Source: an uncultured Vibrio sp. (lineage in GTDB: Bacteria > Pseudomonadota > Gammaproteobacteria > Enterobacterales > Vibrionaceae). Taken from it: a stretch of DNA of 64,000 nucleotides. Location of the stretch: assembly GCF_963675395.1 (NCBI RefSeq), contig NZ_OY776223.1:2108001-2172000 (forward strand), given 5' to 3'. Below, piece after piece: positions 1 through 64,000 of this stretch. The stretch's first letter is position 1. Each line of letters opens with the position of its first letter. The position numbers were made by a program, and so were the translations under genes. Under the pieces are notes generated by a model. It saw only the letters and a list, made by a program, of their open reading frames with translations, had not been told where the DNA came from and did not search any database.

Positions 1-215
1 TCGGTCTCTTTACTGTATTGTTTTTGAATGTCATCACGCAGTTCTTGCATACGCTGATAGGGGGCGTTTGGAATATCACGAGGTTTACGTGGATCCAAAT
101 GCGGTAGTGATAGCACAGCAATTAACACCAACAGCATGGTGAACCAAAAGATGGCAAATATACGTCCATACAAGCTGTTAATGTTTGGTAGTCTGATGCG
201 TGAAAATCGGCTCAT
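1..215 (-). CDS. cpxA: Envelope-stress sensor histidine kinase CpxA, N-terminal part only
   Basis: This is the first 71 codons of CpxA; the rest lies beyond the left edge. The ATG at 215-213 overlaps the cpxR stop by one base, so the two genes are translationally coupled. The protein opens with a short basic cytoplasmic tail (MSRFSRIRLP), then a hydrophobic segment at about residues 18-37, and then enters the periplasmic sensor domain. CpxA is an inner-membrane kinase that phosphorylates CpxR when envelope proteins misfold. The assignment rests on this N-terminus and on the cpxR neighbour; the kinase domains are not visible here. Confidence 0.9.
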   Translation of the reverse strand, partial: MSRFSRIRLPNINSLYGRIFAIFWFTMLLVLIAVLSLPHLDPRKPRDIPNAPYQRMQELRDDIQKQYSKET

Positions 216-904
216 TAATCTTCCTCAAGCAACATATAGCCTCGACCACGCAATGTCTTAATACGTGGCTTGCCATTACTTTGGTCGGGTAATTTTTTGC
301 GTAAGTTAGAGACGTGCATATCAATCGCGCGGTCAAAAGCGGCGAGTCGTTTGCCAAGTACATCTAAACTCAGTGTTTCTTTCGTCAGCACTTGCCCAGG
401 GTGTTGTACAAAGTGTGTGAGCAGAGCAAACTCTGTTGCGGTTAAATCAAGAAGTTGCTGATCGCAATAAGCTTCTTGTTTGCCTGGGTAGAGACAAAGT
501 TCTTGATATTCAATGCAGTCGCTGCTTTTGCTGTCCTTTTGTGCCGATCTGGTACGACGTAAAATAGCGCGAATGCGAGCCAGCAATTCGCGATCACTAA
601 AGGGTTTCGGTAAGTAGTCATCAGCTCCAAGTTCTAAGCCAATCACTCGGTCAATTTCTTCGCCTTTGGCGGTCAGCATGAGTACGGGAGTTTCCCAGTT
701 TTCGCGTAAACGCTTTAATGTTTCCATGCCGTTGAGTTTGGGCATCATGACATCCAGCAAAATCAAATCAACCTCACTCGTCACGGCAGCTAAACCCGCT
801 TCTCCATCATTCGCTTCACTGACTTCAAAGCCTTCAAAACTGAGCACTTCTTTTAACAGGCTAGTGAGTTCGATATCGTCATCAATCAAAAGAATGTTTG
901 CCAT
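215..904 (-). CDS. cpxR: Response regulator CpxR (OmpR/PhoB family)
   Basis: This 229-residue regulator has a receiver domain (about 1-115) with the acidic pocket at D8-D10, the phosphoacceptor D51 in LLDVMMP and the conserved lysine in LPKPF. The C-terminal half (about 130-229) is a winged-helix DNA-binding domain ending in RGRGYML. CpxR-P activates periplasmic folding and protease genes. The gene is cotranscribed with cpxA and divergent from cpxP. A CpxR-type repeat lies in the shared intergenic region, consistent with autoregulation. Length is normal for the family. Confidence 0.97.
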   Translation of the reverse strand: MANILLIDDDIELTSLLKEVLSFEGFEVSEANDGEAGLAAVTSEVDLILLDVMMPKLNGMETLKRLRENWETPVLMLTAKGEEIDRVIGLELGADDYLPKPFSDRELLARIRAILRRTRSAQKDSKSSDCIEYQELCLYPGKQEAYCDQQLLDLTATEFALLTHFVQHPGQVLTKETLSLDVLGKRLAAFDRAIDMHVSNLRKKLPDQSNGKPRIKTLRGRGYMLLEED

Positions 905-981
905 TTAGGGACCTATCATCAATTACCGTTTGTTTAATACTACATTGGAATGAGGGGTGACAAAGAGTATAAAAATCACTC

Positions 982-996
982 TTTACGAATCTTTAC
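982..996. promoter_or_regulatory. CpxR box between cpxR and cpxP
   Basis: TTTAC-N5-TTTAC occurs exactly at 982-996. On the other strand it reads GTAAA-N5-GTAAA, the established CpxR-P recognition sequence. A third TTTAC follows at 1013-1017. The site sits about 100 bases upstream of the cpxP start and about 80 bases from the cpxR start, so it could serve both directions. Confidence 0.85.
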
Positions 997-1094
997 GCTC
1001 CCTATACGTCACTTTACCTAGCACGTCCTATTCTATACTCAAGCGCTGGGAGAACAGCCCAGAAGAAGCAATCAGATATATGAGGAATCAAATT

Positions 1095-1607
1095 ATGAAA
1101 TCTGCAAAAAAAATTGTCTTAGCTGCCGTTGTTCTACCACTGACTCTTGGTGCAGCAGGTGCTTTTGCTTATGGTGGTAAAGACCAGCAAAAAGGACCTC
1201 GTGACGAATGTGGTCCGGGTATGGATCGCGGTATCATGCGTCAGATGAACCTGACTGAAGCGCAGAAAGACCAATTACAATCTTTCCGTGATGCCAATCG
1301 CTCAGAGATGAAAGGTAAAAAAGCAGGAGATCGTGATGCTCGTAGAGCGGAACGTCAAGCTTACCATGCCAAAATGCAAGCTCTCGTGCTGGCGGACAAC
1401 TTTGATGAAGCCCAAGCAACTGCGTTAGCCAAAGAAATGGTAGAAAAACAAACTGAGCGCCGTGTAAAAATGCTGGAGAGAAAACACCAGATGTTGAGTG
1501 TATTGACTCCTGAGCAAAAAGAAGAGTTTGTGAAATTGCAAAACGAACGTATGCAACAGTGTGGCGACAGAATGCAAAAACGCATGAGTAAACCGAACAG
1601 CAACTAA
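1095..1607 (+). CDS. cpxP: Periplasmic Cpx modulator CpxP / Spy-family protein
   Basis: This 170-residue protein has a clear signal peptide, with probable cleavage after AFA at residue 25. The mature protein is highly charged and helical and carries two LTxxQ motifs (LTEAQ at 53-57 and LTPEQ at 137-141), the hallmark of CpxP/Spy chaperones. CpxP binds CpxA and misfolded periplasmic proteins. I chose the ATG at 1095 because it follows TGAGGAA and starts the signal peptide; the open frame continues upstream to 957 but codes for nothing family-like. Divergence from cpxRA and the CpxR box favour CpxP over Spy. Confidence 0.9.
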   Translation: MKSAKKIVLAAVVLPLTLGAAGAFAYGGKDQQKGPRDECGPGMDRGIMRQMNLTEAQKDQLQSFRDANRSEMKGKKAGDRDARRAERQAYHAKMQALVLADNFDEAQATALAKEMVEKQTERRVKMLERKHQMLSVLTPEQKEEFVKLQNERMQQCGDRMQKRMSKPNSN

Positions 1608-1628
1608 CCGTCACACCGAAATAATCTT

Positions 1629-1657
1629 AAGAGGCTGCCAATGGTAGCCTCTTTTTT
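1629..1657 (+). terminator. Intrinsic terminator after cpxP
   Basis: An 8-bp stem (AAGAGGCT paired with AGCCTCTT) is followed by a T tract, 22 bases after the cpxP stop. Confidence 0.85.
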
Positions 1658-1731
1658 GATCTGGCTATTTCATACTCATTCAATAATTATCAAGGTATAC
1701 TCTGGATATGGTTTGAGTTAACTCTTTGATT

Positions 1732-2640
1732 ATGAAACATCAATATGCACGTTTAGTAACGACCGCTGCATGGACAGCGACAATTGCGGCAACGCTTTTA
1801 TTATTGGTCAAGGTCATCACTTGGTGGGTGACGGGCTCGGTCAGTCTATTGGCCTCTCTTATTGACTCTATGTTGGACATTGCCGCATCGGTGGTGAATT
1901 TAGTTGTGGTTCGTTATGCCTTGCAGCCAGCAGACAGAGAGCATACTTTTGGCCACGGTAAGGCTGAGTCATTAGCTGCACTGGCCCAGGCAATGTTCAT
2001 ATCCGGTTCGGCAGTGTTTTTGATCCTCAACGGGGTCGATCGTTTCTTCCGTCCTCATGCCTTGCATGCTCCCGAGTTGGGGGTTTATGTTTCATTGTTT
2101 GCTATGGCAGTGACACTCGGTTTAGTGACTTTTCAGAAATATGTTGTGCGGATGACAGGTAGCCAAGCGATTGCTGCGGATTCTCTTCACTATCAAACCG
2201 ACCTTTATATGAATGCGGCCATTATGGTTGCGCTTGGATTAAGTTATTTTGGCGTCACACAAGCAGATGCGGTATTCGCGATTGGTATTGGTCTGTTCAT
2301 TCTTTACAGCGCTGTCAAAATGGTGAATGAAGCGACTCAGACTTTACTGGACAGAAAACTGCCGGATACAGAGTTAGAAGAAATCCGCAACCAGTGCCTG
2401 AATGTTAAAGGGGTGAGAGGGGTTCATCAACTACGAACTCGAATGTCCGGGCCGACGCGTTTTATTCAGTTGCACTTGGAGCTAGACGACGACTTACGTT
2501 TAATCGAAGCCCACTATATTGCTGATAAAGTAGAAGAAAATTTACTGTCAGTGTTCCCTGAAGCGGATGTGCTGATCCATCAGGATCCGATATCTGTGAT
2601 ATTTGGACCAGAGAAAGAACAGAAACAACAAGATTGGTAG
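1732..2640 (+). CDS. fieF: Cation diffusion facilitator FieF (Fe/Zn efflux)
   Basis: This 302-residue inner-membrane antiporter exports Fe2+/Zn2+ in exchange for protons. It has six predicted membrane segments and a cytoplasmic C-terminal domain. The metal site is intact: D45 and D49 in the second helix and H153 and D157 in HYQTD, matching E. coli FieF numbering. The HTFGHGKAES loop is also conserved. I chose ATG 1732 by alignment to FieF; an in-frame TTG at 1726 is possible but lacks a good ribosome site. The order cpx-fieF-pfkA is the same as in enterobacteria. Confidence 0.95.
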   Translation: MKHQYARLVTTAAWTATIAATLLLLVKVITWWVTGSVSLLASLIDSMLDIAASVVNLVVVRYALQPADREHTFGHGKAESLAALAQAMFISGSAVFLILNGVDRFFRPHALHAPELGVYVSLFAMAVTLGLVTFQKYVVRMTGSQAIAADSLHYQTDLYMNAAIMVALGLSYFGVTQADAVFAIGIGLFILYSAVKMVNEATQTLLDRKLPDTELEEIRNQCLNVKGVRGVHQLRTRMSGPTRFIQLHLELDDDLRLIEAHYIADKVEENLLSVFPEADVLIHQDPISVIFGPEKEQKQQDW

Positions 2641-2782
2641 CGTTCGAAAAATCGCAAAGCGTCTGACGACAAACAGGCGCTTATTGTCTATCTTTCCATC
2701 AATAGGTTTTAAGAATCCTGATACTGATGTGAATCAACGAAGTTGCAAACAGAAGCTGTAATACTCTTACATAAGTAGAAAA

Positions 2783-2833
2783 GTTACATAAAAATGTGTG
2801 TTTTCATTGGTAATCCGGTATAGGAAATGTAAC
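2783..2833. promoter_or_regulatory. Inverted repeat upstream of pfkA
   Basis: GTTACAT at 2783-2789 is matched by ATGTAAC at 2827-2833, with arms about 44 bases apart, 93 bases before the pfkA start. The region is AT-rich and gene-free. The arms could be operator half-sites in the pfkA promoter, but I do not recognise the regulator. No convincing Cra site was found. Confidence 0.3.
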
Positions 2834-2925
2834 ATAACGAACAGTTCTGGATTATGCAGGTTGCTTGGTGACAAGGGGCCTAGAAGAAAATTAAATAAAT
2901 TGATTGCCAAAGATCGAGGGTGAGC

Positions 2926-3888
2926 ATGATTAAGAAGATCGGTGTTTTAACAAGTGGCGGTGATGCACCTGGTATGAACGCTGCAGTACGCGGCGTGGTA
3001 CGTACAGCACTTTCTGAGGGATTGGAAGTGTTTGGTGTGTACGATGGCTACCTAGGTCTTTATGAAGGCCGCATCGAGAAGCTAGATCGTTCTAGTGTTT
3101 CTGATGTTATTAATAAAGGTGGTACGTTCCTGGGTTCTGCACGTTTCCCTGAGTTCAAGGAAGTGGCAGTACGCGAAAAAGCTATTGAGAACCTGAAGAA
3201 ACACGGTATCGACGCACTGGTAGTGATTGGTGGTGACGGTTCTTACATGGGTGCAAAAAAGCTGACTGAAATGGGTTACCCATGTATCGGTCTGCCAGGC
3301 ACAATCGATAACGACATTGCGGGTACGGATTACACTATCGGTTACCTAACTGCACTAAACACCGTTATTGATGCAATCGACCGTCTACGTGACACTTCTT
3401 CATCTCACCAACGTATTTCAATTGTAGAAATCATGGGCCGTCACTGTGGTGACCTGACTCTGATGTCTGCTATTGCTGGTGGTTGTGAGTACATCATCAC
3501 ACCAGAAACGGGTCTTGATAAAGAGAAGCTAATTGGCAACATCCAAGACGGTATCGCAAAAGGTAAGAAACACGCAATCATTGCTCTTACTGAACTGATG
3601 ATGGATGCCAACGAACTTGCACGTGATATCGAAACAGCAACGGGTCGCGAAACTCGAGCAACAGTGCTGGGTCATATTCAACGTGGTGGTCGTCCTACGG
3701 CATTTGACCGTGTTCTTGCTTCTCGCATGGGTAACTACGCGGTTCACCTTCTGATGGAAGGTCATGGCGGCCGTTGTGTTGGTATCCAAAAAGAAGAGCT
3801 TGTACATCACGATATCATTGACGCGATTGAAAACATGAAACGCCCAGTACGCAATGACCTGTACAAGGTGGCAGAAGAGCTGTTCTAA
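2926..3888 (+). CDS. pfkA: ATP-dependent 6-phosphofructokinase
   Basis: PfkA converts fructose 6-phosphate and ATP to fructose 1,6-bisphosphate, the committed step of glycolysis, in the cytosol. The 320-residue protein matches E. coli PfkA throughout: [15 protein letters not shown] at the N-terminus, the ATP loop GGDGSYMGA, the catalytic GTIDND motif and [12 protein letters not shown] 2926 was chosen over the in-frame GTG at 2920 because it follows GAGG at a proper distance and gives the standard N-terminus MIKKIGV. The gene has its own upstream gap and terminator, so it is probably monocistronic. Confidence 0.98.
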
Positions 3889-3913
3889 GTCGACTTGTGC
3901 TTAGCAAAAAATA

Positions 3914-3944
3914 AAAAACCGCAGAAATAGACTGCGGTTTTTTT
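3914..3944. terminator. Probable bidirectional terminator between pfkA and the MATE gene
   Basis: An A-rich 5' flank, a stem with AACCGCAG paired to CTGCGGTT, and a run of Ts lie between two convergent genes. The A run on the left would be the U tract for the opposite strand. Confidence 0.85.
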
Positions 3945-3982
3945 GTCTCTGTTCTTCTAAGTATGACGGAGGATTGGGTTCG

Positions 3983-5365
3983 CTAAGAGGAAGGGCTGTA
4001 TTCGACCAGCATTAACTTTCGCTCGCGAAGCGCAAACATGTAACCAAGTAAACCACCTAATATATTACCCACAGCAACACCAATAAATAACCCTTCCACG
4101 TCGTACAGGCGGCTGCCAATCCAAGCTGCTGGCAAGGTGAATACGAACAAGCGCATAAAGCTCCATTGGAAGGCGCGCAATGGTTTATGCATCGCATTCA
4201 ATCCGCTCACTAATATCATCACAATACCTTGGAAACCGTAGCTGAACGGCACAACAAGCAGATAATGCCAAAGCAGGTTTTTTACCGCTTCCTCTTGTGA
4301 GAAAAGGGCAGCAAGAGGAATGCTCAATGGTACCATCGCCAGAAAAATCAACCCTTGAAACACGACCGCAAAACGCATACTGATAAACAGTCCGGCGAAC
4401 GCGCGCTGTGGGTTGTTGGCCCCCAGGTTTTGCGCCATAAAGGGGGTCAGTGCCGAGGTCAGGGACATCAGTACTAGAAGGAGTATCGATTCAATTCGCT
4501 GAGCGGCCCCGTAAGCGGCAACCGCTGCGGTGCCGTGGCTTGACAGCAGCATCATCAAAATGGCACCAGACAGAGGAGTCATTGCCGTAGACAACGCAGC
4601 TGGTGTGCCAATTTTTAATGTTTGCTGCCAATCTTGTTTGAGCAGTTTCCACTGTGGTTGAGCGAGTAACTGTTCGCGCTTTATTAGTAAATAAAATGAG
4701 CCCAGCAATGCTCCCAACCAGCTGAAGGCACTTGCAATTGCAGCACCTTGAATTCCAAGCTCAGGGAAAGGGCCTAAACCGAAGATCAGTAATGGGTCTA
4801 ATATTCCATTGATCAAACCCGCAAGCATCATGATCTTAGCCGGTGTTTTGGTGTCACCAGTTGCACGTATCGCACTGTTACCGGCCATTGGTATCACCAG
4901 CAATGGAATGGTGAGATACCAAATGTGCATGTATTGTTCGATGAGTGGCAGCAGATCGTCAGCCGCCCCCAGAAAACTAAACAATGGGCGGATCGTGATA
5001 AAACCGATTGATGATGCGATGGCAACGAGCAGTACCGCTAGCAGCAAGCCATGAGTAGTAAAGCGTGCAGCTTGCGTTGAATGCCCCTGACCAAGCAGTC
5101 GACCAATATTGGTCGAGAGACCCATACCGATCCCCATCGTAATGCAGTTGACGGCGAAGGTAACCGGGAAGGTATAGCTAACGGCGGCGAGGGCGTGAGT
5201 GCCGAGTAGCGAGATAAAGAACGTATCGACCAGATTGAACATCAGAATCGATATCAAGCCCACTGTCATCGGAACGGTCATCTTTCGTAGAGTTTCGGCA
5301 ATGGGCGCGCTCAACAAACCATGTTTATCTGTGACTTGGTGTTCCGGCTTGTTCTTTTCCAGCAT
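3983..5365 (-). CDS. MATE-family multidrug/Na+ antiporter
   Basis: This 460-residue polytopic membrane protein has about twelve hydrophobic segments in two homologous halves. It shows MATE signatures such as NLVDTFFISLLGT near residue 45 and the matching second-half region around GAAQRIESILLL. MATE exporters expel cationic drugs using Na+ or H+ gradients. Vibrio species carry several, and I cannot tell which named pump this is. The gene stands alone, convergent with pfkA and divergent from groES, with no visible regulator beside it. Confidence 0.9.
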   Translation of the reverse strand: MLEKNKPEHQVTDKHGLLSAPIAETLRKMTVPMTVGLISILMFNLVDTFFISLLGTHALAAVSYTFPVTFAVNCITMGIGMGLSTNIGRLLGQGHSTQAARFTTHGLLLAVLLVAIASSIGFITIRPLFSFLGAADDLLPLIEQYMHIWYLTIPLLVIPMAGNSAIRATGDTKTPAKIMMLAGLINGILDPLLIFGLGPFPELGIQGAAIASAFSWLGALLGSFYLLIKREQLLAQPQWKLLKQDWQQTLKIGTPAALSTAMTPLSGAILMMLLSSHGTAAVAAYGAAQRIESILLLVLMSLTSALTPFMAQNLGANNPQRAFAGLFISMRFAVVFQGLIFLAMVPLSIPLAALFSQEEAVKNLLWHYLLVVPFSYGFQGIVMILVSGLNAMHKPLRAFQWSFMRLFVFTLPAAWIGSRLYDVEGLFIGVAVGNILGGLLGYMFALRERKLMLVEYSPSS

Positions 5366-5488
5366 GTTTGACGTCTATCTGGTGGATAAACTGCAAGGAT
5401 ACAAGAAATCAGGAAGGTGAGCGAGTGCGCATTTCCTACGTAAACCGTTGCGATATTTTAACTAAATCACAAAAAAATCATGCTCGCC

Positions 5489-5520
5489 CCTTGGGATCGT
5501 TCGTTTGACCCCCTATATAG
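5489..5520 (+). promoter_or_regulatory. Sigma-32 type heat-shock promoter of groESL
   Basis: CTTGGGA at 5490-5496 resembles the sigma-32 -35 element CTTGAAA. After 13 bases comes a C-rich -10 (CCCCTATAT, from 5510), resembling CCCCATNT. It lies about 70 bases before the groES start. No CIRCE repeat (the HrcA operator) is present, so sigma-32 control is the likely mode. Confidence 0.7.
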
Positions 5521-5584
5521 TGATCACGTGCCCCAAGTCGGGCAATTATCAAATAAACATGGAAATTTTCAGGAGAGACGACCA

Positions 5585-5875
5585 ATGAACATTCGTCCAT
5601 TACATGACCGAGTTATCGTTGAACGTAAAGAAGTTGAATCTAAGTCAGCTGGTGGAATCGTTCTGACTGGTTCTGCTGCGGAAAAATCAACTCGCGGTGT
5701 TGTTCTAGCTGTAGGCAAAGGCCGCATTCTAGAGAACGGCACAGTGCTACCGCTGGACGTTAAAGTTGGTGATACTGTTATCTTCGCAGAAGGTTACGGC
5801 ACTAAAACTGAAAAAATTGACGGTAAAGAAGTGCTAGTGATGTCTGAAAATGACATCATGGCAATCGTTGAATAA
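5585..5875 (+). CDS. groES: Co-chaperonin GroES
   Basis: This 96-residue protein forms the seven-subunit lid of the GroEL folding chamber. It starts [16 protein letters not shown], contains the mobile loop around [14 protein letters not shown] (about residues 20-34) that docks to GroEL, and ends MAIVE, all typical. The ATG at 5585 follows AGGAGAGACGACC; the open frame runs upstream but the added sequence is promoter DNA. groEL follows 76 bases downstream in the same operon. Confidence 0.98.
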
Positions 5876-5927
5876 TAGCAATCATTGAGTAATTTTTTGC
5901 TCAGATTCAAAACGAAGTCGAACATAA

Positions 5928-7598
<1,671 letters not shown>

Positions 7599-7661
7599 CT
7601 TGCTGCTTACTTTGTCGCTGTAACGTCTTATAGCGTAAAAGTAACTGACCCAACCAAGAAG

Positions 7662-7690
7662 AAGCCGAGGTTTTTACCTCGGCTTTTTTT
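7662..7690 (+). terminator. Intrinsic terminator of groESL
   Basis: A 9-bp perfect stem (AAGCCGAGG paired with CCTCGGCTT), six-base loop and T7 tract, 63 bases past the groEL stop. Confidence 0.9.
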
Positions 7691-8014
7691 GTGCTTGGTA
7701 TTTGGAGCATTCGTGCTGTCGATATGTCATAGCGATGCTATTCGTAGCCTACACAGTGCAATGGAATAGTGCTTTTTAACGTGGGGTGAATTGCGTTTGT
7801 TTATCCAGATATTTGGTTGAACAGGACATTGTCATTGTGTGGGGCTGGTACAAAAAATACTTCCGAAAATAGTGAAATATAGTCAGCGTAGATTTTTTCT
7901 ATTATAGTCAACTTGTTAAATATGACGTGCGAGTAACATTTTTTATCTCGATTAGTAGAAAATGAGTACGCATACGCTATGTTGTAAATAATGCTTAATA
8001 TAACGGAGATTAGA
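7691..8014. other. Gene-free spacer before the repeat-protein gene
   Basis: This is 324 bases of AT-rich sequence. I found no convincing open frame, tRNA or strong hairpin. The last 100 bases presumably hold the promoter of the downstream gene; TATTATAG near 7909 is a possible -10, but no -35 is clear. Confidence 0.4.
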
Positions 8015-8578
8015 ATGAAAAAGCTTTTGACGTCTTTGGCAGTGGTAGCCGCTGTTGCATCACCTGTCGCTCTTGCTGATAGTACTCCCGTGATGTTTTC
8101 TACAATCGATCACACTAATGCGCCATCTCGCTCTGAAGTGGGCGGTGTGCGTCTAGCTGTTCTACATGGTCAGGTTAACGAAGTGAAAGGTGTTGATTTC
8201 TCCCTACTTGGGATGTCAGAAACCGATCGTACAACAGGTGTTAACTTTGGTTTGTTCTTCGGTGCAGCTAAAGTTAACCAAGAAATGAAAGGTGCTTCAC
8301 TTGGTTTGGTTAACTGGAACCGCGGCCAAACAACAGGCCTAAACCTAGGTGCGGTTAACATTACGAACAATGTGAAAGGCCTTAACTGGAGTGCGGTGAA
8401 CTACTCTGAAGGTTACACAATGGCGGATGTCGGTCTGGCAAGTATCTCGAAAAAGTCTAATTTCCAGCTAGGCTTCTTCAACATGACAGACCAAATTGAC
8501 GGTATTCAAATCGGTTTGCTTAACTGTGCGGATAACGGCTTCTTGAAGTGTTTTCCACTGATTAACTTCGCGAAATAA
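8015..8578 (+). CDS. Secreted small repeat protein (VC2662-type family), function unknown
   Basis: This 187-residue protein has a signal peptide (MKKLLTSLAVVAAVA, probable cleavage after ALA at residue 21). The rest is built from about nine short repeats of the form G-h-x-h-G/S-h-h-N, starting near residues 44, 59, 75, 93, 108, 122, 137, 149 and 163, so about 15 residues apart. This pattern suggests a solenoid or beta-helix. Two cysteines (C171, C179) near the end could form a disulfide. The ATG at 8015 follows ACGGAG at a workable distance. From memory, a Vibrio family of this type sits beside groESL; no function is established. Periplasmic or outer-surface location is inferred. Confidence 0.75.
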   Translation: MKKLLTSLAVVAAVASPVALADSTPVMFSTIDHTNAPSRSEVGGVRLAVLHGQVNEVKGVDFSLLGMSETDRTTGVNFGLFFGAAKVNQEMKGASLGLVNWNRGQTTGLNLGAVNITNNVKGLNWSAVNYSEGYTMADVGLASISKKSNFQLGFFNMTDQIDGIQIGLLNCADNGFLKCFPLINFAK

Positions 8579-8606
8579 TCTTAAGTCATCGTAATAAGGT
8601 TGAGAC

Positions 8607-8639
8607 AAAAAGATCCCGAACCGATGTCGGGGTCTTTTT
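8607..8639. terminator. Bidirectional terminator between the repeat protein and epmB
   Basis: A long stem (AAAAAGA-CCCGA paired with TCGGG-TCTTTTT, one mismatch in the middle) lies between convergent genes, with an A tract on one side and a T tract on the other. Confidence 0.85.
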
Positions 8640-8677
8640 ATATTTCATGTTTTAGCTTATTTGATCAAGCGGGACGC

Positions 8678-9700
8678 TTACTCTAAGTGCAGATCCAGTG
8701 GTGTTTTACTTGGCCTGCCACCGATTTCTCGCGTAAGTTTTGGCACCAGATAACCAGACACACGTGTAATCACTTCACGCATGATCGTTTTTGCCTCCTC
8801 ATCGGAAACAAAGTAGTGCGCAGCGCCTTGAACCTTATCTAATACATGTAGGTAATAAGGTAACACCCCCGCATCAAATAAGGCTTCACTCAACTCGACC
8901 TGGGCATCCACCGAGTCATTGACCTCTTTAAGCAGCACACTTTGGTTAAGTAGAGTCACACCAGCTTGTTTGAGTTTGAATAGCTGAGAGGCGAGTTCAG
9001 TACTCAATTCGTTTGCATGGTTGATATGAGTGACTAAGATAACCTGTAGGCGAGAGTCGCGAAGCATCTCGCATAGCTCATCGGTTATTCGCGCAGGGAT
9101 TACCACAGGTAAGCGGCTATGGATACGAAGACGTTTGATATGCGGAATTTGTGCAATGCGCTCTATCAGCCACTGAAGCTCATCATCTTTCGCCATTAAT
9201 GGGTCGCCGCCGGAGAAGATCACTTCGTTCAGCTCGGGCTGCTGCGCAATATAGTCGAGACTTTGAGCCCAAGCTTGTTTACCACTTTTGTTATCCTGAT
9301 ACGGGAAATGTCGACGGAAGCAGTAGCGACAATTGACCGCACAGCCTCCTTTAACAATCATCAGGGCACGATTACGATATTTGTGCAGCAAGCCGGGGAT
9401 CTCGTTGTCTTGCTCGTCCAGTGGATCGCTCGAATAACCTTTATGTACCTCAAACTCTTCACTTAAAGGTAAAACCTGACGTAAAAGAGGGTCTTTGGGA
9501 TTGCCTTTTTCCATCCTATCGACAAAACTTTGCGGTACACGCTGTGCAAACAGCTTGCGCGCAGCAAACCCGTCCTGCCATGGCGAGGGATCTATTTCCA
9601 GTTTTTCGAGCAATTTTGCAGGATCAGAGATCCCATTCGCCAACTGTTTGAGCCAGTTTTGCTCAACAGAATCGACTTTTCGGGTTATTATGTGCGGCAT
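8678..9700 (-). CDS. epmB: EF-P (R)-beta-lysine-forming 2,3-aminomutase EpmB
   Basis: EpmB is a radical SAM, PLP-dependent enzyme that turns L-alpha-lysine into (R)-beta-lysine for attachment to elongation factor P. The 340-residue protein carries the radical SAM cysteine motif in GGCAVNCRYCFRR (CxxxCxxC, near residue 120) and the FSGGDPL SAM-binding motif. It is shorter than catabolic lysine 2,3-aminomutases, as expected of EpmB. It is divergent from efp with only 32 bases between starts, and epmA lies 4.5 kb away. Confidence 0.96.
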   Translation of the reverse strand: MPHIITRKVDSVEQNWLKQLANGISDPAKLLEKLEIDPSPWQDGFAARKLFAQRVPQSFVDRMEKGNPKDPLLRQVLPLSEEFEVHKGYSSDPLDEQDNEIPGLLHKYRNRALMIVKGGCAVNCRYCFRRHFPYQDNKSGKQAWAQSLDYIAQQPELNEVIFSGGDPLMAKDDELQWLIERIAQIPHIKRLRIHSRLPVVIPARITDELCEMLRDSRLQVILVTHINHANELSTELASQLFKLKQAGVTLLNQSVLLKEVNDSVDAQVELSEALFDAGVLPYYLHVLDKVQGAAHYFVSDEEAKTIMREVITRVSGYLVPKLTREIGGRPSKTPLDLHLE

Positions 9701-9732
9701 TGAATTTAGCTCTAAGAATGTAAGAGGAAAAA

Positions 9733-10299
9733 ATGGCTACAGTTAGCACCAATGAATTTAAAGGCGGTCTTAAGTTAATGCTTGATAATGAGCCTTGCGT
9801 AATTCTGGAAAACGAATACGTTAAACCAGGTAAAGGCCAAGCGTTCAACCGCGTGAAAATTCGTAAACTTCTTTCTGGTAAAGTGCTAGAGAAAACATTC
9901 AAGTCTGGTGACACTTGTGAAGTGGCAGACGTAATGGATATCGACCTAGATTATCTATATTCAGACGGCGAATTCTACCACTTTATGAACAATGAAACGT
10001 TCGAACAGATCGCGGCAGATGAGAAAGCGGTCGGTGAGAACGCTAAATGGTTGGTAGAAAACAACACTTGTATGATAACGCTTTGGAACGGTAACCCAAT
10101 CTCAGTGACTCCACCAAACTTTGTTGAGCTGGAAGTTACTGACACAGATCCAGGTCTAAAAGGTGATACTCAAGGTACTGGTGGTAAGCCAGCTACGCTA
10201 TCCACTGGCGCTGTTGTACGTGTTCCGCTATTCATCGCAATTGGCGAAGTGATCAAAGTTGATACTCGTACTGGTGAATACGTAGGTCGTGTGAAGTAA
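9733..10299 (+). CDS. efp: Elongation factor P
   Basis: EF-P enters the ribosomal E site and rescues stalling at polyproline stretches. The protein has 188 residues in three beta-barrel domains. The tip loop reads KPGKGQ with the modification-site lysine exactly at K34, the residue that EpmA/EpmB beta-lysylate. The C-terminus GEYVGRVK is typical. The start follows AAGAGGAAAAA. Transcription is divergent from epmB. Confidence 0.98.
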
Positions 10300-10320
10300 T
10301 TCACTTAAACGTATCTAATA

Positions 10321-10346
10321 AAAAGGTCGCTTCGGCGGCCTTTTTT
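10321..10346 (+). terminator. Intrinsic terminator of efp
   Basis: AAAAGGTCGC and GCGGCCTTTT close on a UUCG tetraloop, followed by Ts. Confidence 0.9.
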
Positions 10347-10461
10347 ATTGCCTGAACATTGGCTGTTTTAGGGACTAGTTATTAGGTGATAACCGGTTCT
10401 ATTAGTAAATAGAACATGGGTGACCAAAAGCTTAAAGAGCAAAAAGATCATAGGTGTCCAA

Positions 10462-10500
10462 AAACATAAAAAGCTGGCATAAAGCCAGCTTTTTATGTTT
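10462..10500. terminator. Terminator of the frd operon
   Basis: A 17-bp perfect inverted repeat (10462-10478 with 10484-10500, five-base loop ATAAA) lies 11 bases past the frdD stop. The frd side has an A-rich left arm, which gives a U tract in the frd transcript; the efp side also has a T tract, so it probably works both ways. Confidence 0.9.
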
Positions 10501-10511
10501 ATAACAGTATC

Positions 10512-10889
10512 TTAAATCATGAAGATAAAGATGACTGATAGTGCACTGATAAGGCCGGCGAACGCATAGCATGCCACTTTGCCCACTACACCAGTGTGGA
10601 ACTTAAGATCGTGCATACCGTGGTGAACACGGTGCATTGCATGCCACATTGGCAGCGCCAGTGTACCGATGATAAACAGCGCACCAATGATGCTGGTCGC
10701 GAATTCAGATACTCGCTCGTAGCTCATTGCTTCTGCATCAAACACGCCGAGTGGTACAAGGATACCCAGTACAAGTACAGTAACTGGTGTGATCATCGCA
10801 AACCAAGTACCGCCAGCACCAAACAGACCCCACCAGATTGGCTCATCCGAACGTTTTGGCGCTGTGTTTACACTATAATTTGGTTTCAT
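10512..10889 (-). CDS. frdD: Fumarate reductase membrane anchor FrdD
   Basis: This 125-residue protein has three hydrophobic helices and is one of two anchors that hold the catalytic FrdAB dimer to the inner membrane and contact the quinone pool. The conserved histidine-rich stretch ([14 protein letters not shown]) sits between helices, as in other FrdD proteins. It is the last gene of frdABCD, 11 bases after frdC, and is followed by a strong terminator. Confidence 0.95.
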
Positions 10890-10900
10890 TGTTCAGCTCC

Positions 10901-11284
10901 TTACACCACGATGAGAACAATCAGTGAGATGAACGCAACGGCTGCCCACTGAGTCAATACGATGATCTTCTTATCTACAGGTTTACCTTTGAGGCGAATT
11001 GGCATTACCTGTGGCATCATGCTGAAGAAGGTTTGTGCGTGGAACAGGCTACCAAGTAGCGCTACGATGTTGATCGCGACGACGATTGGGTTTGCCATGA
11101 ACTCTAACCAACCTTGCCAAGCTTCAGGGCCTTTCACTAGTGAACCCAGACCGAAAGTCAGGAAGATAGTAAATAGAATCAGCGGCAGAACGGTCGCTTC
11201 TCGAACCATGTAGAAGCGGTAGAACGGATGATCTTTCCACCAAGTGCGTTTTACTTCACGAACGTAAGGTTTACGATTACTCAT
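10901..11284 (-). CDS. frdC: Fumarate reductase membrane anchor FrdC
   Basis: This 127-residue anchor subunit begins [17 protein letters not shown] and has three membrane helices, with a conserved [12 protein letters not shown] segment before the first. The ATG at 11284 overlaps the end of frdB by eight bases, which suggests coupled translation; an upstream extension of the frame lies inside frdB and is rejected. Together with FrdD it forms the menaquinol-oxidising membrane part of fumarate reductase. Confidence 0.95.
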
Positions 11285-12044
11285 CCTTTGCCTCCACTGT
11301 TTTGGCTGAACCATCTGGTTTCAGCATCGCAATTACGAAGTCCATAGAAGACTCTACTTTGCCTTGGTTTACTGCTGCTGCAGGGTCAACGCTCTTTGGA
11401 CAAACCTCAGAACAGTAACCGACAAACGTACAACCCCAAGCACCATTCTCACCGTTGATCAGCTTCATACGCTCAGCTTTACCGTTATCACGGCTATCTA
11501 AGTTGTAACGGTGCGCCAAAGTGAGAGCTGCTGGGCCGATGAACTCTGGGTTGAGACCGAATTGAGGACACGCTGCGTAACACAGGCCACAGTTGATACA
11601 GCCAGCAAACTGCTTGTATTTCGCCATTTGCTCAGGCGTTTGTATGTTAGTGCCGTCTTCAGGCTTACGGTCGTTACCAATGATGTAAGGTTTGATTGCT
11701 TCAAGACGCTCAATAAACGGCGTCATATCGACGATCAGGTCTTTCTCGATCGGGAAGTTCGCTAATGGTTCGATCTTCAGACCATTTGGGTAGTCTCGTA
11801 AGAAGCTCTTACACGCTAGTTTAGGCACGCCATTGACCATGATGCCGCACGAGCCACAGATCGCCATACGACAAGACCAACGATAAGACAGGTCTTTGTC
11901 TAGGTTATCTTTGATGTAACCAATCGCGTCGAGCACAGACATCGTTTCATCGAATGGTACTTCGAAGGTTTGTAAGTGCGGTTCTGCGTCTTTTTCTGGG
12001 TCGTAACGCAGAATGTCTACTTTCTGGATGCGGTTTGCTGACAT
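11277..12044 (-). CDS. frdB: Fumarate reductase iron-sulfur subunit FrdB
   Basis: FrdB carries electrons from menaquinol to the FrdA flavin through three iron-sulfur clusters. The 255-residue protein shows the [2Fe-2S] ferredoxin cysteines in [11 protein letters not shown], and the [4Fe-4S]/[3Fe-4S] ligands in [12 protein letters not shown] and [17 protein letters not shown]. Its start codon overlaps the frdA stop by one base. Length and motifs match fumarate reductase rather than succinate dehydrogenase, and the frdC-frdD pair downstream settles it. Confidence 0.97.
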
Positions 12045-13849
12045 TATGCTTGCTCCTCTGCGTTCTTCGCTGCTTCTTCTGCTGCGGCTTTTTCGGCAGC
12101 TTCACCGTATAGACGCGCTTTAGGCTGAGACTTAGTGATAGTCACATCACTGTAATCGATACTTGGCGCTGAATCTGGCTGGTAGAAAGCAAGCGAGTGT
12201 TTAAGGAAGTTCACGTCGTCACGCTCAGTGCAGCCATCGTCTAGACGTTGGTGCGCACCGCGAGATTCTTTACGCAGAATTGCAGAGTGAACCATGGCTT
12301 CTGCTACTTCTAGGCCGTAACCGACTTCGATCGCGTAAAGCAGATCAGTGTTGAACACTTTGCCTTTATCTTTGATGCTGATGCGCTTGTAGCGTTGTTT
12401 AAGTTCAGTGATCTTATCGATGGTTGCTTGCATCAGATCTTCTTGGCGGTAGATACCACAGCCTGCTTCCATGGTGTGACCCATTTCGGTACGGATATCG
12501 GCCCAGTTTTCATCACCTTCTTGGTTCATTAGCGCTTTGATGCGTGCTTCTACCGCCTTCACTTGAGCGGCGATAGCGTCGTCGTTCCAGCCTTTGAATT
12601 CTGCGGCACGTTTCACCGCGTTTTCACCCGCTACGCGGCCAAATACCACGAACTCAGCTAGAGAGTTAGAGCCAAGACGGTTCGCACCGTGCAGGCCAAC
12701 TGACGCACACTCACCAACAGCGAATAGGCCTTTAACACGAGTCTCACAGACACCATTCGTTTCGATACCACCCATGGTGTAGTGCACGGTCGGACGAATT
12801 GGAATTGGTTCTTTTGCAGGATCAACGTTGACGTAAGCTTTTGCCAGCTCACAGATGAATGGTAAACGCTCTTGCAGGTACTCCTCACCTAAGTGGCGAA
12901 GGTCGAGATGCACAACATCACCAAGAGGGTGTTTGATGGTGTTGCCTTTCTGTTGTTCATGCCAGAAAGCTTGAGAAACTTTGTCTCGCGGACCCAGTTC
13001 CATGTATTTGTTTTTCGGTTGACCCACTGGAGTCTCAGGGCCCATGCCGTAGTCTTGTAGGTAACGGTAACCGTTTTTGTTGACAATAATACCACCTTCA
13101 CCACGACAACCCTCAGTCATCAGGATGCCCGTGCCAGGAAGGCCTGTTGGGTGGTACTGAACAAATTCCATATCACGCAGTGGAACCCCATGACGGTAAG
13201 CCATTGCCATACCGTCACCCGTTACGATGCCACCGTTGGTATTACAGTGGTAAACCCGTCCCGCACCACCGGTAGCAAGTACGACAGACTTCGCTTTGAT
13301 GGTCACCAACTCACCTTCAGACATATGGATCGCAATCAGGCCTTGTACTTCACCATCATCAACAAGAAGATCCAATACAAAGTACTCATCAAAACGTTTG
13401 ATGTTGCTGTACTTCATTGAAGTTTGAAACAAGGTGTGAAGCATATGGAAGCCGGTTTTATCCGCTGCAAACCAAGTTCGTTCAACCTTCATACCACCAA
13501 AGCGGCGAACGTTAACTTCCCCGTTTTCTTTACGGCTCCAAGGACAACCCCATTGTTCCATTTGGATCATTTCGCGGGTTGAGTTTTCTACAAAGTATTC
13601 AACGACGTCCTGTTCACATAGCCAGTCGCCACCGCCAACGGTATCGTTGAAGTGGTTGTCTAAGCTATCTTCATCCTTGATAACTGCTGCTGAGCCACCC
13701 TCCGCTGCGACTGTGTGTGAGCGCATAGGATACACTTTAGAAATCAGAGCAACTTCTAAATCAGGGTTTGCCTCTGCCGCTGCAATAGCAGTACGAAGAC
13801 CAGCGCCGCCAGCGCCGATGACTGCGATATCTGTGGTGATAGTTTGCAC
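12044..13849 (-). CDS. frdA: Fumarate reductase flavoprotein subunit FrdA
   Basis: FrdA reduces fumarate to succinate in anaerobic respiration. The 601-residue protein has the FAD dinucleotide motif GAGGAGLR, the covalent-FAD histidine H45 in [10 protein letters not shown], and substrate-site segments including [22 protein letters not shown] chose the GTG at 13849 because GGAGG sits at a good distance upstream and the protein then begins [10 protein letters not shown], like other FrdA; the open frame extends 26 codons further but without family similarity. It is first in the frdABCD operon. Confidence 0.96.
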
Positions 13850-14276
13850 AGTTATCCTCCAGTGAGTGATTGCGGAAATCCGCTTGTTATTGTGATAGTG
13901 AGGGGATCTCGAAGAGGAGTTCCCCAAAAGTAGTAGGGATTAGTTTAGTGGAGCTCTATGAGATAAATATTGATGTATTTAGGTTTTTTCTTTGGTAATG
14001 CACTTAAGAGCATAGAAATTATAGGTTATGTGATTGCAATCACGGCGAGATAATTTGTAACTTCTACCTCAAATTATCGAATGTTAATGGAGTGTTGTTT
14101 GTTTTTGGTGGTGTTGATAACAGGTTTTATAGTGAGTGTTGTTTTTGTTTTGTAGTACGAAAAAACTTGGCTTCAAGTTCCGTTATTCCAATGTGAAATT
14201 CGTTTCTCGTCGAAAAGAAAAAAGCATGTAGAATGTCAGCTTTAGCCGCTAACCCCCAAGCTTCGAGAGACTTGTT
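13850..14276. other. Divergent intergenic region frdA / epmA
   Basis: This 427-base gap separates divergent frdA and epmA and must hold both promoters. It is AT-rich. The one strong motif I find is the CRP/FNR-type palindrome at 14029-14044. I see no small gene or RNA that I could support. Confidence 0.5.
14029..14044. promoter_or_regulatory. CRP/FNR-type operator upstream of frd
   Basis: TGTGA-TTGCAA-TCACG matches the CRP consensus TGTGA-N6-TCACA in nine of ten positions. The core GTGAT-TGCA-ATCAC differs from the FNR box (TTGAT-N4-ATCAA) only at the outer base of each half. It lies 180 bases before frdA and 233 before epmA. Confidence 0.75.
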
Positions 14277-15248
14277 ATGCAAACCAACTGGCAACCGACT
14301 GCTTCCATTGAACAACTTCGTCTACGTGCGAGGTTAATTGCCACTATTCGTCAATTTTTTGCCGAGCGACAGGTGATGGAAGTGGATACTCCTGCCATGA
14401 GTCACGCGACGGTGACGGATATTCATTTGCATACCTTCCAAACCGAGTTTGTCGGCCCTGGTTATGCTGATGGAAGCAAACTGTTTTTTATGACCAGCCC
14501 TGAGTTCCATATGAAACGTTTATTGGCGGCAGGCAGTGGTTGTATCTACCAGATCAACAAAGCATTTCGTAACGAAGAAAACGGCCGCTACCACAACCCT
14601 GAGTTCACTATGCTGGAATGGTATCGAGTTGGTTTTGACCATCATCAGTTAATGGATGAGATGGATGAGTTGCTACAGCAAGTGCTGAATTGTGGTGTAG
14701 CTCATCGCATGACTTATCAGCAGGCGTTTCTTGATGTTCTTGGCGTGTGCCCACTTGAAGGCTCAATGTCAGAACTCAAAGTCGTTGCTGGAAAACTGGG
14801 CCTCAGTGATATTGCCGATCCGGAAGATGACCGCGATACTCTGCTACAACTGCTGTTTAGTATTGGTGTCGAAAGTAAGATTGGTCAGGATTCACCAGCG
14901 TTTGTTTATGACTTTCCTGCATCGCAAGCGGCATTGGCAAAAATAAACCCTCAAGATAATCGTGTCGCCGATCGCTTTGAGGTGTATTTTAAGGGGATTG
15001 AACTTGCTAATGGTTTTCACGAGTTAGACAACCCTAAAGAGCAACTTGCACGTTTTGAGCAAGACAACGTAAAACGGCTGGAGATGGGCATAAAGCCTCA
15101 GCCGATTGATTATCATCTTATTGCAGCGCTCGAAGCGGGACTACCGGATTGTGCAGGCGTAGCGTTAGGCGTTGATCGACTTATTATGTTGGCATTAGGC
15201 TGTGATCATATTGATCAGGTAACAGCATTCCCATTCCCTATTGCATAA
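14277..15248 (+). CDS. epmA: EF-P lysine ligase EpmA (GenX/PoxA)
   Basis: EpmA is a truncated class II lysyl-tRNA synthetase homologue that attaches (R)-beta-lysine, made by EpmB, to K34 of EF-P. The 323-residue protein lacks the N-terminal tRNA anticodon-binding domain and begins directly with the class II core. Motif 2 appears in [23 protein letters not shown], and motif 3 in [12 protein letters not shown] near the C-terminus. The start is the first ATG after CGAGAGACTTGTT. A VanZ-like gene follows 9 bases later. Confidence 0.96.
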
Positions 15249-15257
15249 GGATATCTA

Positions 15258-15632
15258 ATGAACCGAACGGTCGGGCGTTTGATTATTTGCGGTTTCGCTG
15301 CTGTCATCGCGTATTTATCGCTCAGCTCAGGAGAGCTGCAAAAATGGGGGGATTTTACTTACCTCGATAAGCTACAGCATTTAATGGCATACACGAGTTT
15401 TGCTTTTGTGGCCTGTTGTTGTGTTCGTCATTGGCGTCAACGTTGGACGGTGGCATTAAGTATTCTGTTGTTCAGCGCGATGATTGAATGGCTACAAGGT
15501 TATGTCGGTAGAGAAACCTCATGGTTAGATCTTGTAGCGAATAGCTCGGGGATTCTGACTGGTCTGCTATGTTACCGTATTTGGAGCCTCTATCGACCTA
15601 GGTTGGTGAAGTCGCTATACTCGATTCGTTAA
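15258..15632 (+). CDS. VanZ-like small membrane protein
   Basis: This 124-residue protein has about four hydrophobic segments. It shows the VanZ-family pattern: DKLQHLMAY (charged residue and histidine near helix 2), ExLQ in MIEWLQGYVGRETSWLDL, and an asparagine-glycine in the last helix (VANSSGILTG). VanZ-like proteins are widespread and mostly uncharacterised; a role in envelope lipid or glycopeptide biology is only inferred. It follows epmA by 9 bases and precedes the TetR gene by 21, so the three may be cotranscribed. Confidence 0.75.
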   Translation: MNRTVGRLIICGFAAVIAYLSLSSGELQKWGDFTYLDKLQHLMAYTSFAFVACCCVRHWRQRWTVALSILLFSAMIEWLQGYVGRETSWLDLVANSSGILTGLLCYRIWSLYRPRLVKSLYSIR

Positions 15633-15653
15633 CGAAAAGGGAATACGATAATA

Positions 15654-16289
15654 ATGAAAACGCGCGACAAAATAGTCTACGCGGCACTGGAGTTGTTTAA
15701 CCAACATGGTGAGCGAAATATCACCACGAATCACATTGCCGATCACATCGAAATCAGTCCAGGTAATCTTTATTACCACTTTCGCAATAAGCAAGAAATC
15801 GTCCGCGAAATCTTTGCGCTTTATTCAGCAGAACTTTTAGAAAGATTTACCCCCCTTAAAGGCTCTCAAGAGAGTCTGACTATGCTGAAGAGCTACCTAG
15901 ATTCGACCTTTACACTGATGTGGAAGTACCGTTTTTTCTACGCCAATTTACCAGAGATTTTGTCGCGTGATGAACAACTCCACGAGCAGTACATCGAGGT
16001 GCAGGACAAACTGCAAGCTAATCTGATTGCGATTATGCAGGAATTCGTTGCCCTCAAGTTGCTTGACGCTGATCAGAAGCAGTTAACCTCGCTGGTATGC
16101 ACGCTGCATTTAATCGCTTGTAGTTGGTTGTCTTATCAATCTGCGATGCTACCCAAATCCAATATTACCGAACAAATGGTGCGACAAGGCATGCTTCAGA
16201 TGATCAATGTTGTAAAACCAGTAGCAACGGAGCAAGGGTTGGAGCAGTTATTATTGCTGGAAGATGGCGTAAGTGCCATGCAGGGCTAA
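15654..16289 (+). CDS. TetR/AcrR-family transcriptional regulator
   Basis: This 211-residue regulator has an N-terminal helix-turn-helix (about residues 5-50) with the TetR signature ITTNHIADHIEISPGNLYYHFRNKQEIV. The C-terminal ligand domain is all-helical and I do not recognise its specificity. The ATG follows GGGAATACGATA. Nothing in the neighbourhood (epmA, VanZ-like, DHH protein) points to a clear target; the closest candidates are the VanZ-like gene upstream or its own promoter. Confidence 0.88.
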   Translation: MKTRDKIVYAALELFNQHGERNITTNHIADHIEISPGNLYYHFRNKQEIVREIFALYSAELLERFTPLKGSQESLTMLKSYLDSTFTLMWKYRFFYANLPEILSRDEQLHEQYIEVQDKLQANLIAIMQEFVALKLLDADQKQLTSLVCTLHLIACSWLSYQSAMLPKSNITEQMVRQGMLQMINVVKPVATEQGLEQLLLLEDGVSAMQG

Positions 16290-16436
16290 TTACGCGTCAT
16301 TTTAAGCTTAATTTCGAGTAACTCTCTCACTTTCGAGTCGTACCTTGAGTTGACTTGTGGCTCGCGCAGCGCACAATAGTAGCAAACCTCAAGTTATACC
16401 TGAGCAACGTTATCTCGATAAAGGAATTATCTTTCA

Positions 16437-17393
16437 ATGAATTACGATATTTTTAATGGTGATGCAGACGGCATCATCACGCTGCTGCAACTGCGCTTAG
16501 CTGATCCTCTCGAAGCCAAGCTAGTAACGGGTGTAAAGCGCGATATTAAGCTGGTGGAAACCGTGGATGCACAAGCGGGGGATGAGCTGACTGTGCTCGA
16601 TGTTTCTATGGAAAAGAACATGGTAGGCCTGGAACGAGCCTTGGCTCAGGGCGCTCATGTTTTTTACGCCGATCACCATAAAGCAGGTGACATTCCACAG
16701 CATGGTAACTTAGATGCGCACATCGATCTCGATGCAAATATGTGTACCGCTTTGATTGTTGATAAACTTTTGCAAGGGCGCTTTCATGCTTGGGCCATCA
16801 CCGCAGCTTACGGTGATAACCTTATTGCTAAAGCCGATGAACTGGCTGAGCAAGCTGGTTTTTCTACTGAACAAAAATCGCAACTTAAAGAGTTGGGCAC
16901 ATTGATCAATTACAACGGCTATGGCTCCAAAGTGGATGACTTGCATTTCCATCCTGCTGATTTATATCAAGCGTTGAAGCAATATGCCTCTCCGTTTGAT
17001 GTGATTACAGATACGGCTTCGCCATTTTACCAACTTCAAGCCGCTTATCAGCAAGATATGGATGCGGCACAGTCGATTCCAGCGACCCATGAAAGCAAAA
17101 AACTGAAGCTGTTTGAATTGCCAAATAATGCTGCGTCACGCCGCATCAGTGGGGTTTATGGCAACTGGCTGGCGAACCAAAATCCAGATTCAGCTCATGC
17201 AGTTTTAACTGAAAACGCCGATGGTACCTATACCGTTTCGCTGCGTGCACCACTGAATAACAAACAAGGCGCGGTTGCGGTTTGTGGGCAGTTTCCAACT
17301 GGCGGTGGTCGAGAGGCTGCTGCGGGAATCAATGCCTTAAGCAAAGGCGAAGTGAGCGCGTTTATTGATGCGGTTGAAACCTATTATGCGTAA
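16437..17393 (+). CDS. DHH-superfamily phosphoesterase with altered DHHA1 motif
   Basis: This 318-residue protein resembles DHH/DHHA1 phosphodiesterases (the RecJ, NrnA and GdpP superfamily). The N-terminal motif is NGDADG (D9, D11), followed by LDVS with D55, the name-giving DHH at residues 79-81, and GDN with D127. These would bind two Mn2+ ions. At the C-terminus the DHHA1 substrate motif GGGH reads GGGR (289-292), followed by EAAAG. Such proteins cleave short RNA, cyclic dinucleotides or nucleotide phosphates; the substrate here is unknown. It has its own upstream gap and terminator. Confidence 0.8.
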   Translation: MNYDIFNGDADGIITLLQLRLADPLEAKLVTGVKRDIKLVETVDAQAGDELTVLDVSMEKNMVGLERALAQGAHVFYADHHKAGDIPQHGNLDAHIDLDANMCTALIVDKLLQGRFHAWAITAAYGDNLIAKADELAEQAGFSTEQKSQLKELGTLINYNGYGSKVDDLHFHPADLYQALKQYASPFDVITDTASPFYQLQAAYQQDMDAAQSIPATHESKKLKLFELPNNAASRRISGVYGNWLANQNPDSAHAVLTENADGTYTVSLRAPLNNKQGAVAVCGQFPTGGGREAAAGINALSKGEVSAFIDAVETYYA

Positions 17394-17420
17394 CGTAGTC
17401 GTTTAGTTTTTCTACGTTAG

Positions 17421-17443
17421 AAGGAGCCATTGGCTCCTTTTTC
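17421..17443 (+). terminator. Terminator after the DHH-family gene
   Basis: An 8-bp stem (AAGGAGCC paired with GGCTCCTT), three-base loop and T tract, between convergent genes. Confidence 0.85.
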
Positions 17444-17460
17444 TTTGGCGGGGCTTCTGC

Positions 17461-18591
17461 TTACAGGCGCTTTAACCAGGCTTTTGGGTTTTGCGCTTCA
17501 CTGTTACGACGAATCTCAAAGTAAAGGGATGCTCTGTCTTGGCCCCCTGTATCACCGGCAAGGGCAATGACTTCGCCCGCGGTAACTCTATCGCCTTCTT
17601 TTTTCGTTAGAGCTTGATTGTATCCGTAAAGGGTCATGTCTCCTTTACCGTGGTCAAGCAGCACCACTAAACCGTAACCCCGTAAATACTCGGCAAATAC
17701 AACAGTACCGGGATAAACCGCTTTCACTTGCTGACCATAGTTGGCTGAGAGCACCATGCCTTTCCAGTTAACCTGACCAGTCTGACGCGTGCCGAAGTTA
17801 TGTAGAACCCTGCCGTTTATTGGCCACGGTAACTTACCCCTCTGCTTGCTTAAACCATCCATCGGTACGGCATTACGTTTAGCGGCTTTAGCGATTTCTG
17901 CCTTAAGGCGCGTTTCATTACGCTGCAATTCTGCCAGATAACGTTTATCGTCTTTAATACTACTCTGAATTTTGCTCAGCGTTTGTTTACGCTTTGATTG
18001 CGTACTTGCCAGCGCGGTACGCTTTTCGGATTGCTGTTTTAACAGAGTTTCAATCTGTTCTTTTTCCAGCTCAAGTTGGTTTTTATTATGTTCCAGCTTT
18101 TGAGTGGTTTGGGTAATTTCATCAATCACTTTGGAGCGCGTTTTTGCCAAGTGCTGAAAGTACTGGCTGATGCGATCTTCTTCCACGCCTTGATTGAGTA
18201 AATGCCCATTCGCTTTAGCACGTTCGGTTACGTAATAGGTTTGCAGAAGTTGTTTTAGCTCCTCTTCCTGAGCCTGGCGTTGTCCCTCTTGTAAGGCAAT
18301 TTTTTCTTCTAAACTGTTGATATTTTTGTCGGCTTGAGTGAGCTCAGCTTTGGTCTTTTTTATCTCTTGTTCTAAGCTCGAGATTCCCAGTTCCTGGTTT
18401 TTCAAGGACTTTTGCAGTTCATTCAGTTGCTTTTCTTGAGAGGTAAGGGCTTTCTTCTGACGATTGATTTCGCTAGAGACCCCTTTGAGTTCTTGCTGAC
18501 TAACAGCGGAAGAGGTAATAGGGAACGTGGCAGATAAAGCACAAGTTAATACAATAGCCGAGCGGAGCACTGGATAATTTTGTTTTCTCAC
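17461..18591 (-). CDS. envC: Murein hydrolase activator EnvC
   Basis: EnvC is a periplasmic septal-ring protein that activates the amidases AmiA and AmiB during cell separation. The protein has an N-terminal export signal, a long coiled coil (about residues 30-235) and a C-terminal LytM domain. The LytM zinc site is degenerate: the usual HxH reads LYFEIR and the first histidine/aspartate pair is replaced around NFGTRQTG, which is normal for EnvC and makes it non-catalytic. I chose GTG 18591 (376 residues, with TAGGTAAC upstream); a TTG at 18624 would add 11 residues. AmiB is encoded in this window at 33.6 kb. Confidence 0.92.
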   Translation of the reverse strand: MRKQNYPVLRSAIVLTCALSATFPITSSAVSQQELKGVSSEINRQKKALTSQEKQLNELQKSLKNQELGISSLEQEIKKTKAELTQADKNINSLEEKIALQEGQRQAQEEELKQLLQTYYVTERAKANGHLLNQGVEEDRISQYFQHLAKTRSKVIDEITQTTQKLEHNKNQLELEKEQIETLLKQQSEKRTALASTQSKRKQTLSKIQSSIKDDKRYLAELQRNETRLKAEIAKAAKRNAVPMDGLSKQRGKLPWPINGRVLHNFGTRQTGQVNWKGMVLSANYGQQVKAVYPGTVVFAEYLRGYGLVVLLDHGKGDMTLYGYNQALTKKEGDRVTAGEVIALAGDTGGQDRASLYFEIRRNSEAQNPKAWLKRL

Positions 18592-18638
18592 TTGAGCGTT
18601 ACCTACCACATTGTTGTTATACAAAAATTAGAGAGTGA

Positions 18639-19460
18639 TTAAATACCATCGCCATGGATAAAGCTTTGAGATTTGCCATTAAAACCTTGGTCCATATCGA
18701 GCGATGGCTTATCTGTTTTTGGACGGCCAACGATTTTAGCTGGTACCCCAGCGACGGTCGTGTGTGGTGGTACCGCTTGTAATACCACGGAGCAAGAACC
18801 AATTTTAGCTCCTTCACCCACTTCGATGTTACCGAGAATTTTTGCACCGGCACCAATCATCACGCCTTCACGGATTTTTGGGTGTCGATCACCACACTCT
18901 TTACCCGTACCACCTAACGTCACGTCCTGAAGAATCGATACGTCATCTTCGACAACGGCGGTTTCACCAATCACGATACCGGTAGCGTGGTCGAGCATGA
19001 TCCCACAGCCAATACGCGCTGCAGGGTGAATATCCACCTGACACGCGACCGAAATTTGGTTTTGCAGGTAGGTCGCCAGTGCATGACGGCCCTGTGACCA
19101 CAACCAGTTCGCGACACGGTATCCTTGCAGCGCGTGGTAGCCTTTTAAATACAGCAGGGGCATTGAGTACATAGAAACCGCAGGGTCACGATTCACTGTT
19201 GCACAAATATCGCAGGCTGCACAGTCGGTAATGTTTGGATCGGCGAGAAAGGCTTCTTCAATCACTTCCCTTACCGCCATAGCTGGCATTGAGGCTGTGT
19301 CTAATTTGTTGGCCAAAATGTAACTCAGGGCAGCGCTAAGGCTCTCATGCTTGATGATAGTCGCGTGGTAAAAGCTGGCCAGCATCGGCTCCTGCTCTGA
19401 CATTTCGCGGGCTTCTGAAACAATTTTATTCCAGACTTTTTGTTTTTCGCAGTGTTTCAT
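18639..19460 (-). CDS. cysE: Serine O-acetyltransferase
   Basis: CysE makes O-acetylserine from serine and acetyl-CoA, the first step of cysteine synthesis. The 273-residue length is identical to E. coli CysE. The N-terminal half is helical and the C-terminal half is a left-handed beta-helix of hexapeptide repeats (IHPAARIGCGIMLDHATGIVIGE and onward), with active-site D and H in MLDHATG. The ATG at 19460 follows CAGGATATTGAGA. It lies downstream of gpsA (69 bases) and upstream of envC. Confidence 0.96.
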   Translation of the reverse strand: MKHCEKQKVWNKIVSEAREMSEQEPMLASFYHATIIKHESLSAALSYILANKLDTASMPAMAVREVIEEAFLADPNITDCAACDICATVNRDPAVSMYSMPLLYLKGYHALQGYRVANWLWSQGRHALATYLQNQISVACQVDIHPAARIGCGIMLDHATGIVIGETAVVEDDVSILQDVTLGGTGKECGDRHPKIREGVMIGAGAKILGNIEVGEGAKIGSCSVVLQAVPPHTTVAGVPAKIVGRPKTDKPSLDMDQGFNGKSQSFIHGDGI

Positions 19461-19529
19461 TCTCAATATCCTGAGTCGTTCTTCTTCCGTGACCCGACAA
19501 CTTCTATTCTCAGGTAAGGTGCTAGGGTG

Positions 19530-20567
19530 CTATTTACCTTCAGACTTTTTGTCACGAGCAAGTAAATCTTGTGCTGCCAGGCGCGCGTCTTTTCCTTGAT
19601 ACAATACTTGATAAATTTGGTCAACAATTGGCATCTCAACACCCATGCGCTGAGAAAGCATCCATACCTCTTTGGTGTTGCGGTAACCTTCCACAACCTG
19701 ACCAATTTCTTCCTGCGCGGTATCGACGTTTTTACCTTGACCTAACGCTAAACCAAAACGACGGTTACGTGATTGGTTATCGGTACACGTGAGTACAAGG
19801 TCACCTAAGCCAGCCATGCCCATAAAGGTTTCTGGTTTCGCTCCAAGAGCCGCACCTAAACGACACATTTCAGCTAACCCTCGTGTGATGAGTGCGGTAC
19901 GTGCGTTTGCACCAAACCCGATACCATCTGACATACCCGCGCCAATTGCAATGACGTTTTTCACTGCGCCACCAAGCTGCATACCAATGAAATCACTGTT
20001 GGCGTAAACGCGGAATGTTTTACTACAGTGGATTTTCTCTTGCAGATCGGCAACAAATTCTGCATCTGGTGAGGCAACGGAAATCGCAGTTGGCAGCCCC
20101 ATAGCAAGCTCTTTAGCGAAAGTTGGGCCTGACAACACTGCCAGCGAGTAGCTTTCTCCGATAATATCAAAAGCAACGTCTTTGAGCAGGCGGCCAGTTT
20201 CTGGCTCAAGGCCTTTGGTCGCCCAGCAGATGCGAGTGTCTTCGCGCAAGAAAGGTTTACAGCTTTTTAGTACGATACCAAACACATGGCTCGGAACGAC
20301 AACCAACAAGTCACGACTTGCCTGAACGGCCTTTTCCAAATCCGACTCAATAATTAAGCTTTCAGGAAAATCGATACCAGGTAAAAATTCGTGGTTAGCA
20401 CGATCTGCTTCAAGGCGTGCCATATGCTTAGGCTCGTGACCCCAAAGGATGATGTTTGCACCGTTACGAGCAAGAGAAATTGCCAGCGAGGTGCCGTACG
20501 AGCCCGCGCCAATCACAGTCATTGCGATGTCTTTACCGTAAGCATTGTTGGTATTTGCTTGTGTCAT
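19530..20567 (-). CDS. gpsA: NAD(P)-dependent glycerol-3-phosphate dehydrogenase
   Basis: GpsA reduces dihydroxyacetone phosphate to sn-glycerol 3-phosphate for phospholipid synthesis. The 345-residue protein begins with a Rossmann loop ([12 protein letters not shown]) and has the conserved LSGPTFAKE segment, the catalytic lysine in [13 protein letters not shown] and the substrate motif SRNRRFG. The secB-gpsA-cysE order is the same as in enterobacteria. A terminator-like hairpin separates it from secB, so it probably has its own promoter. Confidence 0.97.
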
Positions 20568-20675
20568 GCTACCGCCTAATCGTTATTCTTCTTGTAGAAT
20601 CTAGTTCATTATCACCAGATTTTACGCTCTATAGAGGCTAGGAACTAGGGTTTGTCTAGCAACTTGTTCAGAAAT

Positions 20676-20721
20676 AAAAAATGCACATCGCATCGCTCGG
20701 TGGACGCTTTGTGCATTTTCT
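20676..20721 (-). terminator. Terminator of secB
   Basis: AAAAATGCACA pairs with GTGCATTTT across a 24-base loop; the A-rich left arm provides the U tract for leftward transcripts leaving secB. Confidence 0.6.
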
Positions 20722-20778
20722 TAGGTATGTGACACTTTCGGTTGTCTTCAACCAGAGACGTCACTTACAAAATGTGAA

Positions 20779-21249
20779 TTACGCTTCAGCTTCGCCTTCA
20801 CTTTGTTGAGCTTGCTGCTGTAGGTAGTTCATGAACAGCGCGTCAAAGTTAACTGGCGCTAGGTTCAGTTGAGGGAACGTACCTTTAACCACTAGGCTTG
20901 AGATTGTTTCACGAGCGTATGGGAATAGGATGTTCGGGCAGAATGCACCTAGGCAATGAGCTAGTTGACCAGCTTCCATTTGCTCAGCTGTGAAGATACC
21001 ACCTTGTTGAACTTCACATAGGAACGCTGTTTCTTCTTCGTTCTTAACCGTCACAGTCAGACGTAGAACCACTTCGTAAACGCCTTCACCAAGCTCACGG
21101 CTTTGAGTGTCTAGGTCTAGCTTAACGTCAGGGTTCCACTCTTTTTGAAAGACTGCTGGAGAGTTAGGCGCTTCGAAAGAAACGTCTTTTAGGAAGATGC
21201 GTTGGATTGCGAAGTTTTGTTGTGCGTCTTGTGGTGTAGCTTCTGCCAT
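20779..21249 (-). CDS. secB: Export chaperone SecB
   Basis: SecB is a homotetrameric cytosolic chaperone that keeps precursors unfolded and hands them to SecA. The 156-residue protein begins [31 protein letters not shown] and contains the conserved [12 protein letters not shown] segment. It ends in an acidic/alanine tail. The ATG at 21249 follows AAGGATTTAA; the open frame extends 53 codons further but without family similarity. The enterobacterial neighbour grxC is absent between this gene and the rhodanese gene. Confidence 0.97.
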
Positions 21250-21465
21250 TTTTAAATCCTTAATAAACATTGTTGGGTTTAGAACGCCTAAACCCAGAAA
21301 ACTGGTTTGTCCTGAGACTAACTGAGCAAGTTTACCTTGACTAGATGAAGCGTGTATTACGTGCAAAGCGTCACAACTTAAGGCTTCAACTGCTTTCTGT
21401 TTGCTCAATTTTTATTCACGAGACATTCAATTGCGATGAAGGCGAACCTTGCTTCTTACCATGTA

Positions 21466-21900
21466 CTACTTTTTACCGCGTACTAAAGGAAGGTTCGCTT
21501 CGTTCCATGCAACCAAACCGTTTTTCAGTAGGCTTACGTTTGTAAAGCCTGCTTTTGCTAGTAGGTTTGCGCTCTCCTGAGCGGCTTGGCCCGTCTTGCA
21601 TACTAGGATGATTGGGTCGGATTTATGGTTTTCAAGGCTACCAAAGCTACCCGATTTGATATCTGACGGTAAAATGTGAAGTGAGTCAGTGATATGACCT
21701 TTTTTGTATTCATCTTTAGTACGAATGTCCACCACTACACCGTTTTCACGGTTAATAAGGTGAGTCAGTTGGTTTACGTTGATTTCTTTATACGCCGCTG
21801 TCGCTGACTTCACGATATTCAGGATAAATGCGATAAGAAGACCTACCCAAACCAAAGATAGAATCATGTTCTGTTGGAAAAAATCAATATACTCTTGCAT
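21466..21900 (-). CDS. yibN: Membrane-anchored rhodanese (YibN-like)
   Basis: This 144-residue protein has one N-terminal membrane helix (about residues 11-30) and a cytosolic single rhodanese domain (about 40-140). The active-site loop is CKTGQA with nucleophile C101, and VVDIRTKDEYKKGHI matches the rhodanese fold. It probably carries persulfide sulfur at the membrane; the acceptor is unknown. It lies upstream of secB and is divergent from gpmI, the order found in E. coli. Confidence 0.9.
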   Translation of the reverse strand: MQEYIDFFQQNMILSLVWVGLLIAFILNIVKSATAAYKEINVNQLTHLINRENGVVVDIRTKDEYKKGHITDSLHILPSDIKSGSFGSLENHKSDPIILVCKTGQAAQESANLLAKAGFTNVSLLKNGLVAWNEANLPLVRGKK

Positions 21901-22453
21901 GTCTTGAGCTCTTGCACTGTTGGCGGAAAATTAAAGCAGGAGTATAGCGAGGTTAGGCCTCTTAGGCGAGAGGGTTAAAATTTTCTAACCAATAATTGAG
22001 ATCTCCACAAATTCATCCGGCCTGAACTGTCTGGCTATCGTAAGCGGCATTATTCATCGAGACTTCCTATTATAGTTATCGGTCTAACTGACTTCTGTTT
22101 TCCAGTAAAAGGAGAACAATAGGAGATAGGTTTCATTTTTTACTGCGATAAAAACACCGCTAATGCTCGACATACAGAGAGAATTTTACAGCCAAAATAA
22201 GAGATAAAATCCGAGTATCAACGGGGTGTACAAAGCGTAATGGAAGTGACTATGCTTGTTGGACAGGTTTGCTGACAGGGAGTCGTTGCTCGCCAAACTT
22301 GTAAGATAGCAACAATAAATCGCAAACAATATTTGATCTTAACCTACAGTTTTGGTTAAAAAGTGTAGTAAAATTACGCTAGTTTTGTTTCAAGGTTAGA
22401 TAGGGCAGTGAAGCCCTACGCCAAAAGTTACTAAATTTGATGAGGTCATCACT
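21901..22453. other. Long divergent intergenic region rhodanese gene / gpmI
   Basis: This gap of 553 bases has no convincing gene. Near the rhodanese side there is a hairpin at 21951-21990: outer GGTTAG paired with CTAACC and inner CCTCT paired with AGAGG. The remainder is AT-rich and presumably holds the gpmI promoter, perhaps with a long leader. I could not fix the promoter elements. Confidence 0.4.
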
Positions 22454-23986
22454 ATGTCAGCTAAGAAGCCATTGGCTCTAGTTATCCTTGACGGTTACGG
22501 TTACCGTGAAGACACAGCAAGTAACGCAATTGCGAATGCAAAAACTCCAGTCATGGATGCATTGATTGCGAATAACCCAAATACTCTAATCTCTGCTTCA
22601 GGTATGGATGTTGGCCTTCCTGATGGTCAAATGGGTAACTCAGAAGTTGGTCATACCAATATTGGTGCGGGTCGCGTTGTATACCAAGATTTAACGCGTA
22701 TTACTAAGTCGATTGCCGATGGAGAGTTTGAACAAACTCCAGCATTAGTTGAAGCTATCGACGCGGCGGTGAAAGCTGAGAAAGCAGTACACATCATGGG
22801 TCTGATGTCTCCAGGTGGCGTACACTCTCATGAAGACCACATTTACGCAGCGGTTGAAATGGCAGCAGCTCGTGGCGCAGAAAAAATCTACCTACACTGC
22901 TTCCTGGATGGTCGTGATACGCCACCTCGCAGTGCAGAAAACTCGCTACAACGTTTCCAAGATCTATTCGCGAAACTAGGTAAAGGCCGCGTTGCTTCTC
23001 TAGTGGGCCGTTACTATGCAATGGACCGTGACAACAACTGGGAACGTGTTCAGGTTGCTTACGATCTACTGACTCAAGCGAAAGCAGAGTTCACTGCTGA
23101 AACGGCAGTCGCTGGTCTGGAAGCGGCTTACGCTCGTGAAGAAAATGATGAGTTCGTCAAAGCGACAGCGATTAAAGCTGAAGGCCAAGAAGACGCAATC
23201 ATGCAAGATGGCGATACTGTTATCTTCATGAACTACCGTGCTGACCGTGCACGTCAAATCACGCGTGCATTCGTACCTGAATTTGACGGTTTTGAACGTG
23301 AAGTATTCCCAGCGCTTAACTTCGTTATGCTAACTCAATACGCGGCGGATATCCCACTAGCAATCGCCTTCCCACCTGCATCTCTAGAGAACACGTACGG
23401 TGAGTGGTTGTCTAAGCAAGGTCAAACTCAGCTACGTATCTCTGAAACAGAGAAATACGCGCACGTTACTTTCTTCTTCAACGGCGGTGTTGAAAGCGAA
23501 TTTGACGGTGAAGAGCGTCAACTAGTTGCTTCGCCAAAAGTAGCAACTTACGACCTTCAACCAGAAATGAGCTCTCCTGAGCTAACTGAGAAGCTGGTAG
23601 CGGCTATCAAGTCTGGTAAATACGACACCATCATCTGTAACTACCCGAATGCAGATATGGTTGGTCACACTGGCGTTTACGAAGCTGCTGAAAAAGCGAT
23701 CGAAGCACTAGATGAAAGCGTGGGTAAAGTGGTTGAAGCTATCAAAGAAGCGGGCGGCCAGCTACTTATCACGGCTGACCACGGTAACGCAGAAATGATG
23801 GTTGACCCAGAAACTGGCGGTACTCACACTGCGCACACAAACCTACCAGTACCTCTAATCTACGTAGGTGACAAAGCGGTTGAGTTTAAAGACGGCGGTA
23901 AACTGTCTGACCTAGCGCCGACCATGCTTTCTCTGGCTGGCCTAGAAATTCCTGCAGAAATGTCTGGTGACATTCTAGTTAAGTAA
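22454..23986 (+). CDS. gpmI: 2,3-bisphosphoglycerate-independent phosphoglycerate mutase
   Basis: This Mn2+-dependent enzyme interconverts 3- and 2-phosphoglycerate in glycolysis. The 510-residue protein is an alkaline-phosphatase-superfamily member: [12 protein letters not shown] holds the first metal aspartate, S63 in [12 protein letters not shown] is the phosphorylated serine, and [10 protein letters not shown] carries the second metal cluster near residue 440. Full length, with its own terminator downstream. The neighbour order is like E. coli gpmM, although envC lies elsewhere here. Confidence 0.97.
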
Positions 23987-24007
23987 TTAACTGAAACCCT
24001 GAATGAT

Positions 24008-24036
24008 AAAAGCCCGAGTTGATCTCGGGCTTTTTT
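24008..24036 (+). terminator. Terminator of gpmI
   Basis: An 11-bp stem (AAAAGCCCGAG with CTCGGGCTTTT), five-base loop, T6; it separates convergent genes. Confidence 0.9.
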
Positions 24037-24058
24037 GTGTCTTGATATTATGTGAACA

Positions 24059-24946
24059 CTACTGGACCAAAATCCCAGCGCCAATCACCGCCAGAGCAGC
24101 TCCTAGCCAGGCAAACCTATTTGGTCTGCGCTTGGTATAAATCCAGAGTAGTGGTAGCAGCATGATTGGTGTGGTTGACGACAGTAGCGCGACCATACCG
24201 ACATTCCCGTCACGCAGCGCATAAAGAATCAGTGTCATTCCCACTGCCATGGCGAGAAAGCCGTTCAAAGCGGTAATGCCAAAAACACGCCACGTAATAT
24301 GTTGTGTGGGTTTGGCGACTTTCACTCCGATAAACAGTAACAAGCAGTGCGCGATAAAAGCGCTAATCATACGAATCGCGGAGGCTGCAACAGGGTCGAC
24401 GCTGGTTTGCATCACTGGTTTGGCAATGATGCCCCCAAGCGCCTGACATAACGCCGCAGTGAGTCCCAATCCCAACCCTAACCAAATATTGCCTTTGACT
24501 TGCTCCAGGACATTATTGGTTTGCCCGCGCCGACCAAAGAAAATGGCCATCACAACACCACTGAATACCAGTGCTGCGCCGAGCATTTCCATCGAGGTCA
24601 TGCTTTCACTAAACAGGAAGTAACCAAGGATGGTTGAGAAGACAGCATGACAGGAGAACAGCAAACCCGCTTGCCTTGGGCCCATACGATTCATACAGGC
24701 AAACAGGGCAGTATCGCCAATGAAGATACCAATCAAGCCTGAGGCCATCATTGGCGTGATGTGCTCTATTGAGACACTTAACCAACCTCCGGTCACCCAA
24801 GCCATGGTCGAAAGGATTACTGCTGTACACCCCATACGCCAACGGCTATAGGCGAATGCACCCATGTGCTGCGCTGGAATGACGGAAATCAGGCTAGAGA
24901 TCGCCCATAAAAAAGCAGCACCAAGTGCCAGCCATTCATAACCCAT
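24059..24946 (-). CDS. EamA/DMT-family transporter
   Basis: This 295-residue inner-membrane protein has ten hydrophobic helices in two EamA repeats (about 1-135 and 155-295). The second repeat ends ALAVIGAGILVQ. DMT exporters move amino acids, metabolites or drugs; the substrate cannot be read from this sequence. The gene is alone between two terminators, convergent with gpmI. Confidence 0.88.
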   Translation of the reverse strand: MGYEWLALGAAFLWAISSLISVIPAQHMGAFAYSRWRMGCTAVILSTMAWVTGGWLSVSIEHITPMMASGLIGIFIGDTALFACMNRMGPRQAGLLFSCHAVFSTILGYFLFSESMTSMEMLGAALVFSGVVMAIFFGRRGQTNNVLEQVKGNIWLGLGLGLTAALCQALGGIIAKPVMQTSVDPVAASAIRMISAFIAHCLLLFIGVKVAKPTQHITWRVFGITALNGFLAMAVGMTLILYALRDGNVGMVALLSSTTPIMLLPLLWIYTKRRPNRFAWLGAALAVIGAGILVQ

Positions 24947-25031
24947 GATTGAGTAAGATCCTGTTGGTTCGGGAGGAAGGCTCTAATATGCATGAAATTT
25001 TATCGATGTAAAAGAGCAAGTTATCGGCAAT

Positions 25032-25060
25032 AAAAAAGCAGCTTTATATGCTGCTTTTTT
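25032..25060. terminator. Bidirectional-type terminator upstream of the EamA gene
   Basis: AAAAAAGCAGC pairs with GCTGCTTTTTT across a seven-base loop. It lies past the 3' end of the leftward anion-transporter gene, so its main role is to end that transcript. Confidence 0.9.
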
Positions 25061-25104
25061 GGGAACTAAAGTTCGCGTGGTGGACACGTTGACAGGTTAA
25101 GTCG

Positions 25105-26538
25105 TCAAAACAGAATGAGAACCGCGCCGTAGACAATGAACAAACCGATCAAACCGAGGATAAGACCGACTTTCGCCATGTCTTTACTTTCGATCAAGCC
25201 TGTCGAGTAAGCCAGTGAGTTTGGTGGTGTAGATACGGGTAGAATCATGCCCAGTGACGCAGAGAAGGCGACCACAACCAGTAAGCCTTGGAGCCCACCG
25301 ATAGAAACTAGGCTAGGCATGGATGCACCAATAGCAGCAGCAATTGGCATTAACAAGTTCGCTGTCGCGGTATTGGACATAAAGTTTGCCATTAGCCAAC
25401 AAACAACCGATAGAGCGAGTACAACTGCAAATGGAGAGAGAGCTTCATAGTTAATAGCATGAGCTAAGGCTTCTGCTAAGCCCGTTTTATCCAGCGCGAT
25501 ACCAATTGCAATACCACCGGCTACCAGCCAAAGCACGTCCCAGTTAATCAATTTCAGCTCTTCTTTGCCCATGATGCCTGTCAAGGTAAAGATTGCCAGC
25601 GGGATAATGGCGACCACATAGGTGTTCATGCCGTGGGCTTGGGTTGTCATCCATAGCAGAATCGTCATTGCAAACGTCACGTAGACCACATAGGCACGCC
25701 AACTTCTCTTGAACGTCCCATCCAGTTTGAGTTTCATCTCTGCCTCGCTAGAAGGGAAAAGCTTTTGCAGTAAGAACCAGGCAATGGTGAGTTGTATTAA
25801 TACAAATGGCAGGCCCATCATCATCCAGCTCAAAAAATCAATGCTGTTTTCACCAGTAAGGTACTGTAGGGCAATCGCATTGGGTGGCGTACCAATCGGC
25901 GTTGCGATACCGCCAGTGTTCGCCGCGATCGGAATACACAGTACCAGCGCTTTAATGCCTAGATCGCCCTTAGGTGCGGACGCCACAATGGGACCTAATA
26001 GAGCCAGCATCATCACGGTTGTCGCGGTATTGGACATAAACATAGAGAATATGGCAGTGATCAGCATTAGACCAAGCATGATGAATTTGGGTTGTGTACC
26101 AAACGGTTTGAGCAGGACACGCGCCAGGTTGTTGTCGAGATCGTACTTTGAGGCTGCGATGGCGAGTGCAAAGCCACCCATAAAGAGAATGATGATTGGA
26201 GACGAGAAAGCGGAAAAAATGTCGGTGTAGGCGATCAGATCACCAAGGTCGTGACCTGCTGGCGGGGCACGAAAGAGGTGCAATCCTTTATCGGAAATCA
26301 TGATCAGTTCAAGAGCGATGATCAGAATTGAGGTGGCGAAAACGGGAACGGGTTCCAGTACCCAAAGCAGGGCTGCAAGAAGAAAAATAGCCAGTAGACG
26401 ATGTTGAATTAAAGTCAGATCGTCTATAGGAATGGCGTCGATCGGCATCATTAAGACGCCAAGCGGAATCAAAAAACACACCAGCAATTTGACCAGTGTA
26501 CTCGCACTCATCTTTGGCATTAGTCGCCCCTCTAACAT
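25105..26538 (-). CDS. DASS-family sodium/dicarboxylate (anion) symporter
   Basis: This 477-residue polytopic protein belongs to the SLC13/DASS family, which takes up C4-dicarboxylates, citrate or sulfate with Na+. Both halves carry the substrate/Na+ motif SNT (FMSNTATTVMM near residue 170 and FMSNTATANLL near 395) and the TPPN-type loops GTPPNAIA and STPPNSLAYS, the diagnostic paired repeat. The ATG at 26538 with GGAG five bases upstream is preferred over a GTG at 26544. The exact substrate is not evident; succinate-type dicarboxylates are most likely. Confidence 0.9.
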   Translation of the reverse strand: MLEGRLMPKMSASTLVKLLVCFLIPLGVLMMPIDAIPIDDLTLIQHRLLAIFLLAALLWVLEPVPVFATSILIIALELIMISDKGLHLFRAPPAGHDLGDLIAYTDIFSAFSSPIIILFMGGFALAIAASKYDLDNNLARVLLKPFGTQPKFIMLGLMLITAIFSMFMSNTATTVMMLALLGPIVASAPKGDLGIKALVLCIPIAANTGGIATPIGTPPNAIALQYLTGENSIDFLSWMMMGLPFVLIQLTIAWFLLQKLFPSSEAEMKLKLDGTFKRSWRAYVVYVTFAMTILLWMTTQAHGMNTYVVAIIPLAIFTLTGIMGKEELKLINWDVLWLVAGGIAIGIALDKTGLAEALAHAINYEALSPFAVVLALSVVCWLMANFMSNTATANLLMPIAAAIGASMPSLVSIGGLQGLLVVVAFSASLGMILPVSTPPNSLAYSTGLIESKDMAKVGLILGLIGLFIVYGAVLILF

Positions 26539-26647
26539 AGTCACTCCATTGCACAGATTAATTGATTGTGCTTTTAAGTACTTAGAGGCAAGTATGAGTT
26601 TGAAAATGTTAGTCTAAATTTCGAACAGAGTTTTGTTTTTTATCAAT

Positions 26648-26674
26648 AAAAAAAAGCCTCCGTATTTGGAGGCT
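26648..26674 (-). terminator. Terminator of psd
   Basis: AGCCTCC pairs with GGAGGCT across a six-base loop, with a run of eight As on the left that becomes the U tract of the leftward psd transcript. Confidence 0.85.
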
Positions 26675-26702
26675 ATGGAATTCATTGATTTTACTGGGAA
26701 GG

Positions 26703-27560
26703 TTATTGCTTGTGAGCGTAAGGGGTGCCCATTACCGTTGTCTTACCATTTGCCATTGTTTCATCGAATGTGATGGCATCTTTCGCGAACAGGTTGATAA
26801 CGGTTGAACCCAGCTTAAAGCGACCCATCTCTTCGCCTTTCTTCAGGATGACTGCTTTGTTACCTTCCGCTGGATAGTCCCATTTGTACACGGTATTACC
26901 GCGAGGAGGCGTAATGGTACCAGCCCAAACCTGTTCAATACTGCCTACGATGGTTGCGCCAACCAGTACCTGGGCCATTGGACCAAACTCGGTATCGAAA
27001 ATACAAACGACCCGTTCGTTGCGTGCAAAGAGGTTTGGTACGTTTTCAGCTGTCAGTGGGTTTACTGAGAACAACTCGCCCGGAACGTAAATCATCTGAC
27101 GCAGAGTGCCGTCACATGGCATATGTACACGGTGGTAGTCACGAGGTGACAGGTATAGCGTTGCAAATGAGCCTTCTTGGAACTCTTCTGCCAGCTTTGC
27201 ATCACCGCCAAGCAGTTCTTGCGCAGAAAAGTAGTGACCTTTTGCCTGGATCAATTGACCATTTTCAATCGGGCCAAACTGACTGACACAAGCATCCGCA
27301 GGGTGAGTGATCACCGCTTCGTCTTCAGTAATCGGACGCGCGCCTTCTTTAAGTTCACGAACAAAAAACTCGTTAAACGTTTTAAAGTGCTTAGGGTCGG
27401 AGTGCTTCGCCTCGTCCATGTTGACATTGTATTGTTTGATAAACCAGCGAATGACTGCTGTTGTCAGACCGCCAGCTTTTGCTGAAGCTAGTTTACCCAT
27501 CAGGCGGGTTAAGCCATGTTGTGGGATCCAGTACTGCAGTCCAACTTTAATCTTGTCCAT
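26703..27560 (-). CDS. psd: Phosphatidylserine decarboxylase proenzyme
   Basis: Psd makes phosphatidylethanolamine at the inner membrane. The 285-residue proenzyme self-cleaves at the conserved LGST motif (in [11 protein letters not shown] near residue 250), leaving a pyruvoyl group on the small subunit. Other conserved elements are the HPAD segment (about 90) and [13 protein letters not shown] with catalytic histidines. The ATG at 27560 follows GGAATTAAAG and gives [11 protein letters not shown]; the ten codons upstream are discarded. It lies downstream of rsgA as in E. coli. Confidence 0.96.
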
Positions 27561-27676
27561 CTTTAATTCCGATACTTCTGTTAGATACACGCGTTAGGGC
27601 GCGTGATGTTACTGAAATTTAATTTACTTGTCAGTATCTGGTGAAGAATTATTACACAGTTGCGGCGACAATCCGG

Positions 27677-28741
27677 TTACAGATCCGCTTTCTTATTGCG
27701 TGAATATTGACGGTTTGCCTTATTCTCCACCATGCTTTCGAGGATTCGATGGTAGTTTTCAAATCGAACTTCACTGATTTCACCTTTCTCTACGGCTTCA
27801 CGCAGAATACAGCCAGGGTCATCATTGTGTTTACAGTCTCGGAATTTGCAGCCGCCAAGGTATGGGCGGAACTCAATGAATGCTTTGGTCACTTCCTCGG
27901 CTTCTAAATGCCATAGGCCAAACTCACGCACCCCGGGAGAATCAATCAGATCGCCACCTGTAGGAATGTGGTACAGACGTGCAGCTGTCGTGGTGTGTTG
28001 GCCTAATCCTGAGTTTTCAGAAACTTCGCCCTCTTCCACTTCTTGCTCTAATTCTGGCATGAGTGCGTTGACGAGGCTGGATTTACCCACACCAGATTGA
28101 CCGACAAAGATATTGATACGGTCACGTAACTGAGCTTCCAGTTCCTCAATACCTTCGCCAGATTTTTTACTGACAAACATCACCTTGTAGCCAATGCGTT
28201 GGTATTCTTTCAGCCACTCTTCGTACATTGCACGATCGTCAGCTTCGAGCAGATCGACTTTGTTCAGAACGAGCAGAGGCGCAATGCTGAGTGTTTCTGC
28301 AGCAACCAAGTAACGGTCGATGATATTGAGCGAAAGCTCGGGCAACACGGAAGAAACGATCACCATTTGGTCAATGTTTGCCGCGACAGGTTTGAGCCCA
28401 TCGTAATAGTCCGGTCGAGTCAGCATTGAAGTGCGAGGCTCAACGGCTTCCACAACACCAGAAATTCCGGCCATTGATTCAAGGCCTTCGCGCCACAACA
28501 CTCGGTCTCCGGAAACCAGAGATTCGACGCCGCGACGAAGATTACAGCGTTGAACCTGACCCGTTTCTAAATCTTCAATATCAGCATGTTGGCCAAAGCG
28601 AGTGATCACTAAGCCTTGTTTACTCGAGCCTAGCATGGCCTCATCCCATTGGATGGACTCATCTTGTTTCTTCAAACGTTTCTGTTGGTTGTTACGAACG
28701 CGTCGTACCTGACCTTTGGTTAACTTTTTCTTTTTCGCCAC
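27677..28741 (-). CDS. rsgA: Small ribosomal subunit biogenesis GTPase RsgA
   Basis: RsgA checks late 30S subunit maturation and releases RbfA. The 354-residue protein has a basic N-terminus and OB fold (to about 105), then a circularly permuted GTPase with motif order G4 (NKVD), G1 ([10 protein letters not shown]) and G3 (DSPG). It ends with a zinc-binding C-terminal domain ([15 protein letters not shown]). The start codon is GTG at 28741, as in E. coli. It is divergent from orn. Confidence 0.96.
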
Positions 28742-28870
28742 AATTTTGTACTTAATATGAGTTAACTCAAGCTATTGAGCTCGCTATCGGCTCAAGTTAG
28801 TGAGTATCGTGTTTCAAGTAATTTGAGGTATAGTACCTTTTTTATCGATAAACAAATAGGCGGCGTAACC

Positions 28871-29416
28871 ATGTCCTTTAGCGATCAAAACCTGATATGG
28901 GTTGATTTAGAGATGACAGGGCTCGATCCTGAAACGCACAAAATCATAGAAATTGCTTCTATTGTCACCGATAGCGAATTAAATATTCTGGCTGAAGGGC
29001 CGGTACTTGCTGTTCATCAGCCGGAAGATGAACTGGCTAAAATGGATGACTGGTGCACCAATACACATACTGCAAGTGGTTTGGTTGAGCGTGTCCGTAA
29101 CAGTAAAACTTCTGAACAAGATGCCGTTGCTCAAACTATTGCTTTCCTGGAGCAGTGGGTGCCTAAGGGGGCTTCACCTATTTGTGGTAACAGCATTGGT
29201 CAAGATCGTCGCTTCCTCTACAAGCACATGCCAGAGCTAGAAGAATACTTCCACTACCGTTATTTGGATGTCAGCACACTTAAAGAGCTTACTCGTCGAT
29301 GGAAGCCAGAAGTGCTGGATGGTTTTTCTAAACAAGGCACACATTTGGCTTTAGATGACATTCGTGAGTCTATTGCTGAACTGAAGTACTATCGAGAGAC
29401 GATCTTTAAAATTTAA
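28871..29416 (+). CDS. orn: Oligoribonuclease
   Basis: Orn degrades 2-5-nucleotide RNAs, including pGpG from cyclic-di-GMP breakdown, to mononucleotides. The 181-residue DEDDh exonuclease has [13 protein letters not shown] (first D and E), [11 protein letters not shown] (second D) and [11 protein letters not shown] with the catalytic histidine and last aspartate. The ATG at 28871 gives the family N-terminus; the frame upstream to 28775 is promoter DNA. The tRNA array starts 156 bases downstream. Confidence 0.97.
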
Positions 29417-29512
29417 TTGTTAAGGCTGCGATCTAAATAGTTGTCATTCATGGCTGTTTTGCTTGCTTTTTCATCATTCAGTAAAAAATTAAAGTTTTTT
29501 TGAAGGAAGGAC

Positions 29513-29540
29513 TTGCATCACAAAAAAATGCTCTTATAAT
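29513..29540 (+). promoter_or_regulatory. Promoter of the tRNA array
   Basis: A perfect -10 TATAAT lies at 29535-29540 with a weak -35 TTGCAT 16 bases upstream, 33 bases before the first tRNA. The bases after the -10 (TCGCAGCCC) are GC-rich, resembling the discriminator of stable-RNA promoters under stringent control. Confidence 0.65.
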
Positions 29541-29572
29541 TCGCAGCCCTGAACAGCGGAAACGTTGTGAAT

Positions 29573-29648
29573 GCGACACTAGCTCAGTTGGTAGAGCGCA
29601 ACCTTGCCAAGGTTGAGGTCACGAGTTCGAACCTCGTGTGTCGCTCCA
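29573..29648 (+). tRNA. tRNA-Gly (GCC), copy 1
   Basis: 76 bases with an intact cloverleaf: acceptor GCGACAC/GTGTCGC, D-loop GCTCAGTTGGTAGAGC, anticodon GCC in CCTTGCCAAGG, T arm ACGAG-TTCGAAC-CTCGT, encoded CCA. First gene of the array. Confidence 0.97.
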
Positions 29649-29702
29649 CTTTTTCTTAAGTGGGAAGTATAGCTCTCATTGTGCTTAACAATGAAATACG
29701 GA

Positions 29703-29779
<77 letters not shown>

Positions 29780-29811
29780 AATTAAGATTAAACGCACTGG
29801 CGGTTAATCAT

Positions 29812-29887
29812 GCGACACTAGCTCAGTTGGTAGAGCGCAACCTTGCCAAGGTTGAGGTCACGAGTTCGAACCTCGTGTGTCGCTCCA
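29812..29887 (+). tRNA. tRNA-Gly (GCC), copy 2
   Basis: Identical to copy 1 over 76 bases. It begins a 242-base unit (Gly, spacer, fMet, spacer) that is repeated at 30054. Confidence 0.97.
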
Positions 29888-29944
29888 CTTTCTTTTTGAG
29901 TGGACAGTATAAGCGCTCATCATGCTTTGAATGATGATTACGGA

Positions 29945-30021
<77 letters not shown>

Positions 30022-30053
30022 AATTAAGATTAAACGCACTGGCGGTTAATCAT

Positions 30054-30129
30054 GCGACACTAGCTCAGTTGGTAGAGCGCAACCTTGCCAAGGTTGAGGT
30101 CACGAGTTCGAACCTCGTGTGTCGCTCCA
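30054..30129 (+). tRNA. tRNA-Gly (GCC), copy 3
   Basis: Identical in sequence to copy 1; part of the second 242-base unit. Confidence 0.97.
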
Positions 30130-30186
30130 CTTTCTTTTTGAGTGGACAGTATAAGCGCTCATCATGCTTTGAATGATGATTACGGA

Positions 30187-30263
<77 letters not shown>

Positions 30264-30295
30264 AATTAAGATTAAACGCAATAGCGGTTAATCAT

Positions 30296-30371
30296 GCGAC
30301 ACTAGCTCAGTTGGTAGAGCGCAACCTTGCCAAGGTTGAGGTCACGAGTTCGAACCTCGTGTGTCGCTCCA
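30296..30371 (+). tRNA. tRNA-Gly (GCC), copy 4
   Basis: Intact and identical to copy 1. After this copy the spacing changes: the next gene is another tRNA-Gly 35 bases on. Confidence 0.97.
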
Positions 30372-30406
30372 AACATAGCTCTCATTGTGCTTAACAGTGA
30401 CAAAAT

Positions 30407-30482
30407 GCGACACTAGCTCAGTTGGTAGAGCGCAACCTTGCCAAGGTTGAGGTCACGAGTTCGAACCTCGTGTGTCGCTCCA
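30407..30482 (+). tRNA. tRNA-Gly (GCC), copy 5
   Basis: Intact and identical to copy 1; 35-base spacers on each side contain the recurring segment CATTGTGCT. Confidence 0.97.
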
Positions 30483-30517
30483 AATATAGCTTTCATTGTG
30501 CTCAACAGTGACAAAAT

Positions 30518-30608
30518 GCGACACTAGCTCAGTTGGTAGAGCGCAACCTTGCCAAGGTTGAGGTCACGCCTTTTTGTTTACGAATAGGGAACCTCGTGTG
30601 TCGCTCCA
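30518..30608 (+). pseudogene. Broken tRNA-Gly (GCC) with an insertion in the T arm
   Basis: The 5' 51 bases and the 3' end from AACCTCGTG through CCA match the intact copies. In between, the six bases AGTTCG of the T arm are replaced by 21 unrelated bases starting CCTTTTTGTTTACG, so the gene is 15 bases longer (91) and has lost the TTCGAAC T loop and part of the T stem. The acceptor, D and anticodon arms are still intact. It is very unlikely to give a functional tRNA. A sequencing or assembly error is possible but would not easily produce this pattern. Confidence 0.85.
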
Positions 30609-30647
30609 AATATATAGCCTTCATTGTGCTTAACAATGAAATACGGA

Positions 30648-30724
<77 letters not shown>

Positions 30725-30756
30725 AATTAAGATTAAACGCAATAGCGGTTAATCAT

Positions 30757-30832
30757 GCGACACTAGCTCAGTTGGTAGAGCGCAACCTTGCCAAGGTTGA
30801 GGTCACGAGTTCGAACCTCGTGTGTCGCTCCA
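30757..30832 (+). tRNA. tRNA-Gly (GCC), copy 6 (intact)
   Basis: Intact and identical to copy 1; follows fMet copy 4 after a 32-base spacer of the same type as earlier in the array. Confidence 0.97.
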
Positions 30833-30867
30833 AATATAGCTTTCATTGTGCTTAACTGTGACAAAAT

Positions 30868-30943
30868 GCGACACTAGCTCAGTTGGTAGAGCGCAACCTT
30901 GCCAAGGTTGAGGTCACGAGTTCGAACCTCGTGTGTCGCTCCA
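30868..30943 (+). tRNA. tRNA-Gly (GCC), copy 7 (intact)
   Basis: Intact and identical to copy 1; 35-base spacer from the previous tRNA-Gly. Confidence 0.97.
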
Positions 30944-30982
30944 AATATATAGCCTTCATTGTGCTTAACAATGAAATACGGA

Positions 30983-31059
<77 letters not shown>

Positions 31060-31087
31060 AATTCAAGACAGTTTGATTGTTATTTAT

Positions 31088-31146
31088 CATAACCCTCAGG
31101 CCGTCGACGGATGCGCCGCTCGGATAAAATCCGGCTCCCGCAACCA
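31088..31146 (+). pseudogene. Remnant of an initiator tRNA-Met, 3' half with an insertion
   Basis: CATAACCC at 31088 matches the fMet anticodon arm, and the last 20 bases up to CCGGCTCCCGCAACCA match its 3' end in the variant form seen in fMet copy 2. The 5' half is missing. The T arm is interrupted by about 15-20 foreign bases after CCGTCG. It cannot fold as a tRNA. Confidence 0.7.
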
Positions 31147-31316
31147 ATTCACATCGCTCTTTTCATCATGCTGTGAAGCACAACTCCCCTAAAAGAAATT
31201 TTAATCCGCATTATATGATGTCGGACGTTTTCGTTTGTGTTGAAAACATAATATGAATCGGCAGACACAAGAGTGCTCTGGTATGCGAGCGTTTTTGCAA
31301 TCTTTAATTAACAGAC

Positions 31317-31344
31317 TTATCCACATACAGCGTTCTGTGGATAA
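31317..31344. promoter_or_regulatory. Inverted pair of consensus DnaA boxes
   Basis: TTATCCACA at 31317-31325 and TGTGGATAA at 31336-31344 are both exact matches to the strongest DnaA box, in opposite orientation and separated by ten bases. Confidence 0.85.
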
Positions 31345-31590
31345 CTTGGTTGATAAAGTGTTTTTAGCGTGACATTATTTGTTAGTAAACGAAGATCTTT
31401 TCTTTTTTAATTGTTTTAATAGTGACTTGTTTTTATTTTAACTTGCTGTTAAATAAAGAAAAAATGTCTTAATGCCTAGATCTTGGCTGTTGAAATACGA
31501 TCATTACATTGTATTTCTTTGATCCTAGTCATTTACTGAGATTGTGTTTAACTTTTTTTTTCAACCTCTTTTTTATCTAATCTCAAGTTT

Positions 31591-31599
31591 TTTTCCACA
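31591..31599 (+). promoter_or_regulatory. Third DnaA box
   Basis: TTTTCCACA fits the relaxed DnaA consensus TTWTNCACA. It lies 247 bases beyond the inverted pair, about 75 bases from the queG stop. Confidence 0.55.
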
Positions 31600-31672
31600 T
31601 TACAAAATTGAGAACGAGGTCATGAATTGCGTATGTAAAAAGAATTTCAATCTTTTGCATATAGACTACGCT

Positions 31673-32800
31673 TTACGCATCTCTCGGTAAGCCTTTCTCT
31701 ACAATCCTGATTAAACGCTTTCTCTTCGTTTCAGTTGTCTCAGCGTCATTGACCGGAGTTTGGTTGAGCTGCTGCTCCAATGCCCAGTTGATATGTTCAT
31801 CGAGTAAGTCACTTTTTCCCTGACGTGAGGTAAGCGCATCTATGACGCGCTGACTGTAGTCTGCATTGCCCAGTGCGACAGCAATATTACGCAACCATTG
31901 TAAGTGACCAATGCGGCGAATCGCTGAGCCTTCCATATTCTTTAAGAAAGTCGCTTCATCCCAGCCAAACATATCGACTAAATCTGGCGATTGAAAACTA
32001 TCACGACGGTGAAAATCTTCTTGCGCGGTGATATCGGCATACCGGTTCCATGGACACACCAGCTGGCAATCATCACAGCCGTAAATTCGGTTACCCATTG
32101 GTTTTCGAAATTCTTCTGGAATGATGCCATCGAACTCAATGGTCAGGTACGAGATGCAACGTCGCGCATCGACCACTTTGTCTTCTACAATCGCTTGCGT
32201 CGGACATGAGGTAATACAAGCCTTGCATTTTTCACACTGATCGACACTGGGCTGATCAACCGGCAGTGGTAAATCAACCAATAGTTCACCGAGAAAGAAC
32301 CAAGACCCACAGTCTTTATCTAAAATCAGTGAGTGTTTTCCTGTCCAGCCTAACCCGGCTTTCTGTGCGAGTGGACGCTCTAATATAGGGGCGGAATCAA
32401 CAAAAGGACGGTAGCCAAACTTACCGGCTTCTTCTTCGATTAATTTTCCGAGCTTATTGAGCTGCTTTCTTACTAATTTGTGATAGTCACGTCCTAGAGC
32501 ATAGCGACTAATATAGGCGTGGTTTTTATTTGCAAGGTTAGAAGCAAATTGTGCTTCTGGTGGTAGGTAATTCATACGTGCACTGATAACACGTACGGTG
32601 CCCGGTAGTAATTCATGAGGCCTCGCACGCATCATGCCGTGTCGAGCCATCCAGTCCATAGAACCATGATAGCCAGCGTCAAGCCAATGTTGCAGTGCGG
32701 CTTCATGTTCACTTAGGTCAACGTCGCAGATCCCCACTTTTTGAAAGCCGAGTTCTTTTCCCCAAATTTTAATTTTCTGTGCGAGTTGTTCGTAGTTCAT
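31673..32800 (-). CDS. queG: Epoxyqueuosine reductase QueG
   Basis: QueG is a cobalamin-dependent reductase that performs the last step of queuosine synthesis in tRNA. The 375-residue protein contains two [4Fe-4S] ferredoxin motifs (CEKCKACITSCPTQAI and CDDCQLVCPWNR) and the family's N-terminal cobalamin-binding domain; a HEAT-like helical tail follows. ATG 32800 follows GGTGG at seven bases and gives MNYEQLAQKIK; an in-frame GTG at 32809 is less likely. The direction opposite to tsaE is as in E. coli, but the nnr (yjeF) gene usually found upstream is missing. Confidence 0.95.
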   Translation of the reverse strand: MNYEQLAQKIKIWGKELGFQKVGICDVDLSEHEAALQHWLDAGYHGSMDWMARHGMMRARPHELLPGTVRVISARMNYLPPEAQFASNLANKNHAYISRYALGRDYHKLVRKQLNKLGKLIEEEAGKFGYRPFVDSAPILERPLAQKAGLGWTGKHSLILDKDCGSWFFLGELLVDLPLPVDQPSVDQCEKCKACITSCPTQAIVEDKVVDARRCISYLTIEFDGIIPEEFRKPMGNRIYGCDDCQLVCPWNRYADITAQEDFHRRDSFQSPDLVDMFGWDEATFLKNMEGSAIRRIGHLQWLRNIAVALGNADYSQRVIDALTSRQGKSDLLDEHINWALEQQLNQTPVNDAETTETKRKRLIRIVEKGLPRDA

Positions 32801-33113
32801 GGCTACCACCGAGATAAATGGGGGGCGGATCTTAACGGATCTATCGTATTGGTTCTAGCGTAAAGTAGAACTTATAAAAGTACGATAAATAGTGATATTT
32901 ATAATGGAACCTTTTGCAATCTGCTGCTTTCTTATATTGGAGAGCTAAACTCTTATTGCTTACAGTAGAGCGCTGACAAATAAGATACCGTTTTGTGGCT
33001 ACTTTTTTCGCACATATGACATTTGAAAGCTTGTCTCTCAAAAGCAACACAGTTTACTATTCCTGTTCTTTTGATTTTTATATAGTCAACGATCATTAGT
33101 AAGAGAAGCATTA
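32801..33113. other. Divergent intergenic region queG / tsaE
   Basis: 313 bases without a gene. It holds a nested inverted repeat at 32842-32887 (TATCGTA paired with TACGATA outside, GTTCTA paired with TAGAAC inside) close to the queG start. The rest is AT-rich promoter-like sequence. In E. coli this is where nnr lies; no trace of it is visible. Confidence 0.45.
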
Positions 33114-33578
33114 ATGAGCACGAAACAATTTAATTTAAAAGATGAGCACGCAACGGTCGCACTGGGCACCGCTCTGGCTCAACTTTGTTCTCAACAAACG
33201 ACAATTTATCTGCATGGTGATTTGGGCGCAGGTAAAACAACCTTCAGTCGTGGTTTTGTCCGTGCTCTTGGGCATCAAGGAAATGTAAAAAGCCCAACGT
33301 ATACTTTGGTTGAACCTTACCAACTGGATAAGTGGCAGGTTTACCATTTTGACCTTTACCGTCTTGCGGATCCTGAAGAGTTAGAGTTCATGGGGATTCG
33401 AGACTATTTCACTGATGATGCGATTTGTTTGGTTGAATGGCCGGAAAAGGGGCAAGGTTTATTGCCTGAGCCTGACCTTGACGTGAATATCCGCTACCAA
33501 GGCGAATCGCGTATCGCCGAACTAACCGCGAATAATGATTATGGTGTGCAGTTACTCAGTCGATTGGAGCTATGTTGA
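33114..33578 (+). CDS. tsaE: tRNA threonylcarbamoyladenosine synthesis ATPase TsaE
   Basis: TsaE works with TsaB and TsaD to transfer threonylcarbamoyl to A37 of ANN-reading tRNAs. The 154-residue P-loop protein has Walker [10 protein letters not shown] at about residues 35-43, and the family motifs [10 protein letters not shown] and HFDLYRL. The end overlaps the amiB start by seven bases, suggesting coupled translation. It heads the tsaE-amiB-mutL-miaA-hfq-hflX cluster. Confidence 0.96.
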
Positions 33579-35287
33579 GTTTTTCAAATTTTAGAGTAGT
33601 GGCGACGTTTGTCGCCACTTTTCTCCTTATCATCCCCAGTTTAGCATTTGCTAACGTCGTTAAAAGCTTTCGGGTTTGGCCTTCACCAGATGAGACTCGT
33701 GTTGTCATCGATTTAGGCTCGGAAGCGGATTACTCCTATTTCTCATTGTCCGGACCGGATAGACTGGTTGTGGATTTGAAAGACGCCACCATGCAAGCTA
33801 ATTTGCCGGTGACGGTATCTGATAGCCCTGTATTGAAGCGGGTAAGAAAAAGCTCACCTCCGGAAGCGGGCACTTATCGTTTGGTCTTTGAGCTGAAAAA
33901 AAGCGTTCCAGCCGAGCTGTTCAAATTGAGTCCGACTCCAGGCGGACAATACGGTCATCGTTTAGTTATCGATCTTCCACATGATAAGAAAACGGTGACA
34001 GCCGCACCTAAATCAGAACAAAAAGCCACAACCAGTAAAGACATGAGCTCCGTGCAGCGCGCTCAAGAGGTATTGATTGTTATCGACCCTGGTCATGGTG
34101 GTGAGGATCCTGGTTCAATTGGTCCGTCTCGTCGTAAATATGAAAAAGACGCAGTATTGAGTATTGCTCGTAAGATTGCAGCCCAGCTTAACGCAACACC
34201 GGGTATCAAGACTCGACTGACCCGTACCGGAGACTATTTTGTCAACCTCAACCGACGTGTTGCGATTGCACGAGAGAATGATGCTCACTTGCTGATTTCA
34301 ATTCACGCCGATGCATTTACCTCTTCAAAACCTCGCGGTGGTTCGGTATTTGTACTCAACACACGTCGTGCGAATACGGAAATTGCCCGTTGGGTAGAGA
34401 ATCATGAAAGGCAGTCTGAGCTTTTAGGCGGCTCTGGCAATGCGTTTGTCAGCAACACCAAAGACCGCAACGTCAACCAAACGTTGTTGGATCTGCAGTT
34501 TAGTCATTCTCAGAAAGAAGGTTATAAGCTGGCGACAGAAATTCTTGGTGAAATGGGGCGTGTCGCTCACCTGCACAATAAGAAACCTATCAATACCAGT
34601 TTGGCCGTGTTGCGCTCTCCTCAAATTCCATCGGTATTGGTCGAAACGGGGTTTATCTCAAACCCAACCGAAGAGAGACTGTTGTTCCAGCGTGCACACC
34701 AAGACAAGTTAGCACAGTCGATATCTAAGGCGGTGGTCAAGTATCTGAAGGATAACCCGCCAGAAGGTACCGTATTCTCACCTTCATCGAAGCCGATGGT
34801 GCATATTGTTAAGCGTGGTGAATCTTTATCGGTGATTGCGAATAAATACGGGACAAGTTCGAAAGCATTGATGTCTGAAAATAACTTGAAATCGACCAGC
34901 TTAGCGATAGGTCAGAAACTGCGAATTCCGTCTGCTGGTAGCATCAAAGTACCAAGCAAGCCGATAACGGTTGAGACAGAAACGATCACTCACACCGTTA
35001 AATCGGGCGAATTCTTAGGTAAGATTGCCAATCATTACAAAGTGAAGGTTTCTGATATCCGCCGTGAAAATAATCTCAAATCGGATACGTTGTGGGTGGG
35101 CCAGAAGCTGAAGGTGACGGTTGCGGTGAAAGATAAGCCGATCCGTAAACATAAAGTCTCACGTGGTGATTACCTTGGTAAGATCGCATCGAAGTATGGC
35201 GTGAGCGTGCAGAGCATTCGTGAAGCGAACAACTTGCGTTCAGATGAACTCGCCGTAGGACAAGTGTTGATAATTCCAAATAAGTAA
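33572..35287 (+). CDS. amiB: N-acetylmuramoyl-L-alanine amidase AmiB with three LysM domains
   Basis: AmiB is the periplasmic zinc amidase that splits septal peptidoglycan and is switched on by EnvC. The 571-residue protein has a signal peptide ending near SLAFA (residue 27), an AMIN domain (about 30-135) and an Amidase_3 domain (about 167-390). Zinc and catalytic residues are visible: H175 in IDPGHGG, E191, H245 in SIHADAF and E358 in VETGFISN. Three LysM peptidoglycan-binding modules follow at about 410-452, 474-516 and 527-569. E. coli AmiB, as I recall, has one. The activator EnvC is encoded at 17.5 kb. Confidence 0.96.
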
Positions 35288-35304
35288 GTGAGCTTTAACG
35301 CATT

Positions 35305-37311
35305 ATGACGATTAAAATTCTGCCAGCTAGACTCGCCAACCAAATTGCGGCTGGGGAGGTGGTTGAGAGACCTGCCTCTGTCATCAAAGAGTTGGTTGAG
35401 AACAGTCTCGATTCTGGCGCCACCCGTATTGATATTGATATAGAGAAAGGTGGAGCTAAGCTCATCCGTGTTCGTGATAACGGCAAAGGGATCGCGAAAG
35501 ATGAGCTCGGCTTGGCATTAAGTCGTCATGCAACGTCTAAGATTCATAGTTTGGATGATTTAGAAGCGATCATGAGCTTGGGGTTTCGTGGTGAGGCATT
35601 AGCGAGTATCAGCTCGGTCTCTCGCTTGACTTTAACGTCTCGCCCCGCGGCACAAGAAGAAGCATGGAGTGCGTACTCTGAAGGCCGCGAAATGCAGGTC
35701 AAACTGCAACCTGCCGCACACCCTATTGGTACTACGGTAGAGGTGTTGGATCTGTTCTTTAATACGCCCGCACGTCGTAAGTTTCTCCGCACTGAGAAAA
35801 CGGAATTCTCTCATATTGATGAACTATTAAAGCGCATCGCACTGAGCCGTTTTGATGTGTCTATTAACGTTCGTCATAATGGGAAAATAATTCGCCAATA
35901 TCGAGCGGCAAAGAATCAACTGCAAACTGAAAAGCGCATTGCCGCGGTATGTGGCAATCCTTTTGTCCGCAATATGCTCCGTATCGAGCTGGAGCATCAA
36001 GGTTTAAAACTTCATGGTTGGATTACCACGCCTGATGGTGCAAGGCAGCAAAGCGACTTGCAATATTGCTATGTGAATGGCCGCATGATGCGTGACAAGC
36101 TGATTAATCATGCGATTCGTCAGAGTTACGAAATGAGCTTGAAGCCCGATCAATTTGCGGCATACGTGTTGTTTATCGAGCTCGATCCGCATCAGGTGGA
36201 TGTGAATGTCCATCCCGCTAAACATGAAGTACGTTTCCATCAGTCGCGGCTGGTGCACGATTTTATCTATCAGGCACTAGCGGACGCATTAGTACAAAGT
36301 GCGGTGATCGAAAAGCCACATGTTAATGAATCTGCGTTTCATCACGCTGAGTCATCTCAATCGAGCCAGAAAAACGATGTTGCCCCAGAGCCTTCGATCA
36401 AAGAAGAGAAGGTGTCGGGCCCTGTCCCTGATCGAGTCTATCAAGCGATTGACAAAACACCGGCTTACCCCGGACGAAGTGACTATGAGGCGAAACCACG
36501 TGAGCGCTCCTCTTCAGTACGAGAAGCCCGACAGTCAGATGCTTATCATCGCTCTGACTGGGTAGAATCTAAGCCTGCGCCTAAACCGACTCAAAGCAAA
36601 GAGCGTCATACGGAACCTGCTCCGAGTAAACAAGAAGTTCGTGCTTATCATGAGCTATTGAAAACACCAGACTTCGAACCTAAACCGACTTCGAGTCAGC
36701 TCGTTGCAACATCGACCGAGCAAGCACACTTGCCTCAAGTGACGGCATTAGGTAAAGCGTTAGCTGTGGTAGATGAGCAGTTTGTCCTGATGAACAGTGA
36801 TAGTGGCGCTGCACTAGTCTCATTACCTCGAGCGGAATTCTACCGAATCAAAGGGCAGCTAACGCCAAGTGAAGGCGCATTAAAAGCACAACCTTTACTG
36901 GTACCTTTGTCGATCAAGTTGGACGTAGAGTTGGTTAAACTGGCGATGGATTATCAACAAGATGTCGCTCAGCTTGGTATTCAATTGAAAGCCAGAAATG
37001 ATAAGACATTAATGGTCATGGGCGTACCAGCACCACTACGTCAACAAAACTTACAAAATTTAATACCAGATCTGTTATCTTACGCGCAAACGTGGATAAG
37101 GGATGAGAAGACGGCGACGCAAATGCTTTCTGCACTGATCGATTGGCTTGCTTTGCAGGTAACGACAGTAAAAAGCCATTATACTCTCTCCGAAGCCATT
37201 CAAATTATTGCGGAACTTGAACAGCTAAGACACGGTCAATTGCCATTAGAAGATACCCAGTTTGTATCTGCTGTTGATTTCTCTGCCACGATAGCCAAAT
37301 TAACACCATGA
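35305..37311 (+). CDS. mutL: DNA mismatch repair protein MutL
   Basis: MutL couples MutS mismatch recognition to MutH and UvrD. The 668-residue protein has the GHKL ATPase N-terminal domain (about 1-330), with motifs [18 protein letters not shown] and [11 protein letters not shown] long serine/proline-rich linker follows (about 345-475), then the C-terminal dimerisation domain. I see no DQHAxxE endonuclease motif, as expected of MutL from MutH-containing bacteria. The stop overlaps the miaA start by four bases. Confidence 0.97.
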
Positions 37312-38240
37312 CAGAAAAACTACCCTTGGCTCTATTTTTAATGGGGCCAACTGCATCAGGTAAAACAGAACTCGCGATTAGACTTCGTCAGAAGTTTCCG
37401 GTTGAGATCATTAGCGTCGATTCGGCTTTGATCTACAAAGGAATGGATGTCGGGACTGCGAAGCCTGATGAGCGTGAATTAGCCTTAGCGCCTCACCGAC
37501 TGATTGATATTTTGGATCCGAGTGAGTCATACTCCGCAGCGGACTTCCGCCGCGACGCGCTAAAGGCAATGGATGACATTGTTGCAGAAGGTAAAATCCC
37601 GTTGCTCGTTGGCGGCACAATGCTCTATTACAAGGCATTACTTGAAGGCTTATCACCTCTTCCTGCTGCAAATCCTGAAATTCGTCAGCAAATTGAACAA
37701 GAAGCATTGACTAAAGGCTGGTCGGTGTTGCACGATGAACTCAAAGTCGTTGATCCTGTCTCTGCCGAAAGAATCCATCCTAATGATCCTCAGCGTTTAT
37801 CTAGGGCATTGGAAGTTTTTCGAATTTCAGGTAAAACTTTAACTGAGTTGACTCAAACGAAAGGCGATAGTCTGCCGTACCGAGTCAAGCAGTTTGCAAT
37901 AGCTCCCAAGGATAGGGCAGAACTTCACCGTCGCATTGAACTGCGCTTCGAAAAAATGATGGAAGCGGGCTTTGAAGATGAAATGAAAGCGTTGTATGCG
38001 CGTCAGGATCTTCACCCGGATCTTCCGTCAATACGTTGTGTCGGTTACAGACAGATGTGGGAGTATTTAGATGGGGGCTGTACTCGCGAAGAAGCCATTT
38101 TTCGTGGTGTATGTGCGACTCGTCAATTGGCCAAGCGTCAAATCACCTGGTTACGCAGCTGGGATGACTTAACTTGGTTGGATAGTGATAACATTGAGCA
38201 GGCTCTCGAAACCATTTCGGAAGCAATAGCATCTGATTGA
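37308..38240 (+). CDS. miaA: tRNA dimethylallyltransferase MiaA
   Basis: MiaA transfers dimethylallyl to N6 of A37 in tRNAs that read UNN codons. The 310-residue protein begins with the P-loop [10 protein letters not shown], has the catalytic [16 protein letters not shown] region, the [10 protein letters not shown] loop, and the tRNA-binding [13 protein letters not shown] segment. It overlaps mutL (ATGA) and precedes hfq by 195 bases; in related bacteria hfq promoters lie within miaA. Confidence 0.97.
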
Positions 38241-38420
38241 GATAGCTGTGTATAATGTGATCGTTTTTGCGTGAAAGCACTCTGAAAGGAACAGTAGTTG
38301 GCGGTTTTTAGACTATGCTGCTAATTACTTAGAGTGCATTTTTTACTCGTTTAGCTCAGATGCAAAAGCAGTACTTTTTTGCATTGCACCGCTAGCTAAA
38401 TAATTACAACTACAAATTAA

Positions 38421-38699
<279 letters not shown>

Positions 38700-38737
38700 T
38701 TCTTCATCGAATATTTTTAAAGTAAGGAGTTGATTGC

Positions 38738-40027
38738 TTGTTTGACCGTTATGAATCCGGTGAGCGAGCCGTACTTGTTCATATCAACTTCACGCAAGAA
38801 GGTGAATGGGAAGATCTGGCTGAGTTCGAAATGCTGGTTTCTTCTGCTGGGGTAGAGACGCTACAAGTGATAACTGGTAGTCGTCAATCCCCACACCCGA
38901 AATACTATGTCGGAGAGGGTAAGGCTCAGGAAATTGCTACAGCAGTACAATTAACTGGCGCTGAAATTGTGATTTTTAATCACTCCCTCTCTCCTGCCCA
39001 AGAACGTAACCTCGAAACACTGTGCAAATGTCGAGTTCTCGATCGCACTGGTCTCATCCTCGATATCTTTGCTCAACGAGCGCGAACACATGAAGGTAAG
39101 CTACAGGTAGAACTGGCTCAGCTTCGTCATATCTCTACTCGTTTGATTCGTGGTTGGACGCACCTAGAAAGGCAGAAAGGTGGTATTGGTCTACGTGGTC
39201 CTGGTGAAACCCAGTTGGAAACCGACCGTCGTTTATTGCGTGACAGAATCAAAGCCATCCTGCGCCGCTTAGAAAAAGTGGCCAAGCAGCGTGAACAAGG
39301 GCGTCGCGCCCGAAATCGAGCTGAAATCCCTACGATTTCACTCGTGGGCTACACCAACGCGGGTAAGTCGACACTGTTTAACCGTATTACCGAAGCGGGT
39401 GTGTATGCCGCAGACCAGTTGTTTGCTACTTTGGACCCTACATTACGTAAGATCGAGTTAGCGGATGTTGGGCCTGCCATACTTGCAGATACCGTTGGTT
39501 TTATTCGACATTTGCCTCACGATTTAGTTGCAGCCTTCAAAGCAACCTTGCAAGAAACGCAAGAAGCTGACATTTTGTTACATGTTGTTGATGCCAGTGA
39601 TGAGCGTTTTCGTGAGAATATTCAAGCTGTTCATGAAGTACTAGAAGAGATCGACGCACACGAAGTGCCGAGTCTGGTTGTCATGAACAAAATTGACAAT
39701 CTAGAATCGCAGAATCCGCGTATAGAGCGTGATGAGGAAGGCGTACCTCGTTCGGTCTGGGTATCTGCAATGGAAGGTATGGGCATCGAGCTCCTGTTTG
39801 AAGCGCTGACAGAACGTCTGGCGTCACAAATGGTTGAGCATCAGTTGTGTATTCCTCCACAGTATCAAGGACGGTTCCGTAGTACATTCTTCCAAATGAA
39901 TTGTATTCAACGTGAAGAATACGACCAGGATGGTAACTTGTTGATCGATATTCGAATGCAGCAAGTAGATTGGTCTAGACTTGAGAAAAGAGAAGGGGCA
40001 GTTTTGACTGGCTTTATAGTCACTTAA
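38738..40027 (+). CDS. hflX: Ribosome-associated GTPase HflX
   Basis: HflX splits stalled or stressed 70S ribosomes. The 429-residue protein has an N-terminal ATP-binding subdomain, the GGIGLRGPGETQLE linker motif, and a GTPase domain from about 200 with G1 GYTNAGKSTL, G3 DTVGF and G4 NKID. The start is TTG at 38738 with AAGGAG upstream; E. coli hflX also uses TTG. It lies between hfq and hflK. Confidence 0.97.
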   Translation: MFDRYESGERAVLVHINFTQEGEWEDLAEFEMLVSSAGVETLQVITGSRQSPHPKYYVGEGKAQEIATAVQLTGAEIVIFNHSLSPAQERNLETLCKCRVLDRTGLILDIFAQRARTHEGKLQVELAQLRHISTRLIRGWTHLERQKGGIGLRGPGETQLETDRRLLRDRIKAILRRLEKVAKQREQGRRARNRAEIPTISLVGYTNAGKSTLFNRITEAGVYAADQLFATLDPTLRKIELADVGPAILADTVGFIRHLPHDLVAAFKATLQETQEADILLHVVDASDERFRENIQAVHEVLEEIDAHEVPSLVVMNKIDNLESQNPRIERDEEGVPRSVWVSAMEGMGIELLFEALTERLASQMVEHQLCIPPQYQGRFRSTFFQMNCIQREEYDQDGNLLIDIRMQQVDWSRLEKREGAVLTGFIVT

Positions 40028-40072
40028 AGGACTGCTACAGTATAACGTCATATCAAATGATGGAGCTTTCTA

Positions 40073-41275
40073 ATGGCGTGGAATGAGCCTGGAAATAACA
40101 ACGGCAATGATGGCCGCGATAACGACCCTTGGGGTAATAATAATCGTGGTGGCCAGCGTCCTGGTGGCCGAGATCAAGGTCCGCCAGATTTAGATGAAGT
40201 GTTCAATAAACTGAGTCAGAAGCTGGGCGGCAAATTTGGTAAAAAAGGCGGCGGTGGTTCTCCACTCGGCGGTGGTGGCAGCGCAATTGGCTTTGGTGTG
40301 ATTGCACTGATCGCTGTTGCTGTTTGGTTCTTCGCTGGTTTTTACACCATCGGTGAAGCAGAGCGTGGTGTAGTACTGCGTTTAGGTAAATACGATCGTA
40401 TCGTAGAGCCAGGTCTGAACTGGCGTCCTCGCTTTATTGATGAGTATGAAGTGGTTAACGTACAGGCGATTCGTTCACTTCGTGCATCTGGTCTAATGCT
40501 GACTAAAGATGAAAACGTTGTGACGGTAGGCATGGACGTTCAGTATCGCGTTACTGACCCATACAAATACCTATACCGAGTAACCAATGCTGACGACAGT
40601 TTGCGTCAGGCAACGGACTCTGCTCTACGTGCGGTAATTGGTGACTCACTGATGGATAGCATCCTGACCAGTGGTCGTCAGCAAATTCGTCAAACGACTC
40701 AAGAGACACTGAACCAAATCATGGATAGCTATGATATGGGTCTGGTGCTTGTTGATGTGAACTTCCAGTCTGCACGTCCGCCAGAGCAGGTTAAAGATGC
40801 GTTTGATGATGCGATTGCAGCTCGAGAAGATGAAGAGCGTTTCATCCGTGAAGCAGAAGCTTACAAAAACGAGATTCTGCCAAAAGCAACGGGTCGTGCT
40901 GAGCGTTTGAAGAAAGAAGCGCAAGGTTACAGAGAACGTGTTACCAATGAAGCTCTTGGTCAGGTTGCACAGTTTGAACAGCTACTGCCAGAATACCAAG
41001 CAGCTCCAGGTGTAACTCGTGACCGTCTGTACATCGACGCGATGGAAGAAGTTTACACTAGTACTTCTAAAGTGCTGATTGACTCTGAGTCAAGCGGTAA
41101 CCTACTTTACCTACCGATTGATAAATTGGCGGGTCAAGAAGGTCAAACTGACACCAAACGTAAAACGAAGTCTTCTTCAACCTACGATCACATTCAACTA
41201 GAGTCTGAGCGTACACAAGAGGACACCTCGAACACGCAGTCTCGTTCAACTGATTCACGTCAAGGGAGATACTAA
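40073..41275 (+). CDS. hflK: FtsH-protease modulator HflK
   Basis: HflK and HflC form a large periplasmic cage around FtsH and modulate its proteolysis of membrane proteins. The 400-residue protein has a glycine/asparagine-rich cytosolic N-terminus (about 1-75), one membrane helix (about 80-98), an SPFH/Band 7 domain starting with YTIGEAERGVVLRLG, and a long helical region. The C-terminal tail is hydrophilic and disordered. hflC starts three bases after the stop. Confidence 0.97.
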   Translation: MAWNEPGNNNGNDGRDNDPWGNNNRGGQRPGGRDQGPPDLDEVFNKLSQKLGGKFGKKGGGGSPLGGGGSAIGFGVIALIAVAVWFFAGFYTIGEAERGVVLRLGKYDRIVEPGLNWRPRFIDEYEVVNVQAIRSLRASGLMLTKDENVVTVGMDVQYRVTDPYKYLYRVTNADDSLRQATDSALRAVIGDSLMDSILTSGRQQIRQTTQETLNQIMDSYDMGLVLVDVNFQSARPPEQVKDAFDDAIAAREDEERFIREAEAYKNEILPKATGRAERLKKEAQGYRERVTNEALGQVAQFEQLLPEYQAAPGVTRDRLYIDAMEEVYTSTSKVLIDSESSGNLLYLPIDKLAGQEGQTDTKRKTKSSSTYDHIQLESERTQEDTSNTQSRSTDSRQGRY

Positions 41276-41277
41276 GA

Positions 41278-42258
41278 ATGCGTAAGTTAATGATCCCTGT
41301 ACTGGTAATCGCACTGGCATTGATGCTGATGTCTCTGTTTGTGATTCCTGAAGGTGAGCGCGGAATCGTGGTTCGATTTGGTCGTGTTCTGAAAGACAAC
41401 AACGACATTACTCGAATTTACGAACCGGGTCTGCATTTCAAAATGCCACTGTTTGATCGTGTCAAAACACTGGATGCACGTATCCAAACAATGGACGGCC
41501 GTGCTGACCGTTTTGTAACGTCTGAGAAAAAAGACGTTATCATTGATACCTACGTAAAGTGGCGTATTGAAGATTTTGAACGTTACTACCTGGCAACTGG
41601 TGGCGGTAACTCGCTAACGGCAGAGGCACTTCTTGAACGTAAAGTTACTGACGTGCTTCGTTCTGAAATTGGTGCTCGCGAAATCAAGCAAATTGTTTCT
41701 GGTCCACGTAATAATGACGTGCTACCAGAAGATGCAAGCAGTGATGAAGTCACGACTGAAGCCGCTCGTGAAGCTCTAGAAATCGATGGTGAGCGTGACC
41801 TAATCATGTCTAACGTGTTGAAAGACACACGTGAAAGCGCGATGAAAGACTTAGGTGTGCGCGTAGTTGATTTCCGAATGAAGAAAATCAACCTGCCAGA
41901 TGAGATCAGTGAATCTATCTACCGTCGTATGCGTGCAGAGCGTGAGTCGGTAGCTCGTAAACACCGTTCTCAAGGCCGTGAGAAAGCGGAAGTTATCCGT
42001 GCTCAAGCTGAGCTTGAAGTTGCGACAATTCTGGCTGAAGCTGATAAAACAGCTCGTGTTACACGAGGTGGAGCGGATGCAGAAGCGGCGAAGATTTACT
42101 CTAATGCTTACAACAAGGATCCTGAGTTCTTCAGCTTCCTACGTTCACTAAGAGCCTACGAGAAATCGTTCAGCTCTAAGAACGATATCCTTGTTCTGGA
42201 TCCGAAGAGTGACTTCTTCCAGTACATGAATAATTCTAAAGGTGTAAAAGCTGAATAA
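41278..42258 (+). CDS. hflC: FtsH-protease modulator HflC
   Basis: This is the partner of HflK, 326 residues. An N-terminal membrane helix (about 5-22) is followed by an SPFH domain (VIPEGERGIVVRFG), an HflC-type insertion (about 140-165) and the helical VARKHRSQGREKAEVIRAQAE region. The near-contiguous spacing with hflK indicates cotranslation of the complex. A strong terminator follows. Confidence 0.97.
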   Translation: MRKLMIPVLVIALALMLMSLFVIPEGERGIVVRFGRVLKDNNDITRIYEPGLHFKMPLFDRVKTLDARIQTMDGRADRFVTSEKKDVIIDTYVKWRIEDFERYYLATGGGNSLTAEALLERKVTDVLRSEIGAREIKQIVSGPRNNDVLPEDASSDEVTTEAAREALEIDGERDLIMSNVLKDTRESAMKDLGVRVVDFRMKKINLPDEISESIYRRMRAERESVARKHRSQGREKAEVIRAQAELEVATILAEADKTARVTRGGADAEAAKIYSNAYNKDPEFFSFLRSLRAYEKSFSSKNDILVLDPKSDFFQYMNNSKGVKAE

Positions 42259-42276
42259 AGCTTACCTCTAGTATGC

Positions 42277-42302
42277 AAAAGGCTCCATCAGGAGCCTTTT
42301 TT
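42277..42302 (+). terminator. Terminator of the hfl cluster
   Basis: AAAAGGCTCC and GGAGCCTTTT around a four-base loop with T6, 18 bases past the hflC stop. Confidence 0.9.
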
Positions 42303-42332
42303 GTATCTAGTAGTTATGTAAGGCGAGAGTCG

Positions 42333-42518
42333 TTAACTCATCATGATAGCAATGACAGCGCCAGCAACGACCAGACAGCCGCCAATACGACGCAGCTGAT
42401 TATTGGGTTGCTCACTGAGTTGGGCGACCATATTTCGCCAGCCATTCGGCGCTACCAGTGGACCAATACCTTCAACAATTAATACTAGCCCTACAGCCAG
42501 CCATATCGACTCAGACAT
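42333..42518 (-). CDS. yjeT: DUF2065 small membrane protein (YjeT-like)
   Basis: This 61-residue protein has two hydrophobic helices with a glycine-proline turn (VEGIGPLVAPNGWR) between them, the DUF2065 pattern. Function is unknown. It lies between hflC and purA on the opposite strand here; in E. coli yjeT also sits between hflC and purA. Short, but the family match is clear. Confidence 0.85.
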   Translation of the reverse strand: MSESIWLAVGLVLIVEGIGPLVAPNGWRNMVAQLSEQPNNQLRRIGGCLVVAGAVIAIMMS

Positions 42519-42659
42519 AAAGCTTCCTAAACCAATTTATAAAGCTAAATATTATCAGTGATAGGCTGCTTCTGAAATGCTCGATTACGTTGAGGCTCTA
42601 AGTCTGTGAACAAAAAATGACTGCAAGAAGTCCGATTCGGTGCTAGAATCCATTTTTAA

Positions 42660-43997
<1,338 letters not shown>

Positions 43998-44018
43998 TGA
44001 CAACTCGTTAGAGATTAT

Positions 44019-44046
44019 GAAAGCCGACCTTAAGGTCGGCTTTTTT
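44019..44046 (+). terminator. Terminator of purA
   Basis: A GC-rich near-perfect palindrome (AAGCCGACC with GGTCGGCTT, loop TTAA) followed by Ts. Confidence 0.9.
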
Positions 44047-44146
44047 GTGTCTGATACTTTGTGCAATGGAATGCTGCGGTTGTGGAACACGCGTCTCAAT
44101 GTGGCAACTTGTTGCCGTTGCTCTGCAGTAAGTGGCAAAAATTGTC

Positions 44147-44173
44147 TAAAGCTCAGGGCTGGTTTGCCGATAA
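44147..44173 (+). promoter_or_regulatory. Sigma-28 (FliA) flagellar promoter of motX
   Basis: TAAA at 44147-44150, exactly 15 bases, then GCCGATAA at 44166-44173: a perfect match to the class III flagellar consensus TAAA-N15-GCCGATAA. It lies 65 bases before the motX start. Confidence 0.9.
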
Positions 44174-44238
44174 TCTTATCAAGCAGAGCAGATCCTTCGG
44201 CGATCTTTTGTTCCTCAGACACCTTGAAGAGTACGTTT

Positions 44239-44874
44239 ATGAAGTTACGAACAGTGGCTGCTTCACTGTTACTGATGCTGGCGACGGCTGCAGCAAGGGC
44301 GAGTTCCGCTGATGTCGGAGCGCCTGTTCCCATTTACACCGAAGCAGAACTGATAACGCTTATTGAGCAGAATAAGCACTTACAGCGTGTACGCGCTGAT
44401 AACTGCCAGTTAGTGGAAGACATTGTTGCTCGCGCGACTCGGATTAGTCTGCCTGCGTATGAATTTTTGTATGGTGACATGCTGGCGTGGGGTGTCTGTG
44501 TTGAGCAAGATGTGGAACTCGGGCTCTACTATATGGAAAATGCCGCCCAGCAAGGATTACCAGCCGCTCTAGAGCAAATTGGACGCTACTATTCACTGGG
44601 TACCTTGGTCCAGCAGGACAAAGAACGTGCGATACCCTACCTGCGCGAAGCTGCATCTATGGGGAACCTTAATGCGCGTATTCAACTGGCTGAGTTACTC
44701 TTACGTGATTACGGCAGTCCACTGGACTATGAAGATGCTTACCGTTGGTTGTATAACTCGGTCACGGCCGATAAACGTCAGCACAAACGTATAACTATTT
44801 TACGAGACGGTCTTGAGCAGCGTATGCCTGAAAATATTATCGCCCGAGCTAAGCGGCGAGATACTTTCTGGTAA
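44239..44874 (+). CDS. motX: Sodium-driven polar flagellar motor protein MotX
   Basis: MotX forms, with MotY, the T ring that anchors the PomAB stator of the Na+-driven Vibrio flagellum. The 211-residue protein has a signal peptide (MKLRTVAASLLLMLATAAARA) and Sel1-like helical repeats around residues 75-150 (for example YYMENAAQQGLPAALEQIGRYY). Several cysteines are present in the mature part, as in known MotX. ATG 44239 was chosen for the signal peptide; the open frame extends upstream through the promoter. Expression from a sigma-28 promoter fits a late flagellar gene placed away from the main flagellar clusters. Confidence 0.93.
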   Translation: MKLRTVAASLLLMLATAAARASSADVGAPVPIYTEAELITLIEQNKHLQRVRADNCQLVEDIVARATRISLPAYEFLYGDMLAWGVCVEQDVELGLYYMENAAQQGLPAALEQIGRYYSLGTLVQQDKERAIPYLREAASMGNLNARIQLAELLLRDYGSPLDYEDAYRWLYNSVTADKRQHKRITILRDGLEQRMPENIIARAKRRDTFW

Positions 44875-44900
44875 AATTGCTCACGATTGAATACATGCAA

Positions 44901-44924
44901 CAAAGCCCACAGATGTGGGCTTTG
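44901..44924. terminator. Hairpin between motX and hmp
   Basis: A ten-base perfect stem (CAAAGCCCAC with GTGGGCTTTG) around AGAT lies between convergent genes. The T tract is short, so termination strength is uncertain. Confidence 0.65.
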
Positions 44925-44944
44925 CTGTTTTTAACGATATGACT

Positions 44945-46129
44945 TTAAATGACTTTGTGTGGGCCAAAGCATTCGTAATGGAACTGTTCTTGTGGAACGC
45001 CAAGGTCGATAAGCTGCTTGGCGACATACTGCATAAACCCAACAGGACCGCAGAAGTAAACCTGAACATGGGGTTGCTTAAGCGCTGCTTCAATTTCCTT
45101 TAGGTTGACGAAACCGGTGAAGTGGTAATCTTCACCAAGCGTATCTTCTTCGGTAGGTTGGTTGTACCAAACCAGCGCATTCATGTTTTCTTTCGCTGCC
45201 ACAAGTTGGTTTACATGCTGCTTAAAGGCGTGTTGCTGACCATTTTCTGTCGCATGTACCCAAGTCACAGGTGCCTGATGAGCTGATAAATTTTCAAGCA
45301 TAGACAATGTCGGCGTTAAGCCAACACCAGCAGAGAGTAGTACCACTGGTGTGTCTGATTCAACGTCCATAAAGAAATCACCAGCAGGCGCGACCAGTTT
45401 TACTTTGTCGCCGACTCTGAGTTCATCATGCAGATAGTTGGATACTTTACCGTCTTGTTCGCGTTTTACCGAAATGCGGTACGTACTTTCTTGTGCTGCG
45501 GAAGAGAGGCTGTATTGACGGATCTCTTGGTTGTCAAACTTATCGCTGTTGATGTAGATACCCACATATTGCCCAGGTTTATAGGCAGCGACGTTGTGAC
45601 CATCGGTTGGCTTAAACACAAAACTGCAGATGTGTTCACTCTCTGCTTGTTTCGCAACCAGTTCGAATTCACGCAAGCCGCGCCATCCGCCTTCCAAGGA
45701 TTCATTAGCCTGATAGATTTGCTCTTCTCGTTGAATAAATACGTTGGCCAGTACGCCGTATGCTTCTGCCCATGCATCCAACACTTCCTGACCCGGGTTA
45801 AACAATTCGTCAATTGTCGCCAACAGGTGTTGGCCGACAATTTGATATTGGTCTGCTGTGATCAAAAAGCTGGTGTGTTTGTGGGCAATCTTTTCTACTG
45901 CACCAAGCAGAGCCGGCAAGTTCTCAATATTCGCTGCGTATGCGCAGATAGCGTTAAACAGAGCTTCACGCTGATCGCCATTGCGCTGATTGCTCATATT
46001 GAAAATGTCTTTTAATTCTGGGTTATGGGTAAACATGCGGTCATAAAAGTGCGCAGTCAGCTTTGGTCCGGTTTCGGCGATAAGCGGTGCGGTCGCTTTT
46101 ACGATTTCAATGGTTTGATTGCTGAGCAT
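44945..46129 (-). CDS. hmp: Flavohemoprotein, nitric oxide dioxygenase
   Basis: Hmp oxidises nitric oxide to nitrate using O2 and NADH. The 394-residue protein has a globin domain (about 1-138), with the proximal haem histidine expected in the AHKHTSF segment near residue 85. An FAD domain follows (about 150-260, RQYSLSSA motif), then a NAD domain (about 265-394, with [15 protein letters not shown]). It is divergent from the NO-sensing repressor gene nsrR, with two operator-like palindromes just upstream. Confidence 0.97.
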
Positions 46130-46144
46130 GAGGCTTCCTAATTT

Positions 46145-46167
46145 AAGTTGTATTTATAATGCATGTT
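46145..46167. promoter_or_regulatory. NsrR operator, site 1
   Basis: A 23-base imperfect palindrome running from AAGTTGTATTT to ATGCATGTT, fitting the NsrR pattern (AAnnTGnAT, mirrored). It lies 16 bases before the hmp start. Confidence 0.7.
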
Positions 46168-46169
46168 TA

Positions 46170-46192
46170 AAGTTGTATCTCAAATGTATCTT
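46170..46192. promoter_or_regulatory. NsrR operator, site 2
   Basis: A second 23-base palindrome (AAGTTGTAT to ATGTATCTT), whose start is 25 bases from that of site 1. It lies 48 bases before nsrR. Confidence 0.7.
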
Positions 46193-46239
46193 TCAATCAA
46201 GAAAAGATTTACACTTTTGCTATTAAAGAGGATAGCAAT

Positions 46240-46665
46240 ATGCAGTTAACCAGCTTCACCGATTACGCACTGAGAACCCTTATCTATCTGGCTTCATTGC
46301 CAAAAGATGAGTTAACAAACATCACTGAAGTGACTGATTTGTTTGGTGTATCACGTAACCATATGGTTAAGGTGATTAACCGACTTGGACAATTGGGCTA
46401 TGTACAAACAGTGCGTGGCAAAAACGGTGGTATTCGTCTGATGAAGCCAGCTGCTGAGATCACGGTTGGTGGTGTTGTCCGCGATCTTGAGCCGTTAGAT
46501 TTGGTAAACTGTAGTGCTGATTTTTGCCACATCACGCCAGCTTGTCGACTCAAAGATAAGTTAGCCAAAGCCAAAAACGCTTTCTTAGCGGAACTGGATC
46601 ACTGCACGATTGAAGAGTTACTCAGAGATAATTCCGAACTTTTGATCTTATTAGAGCGCCCATAA
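46240..46665 (+). CDS. nsrR: Nitric oxide-sensing repressor NsrR (Rrf2 family)
   Basis: This 141-residue winged-helix repressor holds a [4Fe-4S] cluster that NO destroys. The three ligand cysteines are C91, C96 and C102 (NCSADFC and PAC), and D8 (TDYALR) is the fourth ligand known for NsrR. The DNA-reading helix is in [12 protein letters not shown]. Its gene is divergent from hmp, its classical target, and upstream of rnr as in E. coli. Confidence 0.95.
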
Positions 46666-46781
46666 ACTATCTTATCTGTTTAGTGCCGACCTTGGTCATT
46701 CTTTTTTCAAAGCATTTCTGTAGCTTATCAAGAGACTCAGATATACTAGCTTTATACCTTCCTTGCTAGATAGGCGTGCCT

Positions 46782-49301
46782 ATGTCAGACAATATTCCAA
46801 ACGATCCATTCGCAGATCGTGAATCCCAGAATTACGAAAATCCAATTCCAAGCCGAGAGTTCATTATTGAATTCTTAACCCAAGCAGGCGTTCCAATGAA
46901 TCGCAATGACCTGTTTGAAGCACTAAAGCTAAAAGGCGAAGAGCAATACGAAGGGTTGCGTCGTCGTTTACGTGCGATGGAGCGAGATGGCCAACTGGTG
47001 TTTACCCGCCGCCAGTGCTACGCATTGCCTGAAAAACTGGAAATGGTGAAAGGTTACGTGATCGGCCACAAAGACGGTCACGGCTGGGTGCGTCCAGACG
47101 GTAGTGTTGGCAAGGACAATGATATTGTACTTCCGCATCATCAGATGAAAAATATCATTCATGGCGATTATGTGCTGGTTCAGCCGACTGACAACAGTAA
47201 ACGTGGGCGCCGAGAAGGTCGCTTAGTGCGCGTGCTTGAAGAGCGCAATGATCAAATCGTTGGGCGCTTTTTCCTCGAGTACGGTTACTCATATGTCGTA
47301 CCTGACGATTCACGCATCAGCCAAGATATACTGATCCCAAATGAGCATAAAGCGGGTGCCCGTATGGGAAATGTCGTAGTAATTGAAATTACCGACCGTG
47401 GTTCACGTTCGCGCGGCATGATGGGCAAAGTGGTTGAAGTACTGGGCGAAAACATGGCTCCGGGCATGGAAACCCAAATTGCGATTCGTACTCACCAAAT
47501 TCCGCATGAATGGCCGGAAGGGGTTGGTCAGCAAATCGCTAACCTTGCGGAAGAGGTTCCGGAAGAAGCCAAAGTGGGTCGTGTTGATCTGCGCGATCTG
47601 CCACTCGTCACGATTGATGGTGAAGATGCGCGCGATTTCGATGACGCGGTTTTTTGTGAGAAAAAGAAAAGCGGTGGCTGGCGTCTTTGGGTAGCCATTG
47701 CGGACGTAAGTTACTACGTACGCCCGGATTCAGCTCTGGACAAAGAAGCGATCAACCGTGGTAACTCCGTCTACTTCCCATCTCAGGTTGTACCAATGTT
47801 GCCGGAAGTGCTTTCTAATGGTCTCTGTTCGCTGAACCCACAAGTGGATCGCTTGTGTATGGTGTGTGAGATGACCATCTCAGAAACGGGTAAGCTGTCT
47901 GGTTACAAACATTATGAAGCGGTGATGAACTCACATGCTCGTCTGACTTACACCAAAGTGCATCACATTTTGGAAGGTGATGAAGAACTACGTGAGCGTT
48001 ACAAAGAGCTGGTTCCGCATCTTGAAGAACTGCATAGCATGTACAAGGTTCTGAAAGGAGCGCGTGAGCAGCGTGGTGCGATTGAATTCGAAACCGTCGA
48101 AACCAAGTTCATCTTCAATGCTGAGCGCAAGATTGAAAGCATTGAACCTGTGGAACGTAACGATGCCCACAAACTGATCGAAGAGTGCATGATCATGGCA
48201 AACATTGCGTCGGCATCACTGGTGGAAAAAGCCAAAGAGCCTGCGTTATACCGTATCCATGAAACGCCAGGGGAAGAACGCTTGATGGGCTTCCGTGACT
48301 TCCTTGCTGAGCTGGGGCTGGAGTTAGGCGGTGGCCTTGAGCCGTCACCAACCGATTATGCGCATCTGATGAGTCAGGTAGGCGATCGCCCAGATCAAGA
48401 GCTGATTCAAACCATGCTGCTGCGCTCGATGAAACAAGCGGTTTATAACGCTGACAATGCCGGTCACTTTGGTTTGGCGCTACAGCGATATGCTCACTTC
48501 ACCTCGCCAATTCGTCGTTACCCTGATTTGTTATTGCACCGAGCTATCAAATATCTGATTGCTAAACATGAAGGCCGAAATCAAGATCGCTGGACACCAA
48601 CCGGTGGTTACCATTACTCGTTTGATGACATGGATTTCTATGGCGAACAATGTTCCATGACTGAACGTCGTGCGGATGATGCAACTCGAGACGTCTCTGA
48701 CTGGTTGAAATGTGAGTACATGCAAGACCATGTTGGGACTGAGTTAGAAGGTGTGATCGCCAACGTGACTAGCTTTGGTTTCTTTGTTCGTTTAACCGAT
48801 CTGCACATTGACGGTTTGGTGCATATTTCGACGTTAGCGAACGACTACTACCAGTTTGATCCGATTGGTCAAAGACTTATCGGAGAAAGCTTCGGTAATA
48901 TCTATCGCTTAGGTGACGCAGTGAAAGTCAAAGTGTTGGCCGTGAACCTAAATGACAAACAAATTGACTTTGAATTAGTCGAAACAAGTCGTAAGCTACG
49001 CGGCGAAGGTAAGACCGCTAAGAAACGCGCGGCAGAAGCAAAACGAAAAGCCAAAGAGAAAAAACGCTCGGCGACACGTTCTGCATCGAAAGAAGCTGGA
49101 GCAGTGCGTGCCGTTCCTGTGATTGAACCGACCAAGCGTCCGGAAGAAAGTACAGCGGAAGGCCAGCGTAACGGCCCTAAGCGCGGTGCTAGGAATGGTG
49201 ATGCTGAAGGCAAGAATAAGCCTAAGGTAAGAAAAGCCAGCAAGAAAAAGCCACACAGTAAGCCAAAGAAAGCTAAGCGACCTAATAGAGACGCTCAGTA
49301 G
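46782..49301 (+). CDS. rnr: Exoribonuclease R
   Basis: RNase R is a processive 3'-5' exonuclease that can unwind structured RNA and acts in tRNA/rRNA quality control and trans-translation. The 839-residue protein has an N-terminal helix-turn-helix, two cold-shock domains, the RNB catalytic core with [14 protein letters not shown], an S1 domain (from about 645) and a lysine-rich tail (from about 740). I chose ATG 46782; a GTG two codons upstream (46776) is equally readable. It is followed by rlmB with a 93-base spacer. Confidence 0.96.
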
Positions 49302-49394
49302 GCTGAATAGCCAGCTTGTATAAGCTGGCTGAGGCACAGGTACCAACTGATGAGAGTGACTCCGATTGGTATCACCAGAACAACAGGTTAAAAA

Positions 49395-50138
49395 ATGAGT
49401 AACGAATTTATTTACGGTATTCATGCCGTGAAAGCGGTATTGGAACGTGAACCAGAGCGATTTATTGAAGCGTACGTGCTAAAAGGACGTCAAGATGATC
49501 GTTTGATGCCAATCCTGAACGATTTACAGGTATGCGGCGTGTCTATTCAGCAAATGACACGTAAAACCTTGGATGACAAAGCGCATGGTGCGAACCACCA
49601 GGGCATTATCGCTCGCGTGAAAGCCGCGAAGCAGTTGAATGAAAACGATATTGACGCGATTCTGGCGCAACACGAATCACCGCTTTTATTAGTGTTGGAC
49701 GGTGTGACTGATCCGCACAACCTTGGCGCTTGTTTGCGTAATGCGGATGCGGCTGGCGCGGCAGCGATCATTGTGCCAAAAGATCGCTCTGCAGCAATGA
49801 ACGCAACAGTCAGCAAGGTCGCGTGTGGGGCTGCTGAAGTGGTGCCATTGATCCGAGTGACTAACCTGGCGCGTACGATGCGTACACTGCAAGAGCAAGG
49901 TATTTGGTTTGTTGGTACCGCTGGTGAAGCGACTCACGATATTTATCAAGCGAAACTGACCGGGCCTCTGGCTATTGTCATGGGGGCGGAAGGTGATGGG
50001 ATGCGCCGCTTGACGCGAGAAACCTGTGATGATTTGATTAAAATCCCGATGGCAGGTAGTGTATCAAGCTTGAATGTATCGGTAGCGTCAGGTATCTGTT
50101 TGTTTGAAGCGGTTCGTCAGCGATTAGCGGCAAAATAA
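49395..50138 (+). CDS. rlmB: 23S rRNA (Gm2251) 2'-O-methyltransferase RlmB
   Basis: RlmB methylates G2251 in the peptidyl-transferase P loop of 23S rRNA. The 247-residue SpoU protein has an N-terminal L30e-like domain and the knotted methyltransferase motifs [24 protein letters not shown] and [18 protein letters not shown]. It is downstream of rnr in the same direction. Confidence 0.97.
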
Positions 50139-50172
50139 ACGTAGAACAATAAAAATGACCAATACAATACTC

Positions 50173-50201
50173 AGGATGGGCAACCATCCTTTGTTGTTTT
50201 T
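50173..50201 (+). terminator. Terminator-like hairpin between rlmB and gph
   Basis: AGGATGG pairs with CCATCCT around GCAA, followed by TTGTTGTTTTT. It ends the rnr-rlmB unit but stands only 15 bases before the gph start. Confidence 0.75.
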
Positions 50202-50216
50202 ATGCGTAGGGAAGTT

Positions 50217-50903
50217 ATGACTCAACAATCTATAAAATTCATTGCCTTTGATTTGGATGGCACTTTGCTTGATAGCGTACCAGACTTGGCCATTGCGGCT
50301 GACCAAGCCGTTCAGGCACTCGGTTATCCGCCAGTATCAATTGAACAAGTTCGTGACTACGTGGGAAACGGCGCAGATGTGCTGATTGGTCGCTCACTTA
50401 GTCAAAGTCTGACCATCAATCCTGAACTGAGTGAAGAGCTACGCGCAGAAGCACGAGAACTGTTTGATGAGTTTTACGAGCAGAGCGGTCATAAACTGAG
50501 TCACCTTTACCCGACAGTAAAAGAGACACTGGCAGAGTTGCACCAGGCGGGTTTTACCCTTGCAGTGGTAACCAACAAACCTTCTAAGTTTGTACCGCAT
50601 ATTCTGGAGCAACATGGCATTGCCCATTACTTTGTCGATGTGCTGGGTGGTGATGCTTTCCCTGAGAAAAAACCAAACCCAGTAGCTCTGAACTGGTTAA
50701 TGGAAAAACACCAGATACAACCGGGAGAAATGCTGATGGTCGGGGACTCGAAAAACGACATCCTAGCAGCGAAAAACGCCGGTTGTACCTCATTTGGTTT
50801 AACTTACGGTTACAACCATGGTGAGCCAATTTCGGCATCAAATCCGGACTTTGTCGCAGACAAGATGTCGGAATTATTGGAAGTTGTCGCCGTTTCTGCA
50901 TAA
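50217..50903 (+). CDS. gph: Phosphoglycolate phosphatase
   Basis: Gph removes phosphate from 2-phosphoglycolate, a product of DNA-end repair. The 228-residue HAD-superfamily protein has motif I FDLDGTLLDS, motif II VVTNKPS and motif IV MVGDSKNDILAAKNAG. ATG 50217 follows AGGGAAGTT; a further in-frame ATG at 50202 would overlap the hairpin tract. In most relatives gph follows dam and rpe; here it follows rlmB, while trpS remains downstream. Confidence 0.95.
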   Translation: MTQQSIKFIAFDLDGTLLDSVPDLAIAADQAVQALGYPPVSIEQVRDYVGNGADVLIGRSLSQSLTINPELSEELRAEARELFDEFYEQSGHKLSHLYPTVKETLAELHQAGFTLAVVTNKPSKFVPHILEQHGIAHYFVDVLGGDAFPEKKPNPVALNWLMEKHQIQPGEMLMVGDSKNDILAAKNAGCTSFGLTYGYNHGEPISASNPDFVADKMSELLEVVAVSA

Positions 50904-50951
50904 GCGCGACAAAAAATCTTCCAAAATACTTGTTAATGAGTACACTGAGCT

Positions 50952-50980
50952 AACCGTGCATCAAAAAGTGCGCGGTTTTT
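50952..50980 (+). terminator. Terminator-like hairpin between gph and trpS
   Basis: AACCGTGC pairs with GCGCGGTT (one U-G pair) and is followed by five Ts, 37 bases before the trpS start. Confidence 0.65.
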
Positions 50981-51017
50981 CATTTAATTAGATTAAGAAG
51001 TCAAAGGAATCATTCTA

Positions 51018-52034
51018 ATGAGCAAACCCATTGTATTGAGTGGTGTTCAACCTTCAGGTGAACTAAGTATCGGTAACTACTTGGGTGCTCTACGTCAATG
51101 GCACCAGATGCAAGACGATTATGATTGCCAATATTGTGTAGTAGACCTTCATGCGATTACGGTTCGTCAGGACCCAAAAGCACTGCATGAAGCGACTCTG
51201 GACGCACTGGCGATCTGTCTGGCTGTGGGTGTTGACCCTAAGAAGAGCACGCTATTCGTTCAGTCACACGTACCAGAGCATGCTCAACTTGGTTGGCTTC
51301 TTAACTGTTACACTCAGATGGGTGAGCTGAGCCGTATGACTCAGTTTAAAGACAAATCAGCTCGCTACGCGAACGACGTCAACGTGGGCCTATTTGATTA
51401 CCCAGTCCTGATGGCTGCAGATATCCTGCTCTACGGCGCGCATCAGGTACCAGTCGGCAGCGACCAGAAGCAGCACCTTGAGCTAGCACGTGATATCGCA
51501 ACGCGTTTCAACAACATCTATTCGCCAGAGAGCCCAATCTTCACCGTCCCTGAGCCGTACATTCCAACCGTTAATGCGCGCGTAATGAGCCTGCAGGATG
51601 CAACGAAGAAGATGTCTAAGTCAGATGATAACCGTAAGAACGTTATTACGCTGCTTGAAGAGCCTAAATCGATTCTTAAGAAGATCAACAAAGCGCAAAC
51701 GGACACTGAAACGCCACCAAGCATTCGTCATGATATTGAGAGCAAAGCGGGTATCGCAAACCTAATGGGCTTGTACTCAGCGGCGACGGGCATGAGCTTT
51801 GAAGAAATCGAAGCTAAGTACAAAGGCGTAGAAATGTACGGTCCGTTCAAGAAAGATGTCGGTGAAGCGGTAGTCGCTATGCTTGAGCCAATTCAGGCTG
51901 AATACCACCGTATTCGTGCTGATCGTGCATATATGGATGAAGTGATGAAGCAAGGTGCAGAAAAAGCATCGGCTCGTGCAGCTGAGACGTTGAAGAAAGC
52001 TTACGCAGCGGTAGGTTTTGTGACTCGTCCATAG
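51018..52034 (+). CDS. trpS: Tryptophanyl-tRNA synthetase
   Basis: This class I synthetase charges tRNA-Trp. The 338-residue protein has the HIGH-like motif in GNYLGAL near residue 20 and the KMSKS motif (KKMSKSDDN) near 197. The start follows AAAGGAATCATTCT. The gph-trpS pairing is conserved in gammaproteobacteria. A strong terminator follows. Confidence 0.98.
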
Positions 52035-52060
52035 TCATAGCGTTAAGTACTCAGTCTTCT

Positions 52061-52088
52061 AAAAAGCTCCGTAATGCGGAGCTTTTTT
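52061..52088 (+). terminator. Terminator of trpS
   Basis: An 11-base stem (AAAAAGCTCCG with CGGAGCTTTTT), five-base loop and T tract. Confidence 0.9.
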
Positions 52089-52250
52089 CTATCCGCTAGC
52101 TGTGATTAGTCTTTGAGTGCCGTAATAGAGAATCTTTTATTCAGTAAAAACTTGCCTTTCTTGTTTGGTGTTGCAAAATACCGCCCTCAACTATCACAAA
52201 TATGTGGTTGAGACAGTATTACCAAACGGATTGGGAGCAAGCGACACCTT

Positions 52251-52838
52251 ATGTTGTTGATCATTGATAACTACGACTCTTTTACTTACAACCTTTATCA
52301 GTATTTTTGCGAGCTTGGCGCAGAGGTAAAGGTGGTACGCAATGATGAAATCGATCTTCAGGGAATCGAAGCGCTTAATCCGACCCACTTGGTGATCTCT
52401 CCAGGGCCTTGTACACCAAACGAAGCGGGTATTTCGTTGCAGGCGATTACACATTTTGCGGGTAAGCTACCTATTCTCGGTGTGTGTTTAGGACACCAAG
52501 CCATTGCTCAGGCATTTGGTGGTCGCGTCGTACGCGCACGACAAGTCATGCACGGTAAAACCTCGCCAATTTGCCACAATAGCCGCAGTGTATTTAAAAA
52601 TCTCAATAATCCTCTTACCGTGACACGCTACCACTCTCTCGTGGTGGAAAATGGCACACTGCCTGATGTGTTTGAACTCACTGCTTGGACAGAACTGGCT
52701 GACGGCAGTATGGATGAAATCATGGGCTACCAACACAAGACATTGCCGATTGATGCGGTGCAATTTCACCCAGAATCTATCAAAACAGAACAGGGTCATG
52801 AACTGTTAGCTAACTTTCTGGCGCGTGAAATGATCTGA
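52251..52838 (+). CDS. pabA: Aminodeoxychorismate synthase glutamine amidotransferase (PabA)
   Basis: PabA supplies ammonia to PabB for p-aminobenzoate, and in some bacteria also to TrpE. The 195-residue class I amidotransferase has nucleophile C79 in GVCLGHQ, the oxyanion SPGPCTP segment and the His-Glu pair in VQFHPESI. No trpE or pabB is nearby, so the pathway is inferred from its position before astC, where pabA/argD pairs are common in enterobacteria and vibrios. Confidence 0.9.
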
Positions 52839-53199
52839 TCTTGATCACTTTTCTTAACAAATAATTCATCTTTCAGGCGGCATGAGTGGATTGCAAAACT
52901 ATGCGTTTCGCTTTGCTCCCTCAATTTATTCATTGTCTTTTTTATCTTCTAGCGCCTGTATTACCTGCCTTTTATAAAAAAAATCTTCGCTATTTTTGTT
53001 TCTTCATGCATAAATAATCACGAGTGGTGATTATTGGCAGTTTTGTGCCCGCATAAAAAGCATAAATCACTATTGAAATGGTTAATTGAATGTAAATACA
53101 ATGCCGCAATAGCTTAAATGCAAAACATTATTTGCTGGTAAAGGGAACCGATTAAGTTCGCTTATCTGCTAAGCATGCGGTATCAAGAAGGAATGTGCG
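52839..53199. other. Intergenic region upstream of astC
   Basis: 361 bases, AT-rich and gene-free. It must contain the astC promoter. The striking element is a perfect 9-base inverted repeat at 53013-53035. Several sequences nearby resemble half ARG boxes (TGCATAAATAATCA at about 53008, TGAATGTAAATACA at about 53087), which would fit ArgR control, but neither is a strong full match. Confidence 0.45.
53013..53035. promoter_or_regulatory. Perfect palindrome in the astC promoter region
   Basis: AATAATCAC and GTGATTATT around GAGTG, 165 bases before the astC start. The left arm overlaps an ARG-box-like sequence. The regulator is not identified. Confidence 0.5.
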
Positions 53200-54411
53200 A
53201 TGACAACGGAAATTAAAGTAGAGCGCGGTTTATTCGATGAGGTGATGGTACCTTGTTATAACCCAATGGAAATGATCCCAGTAAAAGGTAAAGGTTCACG
53301 TATCTGGGATCAGGAAGGTAATGAATACATCGACTTTGCTGGTGGTATTGCGGTGAGCTGTCTGGGTCATTGTCACCCTGCGATGGTGGAAGCGTTGACT
53401 GAGCAAGGCAATAAGCTTTGGCATCTAAGTAATGTGATGACTAACGAGCCTGCTCTTCGACTGGCGAAGACACTGACAGAATTAAGCTTTGCTGAGCGCG
53501 TTTTCTTTGCGAACTCAGGCGCAGAAGCGAACGAAGCGGCATTAAAGCTAGCTCGTCGCTATGCTGCAGATGTACATGGTCCAGAAAAATCAGAAATCAT
53601 CGCATTCCAACAAGGTTTCCACGGCCGTACGTTCTTTACTGTAACGGTAGGCGGTCAAGAAGCTTACTCTGATGGTTTTGGTCCTAAGCCGGGTGATGTA
53701 ACACACCTACCATATAACGACATCGAAGCACTGCAAGAACACATCTCAGACCGTACGTGTGCTGTTATGATGGAGCCACTACAAGGTGAAGGCGGTATCG
53801 TGCCACCAACACCAGAGTTCGCTCAGGCAGTACGCGAGCTGTGTGACAAACACAACGCACTGCTTATTTTCGATGAAGTGCAAACGGGCAACGGCCGTAC
53901 TGGTCACTTCTATGCGTACCAAGGTCTTGGTATCACTCCTGATATTCTAAGCACAGCGAAGTCACTGGGTGGTGGTTTCCCTATCGGCGCGATGCTAACG
54001 ACGGCAAAACTGGCTGAGCACCTTAAAGTGGGTACTCACGGTTCAACCTACGGTGGTAACCCACTGGCATGTGCGGTAGCAGAAGCGGTTGTCAACGAAG
54101 TCACTAAGCCAGAAACGTTGGCTGGTGTTCTTGAGCGTGAAGCGATGTTCCGTGAAGGCTTGGAAGCGATCAACGCGAAATACAATATCTTCTCTGAAGT
54201 ACGTGGTAAGGGACTATTGCTCGGTGCGGCACTGAATGAAGAGTGGAAGGGTCGTGCACGTGATGTACTGGTTGCGGCGGGTAAAGAAGGCCTGATGGTA
54301 CTGATTGCCGGAGCGAACGTTGTTCGTTTCACCCCATCACTGGTTATCACACACGAAGAAATTGAACAAGGTTTGGCGAAACTGGATAAAGCGATCGCAA
54401 CGTTAGTGTAA
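53200..54411 (+). CDS. astC: Acetylornithine/succinylornithine aminotransferase
   Basis: This PLP enzyme transaminates N-acetylornithine (arginine synthesis) or N2-succinylornithine (AST arginine catabolism). The 403-residue protein has the cofactor aspartate in [15 protein letters not shown] and the Schiff-base lysine in [11 protein letters not shown]. As astA and astD follow in the same direction, catabolic use is likely, but a double role (argD) is common in vibrios that have a single copy. Start follows AAGAAGGAATGTGCG. Confidence 0.92.
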
Positions 54412-54585
54412 GCGATACAACAGAAGAAACGCCAACGTATTTACCTCCGTTAAGGATCTCTGACGGGGGAATCTTTCCTAAAATATAAATAACCTCAATT
54501 CGGGCTAAGAAAGTTGAAGTTGTGTCGACTTGCTTATCCCTAGTTGAGGTTCATTAGGATTTTCTTGCATCTGGAGGGAGTATTG

Positions 54586-55605
54586 ATGCTAGTAGTTCGC
54601 CCTATCGCGATGTCGGATTATGATTCGCTACACACTTGTGCGGTTGAATCTGGTCACGGATTTACATCTCTACCGGTTAACGAAGAACTGTTAACCAATC
54701 GAATCAAACATTCAGAGTACAGCTTTGGCAAACCGGACGTTAATGAACCGGGTGATGAAGGCTACCTTATGGTCGGCTTTGACTCTGAAACGGGTGAAGT
54801 TGCAGGTACGACCGGAATCGAAGCATCTATTGGCTGGGATGTACCTTTCTACTCTTACCACATCAGTAAAGTCGTTCACTCATCGCCTAAGTTAGGTGTG
54901 AACAATGTCGTGAAGTTATTGACGTTTGGTAATAACTACACGGGTAACAGCGAAATCTGTACTCTTTTCTTGCGTGAGAAATTCCGCCAAGGCCTGAATG
55001 GTCGTCTGATGTCGAAATGCCGTTTCTTGATGATGGCTGAGCATCCAGAGCGTTTCTCTGAAACCATTTTTGCTGAGATGCGCGGTGTCTCTGATGCAAA
55101 TGGTAATTCGCCATTCTGGCAATGGTTACAAGAGCACTTCTTCTCGATTGATTTCACTCTTGCAGATTACCTGACTGGTATTGGCAAGAAAGGCTTTATC
55201 GCAGACTTAATGCCTAAGCTACCTATCTATATCAACTTACTCAGTCCAGAGGCACAAGCGGTGATTGGTAAGGTGCACGACAATACACGTCCGGCACTAA
55301 AGCTATTAGAACGTGAAGGCTTTACTAACCGTGGTTATGTCGACATTTTCGATGCGGGTCCAACGGTAGAGTGTGATCTGCGCAACGTTGAATCTGTGCG
55401 TCACTCGTTCCGTGCTCGTGTAAAAGTCGCGGTGCATAGCAGTACGCAGGACTTTCTGATGTGTAACGCATCGTTCGAGAACTTCCGTGCCGCAGCAGCG
55501 AAAGCCGCTTATGACGCTGAAACACAAAGCGTTGTGCTAGCCCCAGAACTTGCTGATGCACTTTTGGTCGAGGAAGGGGACTTCGTTCGTCTTCTACCGC
55601 AGTAA
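54586..55605 (+). CDS. astA: Arginine N-succinyltransferase
   Basis: AstA transfers succinyl from succinyl-CoA to the alpha-amino group of arginine, the first step of the AST pathway. The 339-residue protein begins [15 protein letters not shown] and contains family segments such as [17 protein letters not shown] and [17 protein letters not shown] 54586 follows GGAGGGAGTATTG; 14 upstream codons in frame are rejected. The gene lies between astC and astD. Confidence 0.95.
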
Positions 55606-55630
55606 CAGACAGAATTTAAGGATAGTAACA

Positions 55631-57088
55631 ATGACACATTGGATTGCAGGTGAATGGGTACAAGGTCAGGGTGAAGAGTTGACCTCTCTGTCTCCGTACA
55701 ACCAGGAAGTGATTTGGCACGGCAAAAGTGCGACGGCTGATCAAGTTAATCAAGCGGTAGCGGCGGCTCGTGCTGCTTTTGTCGATTGGAAAAAGCGTCC
55801 ATTTGCAGAGCGTGAAGCGATCGTGCTGGCGTTTGCAGAAAAAGTAAAAGAAAACAGCGAAAAGATCGCTGAAGTGATCGCAAAAGAAACGGGTAAGCCA
55901 ATTTGGGAAACCCGTACCGAAGCGGCGGCAATGGCGGGTAAAATCTCAATTTCTATTCGTGCGTACCATGACCGTACTGGTGAGGCTACACGTGAAGCCG
56001 CAGGTAACCAAATTGTTCTGCGTCATCGTCCACTGGGTGTTATGGCCGTGTTTGGTCCTTACAACTTCCCTGGTCACTTGCCTAATGGTCATATTGTCCC
56101 AGCCCTTCTAGCGGGTAACACCGTGGTTTTCAAACCATCAGAGCAAACGCCTTGGACTGGCGAACTGGCGATGAAACTATGGGAAGAAGCGGGTCTGCCA
56201 AAAGGTGTGATTAACTTGGTTCAAGGCGCGAAAGAGACCGGTATTGCATTGGCGGACGAGAAGGGCATCGACGGTGTGCTATTTACCGGTAGTGCAAACA
56301 CAGGACACATTCTGCACCGTCAGTTCGCGGGCCAACCAGACAAAATGTTGGCGCTGGAAATGGGCGGCAACAACCCAATGGTTATTTCTGAAAACTATGG
56401 TGACTTAGACGCAACGGTTTACACCATTATTCAGTCTGCTTTCATCAGTGCCGGCCAGCGTTGTACCTGTGCGCGCCGTCTGTATGTACCACTCGGTGAG
56501 AAAGGCGATGTGTTAATCACTAAACTGGTTGAAGCGACGAAAAATATCCGCGTTGATCAGCCGTTCGCAGAACCAGCACCATTCATGGGACCACAAATTT
56601 CTGTGGCAGCGGCGAAATCTATTCTTGATGCGCAGGCAAACCTTCAGTCTTTAGGTGGAGAGAGCTTGATCGAAGCAAAAGCGGGTGAGGCTGCGTTTGT
56701 TTCTCCGGGCATCATTGATGTGACGAATATCGCTGAGCTGCCAGATGAAGAATACTTCGGCCCACTACTGCAAGTTGTACGTTACGAAGGCTTGGAAAAA
56801 GCAGTGGAACTGGCGAATGATACGCGCTTTGGTCTATCTGCGGGTCTAGTGTCAACCGACGACCAAGAGTGGGAATACTTTGTTGACCACATCCGCGCAG
56901 GTATCGTAAACCGCAACCGTCAATTGACTGGTGCAAGTGGTGACGCGCCGTTTGGTGGCCCAGGTGCATCTGGTAACCTTCGTCCAAGCGCATACTACGC
57001 GGCTGACTACTGTGCTTACCCGATGGCATCAATGGAAGGTGACGAAACATTATTGCCTGCGACACTCAGCCCGGGTGTGACACTTTAA
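55631..57088 (+). CDS. astD: Succinylglutamate-semialdehyde dehydrogenase
   Basis: AstD oxidises N-succinylglutamate semialdehyde with NAD+. The 485-residue aldehyde dehydrogenase has the catalytic glutamate in LEMGGNNP and the nucleophilic cysteine in [11 protein letters not shown]. Also visible are the cofactor motif FTGSANTG and the [14 protein letters not shown] segment. ATG 55631 follows AAGGATAGTAACA, 25 bases after astA. No astB or astE follows; a DUF1338 gene does. Confidence 0.96.
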
Positions 57089-57100
57089 GTTTCAATAATA

Positions 57101-57277
57101 GGGCCACGGCGATGAATAGTGGCCCGGCCTGCCGACGCATCGTTAAAGTATGGCGTCTTAATAGGGTTGGCAGGCAAAAAATTAAAAGAGTGTGCGACTG
57201 ACTGATACTCCGTCACAGGTTGGTGGCTGCTCGTTCATTATTCTGGACAGCCTTCGGGCTGTGAACGAGCCGCCAAC
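57101..57277 (+). ncRNA. Candidate structured RNA: three consecutive GC-rich hairpins
   Basis: Within the 223-base gap between astD and the DUF1338 gene three stems occur in a row. Hairpin 1 is GGGCCAC/GTGGCCC (57101-57125, 11-base loop). Hairpin 2 has outer GCCTGCC/GGCAGGC (57127-57133 with 57169-57175) and inner GACGC/GCGTC, with an 11-base bulge on the 3' side. Hairpin 3 has an outer stem of about 15 pairs (57219-57236 with 57263-57277) with a 3-base bulge, plus inner ACAGCC-TTCG-GGCTGT and a 10-base bulge on the 5' side. None is followed by a T tract. It could be a cis-acting leader, a processed 3' element or a small RNA; I do not recognise a known family. Confidence 0.5.
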
Positions 57278-57311
57278 ATTCTTACCCTACCTCTCGTAAC
57301 AAGGAGCCGTT

Positions 57312-58103
57312 ATGACCCCTGATGTGTTATTTGAATCTTTATGGCAAGACTATATTCAACGTCTTTGCCCCTCTGCTGCTAAAGTTCATCAACTTCTTCA
57401 AGAAGATGAGCCTCTGATTAATGACCATATTGCTTTACGCACATTCAATGTTGAGCCGCTAGGAATTGAAACTCTGGCTAAGCCATTTTTGGCGATTGGC
57501 TATAAGGCGTGTGGCGACTATGTGTTTGAAAGCAAAAATTTGGTTGCTAAGCACTACGAGCACCCAGATCCGAAACAGCCAAAAGTGTTTATCAGTGAGC
57601 TCAAAGTCGAAGCGTGTTCACCAGTTCTACAAGCAATTGTCGCTAAACTGGTGGATCAAGTGGATGCAGAAAAGCTGGCCGATAGCGCGTTTTTGCATGG
57701 TGGCCGCCTATGGGATCTCAGTTTTGCGGATTACCAGACTCTGGCTAAAGAGAGTGAGTACGCGTCTTGGCTGGCGGCACATGGGTATGGCGCTAACCAT
57801 TTTACGGTCAGCGTAAATCAACCCAATCAATACGATGAAGTGAAGCAAGTGAACGATCACTTACGTCAATCTGGATTTGTGATTAACGAATCTGGTGGTG
57901 AAGTCAAAGGTTCACCTCAAGTTTTACTTGAGCAGTCTTCAACCATGGCAGATAAAGTGCCAGTTAATTTTACTGAAGGTTCTGAGATTGTTCCTGGGGG
58001 ATTCTACGAATTCGCCAAGCGCTACCCAATGGAAAATGGTGAACTTTACCCGGGGTTTGTTGCAGCATCGGCCGATAAAATCTTTGAAAGCACTAATGGC
58101 TAA
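57312..58103 (+). CDS. DUF1338-family metalloprotein
   Basis: This 263-residue protein belongs to the DUF1338 family, some longer members of which (HglS/YdcJ) are Fe(II) 2-oxoadipate dioxygenase/decarboxylases in lysine catabolism. Candidate metal ligands are H39 (NDHIALRTF), H163 (GANHFTVSV) and E233 (GGFYEFAKR), a 2-His-1-Glu pattern. It is much shorter than HglS (about 460, from memory), so the substrate may differ. Start follows CAAGGAGCCGTT. Position after astCAD suggests a role in amino-acid catabolism (inference). A long structured spacer precedes it. Confidence 0.82.
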   Translation: MTPDVLFESLWQDYIQRLCPSAAKVHQLLQEDEPLINDHIALRTFNVEPLGIETLAKPFLAIGYKACGDYVFESKNLVAKHYEHPDPKQPKVFISELKVEACSPVLQAIVAKLVDQVDAEKLADSAFLHGGRLWDLSFADYQTLAKESEYASWLAAHGYGANHFTVSVNQPNQYDEVKQVNDHLRQSGFVINESGGEVKGSPQVLLEQSSTMADKVPVNFTEGSEIVPGGFYEFAKRYPMENGELYPGFVAASADKIFESTNG

Positions 58104-58173
58104 TCAAAGTCGTTGACTTGATTCCTGAAAGCTTAAAAGCTGCCTTGGGAGTTGAACGCTTACCTGAAAAGAA

Positions 58174-58203
58174 AAAGCCACCAGTGTTGCCATTGGTGGC
58201 TTT
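58174..58203. terminator. Bidirectional-type terminator DUF1338 gene / crp
   Basis: AAAGCCACCA pairs with TGGTGGCTTT around a ten-base loop between convergent genes. Confidence 0.8.
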
Positions 58204-58233
58204 ATTATTTATTTGCGTTACTCGAATCAGTGA

Positions 58234-58866
58234 TTAACGAGTACCGTAAACGACGATAGTTTTACCGTGCGCAGAGATTAAATTCTGCTCTTCTAGCATC
58301 TTCAAGATACGACCAACTGTCTCACGAGAACAGCCAACGATTTGACCGATTTCTTGACGAGTGATCTTGATTTGCATGCCATCTGGGTGAGTCATCGCAT
58401 CTGGTTGTTTTGCAAGGTTCAGAAGTGTCTGAGCGATACGACCAGTTACGTCTAGGAACGCTAGGTCACCCACTTTTTGGCTGGTTACTTGAAGGCGACG
58501 AGCCATCTGCGCGGAAAGACGCATTAGGATGTCTGGGTTTACTTGGATAAGCTGGCGGAATTTCTTGAAAGAAATCTCAGCAACTTCGCAAGGAGATTTA
58601 GCTCGAACCCAAGCTGTGCGCTCTTGGTCTTCCTCGAATAGACCAAGCTCACCAATAAAGTCTCCTTGGTTTAGGTAAGAAAGGATCATTTCCTTACCTT
58701 CTTCGTCTTTGATAAGAACCGCAACAGAACCTTTAACGATGTAGTATAAGGTTTCAGCTTTTTCACCAGCGTGAATCAGCGTGCTCTTTGAAGGGTACTT
58801 ATGAATGTGACAGTGTGAAAGAAACCACTCTAATGTCGGGTCGGTTTGAGGTTTACCTAGAACCAT
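58234..58866 (-). CDS. crp: cAMP receptor protein CRP
   Basis: CRP is the global regulator of carbon-source use; in vibrios it also controls motility, competence and virulence. The 210-residue protein has a cyclic-nucleotide domain with the phosphate cassette [18 protein letters not shown], the dimerisation helix, and a helix-turn-helix ([19 protein letters not shown]) near residues 170-188. A CRP-like site lies about 190 bases upstream of its start, suggesting autoregulation. Confidence 0.98.
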
Positions 58867-59057
58867 AATATCTCACTTCCTCTGCAGGGTACGCTTGCGC
58901 TATCCATATTTTAGCTAAGCCTGAATCAGGCTTACTAGAATAAGAGCACTTTTTATATGCTGCAAGCTATCTTGTGTTTCGGTAAGAAATAGTATCCTTT
59001 TTCGAGGATGATTTCTTGATTTTAATCGTGCCAGGGTTACTATTTTGTACGCAAAAC

Positions 59058-59073
59058 TGTGCACATGATCACG
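59058..59073. promoter_or_regulatory. CRP-like site upstream of crp
   Basis: TGTGC-ACATGA-TCACG matches eight of ten conserved positions of the CRP consensus. It lies between crp and prkB, upstream of crp. Confidence 0.55.
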
Positions 59074-59106
59074 GTATGAAAAGTAAACACTCAGAAATAG
59101 AGATTA

Positions 59107-59976
59107 TTAGCCAATTTTTCCTGTTTCTATCAGTTGTTGTAGGATAGGCCTCACGATAAGCTCCATCGCAAAACTCATTTTACCGCCCGGTACGACGATG
59201 GTGTTGTGGCGTGACATAAATGAGCCGTCAATCATCGCCAGCAGGTAAGGGAAGTCGACATTCTTAATCCCGCGTAGTCGGATGACCACAAAGCTTTCAT
59301 CCAGACTTGGAATGCCTTTCGCATTGAGTGGGTTTGATGTGTCCACGGTCGGTACGCGCTGAAAGTTAATATGGGTGCGCGAAAACTGCGGAGTGATGTA
59401 ATTCAGATAGTCATCCATCGAGCGTACGATGGAGTCCATCACGGCCTCCCTTGAGTGGCCACGGTCACGCGTATCTCGGACGAATTTTTGGATCCACTCC
59501 AGGTTCACAATCGGTACCATGCCTATCAGAAAATCGACATGCTGAGACACATTCACTTCACCATCCACCACACCACCATGTAAGCCTTCATAAAAAAGAA
59601 CATCGCTGTTATCTGGTAAGTCTTGCCATGGCGTGAAAGTGCCTGGCATCTGGTTGTAAGGTACCGCTTCATCAAAGGTGTGTAGATAGCGGCGTATGCT
59701 GCCGGTACCTTCTTCACCATACTGACGGAAAAACTTTTCCAAGCCAGGAAAGTCATTAGCCTGTGGGCCAAAGTAACTAATGTGTCTGCCTTGCTCGCGC
59801 GCTTTACGAATTTCGATGTCCATTTCCGGGCGAGTAAAGCGATGGAAGCTGTCACCTTCAACCCAAGCTGGTTTGACGTTCATCATATTGAACATCTTGC
59901 GGAAGGCTTCAGATGTAGTGGTCGTGCCGGCTCCGGATGAGCCGGTAACTGCAATGATTGGATGTTTAGCTGACAT
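59107..59976 (-). CDS. prkB: Phosphoribulokinase-like kinase PrkB
   Basis: This 289-residue protein resembles uridine kinase/phosphoribulokinase enzymes and E. coli PrkB. The P-loop reads GSSGAGTTTTSEAF, with Thr where Lys is usual; this is the same in E. coli PrkB, so it is a family trait, not damage. Other conserved parts are EGDSFHR, DVLFYEGLHGG and RGHSREAVMDS. No Rubisco is encoded here, and the physiological substrate is unknown. It is upstream of crp in the same direction and downstream of yheU. Confidence 0.9.
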   Translation of the reverse strand: MSAKHPIIAVTGSSGAGTTTTSEAFRKMFNMMNVKPAWVEGDSFHRFTRPEMDIEIRKAREQGRHISYFGPQANDFPGLEKFFRQYGEEGTGSIRRYLHTFDEAVPYNQMPGTFTPWQDLPDNSDVLFYEGLHGGVVDGEVNVSQHVDFLIGMVPIVNLEWIQKFVRDTRDRGHSREAVMDSIVRSMDDYLNYITPQFSRTHINFQRVPTVDTSNPLNAKGIPSLDESFVVIRLRGIKNVDFPYLLAMIDGSFMSRHNTIVVPGGKMSFAMELIVRPILQQLIETGKIG

Positions 59977-60113
59977 GACAAACCTTGTCGAAAATTACTT
60001 TCCTTTAAGATGCAGTAGGTATCTACTGCACGGGAGATAACCCACTATAGCACGTAATAACGGCTTGTCATCGGGTGGGGTACGGTAAAATGTGAAGGGC
60101 TTGGGGAAATGGT

Positions 60114-60326
60114 TTAATACTTTGCTTTTAATTGAATATCCACGGTTTCATGCAGTTCGGAGAATACGATAACCGCTTCGCCTTTCTCTAGCTGCATCTT
60201 AACCTGATCGATTTTATCTTGTAGGGAGATTTCAACAGTGCCGTAATCTGTGCCTTCACGCAGAACAAACTCACGAATCAGGTTTTCCAATGTCTCTGGT
60301 GCAATGTCTTGCCAAGGAATGACCAT
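60114..60326 (-). CDS. yheU: UPF0270 protein YheU
   Basis: This 70-residue acidic protein begins [29 protein letters not shown], the UPF0270 signature. Function is unknown. The yheS-yheT-yheU-prkB-crp order is the same as in E. coli, with an extra TIGR02444 gene inserted between yheS and yheT. Confidence 0.92.
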
Positions 60327-60411
60327 AAATACCTCAGAATTTTATGATAGATGGATAGGTTGCGTTGCACTTAGTGGTAATAACGCGCCCAAAAGCTCAA
60401 CACCGCCAAGT

Positions 60412-61419
60412 CTACTGTGTCTTGCATTTCGATACAGCAGAAAGGTGCTCCGCAGCGATACTTTCATAATAGGATGGCAACGCTTCTTCCAGCCAAAACT
60501 TCGGCTTTAAGGCCGATCCAGAGATAAAACCAACATGTCCGCCATGTTCATACAGCCGATAGTCGATGTTGGCTGGCAGGACAAATTTAGGGATAACTGC
60601 ATCGGTCATAAATGGGTCATCCTTGGCGTGAATGATCAGAGTCGGCAGTTTGATTTGTTGTAACTTACTTAACCCAGAGCATTGCGTGTAATAGTCCTGG
60701 GCATCTTTAAACCCGTGCAGCGGTGCGGTGATCAAATCATCGAACTCTTGTAAGCGAGTAACGCGCTTGATCGAATTGTAAGAGAGCGCCAATTCACCAT
60801 GGAGCAAAGAGTGCTTTTGTAACGCGTTACGTTTGAGTGATGAAAGCAAATAACGTCGATAGACCTTGGAAAACCCTTGCTCAATGCGGTTAGCGCAAGC
60901 GGCTAAGTCTAGGGGAGCAGATACAATGGTCGCCGCTTTTAGTATCGGGCTGTCTTGGTATTGAGCTAAGTAATTTGCCAGCATATTCCCCCCTAAGGAA
61001 ATACCGATGGCAACTTTAGGATTGTCCGGAAATTGTCTCTCAAGGTGTTCCAAGAAAAAGCGAGCGTCTGTCACTTCTCCTGAATGATAAGCGCGGGCTT
61101 TTTTGTTGGGTTTACCGCTACAGCCACGAAAATGCATCATCACCGAAAGCCAGCCTGATTGAGCAAATGCGTTCATCAAACCATTGGCATAAGGGCTGTA
61201 GAAGCAGCCTTCTAAACCGTGAAACAGGATGAAAATAGGTTTGTGTTGAGCGGCTTCTTTATTTGGATCTTCACTCCAGGCGAGATCAATAAAATCGCCA
61301 TCTGTGGTATCCAGTGTTTGCCAGACAGGGGTAAACAGCGCTTTTTTACGAATAAAGCGCGGTAGAAGGGTCTGAAGGTGTGGGTTTTTCATCCCAGCGG
61401 CTGCTAAAAATTGTGTCAT
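60412..61419 (-). CDS. yheT: Alpha/beta hydrolase YheT
   Basis: This 335-residue protein belongs to the YheT/ABHD1-3 hydrolase family. The nucleophile elbow is GISLGGNM (serine near residue 144), the oxyanion region is LFHGLEGC, and the acid and histidine are expected in HAKDDPFM and YEHGGHVGFI. Substrate is unknown; esters or lipids are typical. It lies between yheU and the TIGR02444 gene in the same direction. Confidence 0.9.
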   Translation of the reverse strand: MTQFLAAAGMKNPHLQTLLPRFIRKKALFTPVWQTLDTTDGDFIDLAWSEDPNKEAAQHKPIFILFHGLEGCFYSPYANGLMNAFAQSGWLSVMMHFRGCSGKPNKKARAYHSGEVTDARFFLEHLERQFPDNPKVAIGISLGGNMLANYLAQYQDSPILKAATIVSAPLDLAACANRIEQGFSKVYRRYLLSSLKRNALQKHSLLHGELALSYNSIKRVTRLQEFDDLITAPLHGFKDAQDYYTQCSGLSKLQQIKLPTLIIHAKDDPFMTDAVIPKFVLPANIDYRLYEHGGHVGFISGSALKPKFWLEEALPSYYESIAAEHLSAVSKCKTQ

Positions 61420-61593
61420 ACCTAACTGCTCTTATTTGTCCTCCAACATCCATAGGAGGACTTATTAATATAATCCTTTATAAATATTATAGGTACTTTA
61501 TACCCAAATGACTTCTAGATGCAGGGTTCAGAGTGTCTTCACTGGAGCAAATACAAGGGAAGTAGTCCAGTATTCCGAGTTATTTATCGCAAT

Positions 61594-62082
61594 TTATGGA
61601 TGCTTTGGCGAATGAATATTGGGTACCGGGATAGCAAAAGCTTGTTGTAGATGTTCACCGCCTAACTGGCGGCAATATCTGAGCGTGAGAGGATCGCCGT
61701 CGTTTTTGATCAGGCTAAGTGAGTTAATACAGTCGACTAAATCGGATTGTTGCTGTTTCTCTAGCTGCAGCTCAAACTGCAGTGTTTCACGATATAATGC
61801 GTCGTTTACTTGAGATTTGAGGTGGCGTCGCAGATCGCGAAAAGAGTGCAGTAAGGTCTCGCTTCGGCCTAGACAGCTTTGAACCAAATGCCAGTCTTTT
61901 TCTTGGAAAATAAGCTGCTGCTCGTCGAGCCATCGGAGCAGCAGTAGTAGATTCACGTTGCCGTGATAGTTGTTTTGTAGTGATAGGCACGCTTCTTTTA
62001 CTTCCCGCACACCATAAAACTGCAAACTGAATTGCCATAGGTGCTCTAAGGTAAGGGTGTATTCTGCGTGCTTATTTGTCAT
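61594..62082 (-). CDS. TIGR02444-family protein of unknown function
   Basis: This 162-residue, helix-rich protein contains the recurring family features: LWQFSLQFYGVREVKEACLSLQ at the N-terminus and NVNLLLLLRWLDEQQ. No catalytic motif is visible. Its ATG overlaps the stop of the ABC-F gene by four bases (ATGA), so it is translationally coupled to a ribosome-associated ATPase, which hints at a translation-linked role (inference). Confidence 0.85.
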   Translation of the reverse strand: MTNKHAEYTLTLEHLWQFSLQFYGVREVKEACLSLQNNYHGNVNLLLLLRWLDEQQLIFQEKDWHLVQSCLGRSETLLHSFRDLRRHLKSQVNDALYRETLQFELQLEKQQQSDLVDCINSLSLIKNDGDPLTLRYCRQLGGEHLQQAFAIPVPNIHSPKHP

Positions 62083-63998
62083 TGATTAAACTCTAGCTCC
62101 ATCTGCTCAAGTTCTTCCTGAGCTGACATCCATTCCATTTCTACTTCTTCGAGCTCTGATTTGCTCGATGATTGAAGCGCTAACACTTCATTTAGTTTAG
62201 CTTTATTTTCGGCTTCATACAGAGAGTTATCCGCTAATTGTTCTTCAGCTTTTGCTAGTGCTTCTCCTAACTTATCCATTTTATTTTCTAATTGTGTCAG
62301 CGTTTTGCGAATTGGTGCCGTTTGTTTACGAAATTCGGCTTCGCGGCGTTTCTGCTCTTTCTTCGCAGCGGCGCTATTGGCGGTGTCTTTCTCCGGTTGT
62401 GATGCCTGTGCCTCTTTACGCTCAACTTTTTGTTGCTCTGTTAACCATTTATAGTAGTCATTTAAGTCGCCATCAAATGGGGCAACCTGACGGTCGTGGA
62501 CGAGATACAAGTCATCTGTGGTGGCACGTAACAGGTAGCGGTCGTGTGAGACAATCACCATGGCGCCTTCGAACGTTTGTAGTGCCATCGTTAATGCCTG
62601 ACGCATGTCTAAGTCTAGATGGTTGGTTGGCTCATCGAGCAGTAATAGGTTTGGTTTTTGCCAAACAATCAACGCCAAGACCAAACGTGCTTTTTCGCCA
62701 CCCGAGAATGGCGCCACTTTCTCCAGCGCTTTATCACCTTGGAAGCCAAAACTACCCAGATAATCACGCAACTGTTGTTCGGTTTGATTCGGTGCGATTT
62801 GCATTAAGTGCTGTAGTGGCGTTTCTTCAGGGTGCAGCGTTTCAAGCTGGTGCTGAGCGAAGTAGCCAATCTTCACGCCTTGTGAGTAGGTCAGGTCGCC
62901 GCCTTGTGCTTTGAGTTCGCCAGACAGCAGTTTGATCAGCGTTGATTTACCCGCGCCGTTACGGCCGAGCAGGCCGATGCGGCTACCCGGAACGAGGTTA
63001 AGGCGGATTTTCTCCAGAATTAAGTTGTCATCGTAGCCAGCCGAGACGTCATCCATCATCATAATTGGATTCGGTAAGGCGGCAGGTTGACGGAATTCAA
63101 AACTGAACGGGTTATCGAATTGCGCCGGTAACACTTTTTCCATGCGTTCCAGTGCCTTAATACGGCTCTGCGCCTGACGCGCTTTAGAGGCTTTGTAGCG
63201 GAAGCGGTCGATGTAGCTTTGCATGTGTGACATCTGCTTTTGCTGCTTCTCGAACATCGCTTGTTGAAGAACCATTTTTTGCGCACGTTGGTTTTCGAAT
63301 GACGAGTAGTTTCCGGTGTATTCATTGAGCTGCTGATTTTCGATGTGAATGATGCGGCCAACGATAGGATCGAGGAAATCACGGTCGTGCGAGATAAGAA
63401 TCAGCGTACCCGGGTAGCTCTGTAGCCAGCGCTCCAGCCACATTACCGCATCCAAATCTAAGTGGTTGGTTGGTTCATCGAGCAATAGTAAATCGGAGCG
63501 ACAAAGCAGGGCTTGAGCCAGGTTAAGGCGCATACGCCAACCACCAGAAAATTGAGTCAGACTCCAGCTCATCTGTTCCTGACTGAACCCTAAGCCGTCA
63601 AGCAATTCTGCAGCTCGGGCGCGAATGCTGTAACCACCAATAGTTTCGATTTTGCCGTGGATTTCTGCGACTAAAGTACCGTTGTCTTGCTCTTCAGCGG
63701 CGGAAAGCTGCTTTTCAAGGTCACGGAACTCACGATCTCCATCAATGACATACTCTAATGCACTGCGATCCAGAGCGGGTGTTTCCTGTGCTACCCAGGC
63801 CAATTCCCAGTGCTGGGGTTGGCTGAATGAACCAGCATCAATGGACAGTTCATCTTTTAGCAGCGCGAACAGGGTGGATTTACCACAGCCATTTTTTCCA
63901 ACTAGGCCGACTTTATCTCCGGGATGGATAGTCGCAGAAGCTTGATCTAAAAGAGGTTTACCGCCACGCAGTAACTGAATATCAGAAAAGGTAATCAT
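62079..63998 (-). CDS. yheS: ABC-F family ATPase YheS
   Basis: ABC-F proteins bind the ribosomal E site and relieve stalled translation. This 639-residue protein has two ABC domains with no membrane segments. The first has Walker A GKNGCGKSTL (near 36) and signature FSGGWRMRL; the second has GRNGAGKSTL (near 345) and FSGGEKARL. Both have LLLDEPTNHLDLD. Between them is the P-site tRNA interaction motif linker, and a coiled C-terminal arm follows (from about 540). The start ATG is two bases from the window end, so its promoter is not visible. Confidence 0.95.
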   Translation of the reverse strand: MITFSDIQLLRGGKPLLDQASATIHPGDKVGLVGKNGCGKSTLFALLKDELSIDAGSFSQPQHWELAWVAQETPALDRSALEYVIDGDREFRDLEKQLSAAEEQDNGTLVAEIHGKIETIGGYSIRARAAELLDGLGFSQEQMSWSLTQFSGGWRMRLNLAQALLCRSDLLLLDEPTNHLDLDAVMWLERWLQSYPGTLILISHDRDFLDPIVGRIIHIENQQLNEYTGNYSSFENQRAQKMVLQQAMFEKQQKQMSHMQSYIDRFRYKASKARQAQSRIKALERMEKVLPAQFDNPFSFEFRQPAALPNPIMMMDDVSAGYDDNLILEKIRLNLVPGSRIGLLGRNGAGKSTLIKLLSGELKAQGGDLTYSQGVKIGYFAQHQLETLHPEETPLQHLMQIAPNQTEQQLRDYLGSFGFQGDKALEKVAPFSGGEKARLVLALIVWQKPNLLLLDEPTNHLDLDMRQALTMALQTFEGAMVIVSHDRYLLRATTDDLYLVHDRQVAPFDGDLNDYYKWLTEQQKVERKEAQASQPEKDTANSAAAKKEQKRREAEFRKQTAPIRKTLTQLENKMDKLGEALAKAEEQLADNSLYEAENKAKLNEVLALQSSSKSELEEVEMEWMSAQEELEQMELEFNQ

Positions 63999-64000
63999 AG

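What the first reader, a model, noticed from the sequence alone, without database searches (positions are those of the whole stretch)
31147..31672. Possible Vibrio counterpart of the datA DnaA-titration locus
An AT-rich gap of 526 bases between two converging transcription units holds two perfect inverted DnaA boxes (31317-31325 and 31336-31344), a third TTWTNCACA match (31591-31599) and a one-mismatch box (31543-31551). No promoter is needed here. In E. coli the datA locus, which promotes DnaA-ATP hydrolysis, lies beside the glyVXY tRNA genes next to queG (my recollection). Here the same neighbours flank the boxes. An IHF site is part of E. coli datA; I found only a near match (TAA-N5-TTGATA around 31342-31355, one base too long).
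Basis: partly seen in the sequence, partly recalled or inferred. Interest (0 to 1): 0.82.

Follow-up and report, generated by a model that had tools for sequence, protein, structure and literature searches.

The report
Vibrio datA, a DnaA-control DNA site
This non-coding stretch looks like the Vibrio version of datA, the E. coli DNA site that helps switch off the protein that starts chromosome copying, and its binding sites are kept across much of the family although the DNA between them has drifted.

Summary
The gap between the tRNA-Gly/Met array and queG carries three perfect DnaA boxes; none of 2000 shuffles had three. Of 80 fetched Vibrionaceae genomes plus the window, 78 of 81 rows keep box A (TTATCCACA) and box C (TTTTCCACA), same direction, 262-281 bp apart, with at most one mismatch in the two together. 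A weak box placed like E. coli's essential box 7 precedes box A. Across ten genera boxes A, B, D and C are 92-100% identical, other columns 38%. E. coli datA has the same order and direction (box 7, box 2, IHF site, box 3), the same neighbours, and lies 10% of the chromosome from mnmG, against 6.8-14.1% in 36 Vibrionaceae. Differences: longer arms around the IHF site (65/97 bp in E. coli; 118-125/142-156 here) and added inverted boxes B and D. DnaA binding and DnaA-ATP hydrolysis are inferred, not shown. I call it a Vibrionaceae variant of datA; my searches of the held papers found no report of it.

The parts
29573..31059 (+). tRNA-Gly(GCC)/tRNA-Met(CAT) array upstream of the element; possible source of read-through transcription
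   Evidence: 12 genes by ARAGORN, 13 Rfam tRNA hits; the role is inferred from E. coli glyVXY (PMC10950094)
31305..31313 (+). box-7-like weak DnaA box TAATTAACA, 12 bp before box A
   Evidence: At most two mismatches at this offset in 53 of 78 rows, 1.8% of background positions; mean pairwise identity 0.69 over 10 genera
31317..31325 (+). DnaA box A, counterpart of E. coli datA box 2
   Evidence: TTATCCACA in 76 of 78 anchored rows; identity 0.98 over 10 genera
31336..31344 (-). DnaA box B, inverted; no counterpart beside box 2 in E. coli datA
   Evidence: Perfect TTWTNCACA in 55 and one mismatch in 23 of 78; 18-19 bp from A
31350..31355 (.).
   Evidence: TAA-N5-TTGAT in 48 of 78 rows, looser form in 9
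31394..31399 (.). GATCTT block with a GATC (Dam) site
   Evidence: GATCT within A+60..A+115 in 47 of 78 rows; aligned identity only 0.42 over 10 genera
31439..31451 (.). IHF-like site TAACTTGCTGTTA, same strand sense as the E. coli datA IHF site TAACCTATTGATA
   Evidence: At most one mismatch at A+118..126 in 55 of 78, at most two in 75 of 78; shuffle means 1.2 and 9.4; two mismatches in this window; none of 7 rows of g6, g7, g10 has one mismatch or fewer
31499..31502 (.). GATC site 92 bp before box C
   Evidence: 46 of 78 rows
31521..31524 (.). GATC site 70 bp before box C, in block TTTGATCCTAGTCAT
   Evidence: 46 of 78 rows; block seen
31543..31551 (-). near-box D, TGTGNTTAA (TTAANCACA on the other strand)
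   Evidence: At 47-48 bp before C in 71 of 78 rows; identity 0.98 over 10 genera
31591..31599 (+). DnaA box C, counterpart of E. coli datA box 3
   Evidence: TTTTCCACA in 76 of 78 anchored rows; identity 1.00 over 10 genera
31673..32809 (-). queG, the neighbour that marks the locus
   Evidence: TIGR00276, 500.7 bits against a cut-off of 200

Best explanation
The gap holds the Vibrionaceae version of datA. Shown: DnaA boxes and an IHF-like site conserved in order, direction and spacing through most of the family, at the same gene address and a similar relative distance from the origin as E. coli datA. Inferred: DnaA-ATP binds the box-7-like/A/B group and the D/C group; IHF bends the DNA between them so that the two groups meet; DnaA-DnaA contacts in this loop stimulate ATP hydrolysis, so that the locus, copied soon after initiation, lowers DnaA-ATP and holds back a second start. 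Also inferred: read-through from the upstream tRNA array could displace IHF, as reported for E. coli.
For: A and C in 78 of 81 rows; in 42 named Vibrionaceae loci A perfect in 41, B in 42, C in 41. IHF-like site at a fixed offset. Box-7-like site at the E. coli offset. Motif columns A, B, D, C at 0.92-1.00 identity against 0.379 for 237 other columns. Same neighbours as E. coli datA. queG to mnmG 6.8-14.1% of the chromosome in 36 genomes, E. coli 10.1%. E. coli datA needs boxes 2, 7 and 3, all in one direction, and an IHF site between boxes 2 and 3 (PMC5742627, PMC5835720, passages). An IHF-alpha gene over its cut-off is present.
Against: The IHF-like site in this window has two mismatches, and in g6, g7 and g10 no row of 7 has one or fewer. 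Spacing is said to be optimised in E. coli, yet both arms are about 55 bp longer here. Boxes B and D have no E. coli counterpart in place. Three genera of 13 (one row each of g2, g5, g12) lack the arrangement. No binding or activity data. The flank before box A also occurs at E. coli oriC R4, so the flank alone does not prove shared descent with box 2.
Confidence: 0.76

Rival explanations
1. A pure titration site: the boxes only store DnaA, without IHF looping or ATP hydrolysis.
For: Boxes are the best-kept part; the IHF-like site is weak in g6, g7, g10 and has two mismatches in this window.
Against: The IHF-like site has a fixed place in 55 of 78 rows with at most one mismatch; fixed distances between distant boxes are not needed for storage.
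Confidence: 0.12
2. A DARS-like site that reloads DnaA with ATP, rather than emptying it.
For: A head-to-head pair of boxes (A/B) and an IHF-like site recall DARS (general resemblance).
Against: The head-to-head core boxes of E. coli DARS1 and DARS2 are 5 nt apart, with a third box 12 bp on; here the spacer is 9-10 nt. Gene address and one-direction boxes match datA. A separate 5-nt pair exists in 37 of 41 Vibrio genomes.
Confidence: 0.05
3. The A/B inverted repeat acts as an RNA hairpin that attenuates transcription leaving the tRNA array; the match to DnaA boxes would be a by-product. It could also work together with datA, as the glyVXY attenuator does in E. coli.
For: The 9-bp stem stays pairable in 75 of 78 rows: 51 with Watson-Crick pairs only, 24 with one G-U pair.
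Against: No terminator-like site was found in 31050-31750. In 3 of 78 rows the stem is broken. It explains neither C, D nor the IHF-like site, nor why the letters stay those of a DnaA box: no fully compensated pair change was seen.
Confidence: 0.04
4. A spare or former replication origin.
For: AT-rich DNA with DnaA boxes and GATC sites; one perfect match to the E. coli 13-mer consensus GATCTnTTnTTTT in this window (GATCTTTTCTTTT; consensus).
Against: The 13-mer occurs in only 2 of 78 rows. mnmG, with perfect DnaA boxes beside it as at E. coli oriC, lies about 272-274 kb away.
Confidence: 0.02

Closest known systems
E. coli datA (DDAH system)
   Same: Neighbours orn, tRNA-Gly, queG; box 7-like, box 2-like, IHF-like site and box 3-like in one order and direction; about one tenth of the chromosome from the origin
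   Different: Arms 118-125 and 142-156 bp instead of 65 and 97; box C reads TTTTCCACA; inverted boxes B and D added; tRNA-Met genes in the upstream array; E. coli box 1 and box 4 not seen in place
E. coli DARS1 and DARS2
   Same: Clusters of DnaA boxes with a head-to-head pair; DARS2 also uses IHF
   Different: Pair spacer 5 nt and a third box 12 bp on; other gene address; opposite effect on DnaA
Extra-origin RctB sites of V. cholerae (chromosome 2 cluster, and the chromosome 1 site later called crtS)
   Same: Initiator sites outside the origin that adjust initiation; their authors compared them with datA and DARS (PMC3937223, passages)
   Different: They bind RctB and act on chromosome 2, not DnaA acting on chromosome 1

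Membership tests
datA | Lies between the tRNA-Gly genes downstream of orn and convergent queG | tested here: met
datA | Two strong boxes (2 and 3) in one direction with an IHF site between them | tested here: met
   A and C in 78 of 81 rows; IHF-like site at most one mismatch in 55 of 78. The IHF part rests on a consensus match and is weak in this window (two mismatches) and in g6, g7, g10
datA | Weak box 7 beside box 2, same direction | tested here: met
   At A-12, at most two mismatches in 53 of 78, background 1.8%. The identity of E. [quoted passage not shown]
datA | E. coli spacing of the boxes and the IHF site (65 and 97 bp) | tested here: not met
   118-125 and 142-156 bp; constant within Vibrionaceae genera, so I treat it as a variant and not as grounds for exclusion, because spacing is reported as optimised in E. 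coli, not as the definition
datA | Near the origin, copied early | tested here: met
   6.8-14.1% of the chromosome from mnmG in 36 chosen genomes, E. coli 10.1%
datA | Binds DnaA and IHF | not testable with these tools
   Needs binding assays or ChIP
datA | Promotes DnaA-ATP hydrolysis; loss gives extra initiations | not testable with these tools
   Needs biochemistry and a deletion
DARS | Core of three boxes: head-to-head pair with a 5-nt spacer, third box 12 bp on | tested here: not met
   Spacer 9-10 nt here; E. coli DARS1 and DARS2 5 nt

The most novel reading that the evidence does not exclude
Vibrionaceae use a rebuilt datA in which two opposed box pairs (A/B and D/C) are brought together by IHF over a loop longer than in E. 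coli, with the difference between the arms held near three helical turns, so that inactivation of DnaA on chromosome 1 of a two-chromosome bacterium is tied to transcription of the tRNA-Gly and initiator-like tRNA-Met array upstream; datA would then be as old as the common ancestor of Vibrionaceae and the family of E. coli.
Probability: 0.35. Interest if true: 0.78.

Novelty: new variant of a known kind. Interest (0 to 1): 0.64.

Why it matters
Vibrio is a main model for coordinating two chromosomes. The papers I could search describe DARS-like sites and crtS there, but in what I saw no datA. A conserved datA would add a likely off-switch for DnaA on chromosome 1. The natural set of arm lengths also gives a ready comparison for asking what geometry DnaA-ATP hydrolysis needs, and would date datA to before the split of Vibrionaceae and E. 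coli's family.

Tried and rejected
The former is still a partly conserved block.

AACAGAG flank before box A as proof of homology with datA box 2: set aside, since E. coli oriC R4 has GACAGAG at the same place. The ACA part also fits a weak box 7.

Hairpin: I first took changes in box B as breaking the stem. A recount showed that 24 of those 27 rows keep a G-U pair, so sequence alone does not exclude an RNA hairpin; I kept it as a rival.

Limits of the statistics: the shuffles are simple letter shuffles, and the species are related, so rows are not independent. The control inside the element (38% identity in other columns) and the control of other offsets (no other IHF-like cluster above 10 of 78) are the better guides.

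Rows left out: of 147 family genomes with a QueG match, 80 were fetched; 40 genomes from other families of the order were fetched out of 206 order-wide matches, about 26 of which are the family itself, and families with weak or unlisted matches were not looked at. Of the 69 loci, 53 were examined (42 Vibrionaceae; 3 relatives of E. coli; 8 others, none with the arrangement, one of them with only 133 bp of downstream DNA), and 16 distant ones (L055-L070) were not. The 36 genomes were chosen for a known contig length; others with both genes on one contig (for example G011) were left out. The three unanchored rows are not empty: g5 has five perfect boxes in its gap, g12 has TTATCCACA with TTATGCACA 204 bp on, g2 has one box.

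Paper searches on datA in other enterics and on datA-like words gave mostly noise, because 'data' is a common word; one on DnaA ChIP-seq with Vibrio listed two papers, neither on Vibrio.

Full report
What is there. The gap 31147-31672 lies between a tRNA-Gly/tRNA-Met array (12 ARAGORN genes; 13 Rfam hits) and queG on the other strand (TIGR00276, 500.7 bits). It holds three perfect TTWTNCACA boxes, A (31317, +), B (31336, -) and C (31591, +), and a one-mismatch box D (31543, -). Only five perfect boxes occur in the 64 kb window, against 7.5 expected, so the point is the cluster. Of 2000 letter shuffles of the gap none gave three.

Conservation, named relatives. A scan of named genomes with QueG gave 69 loci. 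In the 42 Vibrionaceae loci among them (Vibrio, Aliivibrio, Thaumasiovibrio and one unplaced MAG), A is perfect in 41, B in 42, C in 41, and all three in 40. The alignment of these with the window (43 rows) shows conserved blocks separated by freely changing DNA.

QueG was found in 147 of 150 family genomes. I fetched the stretch beyond queG from 80 of them. With the window, 78 of 81 rows have A and C in the same direction 262-281 bp apart, 74 without a mismatch in either and 4 with one. The exceptions are one row each of g2, g5 and g12; they have other boxes but not this arrangement. Box B is a perfect box in 55 and a one-mismatch box in 23 of 78. D is found in 73 of 78, in 71 of them 47-48 bp before C and in two at 13 bp. 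With one row per genus (10 genera), mean pairwise identity is A 0.98, B 0.92, D 0.98, C 1.00, box-7-like 0.69, IHF-like site 0.62, the GATC sites 0.40-0.78 and the GATCTT block 0.42, against 0.379 for 237 other columns. That contrast inside one element argues against shared descent alone for the boxes; for the GATCTT block and one GATC it shows little.

The IHF-like site. The E. coli datA site reads TAACCTATTGATA on the + strand, 65 bp after box 2 and 97 bp before box 3. In the 78 rows a match to YAANNNNTTGATW with at most one mismatch falls at A+118..126 in 55, and with at most two in 75; letter-shuffled spacers give means of 1.2 (maximum 5) and 9.4 (maximum 16) in 200 rounds each. No other offset cluster exceeds 10 of 78. 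Against this: in this window the site, TAACTTGCTGTTA at 31439, has two mismatches, and none of the 7 rows of g6, g7 and g10 has one or fewer.

Box 7. Reviews state that E. coli datA needs boxes 2 and 3, the IHF site and a two-misfit box 7 next to box 2, with the essential boxes in one direction (PMC5742627 and PMC5835720, passages). I read TTGTAAACA, 12 bp before box 2, as box 7. At the same offset the Vibrionaceae rows have at most two mismatches in 53 of 78, against 1.8% of background positions. So each of the four essential E. coli features has a counterpart in the same order and direction.

Address and position. E. coli: psd, rsgA, orn, glyVXY, queG, nnr, tsaE. Window: orn, tRNA array, element, queG, tsaE. 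From mnmG, which lies beside the origin in E. coli, to queG the distance is 6.8-14.1% of the chromosome in 36 chosen genomes with both on one contig, and 10.1% in E. coli. Contig length was taken as chromosome length, and gene ends stand in for the origin and the element.

Wider distribution. Of 40 genomes fetched from other families of the order, 11 have the shorter E. coli-type pair (161-165 bp): 9 of 9 of f17, the one of f4 and the one of f10. Three named relatives of E. coli (Pluralibacter, Yersinia, Izhakiella) and E. coli itself also have it. In these 15 rows the IHF-like site is at +65 or +66 with at most one mismatch in 8. The other 29 of 40 have no such pair beyond queG, including two f12 and two f22 rows that keep tRNA-Gly genes before queG. 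One origin in the common ancestor of Vibrionaceae and E. coli's family is the simple reading; I built no tree.

How it differs. In the 55 rows with a good IHF-like match the arms are 118-125 and 142-156 bp, against 65 and 96-97 in E. coli-type rows. The difference between the arms is 30-33 bp in 46 of these 55 rows (31-32 bp in E. coli-type rows); in nine of the ten rows with an A-C distance of 262 bp the second arm is 142 bp, about one helical turn shorter. Boxes B and D add inverted sites on both sides. They may build a larger DnaA assembly; that is inference.

Uniqueness in the genome. The pattern TTATCCACA-N5-14-TGTGGATAA in 41 genomes of the genus gives one or two places each, and none for the reversed control. 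Counting the listed places by hand, the spacers are only 5 nt (37 of 41 genomes) or 9-10 nt (35 of 41). The 9-10 nt kind is this locus in all 8 genomes whose queG position I had (G000, G012, G020, G025, G030, G113, G119, G148). The 5-nt kind resembles the DARS1 and DARS2 cores of E. coli.

Mechanism. Reported for E. coli: IHF bends datA after initiation, DnaA-ATP on the boxes oligomerises, ATP is hydrolysed (PMC5742627, passages), and read-through from glyVXY counters IHF binding (PMC10950094, abstract and passages). By anatomy the Vibrio element can do the same; none of these steps is shown here. A gene over the IHF-alpha cut-off is present in the genome, and no terminator-like site was found in 31050-31750, so read-through is possible. 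One promoter-like match (31350-31378, +) was found against 1.6 expected by chance. The A/B inverted repeat stays pairable as RNA in 75 of 78 rows (51 Watson-Crick, 24 with one G-U), so an attenuating hairpin is not excluded, beside or instead of DnaA binding at that spot; it would not explain C, D or the IHF-like site.

Literature. Searches for datA with Vibrio, DnaA box, IHF, DARS, DDAH, queG and glyV listed no paper that, in what I saw, describes a Vibrio datA. PMC6090056 (passages) mentions DARS-like sites in V. cholerae and an RctB site likened to datA; PMC8682772 (passages) shows DARS2 in V. cholerae; PMC3937223 (passages) concerns RctB. PMC4585315 (passages and the Introduction) describes datA within E. 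coli, and PMC12371093 (passages) concerns E. coli and Salmonella. The primary datA papers PMC3549119 and PMC5270471 are not held, so an earlier remark on Vibrio there cannot be excluded.

Verdict. Known in kind, strong in sequence evidence, untested in function: a family-wide variant of datA where I found none described.

Noticed in passing
L001:1501-1523 (own genome C2:611778-611800): A second head-to-head DnaA-box pair with a 5-nt spacer, like the E. coli DARS1/DARS2 core boxes I-II but without a clear third box; such a 5-nt pair is in 37 of 41 Vibrio genomes. It lies between a UPF0014 gene and a formate/nitrite transporter gene, about 39% of the chromosome from mnmG (my arithmetic). A candidate DARS-like site.
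   Followed up: partly
window 30518-30605: A tRNA-Gly copy with an insertion in the T-arm region: Rfam hit of 44 bits, not called by ARAGORN.
   Followed up: no
window about 31101-31148: A 3' fragment that looks like tRNA-Met sequence at the edge of the gap (by eye).
   Followed up: no
window 32810-33113: No nnr between queG and tsaE, unlike E. coli.
   Followed up: no
L093-L099, L104, L105, L108: Ten rows of the genus with A-C of 262 bp; they share a second IHF-like match 86 bp before box C.
   Followed up: partly
L124-L126, L143-L147, L149, L151: Ten of twelve g8 rows carry an extra perfect inverted box 55 bp after box A, a possible genus-specific addition.
   Followed up: no
L173-L181, L044-L046, L003: E. 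coli-type datA rows share a block like GATCACTTG between the IHF-like site and box 3 in most rows (by eye); function unknown.
   Followed up: no
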